Below are positions 1-56,276 of a stretch of DNA of 56,276 bases, piece after piece (position 1 is the first letter of the stretch; every line of letters starts with the position of its first letter). The translations under genes and the position numbers were made by a program. The notes beneath the pieces are model-generated. The model made no database searches. It worked only from the letters and a program-made list of their open reading frames with translations, and had not been told where the DNA came from. This stretch comes from Eubacterium sp. (lineage in GTDB: Bacteria; Bacillota; Clostridia; Oscillospirales; Acutalibacteraceae): the NCBI GenBank assembly GCA_017450645.1, contig JAFSTE010000002.1:1-56276 (forward strand), in the 5' to 3' direction.

Positions 1-32
1 ATAACCAAGGCGCCAGCCTTGGTTATTATTTA
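1..32. terminator. Intrinsic terminator-like hairpin at window edge
   Basis: An 11-bp perfect inverted repeat (ATAACCAAGGC at 1-11, GCCTTGGTTAT at 16-26) with a 4-nt loop is followed by a T-rich stretch. It could end a transcript entering from the left. The gene it would serve lies outside the window. Confidence 0.6.
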
Positions 33-76
33 TGCCTTGTTCTTGCACAAAATCATTAAAAATGAGGTGCAAAGCA

Positions 77-185
77 GTTTAAATCGTCTGATTTTGTTCA
101 GATTGGTGATTATAAAATTGTTCGCATACTCGCGTATTCGGACGATTTTTAATCGCCAAGGTGGGCGAAAGCGGACGATTTAAAC
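77..185. repeat. Possible small palindromic element with 12-bp inverted ends
   Basis: GTTTAAATCGTC at 77-88 is repeated exactly, inverted, at 174-185. A partial internal copy (GGACGATTTTTAATCG) lies near 140-155. The segment has no credible ORF and lies between the terminator at 1-32 and the 3' end of the fumarase gene. It could be a MITE-like element or an RNA structure. No second copy was seen in this window. Confidence 0.35.
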
Positions 186-232
186 CTTGTTATCCTTTAA
201 TACAGGTGGGCAATTAACCACTCCTTTTTAAG

Positions 233-1609
233 TTATACCATATGTTCAGGCTTGAACACTTTGTCAAATTCTTCTTCGCTGAGGAAGCCGAGCGAGGTGC
301 AAGCCTCTTTCAGCGTTATGTTTTCGGCATAAGCTTTTTTTGCGGTTTTCGCCGCGTTTTCGTAACCGATATACGGGTTAAGCGCCGTAACGAGCATAAG
401 CGAATTATGCAGGTTATGGTGCATTTTCTTTCTGTCGGCAGTGATGCCGCAGGCGCAGTTTTTGTTAAACGAAGTCATAGCGTCCGCAAGCAGCCTTGAC
501 GACTGGATAAAATTATAGATTATAACGGGCATAAACACATTAAGCTCAAAATTACCCTGACTCGCGGCAAAGCCGACAGCCGCGTCGTTACCCATGACCT
601 GAACGGCAACCATAGTAACCGCCTCGCACTGAGTGGGGTTAACCTTGCCCGGCATAATCGACGAGCCCGGCTCGTTTTCGGGTATTTTAATCTCGCCGAG
701 TCCGAGACGCGGTCCGCTCGCAAGCCAGCGAATATCGTTAGCGATTTTCATTAAATCCGCCGCGAGCGCCTTAAGCGCACCGTGGGCAAAGACGATTTCG
801 TCCTTTGAGGTGAGGGCGTGGAACTTATTTGAAGCGGTTTTAAACTCTACGCCCGTAATCTCGCTTACAGCCTTAGCGACCTCGGTGTCAAAGCCTTCGG
901 GTGCGTTAAGCCCCGTGCCTACCGCCGTACCGCCGAGCGCAAGCTCCTTAAGCGCGGGAAGCGATGCTTCGATTAAGCTCCTGCACCTTTCAAGGCTTGC
1001 GCGCCAGCCGCTGATTTCCTGCGAGAACTCAATCGGCGTTGCGTCCTGTAAATGCGTCCTGCCGCTTTTAACAACGCCCGCGTTCTCCGCTTCAAGTCTT
1101 TTAAAGGTTTCAATCAGCCCGTCGAGCGCGGGAAATAGTTTGTTTTCAATTATCATCACCGCCGAGATGTGCATAGCAGTCGGGAAGGTGTCGTTTGAGC
1201 TCTGGCTCATATTAATATCGTCGTTCGGGTGGCAGAGCTTCTCCCCCGCGAGCGCGTTTGCGCGGTTAGCGATAACCTCGTTAGCGTTCATATTAGACTG
1301 AGTGCCCGAGCCCGTCTGCCACACAACGAGCGGAAAATGCTCAAAAAGCTCGCCGCTTATAACCTCGTCGCAGGCAGCAGAAATAAATTTAAGCTTTTTG
1401 TCGGTCATTTTTTCGGGCTTTAAGCGGTTGTTGGCAACAGCCGCCGCCTTTTTAAGTATGCCGAAGGCGTGCGTAATCTCGCGCGGCATTGTTTCGATGC
1501 CCTCGCCTATCTTAAAGTTATCCTTGCTGCGCTGAGTCTGAGCGCCCCAGTATTTATCACAAGGCACCTTAACCTCGCCCATCGAGTCGTGTTCAATGCG
1601 ATAGTCCAT
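233..1609 (-). CDS. fumC: Fumarate hydratase, class II
   Basis: Predicted to interconvert fumarate and L-malate in the cytoplasm as a homotetramer. The 458-residue length fits class II fumarases. Visible family signatures are GSGTQSNMNANE (about residues 100-111), HPNDDINMSQSSNDTFP (about 127-143) and the fumarase/aspartase signature GSSIMPGKVNP (about 317-327), whose Ser lies in the mobile catalytic loop. Aspartate ammonia-lyase is the main alternative, but the HPND(D/H)xNMSQSSNDTFP block favours fumarase. It is the last gene of a minus-strand run behind a GPH transporter, with a 54-bp gap holding a GGGCGGAT hairpin. ATG start at 1609. Confidence 0.93.
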   Translation of the reverse strand: MDYRIEHDSMGEVKVPCDKYWGAQTQRSKDNFKIGEGIETMPREITHAFGILKKAAAVANNRLKPEKMTDKKLKFISAACDEVISGELFEHFPLVVWQTGSGTQSNMNANEVIANRANALAGEKLCHPNDDINMSQSSNDTFPTAMHISAVMIIENKLFPALDGLIETFKRLEAENAGVVKSGRTHLQDATPIEFSQEISGWRASLERCRSLIEASLPALKELALGGTAVGTGLNAPEGFDTEVAKAVSEITGVEFKTASNKFHALTSKDEIVFAHGALKALAADLMKIANDIRWLASGPRLGLGEIKIPENEPGSSIMPGKVNPTQCEAVTMVAVQVMGNDAAVGFAASQGNFELNVFMPVIIYNFIQSSRLLADAMTSFNKNCACGITADRKKMHHNLHNSLMLVTALNPYIGYENAAKTAKKAYAENITLKEACTSLGFLSEEEFDKVFKPEHMV

Positions 1610-1629
1610 ATTAATCTCCTATATAACAA

Positions 1630-1650
1630 CGGGCGGATAAAATCCGCCCG
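1630..1650. repeat. GGGCGGAT/ATCCGCCC hairpin between transporter and fumC
   Basis: CGGGCGGAT (1630-1638), loop AAA, ATCCGCCCG (1642-1650) form a 9-bp perfect stem. On the minus strand it is followed only by a weak T-rich stretch, so it is a poor terminator. The same GGGCGGA core recurs near 43981, 45103 and 56235. Confidence 0.5.
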
Positions 1651-1663
1651 AATTAAATTATAA

Positions 1664-3100
1664 TTAATCAGTCGTTCTGCGCTCTGCAAGAGCTCTTGAA
1701 ATCTGAGCCTTCTTGTCGCCGACGATATCATATTTAAGCATCGGGATAATCGAAAGAAGTGCAAGGATACCCGGAAGCGCAGTGTATGCAAAGAAGATTA
1801 CATCCTTATTGCAGTTTGCGAAATCCTGTGCCTTAAGTGCGTCGTAGTAGCCCGAAGCACCTACGAATACAAGACCTACAGCCATACCGAGTGCAAGACA
1901 AACCTTAATCGTAAGGGTAAGGATTGAGTAGCAGGCGCCCTCGTTTCTCGTACCCGTTTCGTACTCATACGCGTCAACGCAGTCAGCGGTCATAATCATA
2001 GGCATAAGAGTTACCGCACCGAACTGCAGACCGATAAGGAAGAGCGACGCATAAAAGAGAATTGTAAGAACTATGTTCTTAGGATTAGCGAACCAGAAGT
2101 GACCTACTGCAAACGAGAAAATCGAAGCCGCAAAACCGTAAACCGAAAGCAGGATATACGCTCTCTTTTCGTTAAGCTTTTTAATAAGGAACGGGCAGAT
2201 TGCCATACTAATCATCGAGCCGATAGCGGTAACGATACCGAGTACAACAACGAGGTTCTGGCTACCGAGAATAATTGTAGCAGCCTGTACCTGAATACCC
2301 ATAGCCATCTGTCTTCCGAAGCCGAGGAAGTAAGAGATAATTACAAGCATAAACGGCTTATTCGACTTTAATGCGGCGAACATCTCTTTAAATCCGACGG
2401 TTTCGCTCGAAGCGTTTGTAACGCGCTCTTTATTTACAAGCGGGATAAGCGCAAACAGCGCGCAGCCGAAAATAGCGGTAAGTATGCCGACAAAAAGGAA
2501 TTCCGTTGCGTTCATCGGAGCGTCCTGCTTGCCCTTAAGTCCGATAACCTTTGAGCCCTCGGGCACGATAAGGCAAACAATCGGTACGATTACCGCGCAG
2601 GCGGAAAAGCCGATTTGCTTAGCAGTATTTGAGATGGATACAACATTAGTTCTCTCTGTCGGGTTAGGAGTAAGCGCCGCAGCGATACCCTGTGACGGAA
2701 CATCACCCATAGTCATAGCGATTGACCAGATAAGGCTGACAATGAAAATCCATACATAAAGTACAACATTATTAAACGGTACTTTTACGAAAATAATAAT
2801 CGTAGTAATAAGAAGCGGAGCAAGCGCGTAAACAATCATCGACTTGAATTTGCCGAGCTTGCTTTTTGAGCGGTCGATAAGGTTACCTACGACCGGGTCT
2901 GCCGCTGCAGATACGATTTTTGCAATAAGAATAAGTATCGCAACAACAATTACATTAGCGCCGAGAATAGAGCCGGAGAACTCCGCCTGATAGGTAAAGA
3001 GCAGTCCGACAATCGCCTGGAAGCCGAAAAGTCCGAGCGAATACGCAATAATTTCCTTAAGTTTAAGGTGTTTTTGTTTGGTGATATCAGTTTCAGCCAT
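1664..3100 (-). CDS. GPH-family (glycoside-pentoside-hexuronide) cation symporter
   Basis: A 478-residue polytopic membrane protein of the MFS-related GPH family, which couples sugar or glycoside import to H+ or Na+. Family-typical features are the AADPVVGNLIDRSKSKLGK loop (about residues 65-85) and the MIMTADCVDAYEYETGTRNEG stretch in the C-terminal half. About 12 hydrophobic segments are visible. The start at 3100 is chosen because an AAGGAGG site precedes it; a longer reading to 3160 has no such site. Its start overlaps the stop of the upstream methyltransferase by 8 bp, implying translational coupling. Substrate cannot be told. A second GPH transporter lies at 18341-19918. Confidence 0.85.
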   Translation of the reverse strand: MAETDITKQKHLKLKEIIAYSLGLFGFQAIVGLLFTYQAEFSGSILGANVIVVAILILIAKIVSAAADPVVGNLIDRSKSKLGKFKSMIVYALAPLLITTIIIFVKVPFNNVVLYVWIFIVSLIWSIAMTMGDVPSQGIAAALTPNPTERTNVVSISNTAKQIGFSACAVIVPIVCLIVPEGSKVIGLKGKQDAPMNATEFLFVGILTAIFGCALFALIPLVNKERVTNASSETVGFKEMFAALKSNKPFMLVIISYFLGFGRQMAMGIQVQAATIILGSQNLVVVLGIVTAIGSMISMAICPFLIKKLNEKRAYILLSVYGFAASIFSFAVGHFWFANPKNIVLTILFYASLFLIGLQFGAVTLMPMIMTADCVDAYEYETGTRNEGACYSILTLTIKVCLALGMAVGLVFVGASGYYDALKAQDFANCNKDVIFFAYTALPGILALLSIIPMLKYDIVGDKKAQISRALAERRTTD

Positions 3101-3785
3101 TGTTATCCTCCTTAACATTAGGTGTGTATATCCATTTGGAAAAGCCCTGAGGTACAACAAACGCGGGCAGACCGTGGTTTTTAAAGAGAACCATCCTTTT
3201 TTCCATAGTCCATCCGTCCCTGTTTCTCAGGTATCCTCCGCTTTGCTGGTCAACCCAGTAGTAAAGCCTTACGGGATGATTAATTTCACTTTCGAATTTA
3301 TTAATAAACTTTTTAAAAAACTCCGTTTCAAACGGACGGTGAAGATAAAGCACCGTAATGTCCGACAAGTCCTGCTTAAAAGCGTCGCCCGAGATAATCT
3401 CTATATTATCAAACTGCTCGGACCAGCTTTTGGCAATCTGTGCAACCTCGTCGTTAAGCTCAATCCCGCGCAGCTTACCCTTAAAGCCGAATTCCGCCGC
3501 CATATATGCGAGCACTCTGCCCTTGCCGCAGCCTACATCCGCGAAAATATCATCCTCACTAAAGCTTTCGCCGTCGAATATTTTTCTTAAGGTAAAATAC
3601 GGTGTGGACTCGCTGCCCGTAGCGCCCATATCCTCGCGGTGAGTAGAGGGCACATATCTTCCGAGCGAAATACCCACAAGCTTTTTATCGTGCATTATAT
3701 CAAACACATTGTTAATGCGCTTAATCTTTGAGTTAATGCGTTTTACGGGCTTGCTTTTCAGAAATTTAGCTCTTGCCTTATTCAT
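3093..3785 (-). CDS. Class I SAM-dependent methyltransferase, unknown substrate
   Basis: 230 residues. The SAM-binding motif I DVGCGKGRVLAYMA lies near residues 83-96, followed by an acidic residue in GIELND (motif II) and a later GDAF segment. The fold is therefore a Rossmann-type methyltransferase. The basic N-terminus (about the first 25 residues, Lys/Arg rich) is unusual and could contact a nucleic acid or membrane. It overlaps the upstream SDR gene by 1 bp (TGATG) and the downstream transporter by 8 bp, so the three are probably translated together. The substrate is not deducible. Confidence 0.75.
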   Translation of the reverse strand: MNKARAKFLKSKPVKRINSKIKRINNVFDIMHDKKLVGISLGRYVPSTHREDMGATGSESTPYFTLRKIFDGESFSEDDIFADVGCGKGRVLAYMAAEFGFKGKLRGIELNDEVAQIAKSWSEQFDNIEIISGDAFKQDLSDITVLYLHRPFETEFFKKFINKFESEINHPVRLYYWVDQQSGGYLRNRDGWTMEKRMVLFKNHGLPAFVVPQGFSKWIYTPNVKEDNNG

Positions 3786-4624
3786 CAGTCGTCAAAAACT
3801 TCCTTAAATATTTCGACATTAGCCATCTTCATAACAGAGCCGAACAGCATAGCGCCGTAAACCGGAATAACTCTGTTAAAACAAGACATCGCGTGCGCGT
3901 CAAAGCCGTGAATCTGCATAGGATACTTAAACTCAATTCCGCGCATAATCATTCTTACCATTCTGTCGCAGTCGGTAGAAATCATATCCATAGCCTTTTG
4001 GCCGCGGTCGGTGCTCTGTTCGCCCTGATTGCGGAATATATTAGTCTTAGTAAATCCGGGACATACGACGCTTACATACATCTTATCCTTAAACTCGAAC
4101 CTGAGCGCCTCGGTAAAGCTCTTAAGCGCCGATTTTGACGCCGAATAAATCGAGGTGCCCGGCAGCGTCATAAGCGCAGCGCACGAGTCGATATTAATAA
4201 TCGCAGGTGTGTCGGACTCTAAAAGAATAGGAAGCAAGCTCTTAGTAGAGTAAAGCGCGGAATAAAAGTTAATATTCATCGCCTGCTCAATCTCTTCATA
4301 AGAATATCTGTCAAATCTTTTAAACTTAGGCAGGATACCTGCGTTGTTAATAAGAATATCTACATTTGTGCCGTTTTCGCGAAGCTCGGCAGCAAAGTTT
4401 TCCCAGTTTTCGCGGCTTGAAACATCAAAGAGCTTATACGAAAACTTATCCTTATACTCGTCGCCGAGTTCTTCTACAAACTCAATCATCTTAGGCTCTG
4501 AGCGGGCAATGCCGATTACGGTACAGCCGTGCTTTTTAATTAAGGTCGCAGCAATACCTGCACCCATTCCGCCCGACGCGCCGGTAACAATCGCGGTTTT
4601 ACCGCTAAGCCAACACTTAGACAT
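3785..4624 (-). CDS. Short-chain dehydrogenase/reductase (SDR)
   Basis: 279 residues with the classical SDR layout: nucleotide-binding TGASGGMGAGIA near residues 14-25, NNAG near 92-95, a Ser upstream in the IDSCAAL stretch, and catalytic YSASK near 159-163. It would oxidise or reduce a hydroxyl/carbonyl group with NAD(P)(H). A hydrophobic C-terminal segment (PVYGAMLFGSVMKMA) could give membrane association. It is first in a minus-strand run and divergent from a TetR regulator. Start at 4624 has GGAGG about 10 nt upstream. Confidence 0.85.
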   Translation of the reverse strand: MSKCWLSGKTAIVTGASGGMGAGIAATLIKKHGCTVIGIARSEPKMIEFVEELGDEYKDKFSYKLFDVSSRENWENFAAELRENGTNVDILINNAGILPKFKRFDRYSYEEIEQAMNINFYSALYSTKSLLPILLESDTPAIINIDSCAALMTLPGTSIYSASKSALKSFTEALRFEFKDKMYVSVVCPGFTKTNIFRNQGEQSTDRGQKAMDMISTDCDRMVRMIMRGIEFKYPMQIHGFDAHAMSCFNRVIPVYGAMLFGSVMKMANVEIFKEVFDD

Positions 4625-4662
4625 CTAACCATTACCTCCGAGATTTTGTGTATTTCTATCTA

Positions 4663-4691
4663 ATTATACTATAAATCAGACATTATTACAA
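4663..4691 (-). promoter_or_regulatory. Sigma-A-type promoter for the SDR operon
   Basis: On the minus strand TTGTAA (4686-4691) and TATAAT (4663-4668) are separated by 17 bp, about 40 bp upstream of the SDR start. The shared 176-bp region with the TetR gene suggests that this is the regulated promoter. Confidence 0.55.
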
Positions 4692-4750
4692 TATTTTATT
4701 GCATAAAATTGGAATACTAAACAAAACTTAATAAATGTTAAAAGAAAAGA

Positions 4751-4779
4751 TTGATTATTGTATTTTTTTGTGTTATATT
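4751..4779 (+). promoter_or_regulatory. Sigma-A-type promoter for the TetR gene
   Basis: TTGATT (4751-4756), 17 bp, TATATT (4774-4779), about 20 bp before the TetR start codon. It is divergent from the SDR promoter. Confidence 0.45.
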
Positions 4780-4800
4780 ATAGAGCAATGGGGTGATTAA

Positions 4801-5331
4801 ATGGATAAAAGAATTGTCAAGACCAGATTAGCGGTATTCAACGCCGTATTTGATTTGGCTACCGAAAAGGAGCTCGATAAAATCACTGTTGTCGAGCTAT
4901 GTAATCGCGCAGGCATTAACAAAAGCACATTTTACCTTCATTACAGAAGCATTGACGACTGCTTCCAGCAGTGCTTCGACTACTTCGCAGGCAGAATTCT
5001 TGATTTAAGTAAGGGCATAAATTATGTTGATATGTCCGTAGCACCCGAGGCAACCGTTGCCGCTATCCTTGATGTAGTTGAGCAGAACATTAAGTATTTT
5101 GAGCGCTTTAAAAACAGCGTAATTTACGAATCGGCTATCAAATCACTTAAGGACACTTTTATTCAGTCAATTTGTAAAAGCAATAATATTAATGTTAACG
5201 ACAATTACCATGAGGTTGCAAAGGTTACCTTCCTCGTTGGCGGATGCGCCGATGTAATTATAAGGATGATGCCTAACTTCAACCGTGAGGAAATCGAAAA
5301 AATCATGGTTAATGTTATCAAAAGAAAATAA
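4801..5331 (+). CDS. TetR/AcrR-family transcriptional regulator
   Basis: 176 residues. The N-terminal helix-turn-helix reads KITVVELCNRAGINKSTFYLHY (about residues 25-46 in two overlapping parts), typical of TetR proteins. The C-terminal two thirds is a divergent ligand domain resembling the DhaS-like C-terminal class. It is divergent from the SDR/methyltransferase/transporter run and probably represses it, with the transported or modified compound as candidate ligand. That is inference from position only. A second TetR protein of similar size is at 50808-51335. Confidence 0.85.
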   Translation: MDKRIVKTRLAVFNAVFDLATEKELDKITVVELCNRAGINKSTFYLHYRSIDDCFQQCFDYFAGRILDLSKGINYVDMSVAPEATVAAILDVVEQNIKYFERFKNSVIYESAIKSLKDTFIQSICKSNNINVNDNYHEVAKVTFLVGGCADVIIRMMPNFNREEIEKIMVNVIKRK

Positions 5332-5340
5332 GGCAAATAA

Positions 5341-5370
5341 AAAAACCGGTTCAAACGAACCGGTTTTTTT
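5341..5370. terminator. Bidirectional intrinsic terminator
   Basis: CCGGTTC (5346-5352), loop AAAC, GAACCGG (5357-5363), flanked by A-tract and T-tract so it works in both directions. It separates the converging TetR gene and the thioredoxin operon. Confidence 0.85.
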
Positions 5371-5377
5371 CTTTTTA

Positions 5378-5683
5378 TCAGCTAAGCGCTGCAACAATAT
5401 TTTCTTTTGGCGTAACGCCGATAAAGGTTTCGGCAACCTCGCCGTTTTTAATAACGAGGATTGTCGGGATTGACATAATCTCAAACCTTGCGGCAAGCTC
5501 GTCATTTTCGTCAACATCGACCTTACCTACAACGATATCGTCCATCTCCTCAGCAATTTCGTCAACAATAGGCGACATCATTTTGCAGGGTCCGCACCAA
5601 ACTGCAAAAAAGTCGATTAAACAGGTTTTTCCGGAATTCATAACCTCGGCGTCAAAATTAGCTTCGTTAATTTCTTTAATCAT
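5378..5683 (-). CDS. trxA: Thioredoxin
   Basis: 101 residues, the normal thioredoxin length. The redox motif WCGPCKMM is near residues 29-36, with the conserved cis-Pro segment MSIPTILV near 70-77. It would reduce disulfides of target proteins, here most likely the peroxidase two genes upstream. It follows the reductase gene with a 1-bp gap and ends at a bidirectional terminator. Confidence 0.93.
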   Translation of the reverse strand: MIKEINEANFDAEVMNSGKTCLIDFFAVWCGPCKMMSPIVDEIAEEMDDIVVGKVDVDENDELAARFEIMSIPTILVIKNGEVAETFIGVTPKENIVAALS

Positions 5684-5684
5684 A

Positions 5685-6557
5685 TTAATTCTCCAAACTT
5701 TTTAAATATTTTACTGCAGACAGCCCTGCTTTTGCGCCGTCGCAAACAGCTTTACTGACCTGTAAAAGTCCGCCGTTAACATCGCCGCAGGCAAAAACGG
5801 ACGGTATATTAGTTTTCATATCCTCGTCGGTCTTAATGCTGTCGCCGTCGAGCGCGACGCCGAGCTTTTTAGCAAAATCAGCTCCGCCCGCTGTTCCGAG
5901 CGCAACGAAAAGTCCGTCGATTTCAAGCTCGCTGCCGTCGTCAAAAGCTACCCTGTTCACCTTAGCTTCGCCGCGGATTGCAGCTATCTTTTTAGTGATT
6001 ACCTCGTAGCTGTCGGTTTCGGGAGCGGGGAGCGAGTCGGTAAGGATATACACCTTGTTTACAATATTTACAAGGTCGCCCGCTTCGCTGAGTGCATAAT
6101 CGCCGTTACCGAGGACTGCAACAGTTTTCTTTCTGTAAAAGAAGCCGTCGCAAATAGCGCAATAGCTGACGCCCTTGCCCTCAAACTCTGCTACGCCCTC
6201 AATATTGGGGCGTATTTTTTTATTACCCGTAGCGAGTATAAGCGTCTTACCCTCAAAAACAGCGTCTGCGGTTTTGACCTCGTAGCTGAGCGTCGCGGTC
6301 ATAGCGATATGCAGCACCTCGGCATTGATAACCTCGCAGCCGATAGCCTTAGCCTGGTTTATACCGTTTTGGTAAAGCTCCTTGCCGCCGATACCGCCCT
6401 CAAAGCCGTAGTAGTTGTCAATTTTATGCGCCTTTTCGAGCTGTGACTCGCCGTAGTACAGCACAAGCACGCTCTTGTTAGCGCGCTTTGCATACAGCGC
6501 AGCCGACACGCCCGCGGGACCCGCGCCGATAATTATAACATCATACATTTTATCCAT
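5685..6557 (-). CDS. Thioredoxin-reductase-like flavoprotein, possibly ferredoxin-linked
   Basis: 290 residues, somewhat shorter than usual NADPH thioredoxin reductases. The N-terminal FAD site is GAGPAGVSAALYA (about 12-24), the redox-active pair is CAICDGFFYR (about 132-141), and the C-terminal FAD motif is ACGDVNGGLLQ. The second dinucleotide site reads VLGNGDYALSEAGDL (about 147-161) instead of the GGGDSAxEEA pattern, and the basic HRRxxxR stretch expected for NADPH is replaced by YILTDS. These changes resemble ferredoxin-dependent flavin thioredoxin reductases of clostridia. It overlaps the peroxidase gene by 1 bp and precedes trxA. Confidence 0.85.
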   Translation of the reverse strand: MDKMYDVIIIGAGPAGVSAALYAKRANKSVLVLYYGESQLEKAHKIDNYYGFEGGIGGKELYQNGINQAKAIGCEVINAEVLHIAMTATLSYEVKTADAVFEGKTLILATGNKKIRPNIEGVAEFEGKGVSYCAICDGFFYRKKTVAVLGNGDYALSEAGDLVNIVNKVYILTDSLPAPETDSYEVITKKIAAIRGEAKVNRVAFDDGSELEIDGLFVALGTAGGADFAKKLGVALDGDSIKTDEDMKTNIPSVFACGDVNGGLLQVSKAVCDGAKAGLSAVKYLKSLEN

Positions 6558-7021
6558 TATAAAATCGCTTCAATCTTAGCTTCGATTTCTTCGGGAGTTA
6601 CCTTAGAGCCGAAGCGCTCAACGATATTACCCTCGCGGTCAATAAGGAATTTAGTAAAGTTCCAGCCAATTTTTGCGCCGCCCGTTTCTTCTACAAGATA
6701 CTTATAGAGCGGGGTTGCGTCCTTGCCGTTAACCTTAATCTTTTTAAAACGCGGGAAGGTTGTGCCGAATTTAAGCGAACATACCTTGTTAATGCCCTCG
6801 TCGCTCTCTCTTGCCTGAAATGCAAACTGGTTGCACGGGAAGTCGAGCACCTCAAAGCCGCGCTCCTTAAACTTTTTATAAAGCGCTTCAAGTCCGTTGT
6901 ATTGAGGGGTGAAGCCGCAATGAGTAGCAGTGTTTACAATAAGAAGCACCTTGCCTCTGTACTGTTCAAGAGCAATCTCTTCGCCCTTCTGACCCGTTAC
7001 TGTAAAATCAAATACGTTCAT
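6557..7021 (-). CDS. Glutathione-peroxidase-family thiol peroxidase (Cys type)
   Basis: 154 residues. The peroxidatic motif is NTATHCGFTPQY with Cys rather than selenocysteine, followed by the family blocks DFPCNQFAFQ (Gln of the catalytic tetrad) and WNFTKFLID (Trp and Asn). Bacterial Cys forms of this family are usually reduced by thioredoxin, which agrees with the linked reductase and thioredoxin genes. Start at 7021 is set by GGAGGT upstream; the longer reading to 7084 adds an unrelated hydrophobic peptide. First gene of a three-gene operon. Confidence 0.9.
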   Translation of the reverse strand: MNVFDFTVTGQKGEEIALEQYRGKVLLIVNTATHCGFTPQYNGLEALYKKFKERGFEVLDFPCNQFAFQARESDEGINKVCSLKFGTTFPRFKKIKVNGKDATPLYKYLVEETGGAKIGWNFTKFLIDREGNIVERFGSKVTPEEIEAKIEAIL

Positions 7022-7098
7022 ATCGTACCTCCGTATTAATTTTTTATACAAACATATTATAAAGATATAAATTTTATTTGTCAATAGTTTGTCAAGCT

Positions 7099-8601
7099 TT
7101 ATTTTTTAGTTGTTACAGTCTTTTTAGCGCTCCATGCACTGTAATATCTTTTACCATCAATCGTCCTGTATGCACGAACGCGAACATAATATTTTTTCTT
7201 AGCCTTAAGCTTTTTAACGGTAATGCTTGTTTTGGTAGTGCTCTTTTTGGTAGCGTCTTTGAACGAAGAGCTTGTGCCGTACTGAATCTGATAACCGGTT
7301 ATCTTAGCGTCGGAGAGCTTATTGATTTTTGCAGTAAAGCTCTTTGAGCCAGCCGAAACAGACGAAAGAGTTGTAGGTGCAACATTGATTTTGAAGGTCT
7401 TTGCTGCGCTGCCCTGATACAGATTCTTAAATGTAACGGTTACCTTACCTGTGCCGGGTTTGGTGTTATTTTTATAAACAACGCTGTAATTTGCCCTGTC
7501 AATTACATTGCCCCTTGTGTCCTTAACGGTAACAACAGGCTTTTTAGCTTTGCCGTTATAGGTGTATGAGGTGTTAGAGATTGTAACACTGCCGATTGCG
7601 TAAACAACAAATTTTACACTTCTGCCGCAAAGCTTGCAGATACCCTCGGCAACGCCGTTGTTGTCAAAGCTTGCTTTTACAACAGGCTCAATACTTTCGG
7701 CATACAGGCTGTGAATATCCTGCTTAACCAAATCACGGTATGCGTTAAGACCGATAAGCGCGTCCTTGGTTGCGTAAACGGGGTCATAATCTGCTGCAAA
7801 GCTGCCGTCGTCGGGGTTATGGAAATTCATAACAAGCATCTTGTAATAATTGTATGCGTTTTCAGCATCAAGTACTGACGCAAAGCCCGCAAGTGTTAAC
7901 GCAGTTGAGTCTGTATTAGCATTGGGCGTCCATTCGGAGCCGTACACGCCCCCTTCTACTGTGTAGGTTTTAAGAACAGAGCAAGCGTCTGCAATGTATT
8001 TTGCATAGTTTGAGTTATCTGCGACACAAGCAAGAGCAGCAAGGAACATACCCGTGTTGTCAGAGCTGAAACCCCAATAGTTAACGCCGCTGCCCATAAC
8101 ATAATAGTTTTTAATAAATGCATTGGCAATCGTATTTGCAAAGCTTATGCCTGCTGCCGCTTTCATCGCAAGGCGAAAACAGTATGGGTTATCAATAACG
8201 GAAACGTTAAAGCTTTCAAAAAGCTCAACAAAATTTCTGCCGTAAAAATCGGCGGGGTCGTTACCCATTTCTCTGAGTGCGAGGATAATTGCAGCTACCT
8301 CATAAATACCTTTAATATCGCTTTCGCTGCCGGTTTTGTAAGCGTCATAGTTATTCTTTACACGCTCTGCATAATCATTTTCGTAAGCCGAGTAATCAAT
8401 ACCCGCATCAACAAGCGTGTAAAAATCGACATAGCTGATTTTTGCCATATCGCTGTTTGCAACTACATAGTCGCTTGCGCCGCTGATGATGTCCGCAAGT
8501 TCTTCCATTTCGGGAGTAGACTTTGCCTGTGCGGTGAATGTTGCGCTGATGCTCATAATAAGCATCATAAGCGCGAGGGTGAGTGATAATACTTTTTTCA
8601 T
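7099..8601 (-). CDS. Secreted alpha/alpha-toroid protein with FN3-like tail, B12-riboswitch controlled
   Basis: 500 residues. Signal peptide: MKKVLSLTLALMMLIMSISA with a cut near AQAKS. Residues about 150-300 carry the repeat style of prenyltransferase/squalene-cyclase-like toroids: an FLAALA helix, GGVYGSEW then DSTALTLAGFASV, and PDDGSFAADY then ATKDALIGLNAY. This is the pattern also found in transcobalamin/intrinsic-factor-like domains. A CxxC pair (CKLC near 320) follows, then a YNGKAKKPVVTVKD beta-sandwich and a C-terminal FN3-like module ending YYSAWSAKKTVTTKK. A cobalamin riboswitch lies directly upstream, so the protein is probably made when B12 is scarce. A role in B12 capture is inferred. 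Confidence 0.75.
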   Translation of the reverse strand: MKKVLSLTLALMMLIMSISATFTAQAKSTPEMEELADIISGASDYVVANSDMAKISYVDFYTLVDAGIDYSAYENDYAERVKNNYDAYKTGSESDIKGIYEVAAIILALREMGNDPADFYGRNFVELFESFNVSVIDNPYCFRLAMKAAAGISFANTIANAFIKNYYVMGSGVNYWGFSSDNTGMFLAALACVADNSNYAKYIADACSVLKTYTVEGGVYGSEWTPNANTDSTALTLAGFASVLDAENAYNYYKMLVMNFHNPDDGSFAADYDPVYATKDALIGLNAYRDLVKQDIHSLYAESIEPVVKASFDNNGVAEGICKLCGRSVKFVVYAIGSVTISNTSYTYNGKAKKPVVTVKDTRGNVIDRANYSVVYKNNTKPGTGKVTVTFKNLYQGSAAKTFKINVAPTTLSSVSAGSKSFTAKINKLSDAKITGYQIQYGTSSSFKDATKKSTTKTSITVKKLKAKKKYYVRVRAYRTIDGKRYYSAWSAKKTVTTKK

Positions 8602-8614
8602 TTTATACCTCCGA

Positions 8615-8644
8615 AAAATAAAAATTTCTGCCTAGGGCAGAAAA
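8615..8644 (-). terminator. Riboswitch expression-platform terminator
   Basis: On the minus strand TTCTGCC, loop CTA, GGCAGAA (8642-8626) is followed by a U-rich run (8624-8615), just before the GGAGGT ribosome site. Reading through or stopping here would decide expression of the secreted toroid gene. Its 5' arm repeats a segment inside the aptamer (8724-8732). Confidence 0.7.
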
Positions 8645-8699
8645 GGGTACGACGAAAAAACGCATTCACCCGTACTCTCCCTTGCCCAAGAGTGTGAAT

Positions 8700-8847
8700 A
8701 TAATTGCAGCTCGTCTCCCGACTTAGGGCAGAGCGTATCGCCTTCTCAGTTTCCCAATGGCAAATGATACGCCGTAACGCCAAATACGGTAATGGCTGTT
8801 GCGCAGGATTCGCACCTGCTTCCGTTAGCTGTAACCTTGCGAAAAAC
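8700..8847 (-). promoter_or_regulatory. Cobalamin riboswitch
   Basis: The minus strand carries the landmark elements in order: CGGAAGCAGGTGCGAATCC (about 8823-8805), a CAACAGCCATTACCGTA segment matching the core after it, and the B12-box-like AAGTCGGGAGACGAGCTGC (about 8724-8706). This matches the known cobalamin aptamer layout (GGAA..GGTG..AATCC..; GGAGAC). It begins right after a strong promoter and ends about 100 nt before the toroid gene, with a terminator between. Confidence 0.88.
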
Positions 8848-8876
8848 ATTATACCACAAGTGTTAGCATTGTGCAA
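8848..8876 (-). promoter_or_regulatory. Strong promoter of the riboswitch transcript
   Basis: Minus-strand TTGCAC (8871-8876), 17 bp, TATAAT (8848-8853), with an extended TGG just before the -10. The -35 abuts the stop codon of rlmH, so the toroid gene is its own transcription unit. Confidence 0.8.
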
Positions 8877-9356
8877 CTACTTGTGGTATTTTGAATTATT
8901 TGATATTGATAACGCTCTGTATATTTGTTCAAGAAGTATTACACGCATAAGCTGATGCGGGAACGTCATTTTAGAAAACGAGAGCTTTATTTTGCCGAGC
9001 GCCTTTACCTCGTCTGTCAAACCGAACGAGCCGCCGATAACGAAAGTTATTTGTGAATACTCGAGCGAAAAGGATTCAAGCTTTTTTGAAAACGCTTCGC
9101 TTGTAAGCTGTTCCCCCTCTATACACATAGGGATTACGAGCGAGCCTTTCGGTATTTTAGAGATTATGTCCTGCCCTTCCTTTTGGAGCACCTGCGCAAT
9201 CTGCGAGGGCGAGGGATTGTCGGGGCATTTGCACTCATTAACCTCGATTATATTGATTTTCGCGTAAGCGTTTATACGCTTTGTATATTCTTCCACGGCA
9301 TCTTTAAGATATTTTTCTTTAAGCTTACCGACGGCGATAATATTAATCTTAATCAT
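8877..9356 (-). CDS. rlmH: 23S rRNA pseudouridine-1915 N3-methyltransferase
   Basis: 159 residues, the normal RlmH length. Starts IKINIIAVGKLKEKYLKD, as in the family. The SAM-binding knot region shows FVIGGSFGL (about 103-111), and the C-terminus has KLSFSKMTFPHQLMRVILL and EQIYRA. It methylates pseudouridine 1915 of 23S rRNA on the assembled ribosome. It overlaps the upstream walJ-like gene by 4 bp (ATGA), as commonly seen in Firmicutes. Confidence 0.95.
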   Translation of the reverse strand: MIKINIIAVGKLKEKYLKDAVEEYTKRINAYAKINIIEVNECKCPDNPSPSQIAQVLQKEGQDIISKIPKGSLVIPMCIEGEQLTSEAFSKKLESFSLEYSQITFVIGGSFGLTDEVKALGKIKLSFSKMTFPHQLMRVILLEQIYRALSISNNSKYHK

Positions 9357-10138
9357 AGCACAATCGCCCTTTCGCAGTTTTCGGGCGGAGATACTCTGAG
9401 CAGAAAATCGTAGTCCTCTTTAAAGCCCTGCGCGGTCAGCTCGCCGAGTGTGGTCTGGCGCGCGATGTCGGGGTGGTTATTCTCCCTTGACAGATGCGCG
9501 AGAACGAGCCTTGTTGTACCGCTTTTTACAAGCTCCGCGGCGAACTCGCTGCACGCCACGTTAGACAGATGCCCTACCTTTGAGAGAATGCGCTGCTTAA
9601 GATAGTACGGGTACGGTCCGTTTTGAAGCATAGTGATTTCGTGGTTAGACTCGAGGAACACAAGGTCTGTACCGTTTAGCGTATTCCTCGCCGCCTCGGT
9701 TATGTAGCCCGTATCGGTGCAGACCGCAACGCTTCTGTCGCGCAGGTTAAGTCTGTAGCCGAGGCAGGCGGCGCTGTCGTGGCTGTTCTCAAACGGAACA
9801 ACCTCAATTCCGCCAAGCTCCATATTGCCGTCGATAACCTTAGCGTTCACCTTTTCGGTAACGCAGCCGTTATTTATCATAGCTTCAAGCACGCTGCCCT
9901 TTGCAAAAACAGGAATGCCGTAGCGCGAAGCAAGCACGCGCACGCCGCTGATATGGTCGGAGTGTTCGTGAGTTACGAAAATCGCGTCGAGCTCGCCCGC
10001 GTCCTCGCCGATACTTAAAAGGGCGTTTTCGATACGCTTTGCGCTGACGCCCGCGTCAATCAGCACCTTAGTGTCCGCGCTGCTTACGAATATTGAATTG
10101 CCGCTGCTCCCCGAAAAGAGCTGACATACCTTTGCCAT
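9353..10138 (-). CDS. walJ: Metallo-beta-lactamase-fold hydrolase, YycJ/WalJ type
   Basis: 261 residues. The metal-binding motif THEHSDH lies near residues 56-62. The N-terminus QLFSGSSGNSIFV is typical of the YycJ/WalJ group, which is linked to the WalRK system and DNA processing in Bacillus. The gene is paired with rlmH, an arrangement seen often in Firmicutes, and overlaps it by 4 bp. A GGTGG ribosome site precedes the ATG at 10138. No walRK genes are in the window. Confidence 0.82.
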   Translation of the reverse strand: MAKVCQLFSGSSGNSIFVSSADTKVLIDAGVSAKRIENALLSIGEDAGELDAIFVTHEHSDHISGVRVLASRYGIPVFAKGSVLEAMINNGCVTEKVNAKVIDGNMELGGIEVVPFENSHDSAACLGYRLNLRDRSVAVCTDTGYITEAARNTLNGTDLVFLESNHEITMLQNGPYPYYLKQRILSKVGHLSNVACSEFAAELVKSGTTRLVLAHLSRENNHPDIARQTTLGELTAQGFKEDYDFLLRVSPPENCERAIVL

Positions 10139-10152
10139 AAATCCACCTATAC

Positions 10153-10177
10153 AAAAAGGGCGAAGAATTCGCCCTTT
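10153..10177 (-). terminator. Terminator after murA
   Basis: AAAGGGCGAA (10155-10164), 3-nt loop, TTCGCCCTTT (10168-10177). On the minus strand the stem is followed by a T-tract, fitting a terminator just after the murA stop codon. Confidence 0.75.
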
Positions 10178-10186
10178 AAATCTTAT

Positions 10187-11473
10187 TTAACCTGCGTTTT
10201 GCGCCGTTTTTTCTTCTCTTATTTCTACGCGCTCAATATCCGCGCCGAGCGAGGAGAACTTAGCTACAACATCCTCATATCCTCTGTCGATATAATTAAT
10301 ATTCTCAACAGTGGTTGTACCGTCCGCAACAAGTCCCGCAATAATCATAGCGGCGCCTGCACGAAGGTCGGTAGCCTTTACCTTAACGCCCGTCAGCCTG
10401 TCAACGCCCTCGATAACGGCGGTTTTACCGTCTACCTGAATGTTAGCGCCCATTCTGAGGAGCTGGCCCACATACTGGAAACGGTTATCCCACACGCTCT
10501 CGGACAAAATGCTCGTACCGTTTGCGATAGCGAGAAGCACCGCCATCTGCGGCTGCATATCTGTCGGGAAGCCGGGGTGAGGCATAGTTTTAACATTACA
10601 TTTAGTAAGCGGCTTAAAGCGCGTTACGCGAACGGCGTCGTCGTACTCGATAATCTCTGCACCCGCTTCTTCGAGCTTAGCGCTGATGGATTCAAGGTGC
10701 TTAGGAATTACATTCTTAATAAGCACATCGCCGCCGCAGGCAGCAGCCGCAACCATATATGTTCCCGCCTCAATCTGGTCGGGGATAATCGAATAAGTGC
10801 AGCCGTGCATCTTCTCTACGCCGCGGATTTTAATAACGTCGGTACCTGCGCCTCTTACATCCGCACCCATCGAGTTAAGGAAGTTTGCAAGGTCAACTAT
10901 ATGAGGCTCTTTAGCCGCGTTTTCGATAACGGTAAGTCCCCTCGCAAGAACAGCCGCAAGCATTACATTAATTGTAGCGCCAACGCTTACCTGGTCCATA
11001 TAAACCGAAGCGCCGACCAGCTTGTCCGCCTTTGCGGAAACCATACCGTCAACGATGTCAACATCCGCGCCGAGCATTTCAAAGCCCTTGATATGAAGGT
11101 CGATAGGTCTTACGCCGAAGTTACATCCGCCGGGCATAGCAACCGAAGCCTTTTTAAACCTGCCGAGCATTGCGCCGATAAGGTAGTAGCTCGCTCTGAA
11201 ATGCGAGGTAAGCTCATACGGCACGCTCTGATAGCTGAGGTTTGCGGTGTTAATCTCTATAGTATCTCTGTTAATAAGCTTAATTTCGGCACCCATACTG
11301 CCGAGAATTTCTATAATAAGCTGTACATCGCTGATTTGAGGAATATTTTCTATTCTTACAGCGTCGCCCGCAAGAATAGCGGCAGGAATAATAGCAACAG
11401 CCGCATTCTTTGCGCCGCTGATATTAACTTCACCAAACAGCTCATGTCCGCCATTGATTACAAAATTTTCCAA
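10187..11473 (-). CDS. murA: UDP-N-acetylglucosamine 1-carboxyvinyltransferase
   Basis: 428 residues, full length. Catalyses the first committed step of peptidoglycan synthesis by moving enolpyruvate from PEP to UDP-GlcNAc. Seen: substrate Lys in NISGAKNAAVAIIPA (about residues 18-32), and the catalytic Cys in MPGGCNFGVRPIDLHIKG (about 112-129), the fosfomycin-reactive residue. The start is TTG at 11473 with AGGGGGA upstream; no in-frame ATG fits better. It ends at its own terminator. Confidence 0.95.
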   Translation of the reverse strand: MENFVINGGHELFGEVNISGAKNAAVAIIPAAILAGDAVRIENIPQISDVQLIIEILGSMGAEIKLINRDTIEINTANLSYQSVPYELTSHFRASYYLIGAMLGRFKKASVAMPGGCNFGVRPIDLHIKGFEMLGADVDIVDGMVSAKADKLVGASVYMDQVSVGATINVMLAAVLARGLTVIENAAKEPHIVDLANFLNSMGADVRGAGTDVIKIRGVEKMHGCTYSIIPDQIEAGTYMVAAAACGGDVLIKNVIPKHLESISAKLEEAGAEIIEYDDAVRVTRFKPLTKCNVKTMPHPGFPTDMQPQMAVLLAIANGTSILSESVWDNRFQYVGQLLRMGANIQVDGKTAVIEGVDRLTGVKVKATDLRAGAAMIIAGLVADGTTTVENINYIDRGYEDVVAKFSSLGADIERVEIREEKTAQNAG

Positions 11474-11903
11474 AACACGTCCCCCTGATATTCGGGTTTA
11501 TTATATAATAAGTATGTAATAAATCAAATTATTCGGTAGCATTTGCTACATCCTATGTATTATACCAAAGTAAAGCCGCAATTTAAATAAAACCCTATTT
11601 ATTTTATCCAAAATGTAACTTCCATATACAGAAAAAAACAAGCAATTTTTCAAATTTAACAACAATATATTGTGTATTGTTGAAAAATCAAGAAAAATTT
11701 TCAAAATATTGGTGTTTTCTGCGGTAACAAAAAGGTAACATATAATTACAGCTTTGTCAATAGTTTTTATACCCAAAAATTGTTAAATTTTACTCATCAA
11801 ATATAGTGTCAAAAACTAAAAAAAGATGTGCAAGTATTGACTTTGCGCCGTTTTTTATATATATTATACTAAAATAACTTATATTATATTTTAAGGCAAA
11901 ACT
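11474..11903. other. AT-rich divergent intergenic region (murA / nadB)
   Basis: 430 bp without a credible gene. A 76-codon minus-strand ORF (11546-11776) has no ribosome site or recognisable composition. An 8-bp inverted repeat CAACAATA (11660-11667) / TATTGTTG (11675-11682) is the only clear dyad. A nadB promoter lies at the right end. No known riboswitch pattern was recognised. Confidence 0.6.
11837..11865 (+). promoter_or_regulatory. Promoter of nadB-nadC
   Basis: TTGACT (11837-11842), 17 bp, TATATT (11860-11865), about 40 bp before the nadB start codon. Confidence 0.6.
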
Positions 11904-13229
11904 ATGGAAAAGCAAAGCTACATCAAAACTCAAACCGTTATTGTGGGCTCGGGCGTTGCGGGGCTGTTTACAGCGCTGTGTCTGCCGGAGGATATGGAAA
12001 TTCTCATAATAACTAAAGAAAACCTTAAGGACGCTGACTCCTACCTTGCACAGGGCGGCGTGTGCGTGCTTAAAAGCGTTGACGACTTCAGCTGCTACTA
12101 CGAGGACACAATGAAGGCGGGGCATTACGAAAACAATCCCGACGCGGTACGCGTTATGATTGAGTCCTCGCCCGACATTATCGGCACGCTGGTCGAGCTC
12201 GGCGTTAAGTTTGACACCGAGGACGGCGGCGAATTTGACTACACGCGCGAGGGCGCACACAGGCAAAACCGTATCCTGCACTACAAAGACGAAACCGGCA
12301 AGCAGATTACCGACGCGCTCTTATCTGTCGCAAGGTCGAGGAGGAACATCACCTTTGTAACTCAGACCACTATGATTGATTTTATCGAGTGCGACAACAC
12401 CTGCTACGGAATTGTGTGCGAGGACGAGTACGGCGAAATGGGCGCAATCCTCGCTAACGACATCGTGCTTGCAACGGGCGGAATAGGCGGGCTTTTCCTT
12501 AATTCTACCAACTTCCCGCATATCACGGGCGACTCGTTCGCGCTAAGTCTTAAGCACGGCGTAGAGCTTCAGGATATGAACTACATACAAATTCACCCCA
12601 CCACCCTTTACAGTAAAAAGAAGGGCAGACGCTTTTTAATCAGCGAGAGCGTACGCGGCGAGGGAGCAATTCTTCTTAACGAAAACGGCGAGCGCTTTAC
12701 GGACGAGCTTCAGCCGCGCGATGTTGTTACTAACGCAATCGTTGAGGAGATGAAAAAATTCGGCACGGACCATGTTTACCTTACCCTGCCTAATATGACA
12801 AGCGAGGAAGCTGCCAAGCGCTTCCCGAACATATTCGAGGCGTGTAAGGAAGAGGGCTACGACATCACAAAGGACAAGGTACCGGTAACCCCCGCGCAGC
12901 ATTATATGATGGGCGGAGTTAAGACCGACATTAACGGCGCAACATCTATGAAGCACCTTTACGCAGTTGGCGAAACCGCCTGCAACGGCGTTCACGGCAA
13001 GAACCGTCTCGCGTCAAACAGCCTGCTCGAAAGCCTTGTTTTCGCTAAGCGCGCAGCGGATTTGATTGCAAACGACAAGGACGAAAAGGGCGACGACTTC
13101 CCCGATGTTGACCTTAAGGCATATCCTAATAAGTACGAAATCCAAAAGGAATTTAAGGCGCTTATTATGGACGAAATTAAACGAAAGGACGAGGCTTTTT
13201 ATGATAAATGGTGTGACAATGAGAATTAA
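11904..13229 (+). CDS. nadB: L-aspartate oxidase
   Basis: 441 residues. Oxidises L-aspartate to iminoaspartate, the first step of de novo NAD synthesis. The FAD motif GSGVAGLFTALCL is near residues 13-25. Further family blocks are SYLAQGGVCV (about 48-57), HPTTLY (about 232-237), SESVRGEGAILLNENGERF (about 249-267) and NRLASNSLLESLVF near 374-387. The length is on the short side for NadB because the C-terminal helical domain is reduced. The nadC start lies inside its 3' end. No nadA is seen in the window. Confidence 0.92.
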   Translation: MEKQSYIKTQTVIVGSGVAGLFTALCLPEDMEILIITKENLKDADSYLAQGGVCVLKSVDDFSCYYEDTMKAGHYENNPDAVRVMIESSPDIIGTLVELGVKFDTEDGGEFDYTREGAHRQNRILHYKDETGKQITDALLSVARSRRNITFVTQTTMIDFIECDNTCYGIVCEDEYGEMGAILANDIVLATGGIGGLFLNSTNFPHITGDSFALSLKHGVELQDMNYIQIHPTTLYSKKKGRRFLISESVRGEGAILLNENGERFTDELQPRDVVTNAIVEEMKKFGTDHVYLTLPNMTSEEAAKRFPNIFEACKEEGYDITKDKVPVTPAQHYMMGGVKTDINGATSMKHLYAVGETACNGVHGKNRLASNSLLESLVFAKRAADLIANDKDEKGDDFPDVDLKAYPNKYEIQKEFKALIMDEIKRKDEAFYDKWCDNEN

Positions 13230-14058
13230 TGTTGATGATTATATCATTAACACTCTTAAAGAGGACATCACCTCCGAGGATGTTTCCACTAACGCCGTTA
13301 TGCCCGATAACAAAAGCGGCAGGGCTGACCTTATCTGTAAGCAGGACGGTATTATCTGCGGGCTTGATGTATTCGAGCGCACATTTAAGATACTCGACGA
13401 CTCCTCGCACTTTGAAGCTAATTTCAAGGACGGCGACGAGGTTAAAAAGGGCGAGATTATAGGCGTAATTTACGGCGATGTTAAGGCTATACTTTCGGGC
13501 GAGAGAACAGCGCTCAACTACCTTCAGCGTATGAGCGGTATCGCTACTATGACAAGAGAGTATGTAAACGAGCTTAAGGGCTACAACACCACCCTTCTCG
13601 ATACAAGAAAGACCACGCCTAATATGCGCCCGTTTGAAAAGCACGCGGTAACTGTCGGCGGCGCTACGAATCACCGCTATAATCTGTCGGACGGCGTACT
13701 GCTTAAGGATAACCACATCGGCGCGGCAGGCTCGGTAACAAACGCTATTAAAATGGCAAAAGCGTACGCGCCTTTCGTAAGAAAAATCGAAATCGAGACC
13801 GAAACGCTCGCTCAGGTGCAGGAAGCTATTGACGCCGGCGCGGATATCATTATGCTCGACAATATGGATAACGACACTATGCGAAAAGCGGTTGAGCTTA
13901 TCGACGGCAGAGCCGAGACCGAGTGCAGCGGTAATGTTACCAAAGAAAGATTAAAAGAGATTGCCGAAATCGGCGTTGACTTTGTATCCTGCGGTGCGCT
14001 TACGCATTCCGCACCGATTATGGATGTAAGTTTAAAAAACCTGACGGTTTTAGAATGA
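13201..14058 (+). CDS. nadC: Nicotinate-nucleotide pyrophosphorylase (carboxylating)
   Basis: 285 residues. Converts quinolinate and PRPP to nicotinate mononucleotide. Seen: GERTALNYLQRMSGIAT (about 101-117), LDTRKTTPNMRPFEKHAV (about 132-149), and NHRYNLSDGVLLKDNHI (about 157-173). Start at 13201 is preferred because GAGG sits 6 nt upstream; an internal ATG at 13219 also fits the family N-terminus. The gene overlaps nadB by 29 bp. A dispersed repeat begins only a few bases after its stop codon. Confidence 0.93.
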   Translation: MINGVTMRINVDDYIINTLKEDITSEDVSTNAVMPDNKSGRADLICKQDGIICGLDVFERTFKILDDSSHFEANFKDGDEVKKGEIIGVIYGDVKAILSGERTALNYLQRMSGIATMTREYVNELKGYNTTLLDTRKTTPNMRPFEKHAVTVGGATNHRYNLSDGVLLKDNHIGAAGSVTNAIKMAKAYAPFVRKIEIETETLAQVQEAIDAGADIIMLDNMDNDTMRKAVELIDGRAETECSGNVTKERLKEIAEIGVDFVSCGALTHSAPIMDVSLKNLTVLE

Positions 14059-14064
14059 TTGACC

Positions 14065-14211
14065 GAGCGTAGCGAGAAACTGATTTGGCGCCCCTGCTAA
14101 GGGGAGCTGTCACGAAGTGACTGAGGGGTAGTCACTCTCTTTATAGATTATGTTAAACTGAGCGACCATCCCTCCACCGCGAGCGGTCCCCCTCCCTTTA
14201 CCAAGGGAGGC
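14065..14211 (-). repeat. Dispersed hairpin repeat, copy 1 (inverted)
   Basis: Read on the minus strand it begins GCCTCCCTTGGTAAAGGGAG, continues through GGACCGCTCGCGGTGGAGGG and ACCCCTCAGTCACTTCGTG, and ends GGGGCGCCAAATCAG then CTCGCTACGCTC. Copies 2 (23910-24148) and 3 (45707-45870) share these blocks in the same order. Each block is a small palindrome, so the RNA would fold into several hairpins. Confidence 0.85.
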
Positions 14212-14232
14212 AATAATGTAAAGGAGAATTAT

Positions 14233-15006
14233 ATGCTATACAGACCTGAATATGACGAAAACGGTAAAAAAGTACTTTGCGAAATGAACGGCGTTAACGC
14301 CGATATGCTTATGGACATCTATGTAAAAAAGATGCAAAAGGGCGAAGTGCTTGACATAAACGAAAGTGAAAACGAAACGGCTGTGCTTCTGCTTTCGGGC
14401 AAGGTTAATTTTAAAATCGGCGATACGATTGACGAAACCTGCGAGCGTGAAAACCCGTTCCAAAAAACGCCGTACGCTGTACATTTTTCGCACGGCACAA
14501 GGGGCGTAATCACTGCTGTTGAGGACAGCGAAGTCCTTGTACAGATGACCGATAACGACAAGACCTGGGAGCCGCAGTTCTACAACCCCGACAACTGCCT
14601 CTATCAGCATTTCGGCAAAGGTCAGTGGGAGGGCACGGGCTACAGAATCGTGTCGACAATGTTCGACCTCGAAAACGCGCCGTACTCGAATATGGTAATG
14701 GGCGAGGTATTCAATCAGCAGGGCCGCTGGTCGTCATATCCTCCGCACCACCACCCGCAGCCGGAGCTGTATTATTATCAGTTTAACCCGTCGCAGGGCT
14801 TTGGCGCAGGCTTTGAGGGCGACACGCCGTACAAGACCGAAAACGGCACCTGCCTTTGCATAAGGGGCGGCAACGCGCACCAGCAGGTAACCGCGCCTAT
14901 GTACGAGATGTACTATGTATGGCTTATCCGCCACCTTGACGGCGACCCGTGGGAGAAAACACGTATCAACGACCCCGACCACGAATGGATAGTGAACGCA
15001 GATTAA
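14233..15006 (+). CDS. KduI/IolB-type 5-deoxy-glucuronate isomerase-like cupin
   Basis: 257 residues. The C-terminal cupin carries GRWSSYPPHHHPQPELYYYQF (about 165-184, quoted in part) and a second metal-binding GNAHQQVTAP, matching the IolB group that isomerises 5-deoxy-glucuronate in inositol breakdown. The N-terminal cupin half is more divergent. Ribosome site AAGGAG is 7 nt upstream. It is followed 1 bp later by a PHP-domain gene. No other iol genes are present, so a related sugar-acid isomerase role is also possible. Confidence 0.72.
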   Translation: MLYRPEYDENGKKVLCEMNGVNADMLMDIYVKKMQKGEVLDINESENETAVLLLSGKVNFKIGDTIDETCERENPFQKTPYAVHFSHGTRGVITAVEDSEVLVQMTDNDKTWEPQFYNPDNCLYQHFGKGQWEGTGYRIVSTMFDLENAPYSNMVMGEVFNQQGRWSSYPPHHHPQPELYYYQFNPSQGFGAGFEGDTPYKTENGTCLCIRGGNAHQQVTAPMYEMYYVWLIRHLDGDPWEKTRINDPDHEWIVNAD

Positions 15007-15007
15007 T

Positions 15008-15673
15008 ATGAAATACAAATACGAAATGCACTGCCACACCGAAATGGTGAGCCAGTGCGGAAAAACGCAGCCGGGCGACATCGTTAAGATGTACAAGGAT
15101 AAAGGGTATTCGGGAATAGTGCTCACCGAGCACTATTCCCCGCTGACCTTCGGGTTGAACAGCTACTACAAGCCGCAGCGACTTATTGAGTTTTACCTGT
15201 CGTCGTACTACGAGATGAAGAAGTACGAAACCGAGGATTTTAAAATCTTTTTCGGTATGGAGCTAAGGCACTATGCAACGGGCGCCGACTACCTTATCTA
15301 CGGCGTCGACCCCGATTGGCTGAGGCAGCAGGGCAACCTGCTTAAGCTGTTTGAAAAGCAGGTGTACGAGCTTATGCACGCGCAGGGCTACCTTGTTTTT
15401 CAGGCGCATCCGTTCAGACCGTACATACTACGGTGCAACCCTAAGTACATTGACGGTATTGAGATATATAACGGCAAATGCGACAAAAAAACTAACGACA
15501 AGGCTCAAAGATGGGCGGACAAAACGGGCAAGCTGATTGTGTCCGGCTCGGACTTTCACGAGGTACAAAACCTCGCGCGCGGCGGCATAATCACCGACCG
15601 CCCGATTAAGGACAACAAGGACCTTGTTGAGCTATTAAAAGCGCAGGATTTTGAAGTAATAAAGACATATTAA
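15008..15673 (+). CDS. PHP-domain phosphoesterase-like protein
   Basis: 221 residues. Metal-binding landmarks of the PHP fold are visible: EMHCHTEMVSQCG (about 6-18), LTEHYSP (about 39-45), FQAHPFRP near 131-138 and SGSDFHE near 179-185. Such proteins hydrolyse phosphate esters, as in histidinol-phosphate phosphatase, but the substrate here is unknown. The gap to the IolB-like gene is 1 bp, so both are probably one unit. A strong terminator follows. Confidence 0.78.
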   Translation: MKYKYEMHCHTEMVSQCGKTQPGDIVKMYKDKGYSGIVLTEHYSPLTFGLNSYYKPQRLIEFYLSSYYEMKKYETEDFKIFFGMELRHYATGADYLIYGVDPDWLRQQGNLLKLFEKQVYELMHAQGYLVFQAHPFRPYILRCNPKYIDGIEIYNGKCDKKTNDKAQRWADKTGKLIVSGSDFHEVQNLARGGIITDRPIKDNKDLVELLKAQDFEVIKTY

Positions 15674-15701
15674 AAAGCACTCCTCTTGGAGTGCTTTTTT
15701 T
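15672..15701. terminator. Bidirectional terminator between PHP and LCAT-like genes
   Basis: AGCACTCC (15676-15683), loop TCTT, GGAGTGCT (15688-15695), with A and T tracts on both sides. It ends converging transcripts. The stop codon of the minus-strand gene touches the T tract. Confidence 0.85.
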
Positions 15702-17175
15702 ACTTAATATTATATATTCTTTGCTCGGAGTCCATACGGACAAACTGAGAGTAGCCGTATTTCTTTTTAACCGCTTTTATGTTGCACTTATCTTTGTTTA
15801 CCACAAGGCAGGCAATAAACTTTGACGCAGGAGTACCGTAGCGGAAGAGTCCGTGCGCGGCGTTTTTGAAAAACCAGGTGTTATCGGGCAGCGCGCAGGT
15901 GGAAGCGTTGATGATGCCGTCTGGCGACACATATTTGCCCTTTTTGACCTTTAGCTTTTTGCCGTAAGTTGCAACGGTTGCGCCCGCCGACTCGTACTTG
16001 GTGTCGATAATCAGGTCGGTGTGCTGCATTTTCTTTGAGGTAAGCGGCAGCGCCCTGATACCGTAGTTTGCGATAATAACAACCTCGGCACCGTTTTTCT
16101 TAACCTTCTTAAGATTTTTCTTAAGTCTGCCCTGCACCGCGTGGTAGCGCTTAATCTTTTTATAAAGCCCGCTCTTTTTGTCGAGGAAGCCGATTTTAGA
16201 CATCGTTTTAACGCATTTGTTAAACTCGCTGTAGGGTATGCACTCCCACACCGCGGGGCAGTTGCCCATCCAGGGCTTAACAACCTGAAGATAAAACTTT
16301 TTACGCAGCTTCGGGTTCTTGGCAATATTGCGGTTGAGCTTGCCGACAGCGGTCTTGATACGCTCGTCGCCGAGTGCGCGGATGGCGCGGATTGTGGTTT
16401 TTTCCGCACCGCCCTGAAAAGCGGTTTCAAGGTGTTTTAGGTAGGTAAGTACACTTTTGGGCTGTAATTGAAAATCAAATTCCAGCGCCCTTGCAACAGA
16501 CGTGCCGCCAAACGCAGCGTCGATAAATACATACTTTTTAACATCCTTTTTATTTCCGTAGGCGTCCATATACGCGCTGACTACCGCGCCGCCGAGCGAC
16601 AGACCGACGATGGTAACCTTTTTGGCGTGGGTACGCTTTTTAACCGCAACTACAAGCTTTCTAAGGTGCTTTGCGTTGCTGACAACATCAAGGCGCCAGT
16701 CGTAATTAAAGGCGTATACATTCCTTTTGCCTATAATATCGCTGACGTGGCGCGCCACAACGGGTATTGAAAAATCGCGCAGCGTCAGATATTCGGGGTG
16801 CTTGGAAAGCGGAGTTTCCCAGTAATCGAGAATACCCTGCCCCTTTGGCTGATTGCCGTTTTCGGTGCAGTTTATATGCGAATTCTTAAGAACTTTGCCG
16901 AGGTGTTTAAAGAGCCTGTCGTAATTTACCTTGCGGCCGTTATCGAGAAGCTTTAACGCCTCCTGAACGAGCGCCTCGTCCTTAAGCATAGCCGAGGTGT
17001 CGAGTCCGTACTGAGCGAGCATCTTTTGCTCGGAAGTGCCGACATTCTCGTACAAATCCGCGCCGCCGAGCCCGTGCATAACAATAACGGGCGTTACATC
17101 GTTTTTTGCAAAGGCAACGCTTGTGCTGCAAAGCATCATAACAAACGCTAAAACAGTGCAAATAATCTTTTTCAT
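15700..17175 (-). CDS. Secreted LCAT-like alpha/beta hydrolase (lipase/acyltransferase)
   Basis: 491 residues. Signal peptide MKKIICTVLAFVMMLCSTSV with a cut near AFAKN. PVIVMHGLGG (about 29-38) supplies the oxyanion region, and VTIVGLSLGGAVVSAYM (about 193-209) has the nucleophile elbow GLSLG. The arrangement resembles lecithin:cholesterol acyltransferase/PDAT-type hydrolases. Asp and His of the triad likely lie in the C-terminal DGIINAST and NAAHGLFRYG regions. The protein is very Lys-rich. It should act outside the cell on lipids or esters. Monocistronic. Confidence 0.72.
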   Translation of the reverse strand: MKKIICTVLAFVMMLCSTSVAFAKNDVTPVIVMHGLGGADLYENVGTSEQKMLAQYGLDTSAMLKDEALVQEALKLLDNGRKVNYDRLFKHLGKVLKNSHINCTENGNQPKGQGILDYWETPLSKHPEYLTLRDFSIPVVARHVSDIIGKRNVYAFNYDWRLDVVSNAKHLRKLVVAVKKRTHAKKVTIVGLSLGGAVVSAYMDAYGNKKDVKKYVFIDAAFGGTSVARALEFDFQLQPKSVLTYLKHLETAFQGGAEKTTIRAIRALGDERIKTAVGKLNRNIAKNPKLRKKFYLQVVKPWMGNCPAVWECIPYSEFNKCVKTMSKIGFLDKKSGLYKKIKRYHAVQGRLKKNLKKVKKNGAEVVIIANYGIRALPLTSKKMQHTDLIIDTKYESAGATVATYGKKLKVKKGKYVSPDGIINASTCALPDNTWFFKNAAHGLFRYGTPASKFIACLVVNKDKCNIKAVKKKYGYSQFVRMDSEQRIYNIK

Positions 17176-17242
17176 AAGAACAAATCCTTTTTGAAATATT
17201 TGTTTAATTATAGCACATATTGCATCTTACTGCAACCGTACG

Positions 17243-17273
17243 AAAAAAGCCGCCCTCATTTGAGAGCGGCTTA
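17243..17273 (-). terminator. Terminator of the transporter/partner operon
   Basis: On the minus strand AAGCCGC...GCGGCTT arms enclose CTCTCAAATGAGGG and are followed by a six-T run. It lies just after the stop codon of the 347-residue anchored protein. Confidence 0.75.
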
Positions 17274-17284
17274 AAATTATTTAA

Positions 17285-18328
17285 TTATTTTGCAAGATAA
17301 AGTGCAGTTGTATGAGTGCTTGTGTTATCAACATACCAGCTGTTGCCGATTTGTACAACGAATACTGTCTGTGTTGCAACTACATTATCCTTCTGGTCCT
17401 TAACCTCGCAGGTAACCTCTGCAACGCCTGTGATTTCGTCGGCGTGGTTAAGACCTTCAAATGCGCTTGTCATCTCGTCAGCTACGTCATCCTTAAGACC
17501 GAACTGCTCTACCTTAGCCTTACCCATCTCGGAAACGGGAGTAATTCTCTCTTTGTATGCCTTTACATACTCTTCAACTTCTTTGTCGGAATACTCCTTG
17601 GTTTCGGTAACGGTTGTAGTAAGCTTATAAACCTTTTTAGTTTCGGTAACGGTCTTTTTCTTACCTTCAACGAGAGCCTCAGCCTCAACCTCCTGCTCCT
17701 CGCCGAACATCTTCTGGTAAGCGCCCTCGGTTTCTTCTACAAGAACGGTCTTGTTATCCGAAGCGAAAACTCTGTCCGTACCGGTGAGCGACTCGGAATA
17801 GGTCTGTACATTAGCTTCAAGCGCGCCGAACATAAACTCGGTGTCCATATAATCGTCGCCGTAAACCTCGTGTCTTACCTGAACGAGCTTTTCAAAATAC
17901 TTGCTGAACATACTGTCATAGTCGTCCCAGCCGTATGTACCCATAAGCTCAACATAGTAATCGTACATAGCGGAATACACCTTATCGATAGACTCCTGCT
18001 CTTTGTCGTTACCGGTGCCTACGAAGTCAGCCTGCTTAACATCCTCGCCGTCGTTTACATAACAAACCATATACGCGCGGCGGATAAAGTCGCCGTATTT
18101 AATCTTAGGATTTTTAGAAACGAGGGTGGTCTTATATGCGTTGTAACCGTCACCCGTCTGAACAATACCGTCAGTGTAGGACTGCGCCACCTTATCGGGT
18201 GAAAAAGCAGTGTACCTAGTGGTGAAGGCAAAAATAGTGAGCGCTACGAGAATAACAGCAATAATAATACCCGAAACTACTGAGTATAAACCTGCTTTAA
18301 ATTCTTTCTTTTCTTTCTTATCAGCCAT
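17285..18328 (-). CDS. Membrane-anchored protein of unknown function
   Basis: 347 residues. One hydrophobic segment (YSVVSGIIIAVILVALTIFAF, about residues 16-36, quoted in full length of 21 positions only in part) follows a charged cytoplasmic start, leaving a large extracellular domain rich in Asp, Glu, Lys and Tyr. A Lys/Glu-rich stretch with ETKKVYKLTTTVTETKEYSD is near the middle. The C-terminus has a beta-rich NTF2-like look (VVQIGNSWYVDN). No family recognised. It follows the GPH transporter by 12 bp with a strong AAGGAGG site, so the two probably work together. Confidence 0.7.
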   Translation of the reverse strand: MADKKEKKEFKAGLYSVVSGIIIAVILVALTIFAFTTRYTAFSPDKVAQSYTDGIVQTGDGYNAYKTTLVSKNPKIKYGDFIRRAYMVCYVNDGEDVKQADFVGTGNDKEQESIDKVYSAMYDYYVELMGTYGWDDYDSMFSKYFEKLVQVRHEVYGDDYMDTEFMFGALEANVQTYSESLTGTDRVFASDNKTVLVEETEGAYQKMFGEEQEVEAEALVEGKKKTVTETKKVYKLTTTVTETKEYSDKEVEEYVKAYKERITPVSEMGKAKVEQFGLKDDVADEMTSAFEGLNHADEITGVAEVTCEVKDQKDNVVATQTVFVVQIGNSWYVDNTSTHTTALYLAK

Positions 18329-18340
18329 TTTTACCCCTCC

Positions 18341-19918
18341 TTACTCTGCGATTTGTTCGCCGTTTTCGTTAGCTTCAACAGCCTGAGCCTCAACAGCCTT
18401 TGCAACCTCTTCGGTTACGGTAGCTTCGTCGGACTCGCCTGCTTCCTTAGCTCTCTTTTCAGCAAGAGCGGCGGTAATTCTTTCCTTCTTCTCGCCTACC
18501 ATATCGTAGAACAGAATCGGAACGAACTGAAGAATAACGAATATTGCGGGAATGATTGTATAAATAGCAAGGAATCTGCTGAGGGTTGAGTCGCTCTGAG
18601 TTGCGTATGCTACATTAGCACTCTGTGAGAACTGGTAGCCCGACCATGTGTAAACAAGGAACGGAGCGAAGTACTTTGTACCTGCCGACGCAATCTTAGA
18701 GAACAGACCGTAGCCCGCGTACGCCAGACCCTCCTGACGCTTGCCCGTTTTGTATTCCATCTCGTCAACGCAGTCCGCAATCATAATATTAGGCGTAACA
18801 TTAGTGTTACCGTGCTGAATACCGCAGAAGAAGTTGAGGATAAGGAACGGAACGATAAGTGTTTTATTGAAGCCTATACCCTTTGATACAAAGAACAGAA
18901 TTGCAAGTGCGGAAGCACCGTAGCAGCAGAAAAGGATAAAGGTCTTTTTAGTAGAAAACTTTTTAAGTACAAGGTTTACAAGAAGTGTACCAACCGCAGT
19001 ACCGATACCCATAGGAAGCATAAGCGCAAGCTTTAAGCCCTTTGAGCCGAGAAGGTAAACCGCGATGTAAAGCGATACTGTGCCGTATACGCCGCGTCCG
19101 AAGCCGCAAAGCTTTGTGAGTGATACCATAAGCAGGTTTTTGTTGGTGAAAACAAGCTTAATGGACTCAACAAGCGATACCTTTTCGGTGGTGTACGGAA
19201 CACGCTCCTTGTTGTTTGAAAAGAATATCATTACAAAGATAATCATACCCAAAGCGCAGACCGCTGTGGAAATGATAAGGTCGATACCCTGACCCTCGGC
19301 GTTTTTGTACTGCTGCTGTCCCATAAGCGCCTTCATAATAAGCGGAACAACAATGATTACAACCTGTCCGCCCGACTGACCTACAGAACGCAGGAAGGAC
19401 GCGATAGAAATCGCGCTTGAACGCTCTTTAGGATTAGGCGAGCACAGCGCGCCGAAGCAGTTTGAAGGCGACTCAACCGCGCACGAAATCGCCGTATAAA
19501 GCGAATAGATTACAAACATCCAGATTGTGGCTGCCGTAAACGAGCTTGTGTTTGGTGCGACAAATACAAGCATAGAGATGATAGCAAGCGGGATTGCACC
19601 AAAGCCGACCCACGGCTTAACCTTGCCGAGCGGCGTCCTTGTTCTATCGACAAGAATACCGATAACAAGCTCCATAACCGCGCCTACAATGCCTGCCACG
19701 CCGAAAACGGACGCTACAACCGATGCAAGCTGAGCCGAGTCGAAGCCTTTGCCCTTAAACGCGAAGTCAGCAAAGAAGGTCATCGTGTAATCGGGCATCC
19801 ATCCGGTAAGCAGCGCTACGCCGAACAGACCGATACCAAAGGTGACAATCTCTGATGGCTTCATATACTTCTTTTCCGCCGGTGCCGTATTAGCAGCGGC
19901 GGCTTTCTTTTTTGCCAT
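18341..19918 (-). CDS. GPH-family sugar symporter
   Basis: 525 residues with about 12 membrane segments. GPH landmarks are IGILVDRTRTPLGKVKPWVG (about 87-106) and NIMIADCVDEMEYKTGKRQ in the C-terminal half. The C-terminal tail is long and Glu/Ala rich (about 45 residues), and the N-terminus has an Ala/Lys-rich stretch. Start at 19918 is set by AAGGGG seven bases upstream; a longer reading to 19936 lacks a site. Transcribed with the anchored protein downstream. Substrate unknown. Confidence 0.85.
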   Translation of the reverse strand: MAKKKAAAANTAPAEKKYMKPSEIVTFGIGLFGVALLTGWMPDYTMTFFADFAFKGKGFDSAQLASVVASVFGVAGIVGAVMELVIGILVDRTRTPLGKVKPWVGFGAIPLAIISMLVFVAPNTSSFTAATIWMFVIYSLYTAISCAVESPSNCFGALCSPNPKERSSAISIASFLRSVGQSGGQVVIIVVPLIMKALMGQQQYKNAEGQGIDLIISTAVCALGMIIFVMIFFSNNKERVPYTTEKVSLVESIKLVFTNKNLLMVSLTKLCGFGRGVYGTVSLYIAVYLLGSKGLKLALMLPMGIGTAVGTLLVNLVLKKFSTKKTFILFCCYGASALAILFFVSKGIGFNKTLIVPFLILNFFCGIQHGNTNVTPNIMIADCVDEMEYKTGKRQEGLAYAGYGLFSKIASAGTKYFAPFLVYTWSGYQFSQSANVAYATQSDSTLSRFLAIYTIIPAIFVILQFVPILFYDMVGEKKERITAALAEKRAKEAGESDEATVTEEVAKAVEAQAVEANENGEQIAE

Positions 19919-20052
19919 AAAGAAACCCCTTTTCATAATAAATTCATTTTATTATATCAAAGAATATAAATATTTACAATACAAAATTGACATATTTTAA
20001 ACATATTTTATAGATTTTTGCAACAAAATCAACAAAAATCCGCCCATAAGAG

Positions 20053-20087
20053 CAAAAAAATTCCCCGCAGAAGTATCCTGCGGGGAA
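20053..20087 (-). terminator. Terminator of the LRR/FN3 secreted-protein gene
   Basis: TTCCCCGCAG (20061-20070), 7-nt loop, CTGCGGGGAA (20078-20087). On the minus strand it is followed by seven T. Confidence 0.85.
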
Positions 20088-20095
20088 AGATGGAT

Positions 20096-21115
20096 TTATT
20101 TTGTTTTAATGTATTTCTTTGCCGACCACGCGGAATAACGGGTCTTGCCGTTTATCGTTTTATACGCGCGTACACGAACATAATAGGTCTTTTTGGATTT
20201 GAGCTTTTTAACGGTTTTTGATGTGTTTTTGTAGCCCTTGACCTTAACTTTTTTGCTGTTTTTAAAGGACTTATAGGTCGAATACTGAATCTGATAACCC
20301 GCAATTCGCGTTACCTTGCTCCAGGTTACCTTAAAGCTCTTTTTGCCCTTAGTAAGCTTTTTGATTGACGGCTTACCGAGCTTTGCAACATCCGCGTACT
20401 TCTTAGCGCCGCAGACCTTACAGGTGTAGGTTTTTTTGCCCTTACTTGTAAAGGTCGGCTGAGTTGTTATCTTACCTTCGTCCCAGGTGTGGTGACCAAC
20501 CGCCTTAACGGTTACGGTCTTTTTAGAACTGCAAACCGAGCAGGTATAAGTTTTTGTACCGTTTTTAGTGCAGGTCGCGTCAACGGTTGAGGTCAGCTTG
20601 TAGTTGTGGTGAGCCGCCTCTTTAAGCGCGGTGTTGTTAGCCTTGATTTCGAGCTTATCGTAATCAGCTCCGCTGCCGGTATAGCAGAAGTAAGCAATTG
20701 CGCTGCATTCATCAAACGCGCCCTTTCCGACAGTTGTAACGCTCGAGCTTATAACAACGGACTTAAGATTAGTACATTTATAAAACGCGCAAACGCCTAT
20801 ATGCGTAACGCCGCTTTTAACTATAACCTTTTTTACTGCGTCAGAGCTGTTCCACGGCGCTCTGAAGTCGTCCGAGTTTGCTTTTTTAGCGGTACTAAGC
20901 GGAAGGATAGGCGTTTCGCGCTCGTCCTTATAGTCGTACATTGCGCCCGTGCCGCTTATGGTAAGCGTACCTGTTGAGGAATCAAATGTGTATGTTACAC
21001 TTTTGCCGCAAGAGCCGTTCTCGTCAAATGCAAACGCGTTTACAGTACCGACTGTGAGGATACCGATAAGCACTACAAGCGACACAAAAAGAGATATTAT
21101 CTTTTTAGTTTTCAT
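20096..21115 (-). CDS. Secreted BspA/LRR-like protein with Cys motifs and FN3-like tail
   Basis: 339 residues. Signal peptide (about 1-28, hydrophobic core SLFVSLVVLIGILTVG). Residues about 35-60 read YTFDSSTGTLTISGTGAMYDY, typical of BspA-like surface proteins. A short LRR_5-like section follows (AFYKCTNLKSVVISSSVTTV). Then come two CxxC modules (CSVCSSKK, CKVCGAKK) that look like repeated zinc-ribbon-type units. The C-terminal module GYQIQYSTYKSFK...YYVRVRAY...YSAWSAKK is FN3-like and shared with the proteins at 7099 and 41629. Probably a surface or matrix protein. Confidence 0.72.
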   Translation of the reverse strand: MKTKKIISLFVSLVVLIGILTVGTVNAFAFDENGSCGKSVTYTFDSSTGTLTISGTGAMYDYKDERETPILPLSTAKKANSDDFRAPWNSSDAVKKVIVKSGVTHIGVCAFYKCTNLKSVVISSSVTTVGKGAFDECSAIAYFCYTGSGADYDKLEIKANNTALKEAAHHNYKLTSTVDATCTKNGTKTYTCSVCSSKKTVTVKAVGHHTWDEGKITTQPTFTSKGKKTYTCKVCGAKKYADVAKLGKPSIKKLTKGKKSFKVTWSKVTRIAGYQIQYSTYKSFKNSKKVKVKGYKNTSKTVKKLKSKKTYYVRVRAYKTINGKTRYSAWSAKKYIKTK

Positions 21116-21183
21116 AACATTTCCTCCTTACTGTTTATATTACTATTTTAACATTCTATTGAATTTTCGTCAACTGTCAAAAT

Positions 21184-21579
21184 TTAGAGCAAGTCGGCGA
21201 GGGTTTTAGAGTTTAAAAACTCCATAATAACCTCGTTTAGCTCGTTCCACATCGGGCGCGTAAGGCAGCTTCCCGCCTTTGTGCACTCTTTTTCGCAGTC
21301 AACGCAGGCAACGGGTGCAAGCGATTTTTCGGTTAAAATAAGAATTTCGCCGACCTTGTATTCCTCAACCTCTCTGTTGAGTCGGTAGCCGCCGCTCTTT
21401 CCGCGCGCGGAGTCCACAAGTCCGCCCTTTGAGAGCTTAGAGATAATCGCTTCAAGGTACTTCATACTGATTTCCTGTCTTTCGGAAATATCCTTTAGCG
21501 AAACATATGTGCCGTCGTTGTGCTGCGCCAAATCAAGCATAATGCTAAGGGCGTAACGACCTTTAGTTGAAATCATCAT
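21184..21579 (-). CDS. Rrf2-family transcriptional regulator
   Basis: 131 residues. N-terminal winged helix MISTKGRYALSIMLDLAQ is diagnostic of Rrf2 proteins. Three or four Cys cluster in APVACVDCEKECTKAGSC (about 94-111), which in IscR/NsrR-type members bind an iron-sulfur cluster and in CymR-type members are absent. The gene overlaps the metH stop codon by 4 bp and so is the last gene of the methionine operon. Control of sulfur amino-acid genes is a fair inference. Confidence 0.88.
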   Translation of the reverse strand: MMISTKGRYALSIMLDLAQHNDGTYVSLKDISERQEISMKYLEAIISKLSKGGLVDSARGKSGGYRLNREVEEYKVGEILILTEKSLAPVACVDCEKECTKAGSCLTRPMWNELNEVIMEFLNSKTLADLL

Positions 21580-23888
21580 TTTGTATCACTTCCCTCAAAA
21601 AACTCCTGCGCTATACGCACGCTCTCCATAGCGTCCTTCGCGTAGTAATCGGCGTTAATTTCTTTAGCGTAATCGCGCGTTAAAACCGCACCGCCGACGA
21701 ACACCTTAGCGTCGGTGTTGTCGTGTATCAGCTTAATAGTTTTTTCCATATTAACAACGGTGGTCGTCATAAGCGCGGAAAGACCGACGAACTTTGCGCC
21801 GTGCCTTACCGTTTCTTCAAGCACCGTTTCGCATTTAACATCCTTGCCGAGGTCGATAACATCAAAACCGTAATTCTGAAGCAGCACCTTAACGATATTT
21901 TTGCCGATGTCGTGGATGTCGCCCTCGACGGTGGCGATAATTATTTTTTCGCCCTTTACCTGCTCGGTGCCGCTTGATACAAGATAACTCTTAATCTCGT
22001 CGAACGCCGCCTTCGCCGAGTCGGCGGACATAAGAAGCTGAGGTAAAAACAGCTTGTTTTTTTCAAATCCGTCGCCGACCTTGTCAAGCGCGGGGATAAT
22101 ATAATTATTGATAACCTCAAGCGGCGCTTCGTTCTTTAAAAGCTCTCTTGCACAAAGGGCGCTCTCGTCCTTCATACCCTTTACAATCGCGTCAAGCAGC
22201 GTAATCTTGCCCGTTTCGGCAGGCGCGGCGGACTCGGTTGCGGTAACGGAAGCGATATACTCGCTGCAGTTGTCGTCAAGTCCCGCGAGCGCGTTAAAGG
22301 CATAGTACGCGTTCATCATACTCTGCGACTTGGGGTTAATAATTCCGCCGCTGAGTCCCGCGCAAAGCGCCTGGGTGTAAAACGCGGTATTAACAGCCTC
22401 TCTGTTAGGCAGACCGAAGCTTATATTCGACACGCCGAGCACCGTATTTACGCCGAGCGTGTTCTTAACATAGTCGACTACCTTAAGCGTTTCGACGGCA
22501 TTTTGCTGATTAGTGCTTACGGTCATTGTAAGCGCGTCGATAACGATATCCTTTTTGTTTATACCGTAGCTCTCGGCGGTTTTTACCATCTTTTTTGCAA
22601 TTTCAATTCTGCTCTCGGCGTCCTCGGGAATACCGCTCTCGTCAAGGCAAAGACAAACCACAACGCCGCCGTATTTTTTAACGAGCGGAAAAATCTCGTC
22701 CATCGACTTCTGCTTTCCGTTAGCGGAGTTAATCATCGGCTTGCCGTTATAAAGGCGCATCGCCTTTTCCATAGCGACGGGGTCTGACGAGTCGAGCTGA
22801 AGCGGGGTCGGGATAACGCTTTGCAGCTTATATACGGCGTCGCAAAGCATCTGCACCTCGTCAATTTCGGGCAGTCCGACATTGACATCAAGAATATGAG
22901 CGCCCGCGTCGCGCTGGGTTATGCCCTCTTTAAGTATGTAATCAATATCGCCGTTTCTCAGCGCTTCTTTAAGCAGCTTTTTGCCCGTCGGGTTAATCCT
23001 TTCGCCGATTACGACGCTCTTTTCGCCGAGCTGAACACACTCGCTGTAGCTTGAAACGAGTGTGGTATTTTTATATTCGGGAACACTTTCGGGAATGTTC
23101 TTAGTTTTTTCAACAAGCGCCCTGATGTGCGCGGGGGTTGTACCGCAGCAGCCGCCGAGGTACGAAACGCCGAGCTTTGCAAGCTCGACCATACAGTCGG
23201 CAAACTCGTTATCGTCAACATTATAAACGGTTTTGCCGTTAACGGATTCGGGCAGTCCCGCGTTAGGGTTAACCATAATCGGGGTTGACGAAACCGCGCG
23301 AAGCTCCTCGACAAGCGGTATCATCTGCTCAGGACCGAGCCCGCAGTTAAAGCCGATTACATCGACGCCCAGACCCTCGCAAACAGCGACAGCGGTTTTT
23401 ACATCCGCGCCGGTAAGCAGCCTTTTTTTCTCGTCAAAAATCATCGAAACGAAAACGGGCAAGTTGCAGTTTTCCTTAGCTGCAAGCACAGCCGCCTTAA
23501 TCTCATAAGTGTCGCCCATTGTTTCAACAAGCACAAGGTCGGCTTCGCGTCCTGCGCGAACAACCTCGGCGTAAATATCAACGCACTCCTCGAAATCGAG
23601 GTCGCCCATAGGCTTTAGCAGCTTGCCGGTAGGACCGAGGTCGAGAGCGACCTTTTTGCCCGTTTTTTTAGCAAGCGAAACACCCGCGCGCACAAGCTCG
23701 TCGCAGTTGTCGTACTTAAGACGGTTAGCGCCGAAGGTGTTGGCGGTGATTATATCCGCGCCCGCCTCGGCGTACGCCTTATGCACCGCAAAGACGCGCT
23801 CGGGGTCTGTTATATTCAGTTGTTCGGGAAGCTCGCCTGCTTTAAGATTAAGCATCGTTCCCATTCCGCCGTCGAAGTATTTTATCAT
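21576..23888 (-). CDS. metH: B12-dependent methionine synthase lacking the activation domain
   Basis: 770 residues, against about 1,200 for E. coli MetH. Domain order: homocysteine-binding barrel (about 1-290, Zn ligands in YLGGCCGTTPAH), methyltetrahydrofolate-binding barrel (about 310-560), cap helices (about 570-650) and cobalamin-binding Rossmann domain with EGDIHDIGKN (about 663-672). The C-terminal AdoMet reactivation domain is absent and encoded separately just upstream. Start at 23888 follows TTTGGAG. A longer reading to 23984 is read through a repeat (peptide DHPSTASGPPPFSKGG) and is rejected. Confidence 0.93.
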   Translation of the reverse strand: MIKYFDGGMGTMLNLKAGELPEQLNITDPERVFAVHKAYAEAGADIITANTFGANRLKYDNCDELVRAGVSLAKKTGKKVALDLGPTGKLLKPMGDLDFEECVDIYAEVVRAGREADLVLVETMGDTYEIKAAVLAAKENCNLPVFVSMIFDEKKRLLTGADVKTAVAVCEGLGVDVIGFNCGLGPEQMIPLVEELRAVSSTPIMVNPNAGLPESVNGKTVYNVDDNEFADCMVELAKLGVSYLGGCCGTTPAHIRALVEKTKNIPESVPEYKNTTLVSSYSECVQLGEKSVVIGERINPTGKKLLKEALRNGDIDYILKEGITQRDAGAHILDVNVGLPEIDEVQMLCDAVYKLQSVIPTPLQLDSSDPVAMEKAMRLYNGKPMINSANGKQKSMDEIFPLVKKYGGVVVCLCLDESGIPEDAESRIEIAKKMVKTAESYGINKKDIVIDALTMTVSTNQQNAVETLKVVDYVKNTLGVNTVLGVSNISFGLPNREAVNTAFYTQALCAGLSGGIINPKSQSMMNAYYAFNALAGLDDNCSEYIASVTATESAAPAETGKITLLDAIVKGMKDESALCARELLKNEAPLEVINNYIIPALDKVGDGFEKNKLFLPQLLMSADSAKAAFDEIKSYLVSSGTEQVKGEKIIIATVEGDIHDIGKNIVKVLLQNYGFDVIDLGKDVKCETVLEETVRHGAKFVGLSALMTTTVVNMEKTIKLIHDNTDAKVFVGGAVLTRDYAKEINADYYAKDAMESVRIAQEFFEGSDTK

Positions 23889-23909
23889 TTCAAATCTCCA
23901 AACCTTATT

Positions 23910-24148
23910 GCCTCCCTTGCTAAAGGGAGGGGGACCGCTTGCGGTGGAGGGATGGTCGCTCGATTTAACGAATACTAAAATCACGCAATTATATTTTCAA
24001 CACCTCTTAGTAGGCATTGACCACCCCTCAGGTGCTTCGCACCAGCTCCTACAGGAGCCGTCCCTTTTGTCACCTGTGGTGACATTTCCCCACACTGTGG
24101 GGAATCACCCCTTGACAGGGGAGCCAAATCAGTTTCTCGCTTCGCTCA
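23910..24148 (+). repeat. Dispersed hairpin repeat, copy 2 (expanded)
   Basis: Begins GCCTCCCTTGCTAAAGGGAG and GGACCGCTTGCGGTGGAGGG, and ends CCCCTTGACAGGGGAGCCAA with CTCGCTTCGCTCA. Unlike copies 1 and 3 it holds extra palindromes in the middle (GGTGCTTCGCACC, CTCCTACAGGAG, TGTCACCTGTGGTGACA, TTCCCCACACTGTGGGGAA). It fills the space between the MetH activation subunit and metH, inside the operon. Its end supplies the stop codon of the activation-subunit gene. Confidence 0.87.
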
Positions 24149-24700
24149 TTCAATGCCGATAAAAGCGGTTACGCTTTTGGTCGGAAGCATTTCGTAAGTA
24201 TCGGTAAGCGTTATTCCTATGCGCTTAGTAAGCTCTAAAAGGTCGAATACCTTTTTTTGCGCGCTGATATCGAGGTCGTAGTAGCCGGGCGAAAAGCGCT
24301 GCCTCAGCTTAACCTTATGCTCGGCGATTATCGCGCTTTCAAGCTCGTCGCAGACCTCCTCAATCTTACACGCGCCCGCAGCCTGAATAGCCATAGCGAG
24401 CGCCACATCCGTTGCAGCAGCGGAGTTAATAAGCCTGTCGCACTCGGTACCGAGAGTCGCGCCGAAAATAACGACCCTTTTACAGCCGTTAAGGTTATCG
24501 GCAAGGTGCTTGCTTTTAAATGTTACGCCCGCGATATTAACGCCGTCGTCCGCAACCTCGCAGTCAAAAATGCGGTAAAGCGTTTTAGGAAAAACGCCGT
24601 CCTCTACCGCTGCCGCTGCTTTTTCGACAAGTTCGTTCACCCTTTTGTCGTCAAGGCTCGACGAGGTACGCATATAGCGTAAAATCTCCGCCTTATTCAT
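24146..24700 (-). CDS. Separate methionine-synthase activation subunit
   Basis: 184 residues. The C-terminal half has the activation-domain signature RFSPGYYDLDISAQKKVFDLL (about 141-160) and the end SVTAFIGI, matching the AdoMet-binding reactivation domain of MetH. It would remethylate cobalamin that has gone to the Cob(II) state, using AdoMet and an electron donor. It overlaps metF by 8 bp and precedes metH after a repeat. The stop codon TGA lies within the conserved end of repeat copy 2, so the native C-terminus may have been altered slightly. Confidence 0.85.
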   Translation of the reverse strand: MNKAEILRYMRTSSSLDDKRVNELVEKAAAAVEDGVFPKTLYRIFDCEVADDGVNIAGVTFKSKHLADNLNGCKRVVIFGATLGTECDRLINSAAATDVALAMAIQAAGACKIEEVCDELESAIIAEHKVKLRQRFSPGYYDLDISAQKKVFDLLELTKRIGITLTDTYEMLPTKSVTAFIGIE

Positions 24701-25559
24701 TGATAATATGCGACAGCCCGTTCATAATAGCCGACGCCACATCGGGCTTATTCATAGTGTAGATATGTATGTTATTAACCCCGTTTGCCATAAGGTCGAT
24801 AATCTGCTCGGTGGCATAGACTATTCCCGCCTGCTTCATAGACTCGGGGTTATCGCCGAAGCGCTCCATAATCCTGAAAAACTTTTTAGGTACGGAGCAG
24901 TTGGAAAGCTCTATACTCCTTTTAATCTGTACCGCATTTGTAATCGGCATAATGCCCGCAATAATCGGAACATCAATGCCCTTAATACGGCACATCTCGT
25001 AAAAATTAAGAAATTTTTCGTTATCAAAAAACATCTGCGAGGTCAGAAACGAAGCGCCGCAGTCAACCTTATATTTAAGGTGCTCTATATCCTCTATTCT
25101 GCTTTTGCTTTCGGGGTGGATTTCGGGGTAGCACGCAGCGCCTATGCAAAAATCGCCCATCGCCTTAATCTCGTTAATAAGCTGATAAGCATATTCAAAA
25201 TACTGCTTGTCGGGGAACACAAAGCCCTCAGGTATGTCGCCGCGAAGGGCAAGAATATTCTCGATATTATTATCCCTGAGCTCGCCCACAACCTCGTGAA
25301 TTTTATCGCGGGTGGAGGTAAGGCAGGTGAGGTGCGACAGCGGAGTTACACCGCTGTTTTTAATCTCGTTTGCAATCTCGGTAGTAAAGCCCGAGCGCGT
25401 GCCCGCAGCGCCGTAAGTAACGCTCATAAAAGCGGGAGATGCCCCGCTCATTTCGCGCACAACAGCCTTAGTGCTCTCGATTTTATCCCACTGCTTAGGC
25501 GGGAACACCTCGAACGAAACCGTAACCTTATTATCTTTTAAAATCTCGCTGATTTTCAT
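24693..25559 (-). CDS. metF: Methylenetetrahydrofolate reductase
   Basis: 288 residues. Makes 5-methyl-THF, the methyl donor for MetH. Seen: SFEVFPPKQWDKI (about 15-27), SVTYGAAGTRSG (about 47-58), LALRGDIPEG (about 101-110) and GIMPITN (about 197-203), all typical of bacterial MetF barrels. It leads the operon metF / activation subunit / metH / rrf2, giving a full methyl-transfer route. A consensus promoter is just upstream. Confidence 0.93.
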   Translation of the reverse strand: MKISEILKDNKVTVSFEVFPPKQWDKIESTKAVVREMSGASPAFMSVTYGAAGTRSGFTTEIANEIKNSGVTPLSHLTCLTSTRDKIHEVVGELRDNNIENILALRGDIPEGFVFPDKQYFEYAYQLINEIKAMGDFCIGAACYPEIHPESKSRIEDIEHLKYKVDCGASFLTSQMFFDNEKFLNFYEMCRIKGIDVPIIAGIMPITNAVQIKRSIELSNCSVPKKFFRIMERFGDNPESMKQAGIVYATEQIIDLMANGVNNIHIYTMNKPDVASAIMNGLSHIINE

Positions 25560-25597
25560 AATAATACCCTAAAATATTAATATAGATTTGAATATAA

Positions 25598-25626
25598 ATT
25601 ATAATCTTAATTTCCTACTTTGTCAA
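25598..25626 (-). promoter_or_regulatory. Consensus promoter of the metF-metH operon
   Basis: Minus-strand TTGACA (25621-25626), exactly 17 bp, TATAAT (25598-25603), a full consensus match. No SAM or T-box leader was recognised between it and metF; the leader is only about 30 nt. Confidence 0.85.
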
Positions 25627-25655
25627 TAGGGTTATAGACTCGAGTCGTTTAGATT

Positions 25656-27026
25656 TTATTTTAAAATTGCTGTGATTATCGTATCCGAATCAATTTCAAG
25701 CGTGGGGATAAAATCGCCGTCGTAAACGGTTTTGAGCTTCTCGTTTTGGTTTGACATAATAACCTTAGACGAGGTAAAGTCGCCCTCTATTTCAAGGGTG
25801 TTCTTTTCGCCCTCGTTTACGGCTACAATTACCGTACTGCCGTCTGGTACGCTAAACGCAAAAACATTAAAATCGTTATTATCCGCAGTCGGTCTTACGC
25901 CGATATTAAGCGCCACCGAGCCAACGGGAATGAACTTTGAAAAATGAGCGTAGCCGTAATACCTTTCGGCGATACTCCACTCCTTAAAATCGGGCGACGC
26001 GGAGATAAGCGAGTCCGCATAGTCAAAGCCGTCCTCTTTTTTAGCTATACCGTTTACCGCAACCCACGAGGTCCACGAAACCGCCTGGCAGTAAATCATA
26101 TCCTGACCGATTATTCTCGCGGTAATAAGCGCGCCTTTAAAATCGCGCGTGTGATGTCTGCACGGAAGCTCGCACCACTCGGTCATATCGAAGCGGTACT
26201 GCGGGTTAGCGCGCACAATCTGCTTACAAAAATCGTAGCGCGACTCGGGCGAGTTATCAACATGATAGGAATGATACGCGATAATATCCGTAACCTCCAT
26301 AATCTCGTCGTCCGCAAGGATTGCCCAGAGGTATTTAGGCGTGGTCTGCAGTAGCTCTCCGCTTTCGGGGATACACATTTTTACGGGGATGTTGCGCCTT
26401 TTAATCTCGGTTGCAAAGATATGAAGCACCTCGGCAACCTCCTCGGGCTCGTAGTGGCACCCCTCCTGCCACACGACATCGCCGCCCCATTTCCACTGCG
26501 GCTCGTTAATCGGGCTTATGTATTTTACGGGGAAACCCTGCTCGATAAAATACTCGGTAACAGTCAGAAAGTAGTGTGCAAAAGCGCGGTATTTCGACTT
26601 AGGAATATTACAGGTATGCTTTAACAGACCGCCCGACGCCTGACCGGTCGAGGTCTGAGAGTAATGCGGAGAATTTGCAAACAGGATAAGCGTGTCGACA
26701 TTACCCGTATCGAGCGCCTTTTTCATAACCTCTACGGCGGTTTTGTCGCGGGTGAAATCCCACGAGGTTTCCTCCTTCTCCTTATCAAAAAGCATCATCG
26801 ACTCGGTCCTGCGCCACGGGTCGGGCACGCGACAGTTTTCGGGGTCCGTGCCGCCGCCGATATTGTAGCGATATATATTAAGTCCGAGTCCGTCCTTTCC
26901 GTACAGCAGGTCAATAATTTTGTCCTGCGTGTCGCTGTCCTTACACGCCTGAGCCCACCAGCAGGCAGAGGTGCCCCAGCCCTTGGTTTTCTGGAGCTTT
27001 TTTGCGGTGCTTAGATTAATTTTCAT
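25656..27026 (-). CDS. GH30-family glycoside hydrolase, cytoplasmic
   Basis: 456 residues. GH30 barrel signatures: GWGTSACWWAQ (about 16-26), YRYNIGGGTDP (about 52-62), LFANSPHYSQ (about 114-123), catalytic acid Glu in SPINEPQWKWGG (about 170-181) and probable nucleophile Glu in FDMTEWCELP (about 283-292). A beta-sandwich C-terminus follows. The pattern is close to endo-beta-1,6-galactanase-like members. No signal peptide is present, so the substrate must be an imported oligosaccharide. AAGGGG ribosome site upstream. Single gene. Confidence 0.82.
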   Translation of the reverse strand: MKINLSTAKKLQKTKGWGTSACWWAQACKDSDTQDKIIDLLYGKDGLGLNIYRYNIGGGTDPENCRVPDPWRRTESMMLFDKEKEETSWDFTRDKTAVEVMKKALDTGNVDTLILFANSPHYSQTSTGQASGGLLKHTCNIPKSKYRAFAHYFLTVTEYFIEQGFPVKYISPINEPQWKWGGDVVWQEGCHYEPEEVAEVLHIFATEIKRRNIPVKMCIPESGELLQTTPKYLWAILADDEIMEVTDIIAYHSYHVDNSPESRYDFCKQIVRANPQYRFDMTEWCELPCRHHTRDFKGALITARIIGQDMIYCQAVSWTSWVAVNGIAKKEDGFDYADSLISASPDFKEWSIAERYYGYAHFSKFIPVGSVALNIGVRPTADNNDFNVFAFSVPDGSTVIVAVNEGEKNTLEIEGDFTSSKVIMSNQNEKLKTVYDGDFIPTLEIDSDTIITAILK

Positions 27027-27139
27027 AAATTTTACCCCTTAATTTTAATATGCTATTATTATAAGATTTAGCGCGCAATAAGTCAATTAAAGCGCTTAAA
27101 TATGGACAATAATGCAGAAAATAACCGAATTAAATTAAC

Positions 27140-27170
27140 AAAAGGACAAGCCGCTACTTGTCCTTTTTTT
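27140..27170. terminator. Terminator overlapping the membrane-protein stop codon
   Basis: AAAGGACAAG (27141-27150), 6-nt loop, CTTGTCCTTT (27157-27166), with T tracts on both sides. The stop codon of the minus-strand gene falls in the loop. Confidence 0.8.
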
Positions 27171-27840
27171 TAGGCTTTTTGTTGCGCACGATTATCATAA
27201 AAATCATACCGATAACGCCGCCGATCGCGTTCATCATCATGTCCGTCACAGTGTCAAACAGACCGAGATAACCGTAATCGTTTCTGAAACGGGCGATGTC
27301 GTACGCCATAGTTTCCTTGCCCTCTTTTGCGAGCTGTAAATTAGTGCCGTGCAGGGTGTCCATAAGAAATTCGTAAAACTCCCATCCTACCGCAACCGAC
27401 AGCGCGAACATAAGGCTGAACATTGCCGCAAGCGTAACCGCGCACTCGCCCTTTTTGCGCTGAATTATAAAGGCAAAGTTATAGCCGAAAACGGCGCACA
27501 CCATACCCGCCATAATATGCATAAACTCGTCGAACCATTTATACTGCTCGAATAATTCAAGATACGAGCCGAACACAATACCTATAAATATTACAAGGTT
27601 CAGCATAGTCTGGTTAAGCGGCGGCACCTCCTCAATAAAGCTGCCGTTACCTAAAATCTGGAACAAATCCCAGAGATGCGTAAAGATAAAACAAAATACG
27701 CTCTCAAATCCCATTACCAAATCACCGTGCACGAACGAATATGTCGCGCAGATAATCATAGCAAGCCTTACAATCAGCCAGAATATCAGCTGACCTTTTG
27801 GTATATCTTTTATGGGGTCCTTCTTAATTTTATACTTCAT
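27154..27840 (-). CDS. Polytopic membrane protein, YjdF/DUF2238-like
   Basis: 228 residues with five or six hydrophobic segments. Landmarks WFDEFMHIMAGMVCAVFGY (about 100-118), VGWEFYEFLMDTLHGTNLQ (about 147-165) and FDTVTDMMMNAIGGVIG (about 193-209) resemble the DUF2238/YjdF group. Conserved His, Glu and Asp in these stretches face membrane surfaces and suggest a metal or substrate site. Function unknown. The C-terminus is Lys-rich. GGAGGG site upstream. Confidence 0.65.
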   Translation of the reverse strand: MKYKIKKDPIKDIPKGQLIFWLIVRLAMIICATYSFVHGDLVMGFESVFCFIFTHLWDLFQILGNGSFIEEVPPLNQTMLNLVIFIGIVFGSYLELFEQYKWFDEFMHIMAGMVCAVFGYNFAFIIQRKKGECAVTLAAMFSLMFALSVAVGWEFYEFLMDTLHGTNLQLAKEGKETMAYDIARFRNDYGYLGLFDTVTDMMMNAIGGVIGMIFMIIVRNKKPKKKDK

Positions 27841-27992
27841 AGCACCCTCCGTACAGTTAATATCCTTATATTACCACAACTTTTTACATTTTTAAAGTCT
27901 ATTTATAAAATAAATATAAACTTATTAATTTGGGCTTTGTAATTTAATATCTTTTCGTTATAATAGTAAAAAAGTTTTTTAGGGGGAGAATT

Positions 27993-29735
27993 ATGACTAC
28001 ACCAAAAGCACCATGGTTAAAGTATTACGGCGACATTCCTCACACACTTGATTACCCCCAGGGTTCTATGTACGAGGCGCTCAAATATGCTTATGACAAT
28101 CATCTTCACGGAAACGGCTACAAAAATCCCGCATATGTGTTCCAGGGCAAAAAAACCTCGTATCCCGAGTTCTTCAAAAAGATTGACAGTATTGCAAAGT
28201 CATTTATGGCAATAGGCATTAACGCGGGCGATAAGGTAACGATTTGTATGCCTAACGCACCGCAGGGTATCGACAGCTTTTATGCTCTTAACAGAATCGG
28301 CGCCGTACCCGCAATGATTCACCCGCTTTCGGCAGAGGGCGAAATCAATTTTTATGTTACACATTCGCACAGTAAGGCAATACTCGTGCTTGATATGTTT
28401 TACGAAAAGGTACTTAACGCCCTCAAGGACGTTGAGGAGCCGGTTAAGATTATCGTAGCTCATATTAAAGACGAGCTCCCCTTCCCGCTCAATATGCTCT
28501 ATCCGCTTACAGTTAAGGATAAGCCCGCTCCGCTTCCTAAGGATAATAAAGATGTTATCGACTGGAAGGACTTTCTTGCAGGCGGCAAGGCTGTGAAGGA
28601 CCTTCCCGACACCTTCCCCGGCAAGGACGACACCGCGGTTATACTTTTCAGCGGCGGTACAACGGGCGTATCAAAGGGTATCGAGCTTACAAATATGAAT
28701 ATGAACGCGCTCGGCTATCAGGTTTCGTCAAACGCGGGCTTCCCGATGACAAACTTAAAGATGTTCTCGGTTATGCCGCTTTTCCACGGCTTCGGTCTCG
28801 GCGTCGGCATACATACCGCGCTCGTTTCGTGCGCTACCTGCATACTCATCCCGCAGTTTACTATTAAGACCTATGCACGCGATGTGCTTAAATACAAGCC
28901 TAATGTTATCGTAGGCGTGCCTACTCTGTTTGAAGCGCTGCTTCGTTCCGACGGATTTAAGGGTGCGGATTTGAGCTTTTTGCGCGGCGTTTTCTGCGGC
29001 GGCGACTCGCTTTCGGTAGAGCTTAAGAAAAAGGTTGACGCCTTCCTTAAAGAGCATAACGCCAGCGTACAGATTCGTGAGGGCTACGGCACAACGGAGT
29101 GCGTTACCGCGTCCTGCCTTACTCCGTACGATTTCTTCCGCGAGGGCAGTATCGGTATTCCGTTCTCGGATACCTTCTATCAGATTGTTGACCCGAACAC
29201 CGACGAGGAGGTGCCATACGGCACAGAGGGCGAAATCTGTATTATGGGCCCGACGGTTATGAAGGGCTACCTTCACAACAAGGCTGAAACCGCCTCTACG
29301 CTCAGAACTCACGACGACGGTAATGTGTGGCTTCACACGGGCGACCTCGGAACAATGGACGAGGACGGCTTTATCTACTACAAACAAAGACTTAAGAGAC
29401 TCATTATCGTATCGGGATTTAATGTATATCCGTCACAGGTTGAAAACACTATCGACGCACATCCCGATGTGCTGCTCTCTTGTGCAATCGGTATCCCCGA
29501 CCCGTACAAGATGCATAAGGTTAAGGCGTTCGTAGTACTTCGCCCGGGCGTTGAGCCGAGCGATAAGATTAAGGACGAAATCCTCGAGCACTGCAGAAAG
29601 AATATTTCTAAGCACGCAATGCCGAGAGAGATTGAATTCCGTACCGAGCTTCCAAAAACTCTTGTAGGCAAGGTTGCATACAGAAAGCTTGAAGAGGAAG
29701 AAGAAGCTAAGCTTAAAGCACAGGCAACAGAATAA
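27993..29735 (+). CDS. Acyl-CoA synthetase (AMP-forming)
   Basis: 580 residues. Activates a carboxylic acid with ATP to an acyl-AMP and then to a CoA ester. Motifs: phosphate-binding FSGGTTGVSKGIELT (about 217-231), GYGTTECVTAS (about 363-373), and hinge HTGDLGTMDEDGFIYYKQR (about 450-468), followed by the GFNVYPSQVE and catalytic-Lys region VGKVAYRKL near the end. It resembles long-chain fatty-acid CoA ligases, but chain length cannot be told. Preceded by TATAAT at 27958-27963 and AGGGGGAG. Confidence 0.85.
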   Translation: MTTPKAPWLKYYGDIPHTLDYPQGSMYEALKYAYDNHLHGNGYKNPAYVFQGKKTSYPEFFKKIDSIAKSFMAIGINAGDKVTICMPNAPQGIDSFYALNRIGAVPAMIHPLSAEGEINFYVTHSHSKAILVLDMFYEKVLNALKDVEEPVKIIVAHIKDELPFPLNMLYPLTVKDKPAPLPKDNKDVIDWKDFLAGGKAVKDLPDTFPGKDDTAVILFSGGTTGVSKGIELTNMNMNALGYQVSSNAGFPMTNLKMFSVMPLFHGFGLGVGIHTALVSCATCILIPQFTIKTYARDVLKYKPNVIVGVPTLFEALLRSDGFKGADLSFLRGVFCGGDSLSVELKKKVDAFLKEHNASVQIREGYGTTECVTASCLTPYDFFREGSIGIPFSDTFYQIVDPNTDEEVPYGTEGEICIMGPTVMKGYLHNKAETASTLRTHDDGNVWLHTGDLGTMDEDGFIYYKQRLKRLIIVSGFNVYPSQVENTIDAHPDVLLSCAIGIPDPYKMHKVKAFVVLRPGVEPSDKIKDEILEHCRKNISKHAMPREIEFRTELPKTLVGKVAYRKLEEEEEAKLKAQATE

Positions 29736-29750
29736 TTAGTATTAAATACA

Positions 29751-29785
29751 AAAGGATTGAGGGTTTATTCCTCAATCCTTTTTTC
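29751..29785. terminator. Bidirectional terminator
   Basis: AAAGGATTGAGG (29751-29762), 7-nt loop, CCTCAATCCTTT (29770-29781) then T. It ends the acyl-CoA synthetase gene and the converging XRE gene, whose stop codon lies in the loop. Confidence 0.85.
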
Positions 29786-30004
29786 TATTTCAAGTACAAT
29801 ATCGCTCATTTTCACATCAAGCGCCTCGGATATTCTGTAAAGCGTTTCAAGCGTTGGCTTTCTTTCCCCGCGCTCAATGGCAGATAAATGCGTTCTGCCG
29901 ATACCTGCTAAACCGCTGATGACTTCTTGAGAAATATTCTTTTTTATGCGAAAATCTGCAATGACACTACCAACAATCTTTGAATCAAGCATTGGAATAA
30001 ACAT
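29765..30004 (-). CDS. Small XRE-family repressor, module 1
   Basis: 79 residues, almost wholly one HTH_3 domain: SVIADFRIKKNISQEVISGL and AGIGRTHLSAIERGERKPTL (about 12-52). The start codon follows GAGGTGG. It is divergent from a small membrane protein, and the 106-bp space between them holds a promoter overlapped by two repeated operator-like sites. Autoregulation and control of the neighbour are likely. A structurally parallel pair is at 44029-44988. Confidence 0.85.
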   Translation of the reverse strand: MFIPMLDSKIVGSVIADFRIKKNISQEVISGLAGIGRTHLSAIERGERKPTLETLYRISEALDVKMSDIVLEIEKRIEE

Positions 30005-30050
30005 TCATACCACCTCACATAGAGTGTATGATATATTTCTCCCGTTTATG

Positions 30051-30089
30051 AACACATATGTTGACATTTGAACACTTATGTGTTAAAAT
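30051..30089 (+). promoter_or_regulatory. Promoter with two operator-like repeats, module 1
   Basis: TTGACA (30061-30066), 17 bp, TAAAAT (30084-30089). AACACATATGTTG (30051-30063) and the palindrome AACACTTATGTGTT (30071-30084) repeat with a 20-bp period, about two helical turns, and cover the -35 and the spacer. They are the natural binding sites for the adjacent XRE protein. Confidence 0.65.
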
Positions 30090-30110
30090 GTCGGCAAGGA
30101 GGTTATAATT

Positions 30111-30749
30111 ATGGCAGAACAGTTTAATTATCAAAATGCTCCGCAGCAGCAAAATGTTGACGTACAAAACGCAGTAAACGCTGCAATGCAGGAGCAAAAG
30201 AAAAAGAAACGCAAAAAAAGACTGATTATCCTTGCAGTTATCGCAGTTGTGATTATTGCGCTGATTGCGCTGATGTCAGGCGGTAATGACGATGACAGCA
30301 AGACAATAAGCGATTCAGATACCGCTGCTTCGCAAAGTGCTGACGAAACAACCGCTGCACCTACCGAAAAGAAAGTCAACGCAGGTCAGGAAGTTACTCT
30401 TGAAAAAATGAAAGTTAAATTCATTTCATGCGACGCTGACTATAAGGACTACGACGAGTATTCAGAGCCAAAAAGCGGCAACAAAATAGTTAGAGCGGAA
30501 TTTGAGTTTGAAAACACTTCTGACATAGATATTTCGCTTTCAAACTTTGATTGCTATGCCGATAATAAAAAATGCGAAGAGTATTATGGCGCTGACGATT
30601 ATGCAAGTCCTGCACTCGAATCAGTATCAGCAGGCAGAACACTTACATCAATAGTTTACTTTGAAGTTCCCGAAAATGCAAAAACAGTCGAACTTGAAAT
30701 GGACGACGAACTTTGGGGTAGCACAAAAACTATATTTGTAATTAAATAA
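30111..30749 (+). CDS. Single-pass membrane protein with DUF4352-like extracellular domain
   Basis: 212 residues. A cytoplasmic start (about 1-38) ends in KKKKRKKR, then one membrane helix (LIILAVIAVVIIALIALM), an acidic/Ser/Thr linker and a beta-sandwich domain of about 125 residues. The domain begins VNAGQEVTLEKMKVKFIS and contains RAEFEFENTSDIDISLSNF, typical of the DUF4352 immunoglobulin-like fold. Function unknown; such proteins are often lipoproteins or surface sensors. Controlled by the divergent XRE gene. Ends at a bidirectional terminator. Confidence 0.75.
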   Translation: MAEQFNYQNAPQQQNVDVQNAVNAAMQEQKKKKRKKRLIILAVIAVVIIALIALMSGGNDDDSKTISDSDTAASQSADETTAAPTEKKVNAGQEVTLEKMKVKFISCDADYKDYDEYSEPKSGNKIVRAEFEFENTSDIDISLSNFDCYADNKKCEEYYGADDYASPALESVSAGRTLTSIVYFEVPENAKTVELEMDDELWGSTKTIFVIK

Positions 30750-30753
30750 GTAA

Positions 30754-30788
30754 ATGGAGCAACCGCTGTTTGGGTTGCTCCATTTTTC
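30754..30788. terminator. Bidirectional terminator
   Basis: ATGGAGCAAC (30754-30763), 10-nt loop, GTTGCTCCAT (30774-30783) then T. It separates the DUF4352-like gene from GH127. Confidence 0.8.
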
Positions 30789-32694
30789 ATATTCTTATAT
30801 AAATCTGCATTTCGTTTTCGCCCCTGTTGCCCCAGCGGTAATAGGGGTGGAATTTTATTTTGCAGGGCGATTTAGGCGTATCGGACAGCGGGAGATAAAG
30901 CTTTTGTATATCCTCCTCGCGCCAGCCGTCAGCGATTAAAAATTCGCCGTCCTGAGTAAAGCAGGTGTTTCTGTCGAGTATCAGCTTCTGCAGGTCAGCG
31001 CCGTTATCAACCTCTTCGGCGCAGTAGACAAGCGGACCCTTTTGAAGCGCGGCTTTACCGACATTTGCACGCACGCGGTTAGAGCACATAACAAGCTGCG
31101 GCGTGTTATCAAAATGCGCCGTAATAGTAGTCCTTCCGTCTATCATAAAATACGCGTAGCCGTCCTTAACCGTATGCTCCGCGCTGAATTTTACGCTTTT
31201 GCACCAGTCGGGAATACGCAGCGCAAGCGACATTTTATGCTTCGGGTTAAGAGTGATTTCAACCCTTCCGCTACTTGTGTAATCGCTGTTAATACAAACC
31301 TCGGCGATGTCGGATTTAACCGTAGCGCCGATATATTGATGTACAAAAAAGGTACTGTCATTTTCCGCAAACGCGTACTCGCCGATACTCGATATGAGCC
31401 TTGCAAGATTCGGCGGGCAGCACGCGCAGCCAAACCATTTTTGGCGTACTGGCTTAATGTGGCGCTTACGCGAATCCTCGCGCGAAGCGGTGGGATTAAC
31501 CTCGAGCGGATTGACATAGAAAAAGCTTTTGCCGTCCTCGCCCATAGCGGCAAGCACAGTGTTATACAGCGCGCGCTCGGCAACGTCGGCGTAATCGGAG
31601 CTTGCGTCAATTTCGCTCATACGCCGCGCAAAGAAAATCAAGCCGATTGCAGCGCAGGTTTCGCTGTACGCAAGGTCGTTAGGCAAATCGTAGTTAAACG
31701 AAAACGCCTCGCCGTCGCAGGTTGCGCCTATACCGCCTGTAATATATAGCTTTTTATTCTTAATATTATTCCATATATTTTTACACGATGTATAAATTTC
31801 GCCGTCGTCGGTGTACTTAACAACATCGGCAGCGCCGCTGTAAAGATAAACGCCCCTTACCGCGTGACCGACGGCTTCGTCCTGATTTTTAAACGGACGG
31901 TGCGCCTGGTTATAGTGGTAGTATTCGCCCTCGCGGGAGGTTTTACCCTGCTCAATATCAAAATAATACGGCTTCTTTCCGCGCTCGGTTACAAAAAATC
32001 GCGCGGTGTCAAGATAGCGCTTTTCGCCCGTTTCCTCATACAGCTTTACGAGCGCAAGCTCCGCGATTTCGTGGCCGCCGTATCCGCGGATTTTGTCCTC
32101 GCCGAAGGTGGAGCAGATTAAATCCGCAAACCGCAACGCGCAGTCAAGCAGCTTTTTATCGTTAGTTGCGTGATAAAACGCAACGCCCGCCTCGGCAAGA
32201 TGGCCGAAGCAGTAAAGCTCGTGATTATCGCGCAGATTGCTGAACGCCTTACTGATATCGTTAATAATATAAAGCGTGTCGAGGTAGCCGTTTTCAAGCT
32301 GAGCGGCGCAGATTATGTCAACGAGCTCCTTTGCCTTTTGCTCAAGCTCGCTGTCGGGGTGGTTAATAAGACTGTACGCAACAGCTTCAAGCCATTTATA
32401 CGCGTCGCTGTCCTGAAAAACCCAGCCCTTAAAGGAGCCGGCGTCGCTGTTTTCGTCGGTGTACTGCCAGCGGTCGATAGGATAAACGGGTACGCTTTTA
32501 CCGCTTTTGAGCATAGAAACAACAGCCGCTGCCTTTTTAAAATTCTCAATGCAGTAGCTCTTTTCCGCGCCGTCAACGCGGTCGTGCAGAGCTTCGTACT
32601 GATACGGGATAACCTCGCGCCGTACGAGCTCGCAAACGCCGTTCCAGAACGGGTCGTCAAGTTTGATTTTGTTTAACGGTATGTGTTTGTTCAT
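30787..32694 (-). CDS. GH127-family beta-L-arabinofuranosidase
   Basis: 635 residues. Matches the GH127 (HypBA1-like) family: start NKIKLDDPFWNGVCELVRRE, GGIGATCDGEAFS (about 328-340) and the Cys-rich active-site motif WFGCACCPPNLARLISS (about 430-446), where Cys acts as nucleophile and neighbouring Cys with Glu bind zinc. It releases L-arabinose from beta-linked arabino-oligosaccharides. No signal peptide, so it works in the cytoplasm. Start at 32694 is 2 bp after the galM stop codon without its own clear ribosome site, implying coupled translation. Confidence 0.87.
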   Translation of the reverse strand: MNKHIPLNKIKLDDPFWNGVCELVRREVIPYQYEALHDRVDGAEKSYCIENFKKAAAVVSMLKSGKSVPVYPIDRWQYTDENSDAGSFKGWVFQDSDAYKWLEAVAYSLINHPDSELEQKAKELVDIICAAQLENGYLDTLYIINDISKAFSNLRDNHELYCFGHLAEAGVAFYHATNDKKLLDCALRFADLICSTFGEDKIRGYGGHEIAELALVKLYEETGEKRYLDTARFFVTERGKKPYYFDIEQGKTSREGEYYHYNQAHRPFKNQDEAVGHAVRGVYLYSGAADVVKYTDDGEIYTSCKNIWNNIKNKKLYITGGIGATCDGEAFSFNYDLPNDLAYSETCAAIGLIFFARRMSEIDASSDYADVAERALYNTVLAAMGEDGKSFFYVNPLEVNPTASREDSRKRHIKPVRQKWFGCACCPPNLARLISSIGEYAFAENDSTFFVHQYIGATVKSDIAEVCINSDYTSSGRVEITLNPKHKMSLALRIPDWCKSVKFSAEHTVKDGYAYFMIDGRTTITAHFDNTPQLVMCSNRVRANVGKAALQKGPLVYCAEEVDNGADLQKLILDRNTCFTQDGEFLIADGWREEDIQKLYLPLSDTPKSPCKIKFHPYYRWGNRGENEMQIYIRI

Positions 32695-32696
32695 TG

Positions 32697-33746
32697 TTAA
32701 ATCGTGGTAAATCTGAATTCGGTAGTCGTTTTGAACTCCTCGTCCGCCTTTACTGTCCACAGCGGGAAGGAGTCGATGTTAAGCGCATCGGGGTAAAACT
32801 GCGTTTCAAGCGCAACGCCGCGACGATAAGTTACCTTGCTGTCGCCCTTGCCGACGGTGTAATCCCTTTTGAGCCAGCCGCCGCAGTAAAGCTGAATACC
32901 CGGAAGGTCGGTGTAAACCTCCATTTTGCGACCGCTCTCTCTTTCTTCGAGCACTGCCGCAAGCGCAAATGCGCCGTCCTTATTCCTCAGGCAGTAGTTG
33001 TTATCGTATCCCACATCGCCGATGCACGCCCTGAACGGTTCGTCGATATTGTCGCCGATTTTGTGAAGCGCGGTAAAGTCCATCATCGTGCCCTTAACCT
33101 CGCCGAGCTCGCCCGTTGCAAGCTGTGATGTGTCCGTTTCGGTAAAATAATCCGCAAGGATTTGCAGATAGTGGTTTTCGACCGTTTCGCCCGCCTTGCC
33201 CGAAAGGTTAAAATAGGTGTGGTTTGTCGGGTTTGCAACGGTGTTTTTGTCGGACAGTACGGAGTAGTCAATTTTCAGCGTGTTGTCGTTTGTCAGCGTA
33301 TATTTTACGCGCATCGTGAAGTTGCCGGGGAAGCCGTCCTCGCCGTCGGGCGAAAAGCGCTTGAAGGTAACAAAATCATCGCCCGTTTCTTCAACATCCC
33401 ACAAGCCGAAGCTGAATGTTCCGCCGCCGTGAAGAGTCCAGGTTCCCTGATTTTGCGGGGTGGTATATTCCCTGCCCTCAAAGGTGAATTTGCCGTCGCG
33501 GATGCGGTTTGCCCATCTGCCGACGGTAAGTCCCTGATAGCCGTAATCGGGGTTTACATAATCCGCCGCGTTGTCAAAACCGAGCACAACATCCTCGATT
33601 TTACCGTTTTTGTCGGGTATGTTAATCGCGTGAACGCCTGCGCCGAGAGTCATAAGCTCGGCGGACGCACCGCTTGAATTAGTGATTTTGTAGATATATA
33701 CCTTTTTACCGTTTAACTCGTCAAAATAAAGCTTTTCAACAGACAT
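32697..33746 (-). CDS. galM: Aldose 1-epimerase
   Basis: 349 residues. Interconverts alpha and beta anomers of free sugars. Catalytic His is in NPTNHTYFNLSG (about 174-185) and the base Glu in VALETQFYPDALN (about 308-320); GRWANRIRDGKF near 77-88 is the substrate-binding stretch. It is the first gene of a two-gene unit with GH127, so it may act on arabinose or galactose released by that enzyme. Ribosome site AAGGAG upstream. Confidence 0.9.
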   Translation of the reverse strand: MSVEKLYFDELNGKKVYIYKITNSSGASAELMTLGAGVHAINIPDKNGKIEDVVLGFDNAADYVNPDYGYQGLTVGRWANRIRDGKFTFEGREYTTPQNQGTWTLHGGGTFSFGLWDVEETGDDFVTFKRFSPDGEDGFPGNFTMRVKYTLTNDNTLKIDYSVLSDKNTVANPTNHTYFNLSGKAGETVENHYLQILADYFTETDTSQLATGELGEVKGTMMDFTALHKIGDNIDEPFRACIGDVGYDNNYCLRNKDGAFALAAVLEERESGRKMEVYTDLPGIQLYCGGWLKRDYTVGKGDSKVTYRRGVALETQFYPDALNIDSFPLWTVKADEEFKTTTEFRFTTI

Positions 33747-33873
33747 AGTTTTTCTCCTTAAATATTTATAGAACTATTATATATAAACATTTTATTAAAT
33801 TCAACCCTCTTGACTTTTTTAGTACCAAATATTAGTATATTATATGGATAAAATCTGATAACGGAGAGATTAT

Positions 33874-34614
33874 ATGGAATATATCATTTCTATTATGCGA
33901 TATGTCGCACCCGTAGCGGCGGCGTTTATACTGCTTACCTGTATTATATCGCTGTTTCGCAACAGACCGCGACTGCACCGCCTTGCAAGATTAGTTGACC
34001 AGAGCGACGGCACTATAACCGACATCGACCACTGGGAAACATCTATCGGTAAAAGTAAGTCAAACGACATCGTTTTGCCGTTCGAGTCGGTTTCGCGTTT
34101 TCACGCAGTTATTGCAAAAAAACGCAGGGACTGGACCGTTTGTGACACCTCGGAGCGCGCCGCAGGCGTAGTGCTTAACGGCGAGCAGATTGAGGGCAGC
34201 GCGGTTATAGAAAACGGCGACATAATTAAAATAGGCACCGTTGAGCTTAAGTTCGAGTGCGACGAGGCGCTGTCGGCGCAGACAAGACAGCAGATGCGCT
34301 CCGTTGCAATTCCGACACCGCAGACCGTAGCATACGGCGTGCTTGTTGATATTAAGACAAAGCGCCCCGTTTACCTTAAAAAGCAGGATGTGCTTATCGG
34401 TCGCGGCAACGACTGCGATATTCAGCTTATGTCGCAGGCGGTAAGCTCGCACCACGCAAGGATACACCGCACCTCGAGAGGTTGGGCTATGAGCGACCTC
34501 GACTCGCACAACGGCACTAAGCTAAACGGCAGGTACATCACTCAGCCGCAGCTTATTTTCGACGAGGATATGCTCACCTTCGGCGACAAGGTGTTCATTT
34601 TCTACGAAAGGTAG
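33874..34614 (+). CDS. Membrane-anchored protein with two FHA domains
   Basis: 246 residues. One N-terminal helix (VAPVAAAFILLTCIISLF, about 11-28) is followed by two phosphothreonine-binding FHA domains: SIGKSKSNDIVLPFESVSRFH (about 52-72, in part) and LIGRGNDCDIQLMSQAVSSHHARIH (about 173-197, in part) with DLDSHNGTKLNG after it. It heads the operon FHA / FtsW-RodA / PBP, a layout also known in actinobacteria. It probably links Ser/Thr phosphorylation to cell-wall synthesis. No kinase or phosphatase gene is in the window. Confidence 0.82.
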   Translation: MEYIISIMRYVAPVAAAFILLTCIISLFRNRPRLHRLARLVDQSDGTITDIDHWETSIGKSKSNDIVLPFESVSRFHAVIAKKRRDWTVCDTSERAAGVVLNGEQIEGSAVIENGDIIKIGTVELKFECDEALSAQTRQQMRSVAIPTPQTVAYGVLVDIKTKRPVYLKKQDVLIGRGNDCDIQLMSQAVSSHHARIHRTSRGWAMSDLDSHNGTKLNGRYITQPQLIFDEDMLTFGDKVFIFYER

Positions 34615-34624
34615 GGGGGATTAT

Positions 34625-35893
34625 ATGGCTTCTAAAATAAAAAAAGCTCCAAGAATAAAGCCTGTAAATAATTTCCTTTTACTTTTTGTTTTATCGGGCT
34701 TTCAGATTGTGACGGGCTTTATCGCCGCTTCGTGCGGGGAGGAGTTCGAGTTTAAGGCTATACTCGCGCTCTTATGCCTTGTTGCAACAGAATGGGTATA
34801 TTTAATAGTATTTTACACGATTTTTCACCGCAGGAATTTTGAGCTTGAGCTAATAGCGTTTTTCCTGTCGGGCGTAGGGCTTGTAACCATAGGCAGCGTA
34901 CAGCCCGAGTCCGCGTTTAAGCAGTACTTTATGGTGCTTGTTGGACTTATAGCGTTTATATTCCTTGTGTTCCTTATGGGGCATGTTGATTTTTGTATGA
35001 AAATCCGTTGGATTGTTGCGGGCGCGTCGGTACTGCTTCTGCTTGTTAATATTGTAATCGCGCGTGCAACAAACGGCGCGAGGAACTGGGTAACAATCGG
35101 CGGCGTCACCTTCCAGCCCTCCGAGTTTGTTAAGGTTGCGTTTATCTTTGTAGGCGCGGCGACGCTCGAAAAAATACAGACCTCTAAAAACATCCTCGCC
35201 TATATCATATACTCGCTTATATGCGTAGGCTCGCTTATCATAATTAAGGACTTCGGCACGGCGCTGATATTCTTTATGACCTTCCTTGTAATCGCGTTTA
35301 TGAACTCGGGCGATATTAAAACGGTAGGTCTTGCGGTGGCTTCCGCGATAATGGGCGGCGCTATCGTACTTAAGTATAAATCGTATGTTATGCGGCGCTT
35401 TGCGGTATACCGCCATGTGTGGGATTTTCCGTACGACCAGGGTATGCAGCAGACAAGAGTGCTTGTGGGTATTGCAAGCGGCGGTCTGTTCGGCGTAGGT
35501 ATCGGCAACGGCTATGTGCGCTATGTTTATGCGCCTATATCCGATAGTATTTTCGGCGTTATATGCGAGGAATGGGGCTTTATTTTCGGTATTATGCTCG
35601 TGCTCTCGTTCGTGTGTATTGCGGTGTCCGCGCTCGTTAACTCAATTGCGGCGCGCTCGAGCGCATACGCTATCGCGGCGGTGGCAGGCGCTACAATGCT
35701 TTTGTTCCAGTGCGCTCTTAACATCTTCGGCATTACGGATATTCTTCCGCTTACGGGCGTTACAATCCCGTTCGTAAGCCTCGGCGGTTCGTCTATGATG
35801 AGCTGCTGGGCGGTGCTCGCGTTTATCAAGGCATCGGATGTAAGAACCTACAACTACCTTTCCGTAAGGAAAAAGGGAGGTGCGGCTAAGTAA
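34625..35893 (+). CDS. FtsW/RodA/SpoVE-family SEDS glycosyltransferase
   Basis: 422 residues with about ten membrane helices. SEDS proteins polymerise lipid II into glycan strands together with a partner PBP. Seen: ARNWVTIGGVTFQPSEFVKV (about 156-175), with the conserved FQPSE; DFGTALIFF (about 205-213); and the C-terminal LPLTGVTIPFVSLGGSSM (about 376-393). The gene overlaps the PBP start codon by 1 bp (TAATG), strong support for a SEDS-PBP pair. Whether it is FtsW-, RodA- or SpoVE-like cannot be settled from sequence alone. Confidence 0.9.
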   Translation: MASKIKKAPRIKPVNNFLLLFVLSGFQIVTGFIAASCGEEFEFKAILALLCLVATEWVYLIVFYTIFHRRNFELELIAFFLSGVGLVTIGSVQPESAFKQYFMVLVGLIAFIFLVFLMGHVDFCMKIRWIVAGASVLLLLVNIVIARATNGARNWVTIGGVTFQPSEFVKVAFIFVGAATLEKIQTSKNILAYIIYSLICVGSLIIIKDFGTALIFFMTFLVIAFMNSGDIKTVGLAVASAIMGGAIVLKYKSYVMRRFAVYRHVWDFPYDQGMQQTRVLVGIASGGLFGVGIGNGYVRYVYAPISDSIFGVICEEWGFIFGIMLVLSFVCIAVSALVNSIAARSSAYAIAAVAGATMLLFQCALNIFGITDILPLTGVTIPFVSLGGSSMMSCWAVLAFIKASDVRTYNYLSVRKKGGAAK

Positions 35894-37275
35894 TGAAAAT
35901 GATTGCTAAAAGAGGTATTTTCCTCTGGATTTTATCGGCTCTCTTTGTTGCGGGAATAATCTTTCTTACCGTATCGTTTGTTACTAACGGCTCCGAGTGG
36001 GCGATGAAAAGATACAACCACCACCTTTATTCTGACGGCGAGCTTATCGGCGCGGGTACGATTTACGACTGCAGGGGCAAGGTGCTTGCACAGACCGTTG
36101 ACGGCAAGCGCAAGTATTCAGACTACTCCACTACAAGAAAATCTACGCTTCATATTATCGGCGACCCGAAGAACTTTATTTCAACCGGCGTTCAGTCGGT
36201 GTTCGAGCCTAAGCTTACGGGCTATAATATTATGTTCGGCGTGTATAATATTGCACGCTACGGCAAGGGCAACGATATGAAGCTGACTATAAACAGCAGA
36301 ATCTGTAACAAGGCGTACGAAGCGCTCGACGGCAGAAAAGGCACTATCGGTATAGTTAACTACAAAACCGGCGACATCGTTTGTGCGGTGTCCTCGCCGT
36401 CATACGATGTAAACAATGTGCCCGATAATCTCGAAACAAGCGAGTATTACGAGGGCGTGTACATCAACCGTCTGCTTACCGCGCACTATGTACCCGGCTC
36501 AACCTTTAAAATAGTTACCGCTATTTGCGCTATCGAAAACATCCCCGATATTTACGAGCGCGAGTGGGAGTGCAACGGCAGCTTTACGCCCAAAGAGGGT
36601 GTTGATATCTACTGTAACGCCGACCACGGCGACAGCATTAACTTTAAAAACGCGTTTGCAAAAAGCTGTAACTCCGCGTTTGCTCAGATTGCAATCGAGC
36701 TCGGCGGCAGGAAGCTTGAAGCGACTGCCAAAAGGCTCGGTATCGGCACACCCGTTACCGTAAGCGGCGCGATGAAGTCGTACGAAGGCACAGTTAAGTG
36801 CAAAAAGGCTGCCGACGACCTGCTCGGCTGGACGGGTATCGGTCAGGGCGACACAAGGATTGCGCCCATCACTATGCTACGCATTGTCAGTGCTATTCCA
36901 AACGGCGGCGAGGCTGTATCGTTTAACATAGTTGACGACTTTGCAAACCAGGCGGGCAAGGCGCTTAACATCACCCTGCCGACTAACAAAGTTAAACTTA
37001 TGGAAGCTGACACCGCAGCGCAGATTAAGGATATGATGCGCTACAATGTTGAGGAGCAGTACGGCGATTACAATTACGAGGGACTTAACCTCTGCGCTAA
37101 GAGCGGTACGGCTCAGATTGACTCAAACGACGACCACAATATCGCGTGGTTTACGGGCTTTATGGACGACGAAGACAACCCGTACGCATTTGTAGTGGTT
37201 GTAGAAAACGGCAACTCGGGCAGCCAGACCGCAGGTCCGATTGCTAACCGCATCCTGCAAGCATTAGTTGACTAA
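35893..37275 (+). CDS. Class B penicillin-binding protein (transpeptidase)
   Basis: 460 residues, short for class B PBPs because the N-terminal dimerisation region is small. One N-terminal helix (GIFLWILSALFVAGIIFLTV). Active-site motifs are present: SxxK in PGSTFKIV (about 201-208), SxN in KSCNSAFAQ (about 257-265) and KSG in CAKSGTAQ (about 400-407). It cross-links peptidoglycan and pairs with the SEDS protein upstream. The GWTGIGQGDTRIAPITML stretch is a typical PbpA feature. Confidence 0.9.
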   Translation: MKMIAKRGIFLWILSALFVAGIIFLTVSFVTNGSEWAMKRYNHHLYSDGELIGAGTIYDCRGKVLAQTVDGKRKYSDYSTTRKSTLHIIGDPKNFISTGVQSVFEPKLTGYNIMFGVYNIARYGKGNDMKLTINSRICNKAYEALDGRKGTIGIVNYKTGDIVCAVSSPSYDVNNVPDNLETSEYYEGVYINRLLTAHYVPGSTFKIVTAICAIENIPDIYEREWECNGSFTPKEGVDIYCNADHGDSINFKNAFAKSCNSAFAQIAIELGGRKLEATAKRLGIGTPVTVSGAMKSYEGTVKCKKAADDLLGWTGIGQGDTRIAPITMLRIVSAIPNGGEAVSFNIVDDFANQAGKALNITLPTNKVKLMEADTAAQIKDMMRYNVEEQYGDYNYEGLNLCAKSGTAQIDSNDDHNIAWFTGFMDDEDNPYAFVVVVENGNSGSQTAGPIANRILQALVD

Positions 37276-37283
37276 TGCTTTTG

Positions 37284-37405
37284 CAATTATGAATTATAAA
37301 TTATGAATTATAAATTTCGGGAGGGCTTCGCCCTCACCCATTATAATTGGGTGTGGGCAACGCCCACCATTAATTCATAATTAATCATTCTTAATTCATA
37401 ATTTT
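37284..37405. repeat. AT-rich MITE-like palindromic element
   Basis: The left arm (37284-37315) repeats AATTATGAATTATAAATT, and the right arm (37369-37405) is its imperfect inverted copy (ATTAATTCATAATTAAT and a second unit). Between them three small hairpins follow in line: GAGGGCTTCGCCCTC, ACCCATTATAATTGGGT and TGGGCAACGCCCA. No ORF. It follows the PBP stop codon directly. Confidence 0.75.
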
Positions 37406-37439
37406 AAAAAGTTCTGCATATTATTACTCAGGTGATAAT

Positions 37440-37916
37440 ATGCAGGTTATAACATTTAAGGCAAAGCCAAAAACGATTTTCGGTCTTATTCTCGCGGCGG
37501 TGGGTATATTCGTAATACTTATGACCTTTGTGTCAAACCATAACGGCAAGGCGCAGACCGCTTCGGCGCAAAAAATAAGCTGCGCTACCGACGAGGAGCG
37601 CGTTAACTACCTGACCTCGCTGGGCTGGGAGTTCGGCTCGCTTCGCGAAAAGGTTATAACTATCCCCGCGGATTTTAATAAGGTTTACCAAAACTATAAC
37701 GCTATTCAGAAAAAGCAGGGCTTTGATTTAGAGCCCTACAAGGGCAAAACCGCCTCGCTTTATACCTATAATATATCAAACTACAAGGGTAACGATAACG
37801 TTATAGCTAACCTTATCGTGTGCGACGGCGTGCTGATTGGCGCTGATTTGTGCGACCCGTCGGCTAAGGACGGGTTTCTGACAGGGCTTACAAAAAATGA
37901 AAATGCAACGACTTGA
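37440..37916 (+). CDS. DUF4830-like membrane-anchored protein
   Basis: 158 residues. One N-terminal helix (IFGLILAAVGIFVILMTFV, about 14-32), then an extracellular domain with YLTSLGWEFGSLREKVITIP (about 58-77), VYQNYNAIQKKQGFDLEPYKG (about 83-102, in part) and VCDGVLIGADLCDPSAKDGF near the end, matching the DUF4830 pattern. Function unknown. Its 3' end overlaps the pseudouridine-synthase start by 20 bp, so the two are probably co-translated. Confidence 0.75.
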   Translation: MQVITFKAKPKTIFGLILAAVGIFVILMTFVSNHNGKAQTASAQKISCATDEERVNYLTSLGWEFGSLREKVITIPADFNKVYQNYNAIQKKQGFDLEPYKGKTASLYTYNISNYKGNDNVIANLIVCDGVLIGADLCDPSAKDGFLTGLTKNENATT

Positions 37917-38619
37917 CAAACTGATTTCCGCAAAACTCAATATTTCGCGCTCACAGGCAAAAACTATGATTAAAACAGGCAGTGTTACTATAAACGGCAC
38001 TGCCGTTTTGTCGTGTGACGAGAAGTGCGGCGACACCGACGAGGTGCGCGTTGACGGAAGGTTAATCAGTAACGACGAGTTCGTGTATATTATGCTCAAT
38101 AAGCCGAAGGACGTAATATGTGCAAGCGACGGCAAGGGCGAAAAAACTGTTGTTGACCTTGTGCCCGACGACCTGAGGGTCAAGGGACTCTTCCCTGCCG
38201 GCAGGCTCGACAAAGACACGACGGGCTTTGCGCTAATTACGAACGACGGCGAGTTCGCGCACAATATATTAAGCCCGAAGCACCATATCGAAAAGACATA
38301 TATCGCAACGCTCGACAAGCCGATAACCGACGCCGTTATCGCCGACTTCGAGGGCGGAATGACTCTCGGCGAGGAAAAGCTGAAAAGCGCAAAATTAACT
38401 CCGCTCAACCCCGATAAGACCGAAGCCGAGGTCGTAATCAGCCAGGGAATTTACCACCAGATTAAGCGTATGTTTAAAAAACACGGCTTAACCGTACTTG
38501 AATTAAGGCGCACCGCAATCGGTAACCTGAAAATTGACGAAAAATTAGCCCCCGGCGAGTGCAGAGCGATAAAAAACGACGAGCTGCAAAAGATACGCGA
38601 CAACAGTCCAGCTACATAA
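37897..38619 (+). CDS. RsuA/RluB-family pseudouridine synthase
   Basis: 240 residues. N-terminal S4 RNA-binding domain (RLDKLISAKLNISRSQAKTM, about 4-23), then the synthase domain with the catalytic Asp in PAGRLDKDTTGFALITNDG (about 103-121). The length and the motif fit small-subunit rRNA synthases of the RsuA type (pseudouridine 516), though RluB/RluE relatives are not excluded. An internal ATG two codons later (37903) is another possible start. Confidence 0.87.
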   Translation: MKMQRLDKLISAKLNISRSQAKTMIKTGSVTINGTAVLSCDEKCGDTDEVRVDGRLISNDEFVYIMLNKPKDVICASDGKGEKTVVDLVPDDLRVKGLFPAGRLDKDTTGFALITNDGEFAHNILSPKHHIEKTYIATLDKPITDAVIADFEGGMTLGEEKLKSAKLTPLNPDKTEAEVVISQGIYHQIKRMFKKHGLTVLELRRTAIGNLKIDEKLAPGECRAIKNDELQKIRDNSPAT

Positions 38620-38712
38620 TCCAAAAGCAAACTTTTGTCACCACTATATCTTGTGGTTTTTGTTTGATTTATGCAAATATAACAAATTTTTTAAATTTTT
38701 TTGTTAAAAAGG

Positions 38713-38760
38713 TTGCAAAAGCATCTAATTGATTGTATAATATTAACAATCACTTAGATG
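38713..38760 (+). promoter_or_regulatory. Promoter overlapped by a long inverted repeat
   Basis: TTGCAA (38713-38718), 17 bp, TATAAT (38736-38741). An inverted repeat CATCTAA-T-TGATTGT (38722-38736) / ACAATCA-C-TTAGATG (38746-38760) centres on the -10 region, and seven T follow. It could be an operator for the PucR-type regulator or a terminator of the preceding gene; both readings are open. Confidence 0.5.
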
Positions 38761-38810
38761 TTTTTTTGTGCATATTTGTATGATGTGAATTGAATTGTGG
38801 AGGTATTTGT

Positions 38811-39896
38811 ATGCCAAACAGACTATTTCAGGGCGTAATCAATCAAATGAGAGATACCACAGACCGCGTAATCGGCGTTGTGGACGAGAGCGGAACCGTT
38901 ATTTCCTGCAGCGAGCTGCCGTTAATCGGCGAGGTTCGCAAGGGCGTTATTGCCGCAGGCGTATTTTCGGGTCAGCCCATTTGTGTTGATTCCTGCACAT
39001 ATAAAGCCTTCGGAAACCCTGCTCACCCCGAGTACGCTGTTTTTGTAGAGGGCACGGACGAAATGGGCAGGAGCTTTGCAAATATTATTGCAGTGTCTCT
39101 TGACCAGATTAAAAGTAATAACGACGAAAAGTTTGACCGCTCAAACTTCGTTAAAAATGTAATTCTCGACAACATTCTGCCGGGCGATATTTATATCAAG
39201 TCGCGCGAGCTGCATTTTAACAACGACGCGTCAAGGGTTGTGTTCCTAATTAGAGTTCTCAACACCACCGATGTTTCGGTATTTGATGTGCTCCAGAACT
39301 TCTTCCCCGACAAGTCGAAGGATTATATCATTAATATTAACGAAAAGGACATCGCTCTTATTAAAGAGGTAAGGTCTAATGTCGACAGCAAGGACCTCGA
39401 AAAGCTCGCTCAGTCAATCTGTGACACGCTTTCGAGCGAATTCTACTGTAACGCGATTGTCGGTATAGGTACCTGCGTTACGGGTATTAAGGAGCTTGCC
39501 GTTTCGTTTAAAGAGGCGCAGGTTGCGCTCGAGGTCGGTAAGGTATTCGATAACGAGCGTAAGATTATCAGCTACGAAAACCTCGGTATCGCAAGACTTA
39601 TCTATCAGCTCCCGACAACGCTGTGCGATATGTTCTTAAAAGAGGTGTTCAAAAAGGGCTCAATCGACTCGCTCGACAGCGAAACGCTCTTTACTATCCA
39701 GAAGTTCTTCGAAAACAACCTTAATGTTTCCGAAACCTCGAGGAAGCTGTTTGTACACAGAAACACGCTTGTTTACCGTCTTGAGAAAATCAAGAAGCTC
39801 ACCGGTCTTGACCTTAGAGAATTTGACGACGCTATCGTATTTAAAGTAGCGCTTATGGTTAACAAGTACCTCAACTCCACACCCGTTAAGTATTAA
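38811..39896 (+). CDS. PucR/CdaR-type transcriptional regulator
   Basis: 361 residues. N-terminal sensor region with RVIGVVDESGTVISCSELP (about 21-39), a central GGDEF-like linker, and a C-terminal PucR helix-turn-helix: NNLNVSETSRKLFVHRNTLV (about 304-323) and YRLEKIKKLTGLDLREFDDA (about 324-343). Start at 38811 is set by GGAGG eight bases upstream. The next gene is putP; in Bacillus the PucR-family PutR activates proline-use genes, so control of putP is a reasonable inference. Ends at a terminator (39898-39926). Confidence 0.82.
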   Translation: MPNRLFQGVINQMRDTTDRVIGVVDESGTVISCSELPLIGEVRKGVIAAGVFSGQPICVDSCTYKAFGNPAHPEYAVFVEGTDEMGRSFANIIAVSLDQIKSNNDEKFDRSNFVKNVILDNILPGDIYIKSRELHFNNDASRVVFLIRVLNTTDVSVFDVLQNFFPDKSKDYIININEKDIALIKEVRSNVDSKDLEKLAQSICDTLSSEFYCNAIVGIGTCVTGIKELAVSFKEAQVALEVGKVFDNERKIISYENLGIARLIYQLPTTLCDMFLKEVFKKGSIDSLDSETLFTIQKFFENNLNVSETSRKLFVHRNTLVYRLEKIKKLTGLDLREFDDAIVFKVALMVNKYLNSTPVKY

Positions 39897-39897
39897 T

Positions 39898-39926
39898 AAG
39901 AGGGCAGCAAGCGCTGCCTTCTTTTT
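39898..39926 (+). terminator. Terminator after the PucR-type gene
   Basis: GGCAGC (39903-39908) and GCTGCC (39913-39918) form the stem core with flanking A/T pairs, followed by CTTTTTG. Confidence 0.7.
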
Positions 39927-40053
39927 GCGTTTATACGCGTTAGGTTTTAAATTAAAAAATGAATTTTTATGCAAAATAATAATTTTATTTGCATTAATTA
40001 TAAATGTATGTTAATATATACAACTGTAATTATTATGTATGGAGGAGAGATTA

Positions 40054-41580
40054 ATGACAAGTTCTCAAATCGGCATTATGATTTCGATTGTTGCATATCT
40101 TGCAATCGTTGTCATAATCGGTGTAATTTTTTCAAAAAGAACCAAGAATGTCGGCGACTTCTATCTCGGCGGTCGTAAGCTTGGTCCGCTCGTAACGGCT
40201 ATGAGCGCGGAGGCATCGGATATGTCAAGCTGGCTGCTGATGGGTCTTCCGGGCGTTGCATACCTAACGGGTGTTGCGGACGCGGGCTGGACAGCAATTG
40301 GTCTTGCGGTTGGTACATACTTCAACTGGCTTATCGTTGCTAAAAAGCTGCGTAACTACTCGGCAAAAATCGGTGCGATTACAATCCCCGACTTTTTCTC
40401 ACAGCGCTATAAGGACGAAAAAAAGGTGCTTATGGCTCTCGCGGCGCTTGTAATTATCATTTTCTTTGTGCCCTACACGGCTTCGGGCTTTGCAGCTTGC
40501 GGTAAACTTTTCGGCACACTGTTCGGCGTTGATTATCATATTGCTATGGTGATTTCGGCAATTATTATTGTCGGCTACACCTCGCTCGGCGGCTTTAACG
40601 CGGCTTCAACAACCGACTTTATTCAGTCGATTATTATGAGTATCGCACTGGGTATTGTGCTTGTATACGGTATTTCGCAGGCAGGCGGTGTAGGCGCTGT
40701 TGCCGATAACGCTAAGTCACTTTCGGGCTATCTCGGTATGTTCAGCACACACGACCCCGAAACAGGTCAGGCTGTAAGCTACGGCTTCCTTACCGTTGTA
40801 TCAACAATGGCTTGGGGTCTCGGCTACTTCGGTATGCCCCATATTCTTCTCAGATTTATGGCTATCGAAAATCCCGATAAGGTTAAGCTTTCACGCCGCG
40901 TTGCAACCGTATGGGTTGTAATTTCAATGGCAGTTGCAGTGCTTATCGGTATCGTAGGTCTCGGCATGGTTAAGAAGGGCAGCCTCGGCGCGCTCGAGGA
41001 CAGCGAAACTATTATCGTACAGATAGCTAACCTTCTTGCAACCCACGGCATTCTTCCTGCACTTATCGCGGGCGTTATCCTTGCAGGTATTCTTGCAAGT
41101 ACGATGTCTACTGCGGACAGCCAGCTCCTCGCTGCTTCTTCATCCGCGAGCGAGAACATTCTCGGCGGTCTGTTTAACCTTAAGCTCAGCGAAACCGCAC
41201 AGATGGTTGTCGCAAGAGTTACACTTATAGTAATCTCGGTTATCGGCGTTATCGTTGCGTGGAACAAGGATTCATCTGTATTCAAAATCGTATCTTTCGC
41301 GTGGGCAGGCTTCGGCGCTGCATTCGGTCCGGTAATGCTTCTCGCACTGTTCTGGAAACGCTCGAACAAGTACGGCGCTATCGCAGGTATGGTAGTCGGC
41401 GGCGCAATGATTTTCATCTGGAAGTTCGTTATCGCTAAGCTCGGCGGCGCGTTCGCAATTTACGAGCTGCTTCCTGCGTTCATCATCGCACTTGTTGTTA
41501 ACGTAATCGTATCGCTCATTACACCCGCTCCCGAAAAGGAGATTACAGACGCCTTCGAGGAAGTCAAAGCAACAAAATAA
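40054..41580 (+). CDS. putP: Sodium/proline symporter
   Basis: 508 residues, about 13 membrane helices, SSS family. The signature AMSAEASDMSSWLLMGLPG (about 48-66) is highly characteristic of PutP. Also seen are the GRKLGPLVTA loop before it and STADSQLLAASSSASENIL (about 353-371), part of the Na+ site. Start at 40054 follows GGAGGAGAGA; an upstream ATG at 40039 lies inside that ribosome site. No proline dehydrogenase is nearby, so uptake may serve osmotic or Stickland-type use. Confidence 0.92.
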   Translation: MTSSQIGIMISIVAYLAIVVIIGVIFSKRTKNVGDFYLGGRKLGPLVTAMSAEASDMSSWLLMGLPGVAYLTGVADAGWTAIGLAVGTYFNWLIVAKKLRNYSAKIGAITIPDFFSQRYKDEKKVLMALAALVIIIFFVPYTASGFAACGKLFGTLFGVDYHIAMVISAIIIVGYTSLGGFNAASTTDFIQSIIMSIALGIVLVYGISQAGGVGAVADNAKSLSGYLGMFSTHDPETGQAVSYGFLTVVSTMAWGLGYFGMPHILLRFMAIENPDKVKLSRRVATVWVVISMAVAVLIGIVGLGMVKKGSLGALEDSETIIVQIANLLATHGILPALIAGVILAGILASTMSTADSQLLAASSSASENILGGLFNLKLSETAQMVVARVTLIVISVIGVIVAWNKDSSVFKIVSFAWAGFGAAFGPVMLLALFWKRSNKYGAIAGMVVGGAMIFIWKFVIAKLGGAFAIYELLPAFIIALVVNVIVSLITPAPEKEITDAFEEVKATK

Positions 41581-41594
41581 AAAACATAATTTAA

Positions 41595-41628
41595 CCCCTG
41601 CAGGACTCTCCTGCAGGGGTGTTTTTTA
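41595..41628. terminator. Bidirectional terminator
   Basis: CCCCTGCAGG (41595-41604), short loop, CCTGCAGGGG (41610-41619), then a T run. It serves putP and the converging secreted-protein gene. Confidence 0.88.
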
Positions 41629-42777
41629 TTATTTTGTTTTAACCTTTTTCTTTGCTGACCAGGAGGAGTAGTAGGTCTTGCCGCTGTACTTGTGGTAAGC
41701 TCTTACTCTTACATAATAAGTCTTCTTTTTCTTAAGGCTTTTAATTGTCTTTGAGGTCGAGGAAGCTCCCTTAACTGTTTTCTTTTTGGAACTGCTCATA
41801 CTCTTTTTGAGCGAGTACTGAATCTGATAACCGTCGCAGTTTGTTGATTTAGCCCACTTTACATAAAATGCCTTTTTCTTAGCGGTAAGCTTAGTTATTT
41901 TTGTTTTAGTCGGGTGAGTAATAGATACAAATGTGTAGTAATAAAAGTTGTATCCGTTATTAACATAATTTTGCGTTGTCGAGCCGTTAAAGCCGTAAAG
42001 CTTAACCTTTTTGCCTTTGTCGTAAAAACTGCCGTTGTAAAACGAGCTGTACGCCTGTATGTTAACATTTTTGCTAAGGATTGTAGCCTTTTGAATACTG
42101 TGGCTTGAAAAAGCAGACGCGCCGATTGAGGCTACTGATTTAGGAATAGTAATGCTTTTTGCAGCGTGCGACAAAAACGCATCGTTATAGATATACTTAA
42201 GATTGTTGTTAAGCGTAATTGTTGAAAGCGAGGTGCAGCCCGAAAAAGCCTCTGCCTCAATATCGGTAAGCGTTGAAGGGAACACAACCTTGGTAAGTGC
42301 GGTGCAGTGGGCAAATGCGTGCGCGCCGATAGTCTTTAACCCCTTTGAGAAGTTAAGCGTTTTCAGCTTTTTCATAGTCTGGAATGCGCCTTCTTCAATC
42401 TCCTCAACGCTTGACGGAATTGTAAGGGTTGTAACATTGCTTGAGCTGCCCTGATAAAACGCGTACTCCTTAATAACCGTTACGGTTGAAGGGATAACAT
42501 ATTCCGTAATCTCGCTAAAGTTTTTTTGAAAAGCCTTTTTGTCGATAACGGTAACGGTATAGCCCTCGATTGTTTCGGGAATATACAGTACGCTTGCACC
42601 GCTGTAATGCTGTGTGTGGTCTACAATTTTTACGGTGCTGCTGTTTATAAATTCGTACTTGTAAAAATCGTCGCCGTCGTTATAGGTGTAAACCGCGTTT
42701 GCGTTAACGCTGACTCCCGCACTGAGAATACTCAGCGCCATAACAACGGACATTATTAAGCTTATTGTTTTTTTCAT
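41629..42777 (-). CDS. Secreted LRR_5/BspA-like protein with FN3-like tail
   Basis: 382 residues. Signal peptide (core LIMSVVMALSILSAGVSV, cut near NANA). Residues about 60-240 are leucine-rich repeats of the BspA type, with repeating IPSTVTVIKEYAFYQG, IPSSVEEIEEGAFQTM, FSKGLKTIGAHAFAHC and FPSTLTDIEAEAFSGC units. The C-terminal FN3-like module GYQIQYSLKKSMS...YYVRVRAYHKYSGKTYYSSWSAKKKVKTK is shared with two other proteins in the window. Likely a surface-exposed binding protein. Own promoter region and GAGAGGA ribosome site. Confidence 0.82.
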   Translation of the reverse strand: MKKTISLIMSVVMALSILSAGVSVNANAVYTYNDGDDFYKYEFINSSTVKIVDHTQHYSGASVLYIPETIEGYTVTVIDKKAFQKNFSEITEYVIPSTVTVIKEYAFYQGSSSNVTTLTIPSSVEEIEEGAFQTMKKLKTLNFSKGLKTIGAHAFAHCTALTKVVFPSTLTDIEAEAFSGCTSLSTITLNNNLKYIYNDAFLSHAAKSITIPKSVASIGASAFSSHSIQKATILSKNVNIQAYSSFYNGSFYDKGKKVKLYGFNGSTTQNYVNNGYNFYYYTFVSITHPTKTKITKLTAKKKAFYVKWAKSTNCDGYQIQYSLKKSMSSSKKKTVKGASSTSKTIKSLKKKKTYYVRVRAYHKYSGKTYYSSWSAKKKVKTK

Positions 42778-42882
42778 ATAATCTTCCTCTCATATTAAGT
42801 TACAACCATTATATCGCATTTTATAAAAAGGTGCAACAGAAAAAACCTCGCCAAAAGGCGAGGTGTAAATTTCTTTAACTTT

Positions 42883-43167
42883 TTACTGCTCTACGGGATA
42901 AACAGAAACCTTTTTTCTGCCCTTGCCCATTCTCTCGAATCTAACTGTACCGTCGATAAGAGCGAAGAGTGTATCATCCCTGCCGATACCTACATTGTTG
43001 CCGGGATGAATGTGAGTTCCTCTTTGGCGATAGAGAATGTTGCCTGCGAGAACGAACTGACCGTCAGCTCTCTTAGCGCCGAGACGCTTTGACTCGGAAT
43101 CTCTGCCGTTCTTGGTGGAACCCATACCTTTTTTATGAGCAAAAAGTTGAATATCTAACTTAAGCAT
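42883..43167 (-). CDS. rpmA: 50S ribosomal protein L27 with cleavable leader
   Basis: 94 residues. The first nine residues MLKLDIQLF precede [15 protein letters not shown], the true L27 start. This leader is the Firmicutes form removed by the protease Prp, which is encoded just upstream. L27 reaches into the peptidyl-transferase centre, so uncut leader would block function. Ribosome site GGAGGT upstream. Confidence 0.96.
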
Positions 43168-43169
43168 GG

Positions 43170-43484
43170 TTATACCTCCAAAAAAATCACTTTAATGTTG
43201 TCAGGATACTGTTTTTCAAGCTCTGTTATATGAAGCATAAGCCCGTTTAACACATCCTGCGCCCGATTCGGCGACTCTTTAATATCGAGCCTTAAATATC
43301 CGTCTGCCGCTGCGGCGTCGGCATTTAAGCCGATAACCTCGGTTACGGTGTTAGCCGCCATAAGGCAGGCACTTGACACCGCCGCACAAACAATATCCTG
43401 TCCGTGCTCGGCAGCCATTGAGTGACCCTTGCACTCAAAGCCCGAAATAATATCGCCCGTTTTGTTAAAACTAATTCTTATCAT
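43170..43484 (-). CDS. prp: Ribosomal-processing cysteine protease Prp
   Basis: 104 residues. [22 protein letters not shown] (about 17-38, in part) contains the catalytic His and Cys, spaced as in Prp. It cleaves the N-terminal leader of L27. The gene lies between rplU and rpmA as is usual in Firmicutes; it overlaps rplU by 1 bp (TAATG) and is 2 bp from rpmA. Confidence 0.93.
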
Positions 43485-43792
43485 TATGCGTTGATAGCGG
43501 TAATCTCAACCTTAGTGTAAGGCTGACGATGACCCATCTTGCGCTTTTCGTTCTTCTTTGGCTTGTAAGTAAATACAGTGATTTTCTTGCCCTTGCCGTT
43601 CTTAAGAACTTTAGCATTAACGGTAGCCTTTTCGCAATCCTTGCCTGCCTTGAAGCCGAGCTCGTCGCTTACTGCAAGAACCTGGTCAAAAGTAACTTCT
43701 GCGTCCTCGTCTACACCGAGCTTTTCGATATAGAGAACATCGCCCTTTTCAACCTTGTACTGCTTACCGCCTGTCTGAATAACTGCGTACAT
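43484..43792 (-). CDS. rplU: 50S ribosomal protein L21
   Basis: 102 residues, full length. Starts [21 protein letters not shown], and ends with [19 protein letters not shown], the conserved L21 C-terminal block. Binds 23S rRNA in the large subunit. It leads the rplU-prp-rpmA operon, and a structured leader follows its promoter. Confidence 0.96.
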
Positions 43793-43872
43793 AGTATCTG
43801 TTACCTTTCATAAGACTCGCTACGATAGGTGTAGCGCGGTTCGCGCTCTCTTGAATACCCATAATATGCGGC
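43793..43872 (-). promoter_or_regulatory. Probable L21 (rplU) leader RNA
   Basis: The minus-strand 5' UTR of about 80 nt contains GCCGCATATTATGGGTATTC, a GAGCGCGAACCGCGCT hairpin and CCTATCGTAGCGAGTCTTAT. Position and these blocks fit the known Firmicutes L21 leader, thought to bind L21. Exact ends are not fixed. Confidence 0.55.
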
Positions 43873-43878
43873 TTAATT

Positions 43879-43906
43879 ATTATATCAAAAAAATATAGAT
43901 TGTCAA
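43879..43906 (-). promoter_or_regulatory. Promoter of rplU-prp-rpmA
   Basis: Minus-strand TTGACA (43901-43906), 16 bp, TATAAT (43879-43884). Consensus elements with slightly short spacing. Confidence 0.75.
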
Positions 43907-43975
43907 GCGAAAAAACGCAATTTCTATATTTACCGTTATGATTGGTTTTAAAGCACAATAGATTGTGGTGTAACC

Positions 43976-44005
43976 GTAGGGGCGGATACCGTCCGCCCGC
44001 GGAGC
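43976..44005 (+). repeat. Left copy of a 30-bp inverted repeat
   Basis: Begins GTAGGGGCGGATACC and ends CCGCCCGCGGAGC. It matches the reverse complement of 45097-45126 at 28 of 30 positions. The two enclose the XRE/zinc-ribbon pair. The GGGCGGA/TCCGCCC core is itself a palindrome. Confidence 0.75.
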
Positions 44006-44028
44006 ATACGAGGCTTACATAGTTAAAA

Positions 44029-44244
44029 CTACTTATTAATTTCCTTATTATTAGTTCTTCCCAAAATATAGTCCGTCGAAACCTTGTAGAAGTCTGCAAG
44101 CGTTATAAGATATTCAAGAGGAATATTTTGAAATCCTCTTTCGTATCTTGAATACACTGTTTGGCGAATACCGAGCAATTCGGCAATATCAGCCTGCTTC
44201 AGGTCTTTATCTTCTCTTAAATCCCGTAATCTTTGAAAATACAT
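44029..44244 (-). CDS. Small XRE-family repressor, module 2
   Basis: 71 residues, one HTH_3 domain: LRDLREDKDLKQADIAELLG and IRQTVYSRYERGFQNIPLEY, followed by LITLADFYKVSTDYILGRTN. Start at 44244 is chosen because AGGAG lies eight bases upstream; a GTG at 44253 would abut that site. It is divergent from a zinc-ribbon membrane protein, with paired ACTTATAAGT palindromes in between. It parallels module 1 at 29765-30749. Confidence 0.87.
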   Translation of the reverse strand: MYFQRLRDLREDKDLKQADIAELLGIRQTVYSRYERGFQNIPLEYLITLADFYKVSTDYILGRTNNKEINK

Positions 44245-44260
44245 AGTAGCCACTCCTAAT

Positions 44261-44325
44261 ACTTATAAGTACTATTGACAGTACCACAGTTTTGTGTTAT
44301 ACTGCTTTTTATAGTACTTATAAGT
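44261..44325. promoter_or_regulatory. Promoter flanked by two identical palindromes, module 2
   Basis: TTGACA (44275-44280), 17 bp, TATACT (44298-44303) reads toward the zinc-ribbon gene. The 10-bp perfect palindrome ACTTATAAGT occurs at 44261-44270 and 44316-44325, with TACTTATAAGT shared by both copies. Centres are 55 bp apart. Expected operator of the adjacent XRE protein, possibly through DNA looping or dual occupancy. Confidence 0.7.
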
Positions 44326-44349
44326 TCTATGACAAGGAGGTAATTTTTT

Positions 44350-44988
44350 ATGTATTGTAATAATTGCGGTAAAGCAATAGACGACAATTCTATGTACTGT
44401 GGAATATGCGGCGCGCCGGTTTCAGGCAAAACTCAAGTACAAGCGCAAGCACAAACGCAAACATCGACTTCAAGCGATGTGAATCCTGTTTATCATAACA
44501 ACTCTGAATATAACAATAATCCGTCAAATAACGAAAAGGCAGAGAAAAACAGAAACATCTTAATTGACAGAATAAAGAAAATCCGCACTTTCTCAACGAT
44601 AGCAGCGGTTATGTCAATCATATCGCAAGTTGGCGGAGGCATATTGAGCTTAATTTTTATTAATAACGAGGGCGACGATGCTGCACCTACAATGCTTGGA
44701 TTGTTTGTTTTATTATTAGTAATAAATGTTCCGTCATTCATTTATTTTACAAGTATTTCTCGTAAGACCAACAAACTCTTAAACGTGATTGAAATGAACT
44801 ACAACCGACAGCAAATATTTAATTATTTCAGCACTGTCAAAAAATCAGCAGCAATAATTATTATGCTGATAAATATTGTGTTTTTACCCGGTTTTATTAC
44901 ACTTCCTTTAGGTATTTTTCAAGTTATTACTTGTATATCAATTCTGAATTTGCGAAACTTTTTCCAAACCAACCAGCAGTTTATATAG
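44350..44988 (+). CDS. Zinc-ribbon membrane protein, unknown function
   Basis: 212 residues. The N-terminus MYCNNCGKAIDDNSMYCGIC holds a CxxC-x(11)-CxxC zinc ribbon. A Gln/Thr/Asn-rich linker follows (about 30-60). Three or four membrane helices fill the rest (FSTIAAVMSIISQVGGGIL, LGLFVLLLVINVPSFIYF, AAIIIMLINIVFLPGFITL and after). Zinc-ribbon membrane proteins of this style are common and uncharacterised. Divergent from an XRE regulator. AAGGAGG ribosome site upstream. Confidence 0.72.
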   Translation: MYCNNCGKAIDDNSMYCGICGAPVSGKTQVQAQAQTQTSTSSDVNPVYHNNSEYNNNPSNNEKAEKNRNILIDRIKKIRTFSTIAAVMSIISQVGGGILSLIFINNEGDDAAPTMLGLFVLLLVINVPSFIYFTSISRKTNKLLNVIEMNYNRQQIFNYFSTVKKSAAIIIMLINIVFLPGFITLPLGIFQVITCISILNLRNFFQTNQQFI

Positions 44989-45033
44989 TAATAATGCTAA
45001 ACGGGCGTGACAATCGGTTGTCACCTGTCTATG

Positions 45034-45076
45034 CAAAACACAATGAAGGGCGCACTGCCCTTCATTGTGTTTTGTT
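45034..45076 (+). terminator. Long-stem terminator after module 2
   Basis: An 18-bp perfect stem: CAAAACACAATGAAGGGC (45034-45051), loop GCACT, and its complement (45057-45074), then TTTTGG. A second hairpin GAGCGATGT/ACATCGCTC follows at about 45081-45100. The stem is unusually long for a terminator. Confidence 0.8.
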
Positions 45077-45096
45077 TTGGGAGCGATGTGAACATC

Positions 45097-45126
45097 GCTC
45101 CGCGGGCGGATGATATCCGCCCCTAC
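45097..45126 (-). repeat. Right copy of a 30-bp inverted repeat
   Basis: GCTCCGCGGGCGGAT at its start and ATCCGCCCCTAC at its end form the inverted partner of 43976-44005 with two mismatches. It lies between the module-2 terminator and the rpsO promoter. Confidence 0.75.
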
Positions 45127-45147
45127 TTATAATTTATTAAAAAATGC

Positions 45148-45176
45148 TTTACAAACAAATATTAATATGCTATAAT
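45148..45176 (+). promoter_or_regulatory. Promoter of rpsO
   Basis: TTTACA (45148-45153), 17 bp, TATAAT (45171-45176). Confidence 0.75.
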
Positions 45177-45270
45177 ACACCCGCTGTAAACGATTTACTC
45201 GGATACGGGGGTCACCTTCCCGCACCTGTGTTAATCGCAAAGGCAAATATTAAGAAAGGTGGAAACGATA
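45177..45270 (+). promoter_or_regulatory. Possible S15-binding leader of rpsO
   Basis: A 5' UTR of about 85 nt includes GGATACGGGGGTCACCTTCC and a CCCGCACCTGTG segment, able to form at least one stem with the GGG run. S15 controls its own mRNA through varied leaders in many bacteria. The identification rests on position and length only. Confidence 0.35.
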
Positions 45271-45591
45271 ATGACCCAGGAAAAAAAGCAGGAAATTATC
45301 AAGGAGTATGCTATTCACGAGGGTGATACAGGCTCAGCTCAGGTACAGGTTGCTGTTTTAACTTACAGAATTAACGAGCTTACCGAGCACCTTAAGGTTC
45401 ATAAGAAGGACCATCACTCACGCCGCGGACTCCTTAAGATGGTAGGTCACAGAAGAAACTTACTTGCTTACATCTACAAAAACGATGTACAGGAATACCG
45501 TGACCTTATCGCAAAGCTTGGCATCCGTAACACAATCGAGCGTAACACTGCAGACGCTGAGATTGAGGTTAAAGAAGAGGCTGAGGACTAA
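45271..45591 (+). CDS. rpsO: 30S ribosomal protein S15 with acidic C-terminal extension
   Basis: 106 residues against the usual 89. The body is standard: [40 protein letters not shown] and [11 protein letters not shown]. After GIR a tail of about 20 residues rich in Glu, Asp and Ala ([15 protein letters not shown]) is added. Start at 45271 follows AAAGGTGG; a GTG at 45259 lies inside that site. S15 binds 16S rRNA h20-h22 early in assembly. Ends at a terminator-like hairpin. Confidence 0.95.
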
Positions 45592-45599
45592 TCAAACCG

Positions 45600-45640
45600 G
45601 CAGACGGTACTATTTTGTACCGTCTGCTTAAATGTTTTTT
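45600..45640 (+). terminator. Terminator-like hairpin after rpsO
   Basis: GCAGACGGTAC (45600-45610), loop TATTTT, GTACCGTCTGC (45617-45627), followed by TTAAATGTTTTTT. The T run is displaced by about 7 nt, so ending may be partial, leaving some read-through to pnp. Confidence 0.7.
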
Positions 45641-45660
45641 AAATGTAAATTTCAAAGCGG

Positions 45661-45904
45661 AGGAAATGAAATAGTAGTAATAAGTTGAGTAGAATTATAC
45701 CTTATAGCCTCCCTTGCTAAAGGGAGGGGGACCGCTTGCGGTGGAGGGATGGTCGTATAGTTTAAGTAGTCTTTAAACAACACATCTTATAAGGCGATGA
45801 CCACCCCTCAGTCACTTCGTGACAGCTCCCCTTGACAGGGGCGCCAAATCAGATACTCGCCTACGGCTCAAACAATTCTATTGAACTTATTACTATTATC
45901 CTCC
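45661..45904 (+). repeat. Dispersed hairpin repeat, copy 3, within longer inverted arms
   Basis: The core (45707-45870) has the blocks of copies 1 and 2: GCCTCCCTTGCTAAAGGGAG, GGACCGCTTGCGGTGGAGGG, ACCCCTCAGTCACTTCGTG and CCTTGACAGGGGCGCCAAAT. Outside it lie imperfect inverted arms: AATAGTAGTAATAAGTTGAG (from 45670) against the right arm ending CTTATTACTATT (45885-45898). The whole segment could fold as one long hairpin in the rpsO-pnp intergenic RNA. Confidence 0.87.
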
Positions 45905-45937
45905 CTTTGATAATAAAAACGAAAGAGAGGTAAAACT

Positions 45938-48136
45938 ATGTTTTTCAAGAATTTTAAAGTTTGGGAAACAGAGCTTGCAGGCAGAAAGCTTAGCCTTGAA
46001 ACAGGCAAAATGGCCGGCCTTGCAAACGCATCCATCCTTGCGCGTTACGGCGAAACAGAGGTACTTTGTAACGTAACCGCATCCGCTAAGCCCCGCGAGG
46101 GCGTTGACTTCTTCCCGCTCAGCGTTGACTACGAGGAGAAGATGTATTCAGTAGGTAAAATCCCGGGCTCCTTCCAGAGAAGAGAGAGCAGACCGAGCGA
46201 AAAGGCTATCCTTACATCACGTTGTATCGACCGCCCTATCCGTCCGCTTTTCCCCAAGGATTTAAGAAACGACTGCTCGGTTGTTGCAACCGTTATGTCG
46301 GTTGACCCCGACTGCTCGCCCGAAATCACCGCTATGATTGGTGTTTCGGCTGCAATCGCTATTTCGGACATCCCGTGGGACGGTCCTATCTCGGGCGTAA
46401 ATGTAGGTCTTGTTGACGGCGAAATCGTTATCAACCCCACCCTTGAGCAAAGAGAGGTAAGCGACCTTGTGCTTACAGTTGCTTCTACCGCAGACCTTGT
46501 TGCTATGATTGAGGCAGGCGCTAACGAGATTGACGACGACACAATGTTTAACGCTATTATGGCAGGCCACGAGGAGAACAAAAAGATTGTTCAGTTCATC
46601 AACGGCATTGTTGAGGAAGTCGGCAAAGAGAAGTTCGAGTACGAGTCCTCCGACCCCGACCCTGAGATTATGGCAGAGATTGAAGCTTTCTGCATAGAGG
46701 ATGTAAAGAAGGCTCTTGATACAGACGACAAAACTGTTCGTGACGCAGCGCTTCTGCCTATTTACGAGGCTGTACACGAGAAGTTTGACGAGCGCTTTGA
46801 GGACAACACCGAAAAGCTCGACGAGATTATGTACCTTGTTCAAAAGCACGTTGTACGCGCTTGGCTTAAGGACGAGCACAAAAGAGTTGACGGCAGAGGC
46901 ATTGACGACATCAGACCGCTTAACGCAGAGGTTGACCTGCTTACAAGAGTTCACGGCTCAGGTCTTTTCACCAGAGGTCAGACTCAGGTGCTTTCTATCG
47001 CAACACTCGGCACGCTCAGCGACGCACAAAGACTTGACGGTCTTGACGAGCAGACCGAAAAGAGATATATCCACCACTACAACTTCCCGTCATACTCCGT
47101 AGGCGAAACCAAGCCGTCAAGAGGTCCGGGCAGACGCGAAATCGGTCACGGCGCACTTGCAGAAAAGGCGCTCCTGCCCGTTATTCCTACAGTCGACGAG
47201 TTCCCGTACGCAATCCGCGTAGTGTCCGAGGTTCTCTCATCAAACGGTTCAACCTCGCAGGGCTCAATCTGCGGCTCAACGCTTGCACTTATGGCTGCAG
47301 GTGTTCCGATTAAGGCACCTGTTGCAGGTATCTCGTGCGGTCTTATCACGGGCGACGAGGGCGTTTACGGCGACTTTATGACAATGGTTGATATCCAGGG
47401 TCTTGAGGACTTCTACGGCGATATGGACTTTAAGGTTGCAGGTACAAAGAAGGGTATCACCGCTATCCAGATGGACCTTAAGGTACACGGTCTTACAGGC
47501 GAAATTATTAAAGAGGCTTTCGCTAAGACTCACAAGGCAAGGGATTACATCCTTGACGAGGTTATGCTGCCTGTTATCAGCGAGCCGAGACCGGAGCTTT
47601 CAAAATATGTTCCTAAGATGGTTACCTTCTCTATCGACCCCGATAAAATCGGCGCGGTTATCGGTAAAGGCGGCAGCGTAATTAAGGAAATCCAGACCAC
47701 CTACGACGTTGAAATCATTACCGAGGACGACGGCAGAGTTACCGTTTGCGGCACAGACCTTGACAAGTGCAACGGCGCTGCTTCGGTTGTAAATCTTATT
47801 GTTAACGGCCCCGAAATCGGCGCGTTCTACAACGCTGAGGTAACAAGACTTATGGGCTTTGGCGCGTTTGCAAAGATTGCTCCCGGCGTTGAGGGACTTG
47901 TTCACATCTCAAGGCTTGATGTTAAGAGAACCGAAAAGGTTGAGGACGTTGTAAACATCGGCGACTCAATCATTGTTAAGTGCATCGGCATTACAGACGA
48001 GGGCAAGATTGACCTTTCAAGAAGGGACGCGCTTATCGAAATCGAGGGTATGAAGCCCGAGAACGAAATCGACGACGCACCACGCAAGCCGAGAAGAAAC
48101 AACCATCATAACCACCACAAAAACCACAAAGACTAA
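45938..48136 (+). CDS. pnp: Polyribonucleotide nucleotidyltransferase (PNPase)
   Basis: 732 residues. Phosphorolytic 3'-5' exonuclease of mRNA decay. Two RNase-PH domains (first with LSVDYEEKMYSVGKIPGSF, second with TRGQTQVLSIATLGT and GRREIGHGALAEKALLPV) are followed by KH domain DKIGAVIGKGGSVIKEIQ (about 568-585) and S1 domain with MGFGAFAKIAPGVEGLVHIS (about 641-660). The C-terminus is an unusual Asn/His/Lys tail (NNHHNHHKNHKD). The upstream region holds repeat copy 3, where PNPase mRNAs often carry processed hairpins. Confidence 0.96.
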   Translation: MFFKNFKVWETELAGRKLSLETGKMAGLANASILARYGETEVLCNVTASAKPREGVDFFPLSVDYEEKMYSVGKIPGSFQRRESRPSEKAILTSRCIDRPIRPLFPKDLRNDCSVVATVMSVDPDCSPEITAMIGVSAAIAISDIPWDGPISGVNVGLVDGEIVINPTLEQREVSDLVLTVASTADLVAMIEAGANEIDDDTMFNAIMAGHEENKKIVQFINGIVEEVGKEKFEYESSDPDPEIMAEIEAFCIEDVKKALDTDDKTVRDAALLPIYEAVHEKFDERFEDNTEKLDEIMYLVQKHVVRAWLKDEHKRVDGRGIDDIRPLNAEVDLLTRVHGSGLFTRGQTQVLSIATLGTLSDAQRLDGLDEQTEKRYIHHYNFPSYSVGETKPSRGPGRREIGHGALAEKALLPVIPTVDEFPYAIRVVSEVLSSNGSTSQGSICGSTLALMAAGVPIKAPVAGISCGLITGDEGVYGDFMTMVDIQGLEDFYGDMDFKVAGTKKGITAIQMDLKVHGLTGEIIKEAFAKTHKARDYILDEVMLPVISEPRPELSKYVPKMVTFSIDPDKIGAVIGKGGSVIKEIQTTYDVEIITEDDGRVTVCGTDLDKCNGAASVVNLIVNGPEIGAFYNAEVTRLMGFGAFAKIAPGVEGLVHISRLDVKRTEKVEDVVNIGDSIIVKCIGITDEGKIDLSRRDALIEIEGMKPENEIDDAPRKPRRNNHHNHHKNHKD

Positions 48137-48174
48137 TTGACCTATAAAGAGGCGTCGGATGGCGTCCGCAATAA

Positions 48175-48206
48175 AGAAGGTTGACTGATTTTTCAGTCAA
48201 CCTTCT
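48175..48206. terminator. Bidirectional terminator after pnp
   Basis: AGAAGGTTGACTG (48175-48187), 6-nt loop, CAGTCAACCTTCT (48194-48206), 13-bp perfect stem. It separates pnp from the converging DMP19-like gene. Confidence 0.8.
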
Positions 48207-48208
48207 AT

Positions 48209-48943
48209 TTATAAATCTGCTAATTCTTTTTCAACTTTTTTGTAGAAATAATCATCCTCTTTTTCAAAATCAAGTTCATTATCCATAATAATGTATTCTG
48301 TTATTTCAGAGTTGACAGGTACTTTTCTGTCAGGGAATTTTTCAGCAACTCTCTTGAGCACTTTTACAGTGTGCTTCTTTTTTAACTTCTCAGCCGCTCT
48401 AAGTGTTTCGTAAAAATACTTGCTGTGATAAGACAAATACGCATCAAATCCACCGGAACAAACTTCCTCAAGCAATTCTTCCAAAAGTTTTTCGGATGTT
48501 GGTATTTCTTCGACAGCCTCATTATCCAGTGAAACAGGCGGATTTACACACCCCTGCACTAAATGTTTATACTTTTCCCAAACGGGTTTAAGGTTTCGGA
48601 ATTCCAAAGCTTCCTCATAATTGTCAACAGTTTCATTGCACAGGTGTTTCAAATAATCCTTTCCCTTTTCTATGTCGCCTTTTTCAATATAATACTCAGC
48701 AAGACGAAGATATATTGTAACATCGTCATAAGCATCAAGGTATCCGGATTCGTAAACCGAAAGAATATAGAGTATTCCTGTATCATAATCACCCGCTTTA
48801 ATTTTTTCTTCTGCAACATTGATAATTAAATCGCCAATCATTTGCACATCTCTATGCTTTTTAATAAATTTATCTAAATCTTTTTGTGTATGACACTTTT
48901 CTAATTTTGCTAAAAGGTCATCTAACATAACAAAGTCTTTCAT
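48209..48943 (-). CDS. DMP19/DUF4375-like protein with N-terminal helical repeats
   Basis: 244 residues, acidic. The N-terminal half (about 25-115) is helical with TPR-like phrasing (AEYYIEKGDIEKGKDYLKHL). The C-terminal domain (about 150-230) has LLEEVCSGGFDAYLSYHSKY, FYETLRAAEKLKKKHTVKVL and AEKFPDRKVP, the pattern of the DMP19/DUF4375 family. DMP19 of Neisseria mimics DNA and binds a repressor, but most family members are uncharacterised. AAGGAG ribosome site. Stands alone. Base composition is more AT-rich than its neighbours. Confidence 0.68.
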   Translation of the reverse strand: MKDFVMLDDLLAKLEKCHTQKDLDKFIKKHRDVQMIGDLIINVAEEKIKAGDYDTGILYILSVYESGYLDAYDDVTIYLRLAEYYIEKGDIEKGKDYLKHLCNETVDNYEEALEFRNLKPVWEKYKHLVQGCVNPPVSLDNEAVEEIPTSEKLLEELLEEVCSGGFDAYLSYHSKYFYETLRAAEKLKKKHTVKVLKRVAEKFPDRKVPVNSEITEYIIMDNELDFEKEDDYFYKKVEKELADL

Positions 48944-49261
48944 ATATGCTCCTTAAAGCTTCCTATGAGTTTTATTTAGAATTTTATTATATCAAAGAAT
49001 AACACATGATGCAACAGTGTGTCACATACTACAGCGAGCATAGGATTTGTACTGCCAAATCCGGAAAAGAAAAACAGACCGAAAAAACTCTTTCGGTCTG
49101 TAAACTTCTTTATGATGGACACCCCATGACGCCTCTTTTCTTTTTGTATATAAAAAAGTATAAAAATATTTACTTTTTTGGAGGTTTTCTATATTGAAGT
49201 ATATTGCTAAAAGGTGTATAATACTATTTTGAATACATATAAATATTTGGGAGAAGTATTT

Positions 49262-50593
49262 ATGGGAAAGAAAATTAGAATTGCAGGACTTTGTCTGGTA
49301 GTTTTAATCATAATTGCTGCATTCTCTGCGATGTCTTACGCGCAGTCTAATACAATAGCAAATGTAGAAAAATCCGAAATTACGGGCGCCTCGGACAAGG
49401 CGGTATCGCTCAGCTGGAAAAAGGTTTCCGCCGCTGACGGTTACTACATCTACAGCGCACCCGCCGACAGCAAGGATTTTGTTAAGTCCGCTCAGATTAA
49501 GGACAGCAAAATCACCGAGGGAGTAGTTAAAGGGCTTGAGCAGGCAAGCAATTACAAGTTTTATGTAACCGCTTACAAAACCACAAAGCAGGAAGCGGTC
49601 GAAAGCAAGGAGTTCGAAACGCTCACCGCCTGCACCCGTCCCGCAAGGCAAGTTATCGACAAGCTCGACACCCAGACCGAAGGTAAGCTTACCGTCAGCT
49701 GGACAATAAACAGCGAGGCTGCGGGCTACCAGATTCAGCTCGTTGCAGGTAACGGCAAGGACTTTTCGGCTGCTAAGACAATCGTGATTAAAGACAAGGC
49801 TACCTCGAGCTACACCTTTAACAAGCTTAAGGTTAACAAAACCTATTCCGCAAGGGCTAGGACATACATAATTAACGGCAAGGAGCGTATTAACGGCAGG
49901 TGGAGCAACATCGAGTCGGGCAAGGTTCAGGAAAAGCCTAAGATGCCAAAGGGTCTCGATAAATCCAAGCCGATGATTGCACTCACCTTTGACGACGGTC
50001 CCGGCTACAATAAATCTTCGGACAAAATCCTTGATGTACTCGAAAAGTATAACGCACGCGCTACCTTCTTTATGGTAGGTCAGAACGCTAAGGACCACCC
50101 GAAAAACCTTAAGCGCAAGGTTAAGCTCGGCTGTGAGCTCGGTAACCACACCTGGAACCACAACCACTACGGCGGCAGCGTTACCGCGAGCGATATTAAA
50201 AAATGCTCGAGCGCTATCTATAAGATTACGGGTCAGTATCCTACCGCGTTCCGCTCACCCGGCGGTCAGACGACAAGCGTTATCCGCAAAGAGTGTAAGG
50301 CTGAGAATATGCCGCTTTACTACTGGTCGCTTGATACTCAGGACTGGAAGTACAGAAACGCCGACCATGTTTACAAGGCGGTTATGAATAATGTGCGCGA
50401 CGGCGACATAATCCTTATGCACGAGATTTACGACTCGACCGCAGACGCTGTAGAAAAGATGGTACCCGCGCTGATTAAGAAGGGCTATCAGCTTGTAACC
50501 TGCGAGGAGCTTGTAATCGCAAAGACCGGTAAAAAGCCGAAACCGGGAACACAGTACCTCGACGCAAAAACAGTTAAAAACGAAACTTACTAA
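49262..50593 (+). CDS. Anchored polysaccharide deacetylase with two FN3 domains
   Basis: 443 residues. N-terminal helix (IAGLCLVVLIIIAAFSAMSYA), two FN3 domains (about 30-120 and 125-220; SLSWKKVSAADGYYIY and TVSWTINSEAAGYQIQL), then a NodB domain: TFDDGPGYN (about 241-249, with metal-binding Asp), NHTWNHNH (about 295-302, with the two His), RSPGGQ and catalytic LMHEI near 389-393. It likely removes N-acetyl groups from peptidoglycan or another glycan on the cell surface. Start at 49262 follows GGGAGAAG. Terminator follows at 50596-50626. Confidence 0.88.
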   Translation: MGKKIRIAGLCLVVLIIIAAFSAMSYAQSNTIANVEKSEITGASDKAVSLSWKKVSAADGYYIYSAPADSKDFVKSAQIKDSKITEGVVKGLEQASNYKFYVTAYKTTKQEAVESKEFETLTACTRPARQVIDKLDTQTEGKLTVSWTINSEAAGYQIQLVAGNGKDFSAAKTIVIKDKATSSYTFNKLKVNKTYSARARTYIINGKERINGRWSNIESGKVQEKPKMPKGLDKSKPMIALTFDDGPGYNKSSDKILDVLEKYNARATFFMVGQNAKDHPKNLKRKVKLGCELGNHTWNHNHYGGSVTASDIKKCSSAIYKITGQYPTAFRSPGGQTTSVIRKECKAENMPLYYWSLDTQDWKYRNADHVYKAVMNNVRDGDIILMHEIYDSTADAVEKMVPALIKKGYQLVTCEELVIAKTGKKPKPGTQYLDAKTVKNETY

Positions 50594-50595
50594 AC

Positions 50596-50626
50596 AAAAA
50601 CGGGCTGCCGTAAGCAGTCCGTTTTT
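50596..50626 (+). terminator. Terminator after the deacetylase gene
   Basis: AAAAACGG-GCTGC and GCAG-TCCGTTTTT arms around CGTAA, with a T run after. Standard form. Confidence 0.75.
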
Positions 50627-50708
50627 AATATAATTTCAGCCCTTTTTTGAGTAAATATAAAACTCCTGAAAACCGCTAAAAATAGCCATTTTTCTATTAT
50701 TTGACAAT

Positions 50709-50763
50709 ATATACACAATCTTTGATTGTGTATATTGCAAAGGTTTAAAATTTATGATATAAT
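50709..50763 (+). promoter_or_regulatory. Promoter with abutting 12-bp palindrome (TetR gene)
   Basis: ATATACACAATC (50709-50720), TTT, GATTGTGTATAT (50724-50735) is a perfect inverted repeat. Its right end touches the -35 TTGCAA (50735-50740), with TATAAT at 50758-50763 after 17 bp. It is a likely operator for the TetR protein encoded 45 bp downstream. Confidence 0.6.
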
Positions 50764-50807
50764 CCATTTGCAAAATTTAAAATTTGTTGATAGGAGATTA
50801 TGTTACT

Positions 50808-51335
50808 ATGCCTACCAAAACAAAGCATGCGGTTGTTGCTGCTTTCCTCAGCCTGATTGAGCGCGAGGATTTTGACAAAATTACCGTTACCGATTTGGTT
50901 GAAATTTGCGACATAAGCAGACAGACTTTCTATTACCATTTTGACGATATTGACGAGATGCTACAGTGGGCATTCGATGTTGAAACCGAAAAAATCTGTA
51001 CCGCCCACGAAACAGAAAACTGGACAGATTATTCAGAGGACTATATCATATTTTTCACCAAGTATGATACCTTAATGCGTAAGGCGCTTAACTCAAACGC
51101 GTTTATCCTTATTTATAATCTTATACTTAAGAGCTTTTCGGATTGTCTAAGCTCGTACTTCCTTACTAAAAAGGGCGAGGACTTCGCAAGCTCCAAGAGC
51201 GCCGAATTTTTAACCGAATTCCTCTCGGGCGCGTTTACATCTATGATTGTTAAGGAATTCCAGAAGCCGACAAGCAACTACAGAGAGGTTTTCTCAGCTC
51301 TTTCTACAGCGCTTAACGGCTACGCATTACAGTAA
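50808..51335 (+). CDS. TetR/AcrR-family transcriptional regulator
   Basis: 175 residues. The HTH reads KITVTDLVEICDISRQTFYY and HFDDIDEMLQWAF (about 25-57). The C-terminal domain resembles the DhaS/TetR_C_33 type, as in the regulator at 4801. Start at 50808 follows TAGGAG; the longer reading begins at a TTG with no ribosome site. No co-directional target is adjacent; the converging nitroreductase lies downstream. Autoregulation through the palindrome at 50709-50735 is likely. Confidence 0.83.
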   Translation: MPTKTKHAVVAAFLSLIEREDFDKITVTDLVEICDISRQTFYYHFDDIDEMLQWAFDVETEKICTAHETENWTDYSEDYIIFFTKYDTLMRKALNSNAFILIYNLILKSFSDCLSSYFLTKKGEDFASSKSAEFLTEFLSGAFTSMIVKEFQKPTSNYREVFSALSTALNGYALQ

Positions 51336-51347
51336 AATATTATAAAA

Positions 51348-51380
51348 CTCACCGCAGGGTTTCCTGCGGTGAGCTTTTTT
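51348..51380. terminator. Bidirectional terminator
   Basis: CTCACCGCAGG (51348-51358), loop GTTT, CCTGCGGTGAG (51363-51373), then T. It ends the TetR and nitroreductase genes. Confidence 0.87.
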
Positions 51381-52140
51381 ATTCTGTATTTTTTTCAAAT
51401 TTTATTCTCTGCGGCTCAATTTCCTCGAACTTATTTTCATAGGTCCAGTGACCGTTTACGCCCATTTCGCGGCAGCCGAGAACGAAGTGCAGCTTAGCTA
51501 TACCGAAGTCCACGCTTTTGTCCGAATACGGGTCCTCCACCTTTGCCGACAGCACGCCGTTTTCGTACCTGAATTTAACAGGTCTGCGGTTTACGGCGGA
51601 CGGCGCCTTTTCGACCAGCTTTAAGCCGTAGGAATACGCCTCGGGCAAAGTGTCGTCGAGCACCTCGAACATATCCTGATAGGTCTTGTTCTTTTTGTGT
51701 GTGGCGTTGTACATCGTCTTTTCAAGCACGGTGTAATTCTTCTTCGCATAGCCGATTGTGATTACGGCGTACACGCGTTCCTCGCGCGGAATATCAATAG
51801 TTTCGTACACCTTGTTTTCGTTATAAGTGCCCGAAACCCAGCAGGTGCCGAGCCCGTGATACACGCACTGCAACACAATACTCTCGCCGTAGTAGCCGCT
51901 GTCCTCGCGCGCCTTTTGAGTATCCGGTCCGCTTACAACTATCATCGAAAACTTACCGCTGAATATCTTAAAATACGGCGACGCGTCGTCAATAAAAATC
52001 ATACGCAGCCCCGCGGTTTTATTAACGGCGTCCACCATTTCTCGTATAACATTTTTTACATCGTCAGGCAGTGGCTTTGACCTGTACGACCTGCGCGAAC
52101 GGCGCAAATCAATAGCCTTAATATACTCGCTGTTTGTCAT
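51379..52140 (-). CDS. Nitroreductase-family FMN oxidoreductase
   Basis: 253 residues. IDLRRSRRSYRSKPLPDDV (about 10-28) is the FMN-binding start typical of the family, followed by SGYYGESIVLQCVYHGLGTC (about 81-100) and YAVITIGYAKK (about 123-133). The second half adds a further domain, APSAVNRRPVKF and GIAKLHFVLGCREMG, as in the larger (PF14512-type) group. It would reduce nitro groups or quinones with NAD(P)H. Physiological substrate unknown. Confidence 0.82.
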   Translation of the reverse strand: MTNSEYIKAIDLRRSRRSYRSKPLPDDVKNVIREMVDAVNKTAGLRMIFIDDASPYFKIFSGKFSMIVVSGPDTQKAREDSGYYGESIVLQCVYHGLGTCWVSGTYNENKVYETIDIPREERVYAVITIGYAKKNYTVLEKTMYNATHKKNKTYQDMFEVLDDTLPEAYSYGLKLVEKAPSAVNRRPVKFRYENGVLSAKVEDPYSDKSVDFGIAKLHFVLGCREMGVNGHWTYENKFEEIEPQRIKFEKNTE

Positions 52141-52182
52141 AGACAGTCCTCGTTAAAAGTATTTTAAAACATTATACCACAA

Positions 52183-54006
52183 TCAATAGTCAAACTCAAC
52201 ATTATACTTTTTTGCCCAAAGATAAATTTGTAAAACATACGCGAGCACCTGCGGCGTACGCATCAGCTGACCGTACCAGGGCTCTTTCATCTGCTCGGGA
52301 TTCTGCATAAGCGCGCGAACGGCGGCGGGGTTAATCATATCAAAAACGGCAGAGCTTTTGTCGCTGAGCGCTATTTCAAGCATATTGCAAACCTCTTTAA
52401 GATAAACAGGGTTAAAGGTTTTCGGGTACGGGCTCTTTTTGCGCCAGGTAATAACCTCGGGCAGCTCGTCTTCAAACGCCTTTCGCAGTATTCCCTTTTC
52501 CCTGCCGTCGTACGCTTTAATGCTCCACGGCATATTGTACGCGTACTCAACTATGCGCCAGTCGCAAAACGGCACGCGCACCTCGAGCGAGGACTCCATA
52601 CTCATTACATCTTTTCTCACCAGCAGCGTCTGCATAAACCAGTTCATATTAAGTACGAACATTTCGCGCATACGCTTTTCGAGCGCGGTGTCGCTCTTAA
52701 GCTTGCTGACATTTTTTAAGGTGTCGCTGTAGGCGCTCTTTGCGTACTCCTCGCCTTCGGGCAAAAAGCCGTCCCTTAAAATGCTGCGCCTTACATAAGT
52801 GCTGCGTGACCACGGAAATGTGTTTTCAAACAGTATCTCGCTCCTGTGATACCAGGGGTATCCGCCGAAAATTTCGTCCGCGCACTCTCCCGAAAGGCAG
52901 ACGGTGTAGTCCTTTTTAACCTCCTTGCAAAACAGCAGCAGGCTGGAGTCAACATCCGTAAAGCCCGGGCAGGAGCGCGCGTATGTCGCCTCAATCAGCG
53001 CCTCGGCAACATCGGCGTTGTTTAGCACGATATTTTTGTGGTCGCTGCCGATATGGGCGGAAATAAGGTTAATATAGTCCGAGTCCTTGTTCGGCTGAAA
53101 AGCGCTTTTTTCAAAATATTTATCGTTGTCAACATAGTCCACAGAGTAGGTGGACAGGGTTTTGCCCTCGTCGGCGTAGCTGTCCGACGCCACTTTAGAA
53201 ATAATAGACGAGTCGAGCCCGCCGCTTAAAAAGGTACAAAGCGGCGCGTCGCTGACGAGCTGACGGCGTATCGCGTCGGTCACAAGGTAGTGGGTGTGCT
53301 CCTCAGCTTCAACGGCGCTGTCGCTGAACTCCCGCGCTTCAAGGTGCCAATACTCCTTGATGCTGAACTTGCCGTTCCTGTAGTACATATATGTCGCGGG
53401 AGGCAGCTCCTTTATGTCCTTAAATACGGTTTTGCCAATCGTCTTTGCAGGACCGAGCATAAAGATTTCGCACAGCCCCTCGCGCGAGCAAACAGGCTCA
53501 ACGCCCTTTACATAAAGCAGGCTCTCAATCCTCGACGCGAAGGCAAACGCCGACCCCGTCTGTGCAAAATACAGCGGCTTTACGCCGATTCTGTCGCGGC
53601 ACAAAAACAGCTCTTTGTTTTCGTGATTATATACCGCGTACGCAAAAATTCCGTTAAATCGCTTCGCGCTCTCCTCGCGCCACATATGAAACGCTTTTAG
53701 TACGACCTCGGTGTCGCAGTTAGTGTCAAAGCTGTACCCGTGCGCCTCAAGCTCGCGGCGCACCTCCTCGGTATTATAAAGCTCGCCGTTATATACAATA
53801 GTATATTTACCAAAGCTCATAGGCTGCGCCCCGTTTTCGATATCCACCACCGCGAGCCGACGGTGAATAAGCGCGACATCGCGCTTAACGAGTTCGCCCT
53901 TCGAGTCGGGACCGCGCATTTTAAGGCTGCGGCTTATATTAAAAATACATTCCTTTTCATTTCTTAAATCAATATTTTCGCTAAGTATTCCGGCTATTCC
54001 GCACAT
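52183..54006 (-). CDS. asnB: Asparagine synthase (glutamine-hydrolysing)
   Basis: 607 residues. MCGIAGIL supplies the N-terminal Cys nucleophile of the glutaminase domain (about 1-190; ALIHRRLAVVDI, YNGELYN). The synthetase domain has the pyrophosphate loop FLSGGLDSSI (about 261-270). It makes asparagine from aspartate, glutamine and ATP; longer homologues can also amidate cell-wall precursors. Start at 54006 follows GAGGTGAT. Transcribed alone. Confidence 0.94.
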   Translation of the reverse strand: MCGIAGILSENIDLRNEKECIFNISRSLKMRGPDSKGELVKRDVALIHRRLAVVDIENGAQPMSFGKYTIVYNGELYNTEEVRRELEAHGYSFDTNCDTEVVLKAFHMWREESAKRFNGIFAYAVYNHENKELFLCRDRIGVKPLYFAQTGSAFAFASRIESLLYVKGVEPVCSREGLCEIFMLGPAKTIGKTVFKDIKELPPATYMYYRNGKFSIKEYWHLEAREFSDSAVEAEEHTHYLVTDAIRRQLVSDAPLCTFLSGGLDSSIISKVASDSYADEGKTLSTYSVDYVDNDKYFEKSAFQPNKDSDYINLISAHIGSDHKNIVLNNADVAEALIEATYARSCPGFTDVDSSLLLFCKEVKKDYTVCLSGECADEIFGGYPWYHRSEILFENTFPWSRSTYVRRSILRDGFLPEGEEYAKSAYSDTLKNVSKLKSDTALEKRMREMFVLNMNWFMQTLLVRKDVMSMESSLEVRVPFCDWRIVEYAYNMPWSIKAYDGREKGILRKAFEDELPEVITWRKKSPYPKTFNPVYLKEVCNMLEIALSDKSSAVFDMINPAAVRALMQNPEQMKEPWYGQLMRTPQVLAYVLQIYLWAKKYNVEFDY

Positions 54007-54080
54007 TCATATCACCTCAGTGTTATCATATGCAGAAATAAAAATAATGCAATTATAAACCGATTTTTTACAAAAAACTA

Positions 54081-54109
54081 TTGACTAATCACCCTTGTTA
54101 TGCTATATT
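54081..54109 (+). promoter_or_regulatory. Promoter of the tRNA pair
   Basis: TTGACT (54081-54086), 17 bp, TATATT (54104-54109), about 20 bp before tRNA-Thr. Confidence 0.65.
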
Positions 54110-54128
54110 ATTAAGGCGTTAAAGATAC

Positions 54129-54204
54129 GCTGGTGTAGCTCAGTTGGTAGAGCAGCTGATTTGTAATCAGCAGGTCAGGGGTTCGAGTCCGTTCACCAGC
54201 TCCA
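54129..54204 (+). tRNA. tRNA-Thr (anticodon TGT)
   Basis: Acceptor GCTGGTG pairs with CACCAGC. D-arm contains AGCTCAGTTGGTAGAGC, the anticodon stem CTGAT/ATCAG encloses TTTGTAA with TGT, and the T-arm is CAGGGGTTCGAGTCC. CCA is encoded (54202-54204). Confidence 0.96.
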
Positions 54205-54210
54205 TGATTT

Positions 54211-54295
54211 GGGCAGATTCCCGAGCGGCCAAAGGGATCAGACTGTAAATCTGACGTCAACGACTTCGGTGGTTCGAATCCACCTCTGCCCACCA
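54211..54295 (+). tRNA. tRNA-Tyr (anticodon GTA)
   Basis: 85 nt, class II with a long variable arm. Acceptor GGGCAGA pairs with TCTGCCC. Anticodon loop CTGTAAA with GTA, variable arm CGTCAACGACTTCG, T-arm GGTTCGAATCC. CCA is encoded (54293-54295). Six bases separate it from tRNA-Thr. Confidence 0.96.
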
Positions 54296-54297
54296 CG

Positions 54298-54325
54298 AAA
54301 ACCGCCTAACCAGGCGGTTTTTCGG
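54298..54325 (+). terminator. Terminator of the tRNA pair
   Basis: ACCGCCT (54301-54307), loop AACC, AGGCGGT (54312-54318), followed by TTTTTC. A-T pairs extend the stem by three. Confidence 0.82.
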
Positions 54326-54451
54326 CTTTTTATAGGCTTTTCAAAAATGCTTGAAACCGCAAAAATCAGCACTAAAAAATTCATTTTCAGCCAAATAAAA
54401 TTCCCCTCAAAAGATTTCTCTTTTGAGGGGTTATTTTCGTCAAAAACGGCT

Positions 54452-54485
54452 TTGACCACTTATTGACCACTTATTTGACCACTTA
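54452..54485. repeat. Three tandem copies of TTGACCACTTA
   Basis: Exact 11-bp units start at 54452, 54463 and 54475, so the period is 11-12 bp, close to one helical turn. They lie beyond the tRNA pair, where integrated elements often leave traces. Origin is not proved. Confidence 0.7.
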
Positions 54486-54572
54486 TAAAAATATACTATA
54501 TAATTATATTCCCACAAAACCCGAATATATTGAATAATAATTACTTTTATGGCTAGTTTAGATAACAAAAAC

Positions 54573-54598
54573 AACACCGCCGATCGCTCAGCGGTGTT
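54573..54598 (-). terminator. Terminator of ptsI
   Basis: AACACCGC (54573-54580), 10-nt loop, GCGGTGTT (54591-54598). On the minus strand a GTTTTTG run follows. Confidence 0.75.
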
Positions 54599-54604
54599 TC
54601 TTTT

Positions 54605-56218
54605 TTATTCACATTCGCAGATATTGCGCCTTGTCTGTAGGATTGATGAAGGAGTTACAGAAAATTCATCAAGTCCCCATTCAACAAGCTTAGGAATCAG
54701 CCGTTCGTCTGCAGCAGCCTCGCCGCACATACCAACCATAATTCCTGCTTTCTTTGCATTTTTAATCGTCATTTCAATTGCACGAAGAACTGCAGGCTGG
54801 AAAGCATCATATAAATGGCTGACATTTGCGTTTCCTCTGTCAACCGCCATAGTATAGCCCGTAAGGTCGTTTGTTCCGATTGAGAAGAAATCAACCTCTT
54901 TTGCAAGTAAATCGGAAATCAGAGCCGCCGAAGGTGTTTCAATCATTATGCCAAGCGGAGCCATACGGAAGGATAGGCCTTCGCTTTCAAGCTCTGCGGC
55001 ACATTCATCAATCAGTGCCTTTGCCGCTTTAACCTCATCGAGCGAAGTAACAAGCGGAAGCATAATCTTTATATCTCCAAAATATGCCGCACGAAGAAGC
55101 GCACGGAGCTGTTTTTTATATAGCTCTGTATTTTTAAGACAATAGCGAATAGCTCTGAAGCCGAGGAAGGGGTTTTCCTCTTTATCAATTTTAAGATAAT
55201 CAATCGCTTTGTCGCCGCCGATATCAAGAGTTCTGATGATAACCTCTTTGCCGTCCATTGCCTTGGCAACGGTTGAATACGCTTCAAACTGCTCTTCCTC
55301 TGTTGGCTCACGGTCTCTGTCCATAAACAGAAATTCAGTTCTGAAAAGACCAATGCCTTCGCCGCCGTTCTGAATAACATTCTGCGCATCCTCGGCTTTT
55401 CCGATATTGCCGTATACCTTCTTTTTAGCCCCGCTTTTTGTAATAGTAGGCTTGTTAAAGTAAACTTTCAGACCTTCTTTTTCTTCAAGGTATGCCTTTT
55501 GCTTGCCTGTGTACTCGGCAATTTCAGCATCACTGGGCTTTGTGAACACCTTGCCCTTGAAGCCGTCTACAATCAGCATATCGCCGTTTTCAACAATCTG
55601 AGTAATATTGATAACGGAAAGCGCAGCAGGTATTCCCATTGCACGGGCGAGAATTGCGCTGTGACTTGTAACACCGCCAACCTCGGTTACGATGGCGCTG
55701 ACATTTTCCTTGTTTATCTGGCTTGTCATTGATGGGGTGAAATCCTTTGCAATCAGAATCGAGCCCTTCGGAACAGCTGCAATATCAACACTTTTAACTC
55801 CGAGCAGAATTCTGATAAGGCTGTCTTTAATATCCTTAACGTCAGATGCACGCTGGCGCATCATTTCATCTTCAACGCCTGCGAACATATCGTAAAACAT
55901 TGTGCAAACAGTATCAACTGCCGCTTCGGCAACTGCGCCGCCGTCAATGTTATCGTTCATCTGGGAGAGCATAAACGGGTCGGCAAGCATTGTTAAATGA
56001 CCTTCAAGAATTTCAGCCTCTTTTTCGCCTGCGCTTGCTTTTAACCCTTCTGCCATTTCTCTTGTTTCGGCAGTGAAGGCTTCAACAGCTTTGTTAAGGC
56101 GAGATTTTTCTTCTTCTGCAGTGGTGTATTTAACTGCAGAATAGTCAAGGCTTATATCTTCAATTATGACTGCTTTTCCTATGCCATAGCCCTGAGAAGC
56201 GCCTATACCCTGTAACAT
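54605..56218 (-). CDS. ptsI: PTS enzyme I (phosphoenolpyruvate-protein phosphotransferase)
   Basis: 537 residues. Moves phosphate from PEP to HPr, starting sugar uptake by the PTS. Phospho-His lies in GGVTSHSAILARAMG (about 181-195). PEP-binding signatures are EGIGLFRTEFLFM (about 286-298), FSIGTNDLTGYTMAVDRGN (about 441-459) and catalytic Cys in GMCGEAAAD (about 495-503). The length is slightly below the usual 570. GAGGTGAT ribosome site. No PTS enzyme II lies in the window. Confidence 0.95.
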   Translation of the reverse strand: MLQGIGASQGYGIGKAVIIEDISLDYSAVKYTTAEEEKSRLNKAVEAFTAETREMAEGLKASAGEKEAEILEGHLTMLADPFMLSQMNDNIDGGAVAEAAVDTVCTMFYDMFAGVEDEMMRQRASDVKDIKDSLIRILLGVKSVDIAAVPKGSILIAKDFTPSMTSQINKENVSAIVTEVGGVTSHSAILARAMGIPAALSVINITQIVENGDMLIVDGFKGKVFTKPSDAEIAEYTGKQKAYLEEKEGLKVYFNKPTITKSGAKKKVYGNIGKAEDAQNVIQNGGEGIGLFRTEFLFMDRDREPTEEEQFEAYSTVAKAMDGKEVIIRTLDIGGDKAIDYLKIDKEENPFLGFRAIRYCLKNTELYKKQLRALLRAAYFGDIKIMLPLVTSLDEVKAAKALIDECAAELESEGLSFRMAPLGIMIETPSAALISDLLAKEVDFFSIGTNDLTGYTMAVDRGNANVSHLYDAFQPAVLRAIEMTIKNAKKAGIMVGMCGEAAADERLIPKLVEWGLDEFSVTPSSILQTRRNICECE

Positions 56219-56233
56219 AAAATCACCTCATAG

Positions 56234-56253
56234 AGGGCGGATTTCTCCGCCCT
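56234..56253. repeat. GGGCGGA hairpin between ptsH-like end and ptsI
   Basis: AGGGCGGA (56234-56241), loop TTTC, TCCGCCCT (56246-56253). On the minus strand no T run follows, so it is more likely an intercistronic hairpin than a terminator. Same core as those at 1630 and 43981. Confidence 0.55.
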
Positions 56254-56263
56254 TTTTCATTTC

Positions 56264-56276
56264 TTATTCTTCGCCG
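56264..56276 (-). CDS. 3' end of an upstream gene, possibly HPr
   Basis: On the minus strand the window edge reads GGC GAA GAA TAA, giving the last residues Gly-Glu-Glu before a stop codon. HPr proteins often end this way and ptsH usually precedes ptsI. Only four codons are visible, so the call rests on position. Confidence 0.3.

Follow-up and report, generated by a model that had tools for sequence, protein, structure and literature searches.

Our analysis suggests that the gene at 7099-8601(-) of the window (the whole 56,276-nucleotide stretch of Eubacterium sp. DNA analysed here) encodes, under riboswitch control, the toroid half of a B12 capture system that is transcobalamin-like but split, and that would feed an ECF importer and through it supply MetH. 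We put the probability of this reading at about 0.72. Supporting it are a match of the leader to the cobalamin riboswitch family RF00174, the riboswitches of related toroid loci, the DUF4430 and EcfT genes linked to those loci, and the genome's own DUF4430 gene and ECF set, the latter similar to that of a relative (L026). It also draws on the failure to find CobS or FecCD, on MetH, and on a toroid model with transcobalamin among its Foldseek rows and a sequence match to the squalene-cyclase superfamily. Against it stand the absence of transcobalamin from the profile and VIA-align results, the lack of linkage between the toroid gene and the DUF4430 and ECF genes, and the riboswitch-negative loci among the relatives. 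The gene and its leader comprise the following features.

8848-8875, minus strand: candidate promoter TGCACA-16-TATAAT with an extended -10 (10 of 12 consensus matches)
8691-8873, minus strand: cobalamin riboswitch aptamer, RF00174 (Rfam)
8674-8693, minus strand: P13-like hairpin ACUCUU-GGGCAAGG-GAGAGU, part of one strand of which can alternatively pair with the 5' arm of the terminator (antiterminator)
8625-8643, minus strand: intrinsic terminator with an 8-bp stem and a U-rich tail (hairpin search, folding energies)
8608-8612, minus strand: ribosome binding site GGAGG (sequence)
7099-8601, minus strand: secreted protein of 500 aa with signal peptide, alpha/alpha toroid, MBG-like domain and FN3 tail (ORF, Pfam, structure prediction)
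8524-8601, minus strand: signal peptide, about aa 1-26, with probable cleavage after AQA (sequence, hydropathy)
7702-8514, minus strand: alpha/alpha toroid, aa 30-300, putative corrinoid-binding alpha-domain (structure prediction, fold and profile searches)
7378-7590, minus strand: MBG_3-like domain, aa 338-408 (sub-threshold in Pfam, low model confidence)
7102-7380, minus strand: basic FN3 domain, aa 408-500, the end of a generic C-terminal tail (Pfam, tail recurrence)

The leader RNA

The leader matched the Rfam covariance model of the cobalamin riboswitch over its full length (8873-8691(-), model positions 1-189) with 48.7 bits and an E-value of 3.4e-9. The gathering score of RF00174 is 31.5, which places the sequence within the family and confirms the aptamer that the sequence-only reading had recognised. 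In the genome searched (2.08 Mb, 87% complete), the window's own match was the single one to this family. That reading had also named a sigma-A promoter; the promoter-like site is indeed there, and TTGACA/TATAAT-like boxes lie 5' of the aptamer of several relatives in the leader alignment, but such sites are not enriched in the leader over shuffled sequences (6 versus a mean of 4.2, sd 2.0). Judged from the sequence, transcription would start near 8841. Because the -10 box TATAAT (8853-8848) is contained in the 5' part of the Rfam match, roughly the first 32 nt matched by Rfam probably belong to the promoter and are untranscribed. Pairing with the 3' end of the aptamer is stronger for a nearer 5' strand (CAGCU, with AGCUG as its partner; -8.4 kcal/mol) than for the 5' strand of the Rfam match (-6.5 kcal/mol).

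Past the aptamer, a CUUUUGGGCAA motif resembling the P13-like hairpin was found in several relatives by alignment. The terminator claimed earlier was recovered as a hairpin at 8643-8625(-), UUUCUGCC-CUA-GGCAGAAA, which is followed by 12 U-rich nucleotides, GGAGG and ATG; terminators are not clearly enriched in the leader relative to shuffles (4 versus 2.3, sd 1.8). The computed energy of the antiterminator duplex, with 11 pairs, was -13.3 kcal/mol, and that of the terminator hairpin on its own was -10.0. For the whole platform, the ligand-free energies were -24.3 kcal/mol with the terminator (lowest) versus -22.2 with the 3' arm of the terminator unpaired. Since these two states are nearly equal in energy, as a switch needs, the layout of the leader points to an OFF switch that would act by termination. 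At low intracellular cobalamin, the leader strand GGGCAAGGGAGAG would pair with the terminator arm and the gene would be read. When cobalamin is bound to the aptamer, the same strand would be kept in the P13-like hairpin, the terminator would form and expression would be off. Folding energy was no lower than that of shuffled sequences for either the leader (z -1.0) or the aptamer (z -0.3). With neither energy nor promoter sites standing out, it is the covariance model and the relatives that argue for a riboswitch. All of these elements had been assigned to one gene, which holds within the window; the system as a whole, however, is probably spread over three loci.

The predicted toroid and its tail

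The ORF begins with an ATG codon and the encoded protein has a hydrophobic N-terminus. A secretion signal, as in transcobalamin-like capture proteins, is evident from the N-terminal sequence and its hydropathy, judged with no dedicated predictor, and the signal peptide proposed from the sequence is thereby upheld. The alpha/alpha toroid foreseen by the same reading was also obtained as the predicted fold (pLDDT 93.8, pTM 0.91). This domain has a net charge of -21. Residues 47-337 are covered by no Pfam or NCBIfam family, and NCBIfam and PHROGs searches with the window protein gave no match. Neither was a DUF4430/SLBB beta-grasp domain (PF14478) detected in the window protein at E-values up to 1. 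When the whole 500-aa model was submitted to Foldseek, the matches listed were mostly FN3 proteins, and therefore the toroid alone was used as the later query. With this query, transcobalamin accounted for 8 of the best 50 rows, at E-values of 1.1e-3 to 5.4e-3 (none counted at E <= 0.001), a TM-score over the query of 0.52-0.58 and an identity of 13-16%; other alpha/alpha toroids scored equally. VIA-align, run with the whole model or with the toroid alone, returned no transcobalamin among its best 50 rows.

At the sequence level, toroid profile A3 matched the squalene-cyclase superfamily (E 5.6e-11). Searches of PDB sequences with profiles A2 (E up to 10) and A3 (E up to 1) gave no transcobalamin, and A2 gave no credible match. 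A scan of the contigs of the own genome with the toroid sequence produced 56 pattern-matching stretches, of which 0 were confirmed. The toroid might instead be an enzyme (a terpene cyclase, a lyase or a glycosidase-like protein) whose expression is merely B12-responsive. The acid motif of class II cyclases is D-x-D-D, and it occurs at the aligned place in 0 of the 25 rows of alignment A3; the genomic context, moreover, is one of B12 uptake. We consider an enzymatic role very improbable. The linker between toroid and tail holds a CxxC pair, CKLC (aa 322-325, window 7627-7638(-)), and the linker of the L027 protein also has CxxC pairs.

The tail is in part well defined. Pfam fn3 (PF00041) matched aa 408-481 with 35.4 bits against a cut-off of 25 (E 1.2e-8), and the Lys-rich region of aa 336-500 has a net charge of +30, in keeping with the Lys-rich FN3-like tail of the sequence-only reading. 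The preceding MBG_3 match (PF18887) reached 20.8 bits, below the gathering cut-off of 25 (E 4e-4), and pLDDT is < 50 at aa 296-404. The tail region (~aa 336-500) matched 44 other stretches of the own genome at E-values up to 0.001, the best-scoring with 52% identity; these matches include MBG-only and FN3-only stretches, and some begin before aa 336, the earliest at aa 257. The matched stretches have net charges of +24 to +47. In all 11 tail-match loci examined, the tail ends an ORF, 0-5 residues from the C-terminus, and 10 of the 11 tail-bearing ORFs start within the locus with a hydrophobic, signal-like N-terminus as judged by eye. In the eleventh (L012), the tail ORF runs off the 5' end of the locus, and a second ORF has a partial tail 47 residues before its end. 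Among 28 toroid relatives, an FN3 tail stands at the corresponding place in four (the window protein, L027, L081 and L083). Others, among them L028-L032, L080 and L082, were judged by eye to have a sortase-like end of the pattern (S/T)P(A/K)TG-hydrophobic-basic instead, and the toroid protein of L088 carries a dockerin by Pfam.

We infer that the tail is an exchangeable surface-attachment module, generic to secreted proteins of the own genome, and that it takes no part in B12 binding. The evidence does not support the earlier suggestion of an FN3 half that takes the place of the DUF4430-type design: the tail is generic and very basic, DUF4430 is encoded elsewhere in the genome, and related toroids have either a sortase-like end or an FN3 tail at this place. 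An FN3 tail that substitutes for an absent sortase was also considered and was dropped, as sortase matches were found in 9 of 9 genomes.

A related question is whether the toroid-FN3 protein could bind B12 alone, with its MBG-FN3 half replacing the beta-domain. No DUF4430 gene adjoins the window gene, MBG and FN3 are beta folds beside the toroid, and a same-genus genome (G384) likewise has a toroid-FN3 protein behind a riboswitch with no adjoining DUF4430. Yet the same tail recurs in those 44 other stretches and ends other secreted proteins, a DUF4430 gene is retained at another place in each of G000, G384 and G071, and L083 combines a toroid and an FN3 tail with an adjoining DUF4430. Self-sufficient binding thus appears quite unlikely.

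Elsewhere in the window, at 20096-21115(-) and 41629-42777(-), two further proteins have signal-like N-termini and the same basic FN3 tail end. The own genome also encodes small secreted proteins that consist mostly of the MBG-FN3 tail (L045 6253-9625, contig C1; L046 8216-10113, contig C32). The former lies near, and the latter directly adjoins, membrane proteins that resemble ECF S components and have long N-terminal extensions.

Relatives, partner genes and the use of B12

A search with the single toroid sequence in 300 same-family genomes gave 8 matches, own included, and a toroid profile run over 398 same-family genomes gave 44 at E <= 1e-6, of which 12 were below 1e-40. One locus per genome was taken for closer study, 28 in all: the window itself, the remaining 7 matches of the sequence search and the 20 that came next in the profile search; this left out 16 matching genomes. 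Five of the loci (L087, L091, L093, L095 and L099) were absent from the first ORF profile search and gave E-values of 3.5e-18 to 2.7e-11 once the HMMER speed filters were off. RF00174 reached its gathering score in 17 of the 28 (the window, L027, L028, L029, L080, L081, L082, L086, L088-L094, L096 and L099), with L093 and L094 only barely exceeding it. In every one of the 17, the riboswitch is upstream of, and on the same strand as, the toroid ORF or a DUF4430-toroid pair; an open frame of 91 aa intervenes in L091.

The remaining 11 loci gave no RF00174 match at the gathering score. The riboswitch is present in 7 of the 12 strong relatives (own included). In four strong, riboswitch-negative loci (L026, L030, L032 and L083), the contig ends inside the operon or at most ~230 bases from its start. 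L031 has no riboswitch despite a long contig, a relaxed Rfam search included. That relaxed search, run on five riboswitch-negative loci, gave one weak cobalamin match (L097, 25.7 bits).

Partner genes are frequent at these loci. A separate DUF4430 ORF is present in 19 of the 28 (on the opposite strand in L031) and EcfT in 10, as judged with profiles built from 5 and 2 sequences, respectively, some of them from the same toroid loci. The gene order in L026 is toroid, DUF4430, EcfT, EcfAA' and a cut S component. The arrangement in G071 is also split, with riboswitch, toroid and FN3 at one locus and DUF4430-EcfT-EcfAA'-S at another. DUF4430 is present in all 12 strong-toroid genomes. The idea that it is restricted to toroid carriers was dropped, because 16 of 20 hand-picked family genomes without a toroid-profile match have it as well; its presence therefore does not discriminate.

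Several further arrangements were seen. In L116, of the same genus, a DUF4430 gene at 5575-6255(+) is closely preceded by a cobalamin riboswitch at 5349-5524(-) (45.8 bits) that is on the opposite strand, and the ORFs listed behind the riboswitch for ~5 kb are on the plus strand. In L118, whose genome belongs to the same genus and gave no toroid match, a cobalamin riboswitch at 4868-5079(-) (88.5 bits) precedes by some kb a DUF4430 match in a 2615-aa minus-strand frame, and a DUF4430-EcfT pair runs the opposite way. The 729-aa toroid protein of G071 (L015/L027) looks by eye somewhat DUF4430-like before the toroid, at aa ~30-255, where Pfam and the DUF4430 profile gave no match. The proteins of L088 and L089 each have two toroids and a dockerin end (by eye in L089), behind a cobalamin riboswitch.

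The own genome encodes one DUF4430 protein, of 270 aa with an N-terminal hydrophobic stretch (contig C3, 15000-15812), which shares 43% identity over 123 aa with the DUF4430 protein adjoining the toroid in L018/L028. This partner is present in the genome, unlinked to the toroid. The same contig holds an EcfT-EcfAA'-S set at 42665-45614 that resembles the L026 set (EcfT 30%, 2e-23; EcfAA' 33%, 4e-80; S 35% over 66 aa, 3e-8). The ECF genes are likewise unlinked to the toroid, and neither they nor the DUF4430 gene have a cobalamin riboswitch of their own at the gathering score. A profile of full-length DUF4430 proteins searched against the PDB gave no transcobalamin and no credible match, a result that low-complexity linkers may dominate. 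A FecCD (BtuC-type) permease was not found in the own genome (13 of 14 control genomes were positive), and none of the 9 genomes searched for CobS gave a match (10 of 14 controls positive). At 87% completeness of the own genome, these absences are provisional. Three genes of the window bear on the use of B12.

21576-23984, minus strand: MetH core with homocysteine methyltransferase, pterin and B12-binding domains, the likely user of imported B12 (domain search)
24146-24700, minus strand: MetH activation-domain-like protein of 184 aa, a separate ORF (domain search)
24693-25559, minus strand: MTHFR, which would supply methyl-THF to MetH (domain search)

MetH is the only clear B12-binding-domain protein in the own genome. 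Together with the failure to find CobS, this fits a B12 auxotroph that would use B12 for methionine synthesis. The B12-scavenging context in the sequence-only reading is borne out by these two observations and by relatives that stand behind cobalamin riboswitches beside DUF4430 and ECF genes. Within 21576-25559(-), MetH is split: the core ends past the B12-binding domain and the activation-like part adjoins MTHFR. A weak second B12-binding match on contig C13 was judged by eye to be a MiaB/MtaB-type tRNA methylthiotransferase, no B12 enzyme, and was set aside.

The corrinoids of the gut are diverse, and cobalamin riboswitches are able to sense several cobamides. Both points would favour a toroid that captures a corrinoid other than B12, such as a different cobamide or cobinamide. 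Since no CobS was found in the 9 genomes searched, however, incomplete corrinoids (cobinamide, for instance) could not be completed along the usual pathway, which leaves complete cobamides as candidates, and we regard this specificity as unlikely.

Returning to the split B12 capture system, we propose the following course of events. The protein would be secreted, and its basic MBG-FN3 tail would most likely hold the toroid at the cell wall, as in other secreted proteins here. The toroid and the separately encoded, N-terminally anchored DUF4430 beta-grasp protein would then bind the corrinoid jointly and hand it to the EcfT-EcfAA'-S importer, from which it would supply MetH. More tentatively, and with odds that we place below even, the wall-held toroid and the membrane-anchored beta-grasp protein may form, in this Gram-positive-type bacterium, a two-protein trap that closes only around B12 and delivers the vitamin to an ECF importer dedicated to this purpose; the riboswitch would then limit the toroid half alone. 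If so, the level of the toroid would set the capture capacity of the cell.

Comparison with known systems

B12 scavenging by proteins that combine a toroid with an SLBB/beta-grasp domain was proposed in 2007 (PMC1796856). According to the portions of that paper available, Burroughs et al. described bacterial proteins, secreted or anchored, in which an alpha/alpha toroid is combined with a beta-grasp domain of the transcobalamin type, some with Ig-fold domains; they are encoded in operons with CbiO/CbiQ genes, in hosts usually without key B12 biosynthesis enzymes (PMC1796856). The window protein is like these in being a secreted toroid with an Ig-fold tail, in its putative beta-grasp/ECF partners and in the proposed scavenging role. 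It differs in that its toroid lacks a beta-grasp domain, has its own riboswitch and bears a generic MBG-FN3 tail, with the DUF4430 and ECF genes elsewhere in the genome. The main text of the 2007 paper, as far as available, does not contain the word riboswitch (PMC1796856). Riboswitches at 17 of 28 loci are independent evidence for a role of the toroid in B12 uptake, and with two small secreted proteins the 2007 prediction becomes directly testable.

Riboswitch-controlled capture of B12 at the surface, ahead of a membrane transporter, is also known from the BtuG/BtuH B12-binding lipoproteins of Bacteroidetes (PMC6143338, PMC8941943, in the parts available). BtuG, in contrast, is a beta-propeller, and the accessible text on it mentions neither transcobalamin nor intrinsic factor (PMC8941943). 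Like the system proposed here, ECF-CbrT takes up B12 through a transporter of the ECF type in Gram-positive bacteria that have no BtuCDF, but no toroid or DUF4430 partner is described in the available part of that report (PMC5997447), and the S component here is a putative B12 carrier. A literature search, whose coverage leaves out most subscription journals, gave, among the matches listed, no report of a bacterial toroid/DUF4430 system under riboswitch control.

Taken together, the idea of B12 scavenging by a toroid and a beta-grasp domain is already in print, and the present analysis adds a link to the riboswitch, two halves that are encoded apart, and evidence that the second half of the toroid protein is generic. 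The predicted alpha/alpha toroid resembles animal transcobalamin, intrinsic factor and haptocorrin in overall fold. Unlike the window protein, the animal proteins carry both domains in one chain, according to the text available (PMC1796856). Our results suggest that a transcobalamin-like carrier can have its alpha and beta halves encoded by different genes that lie at different loci.
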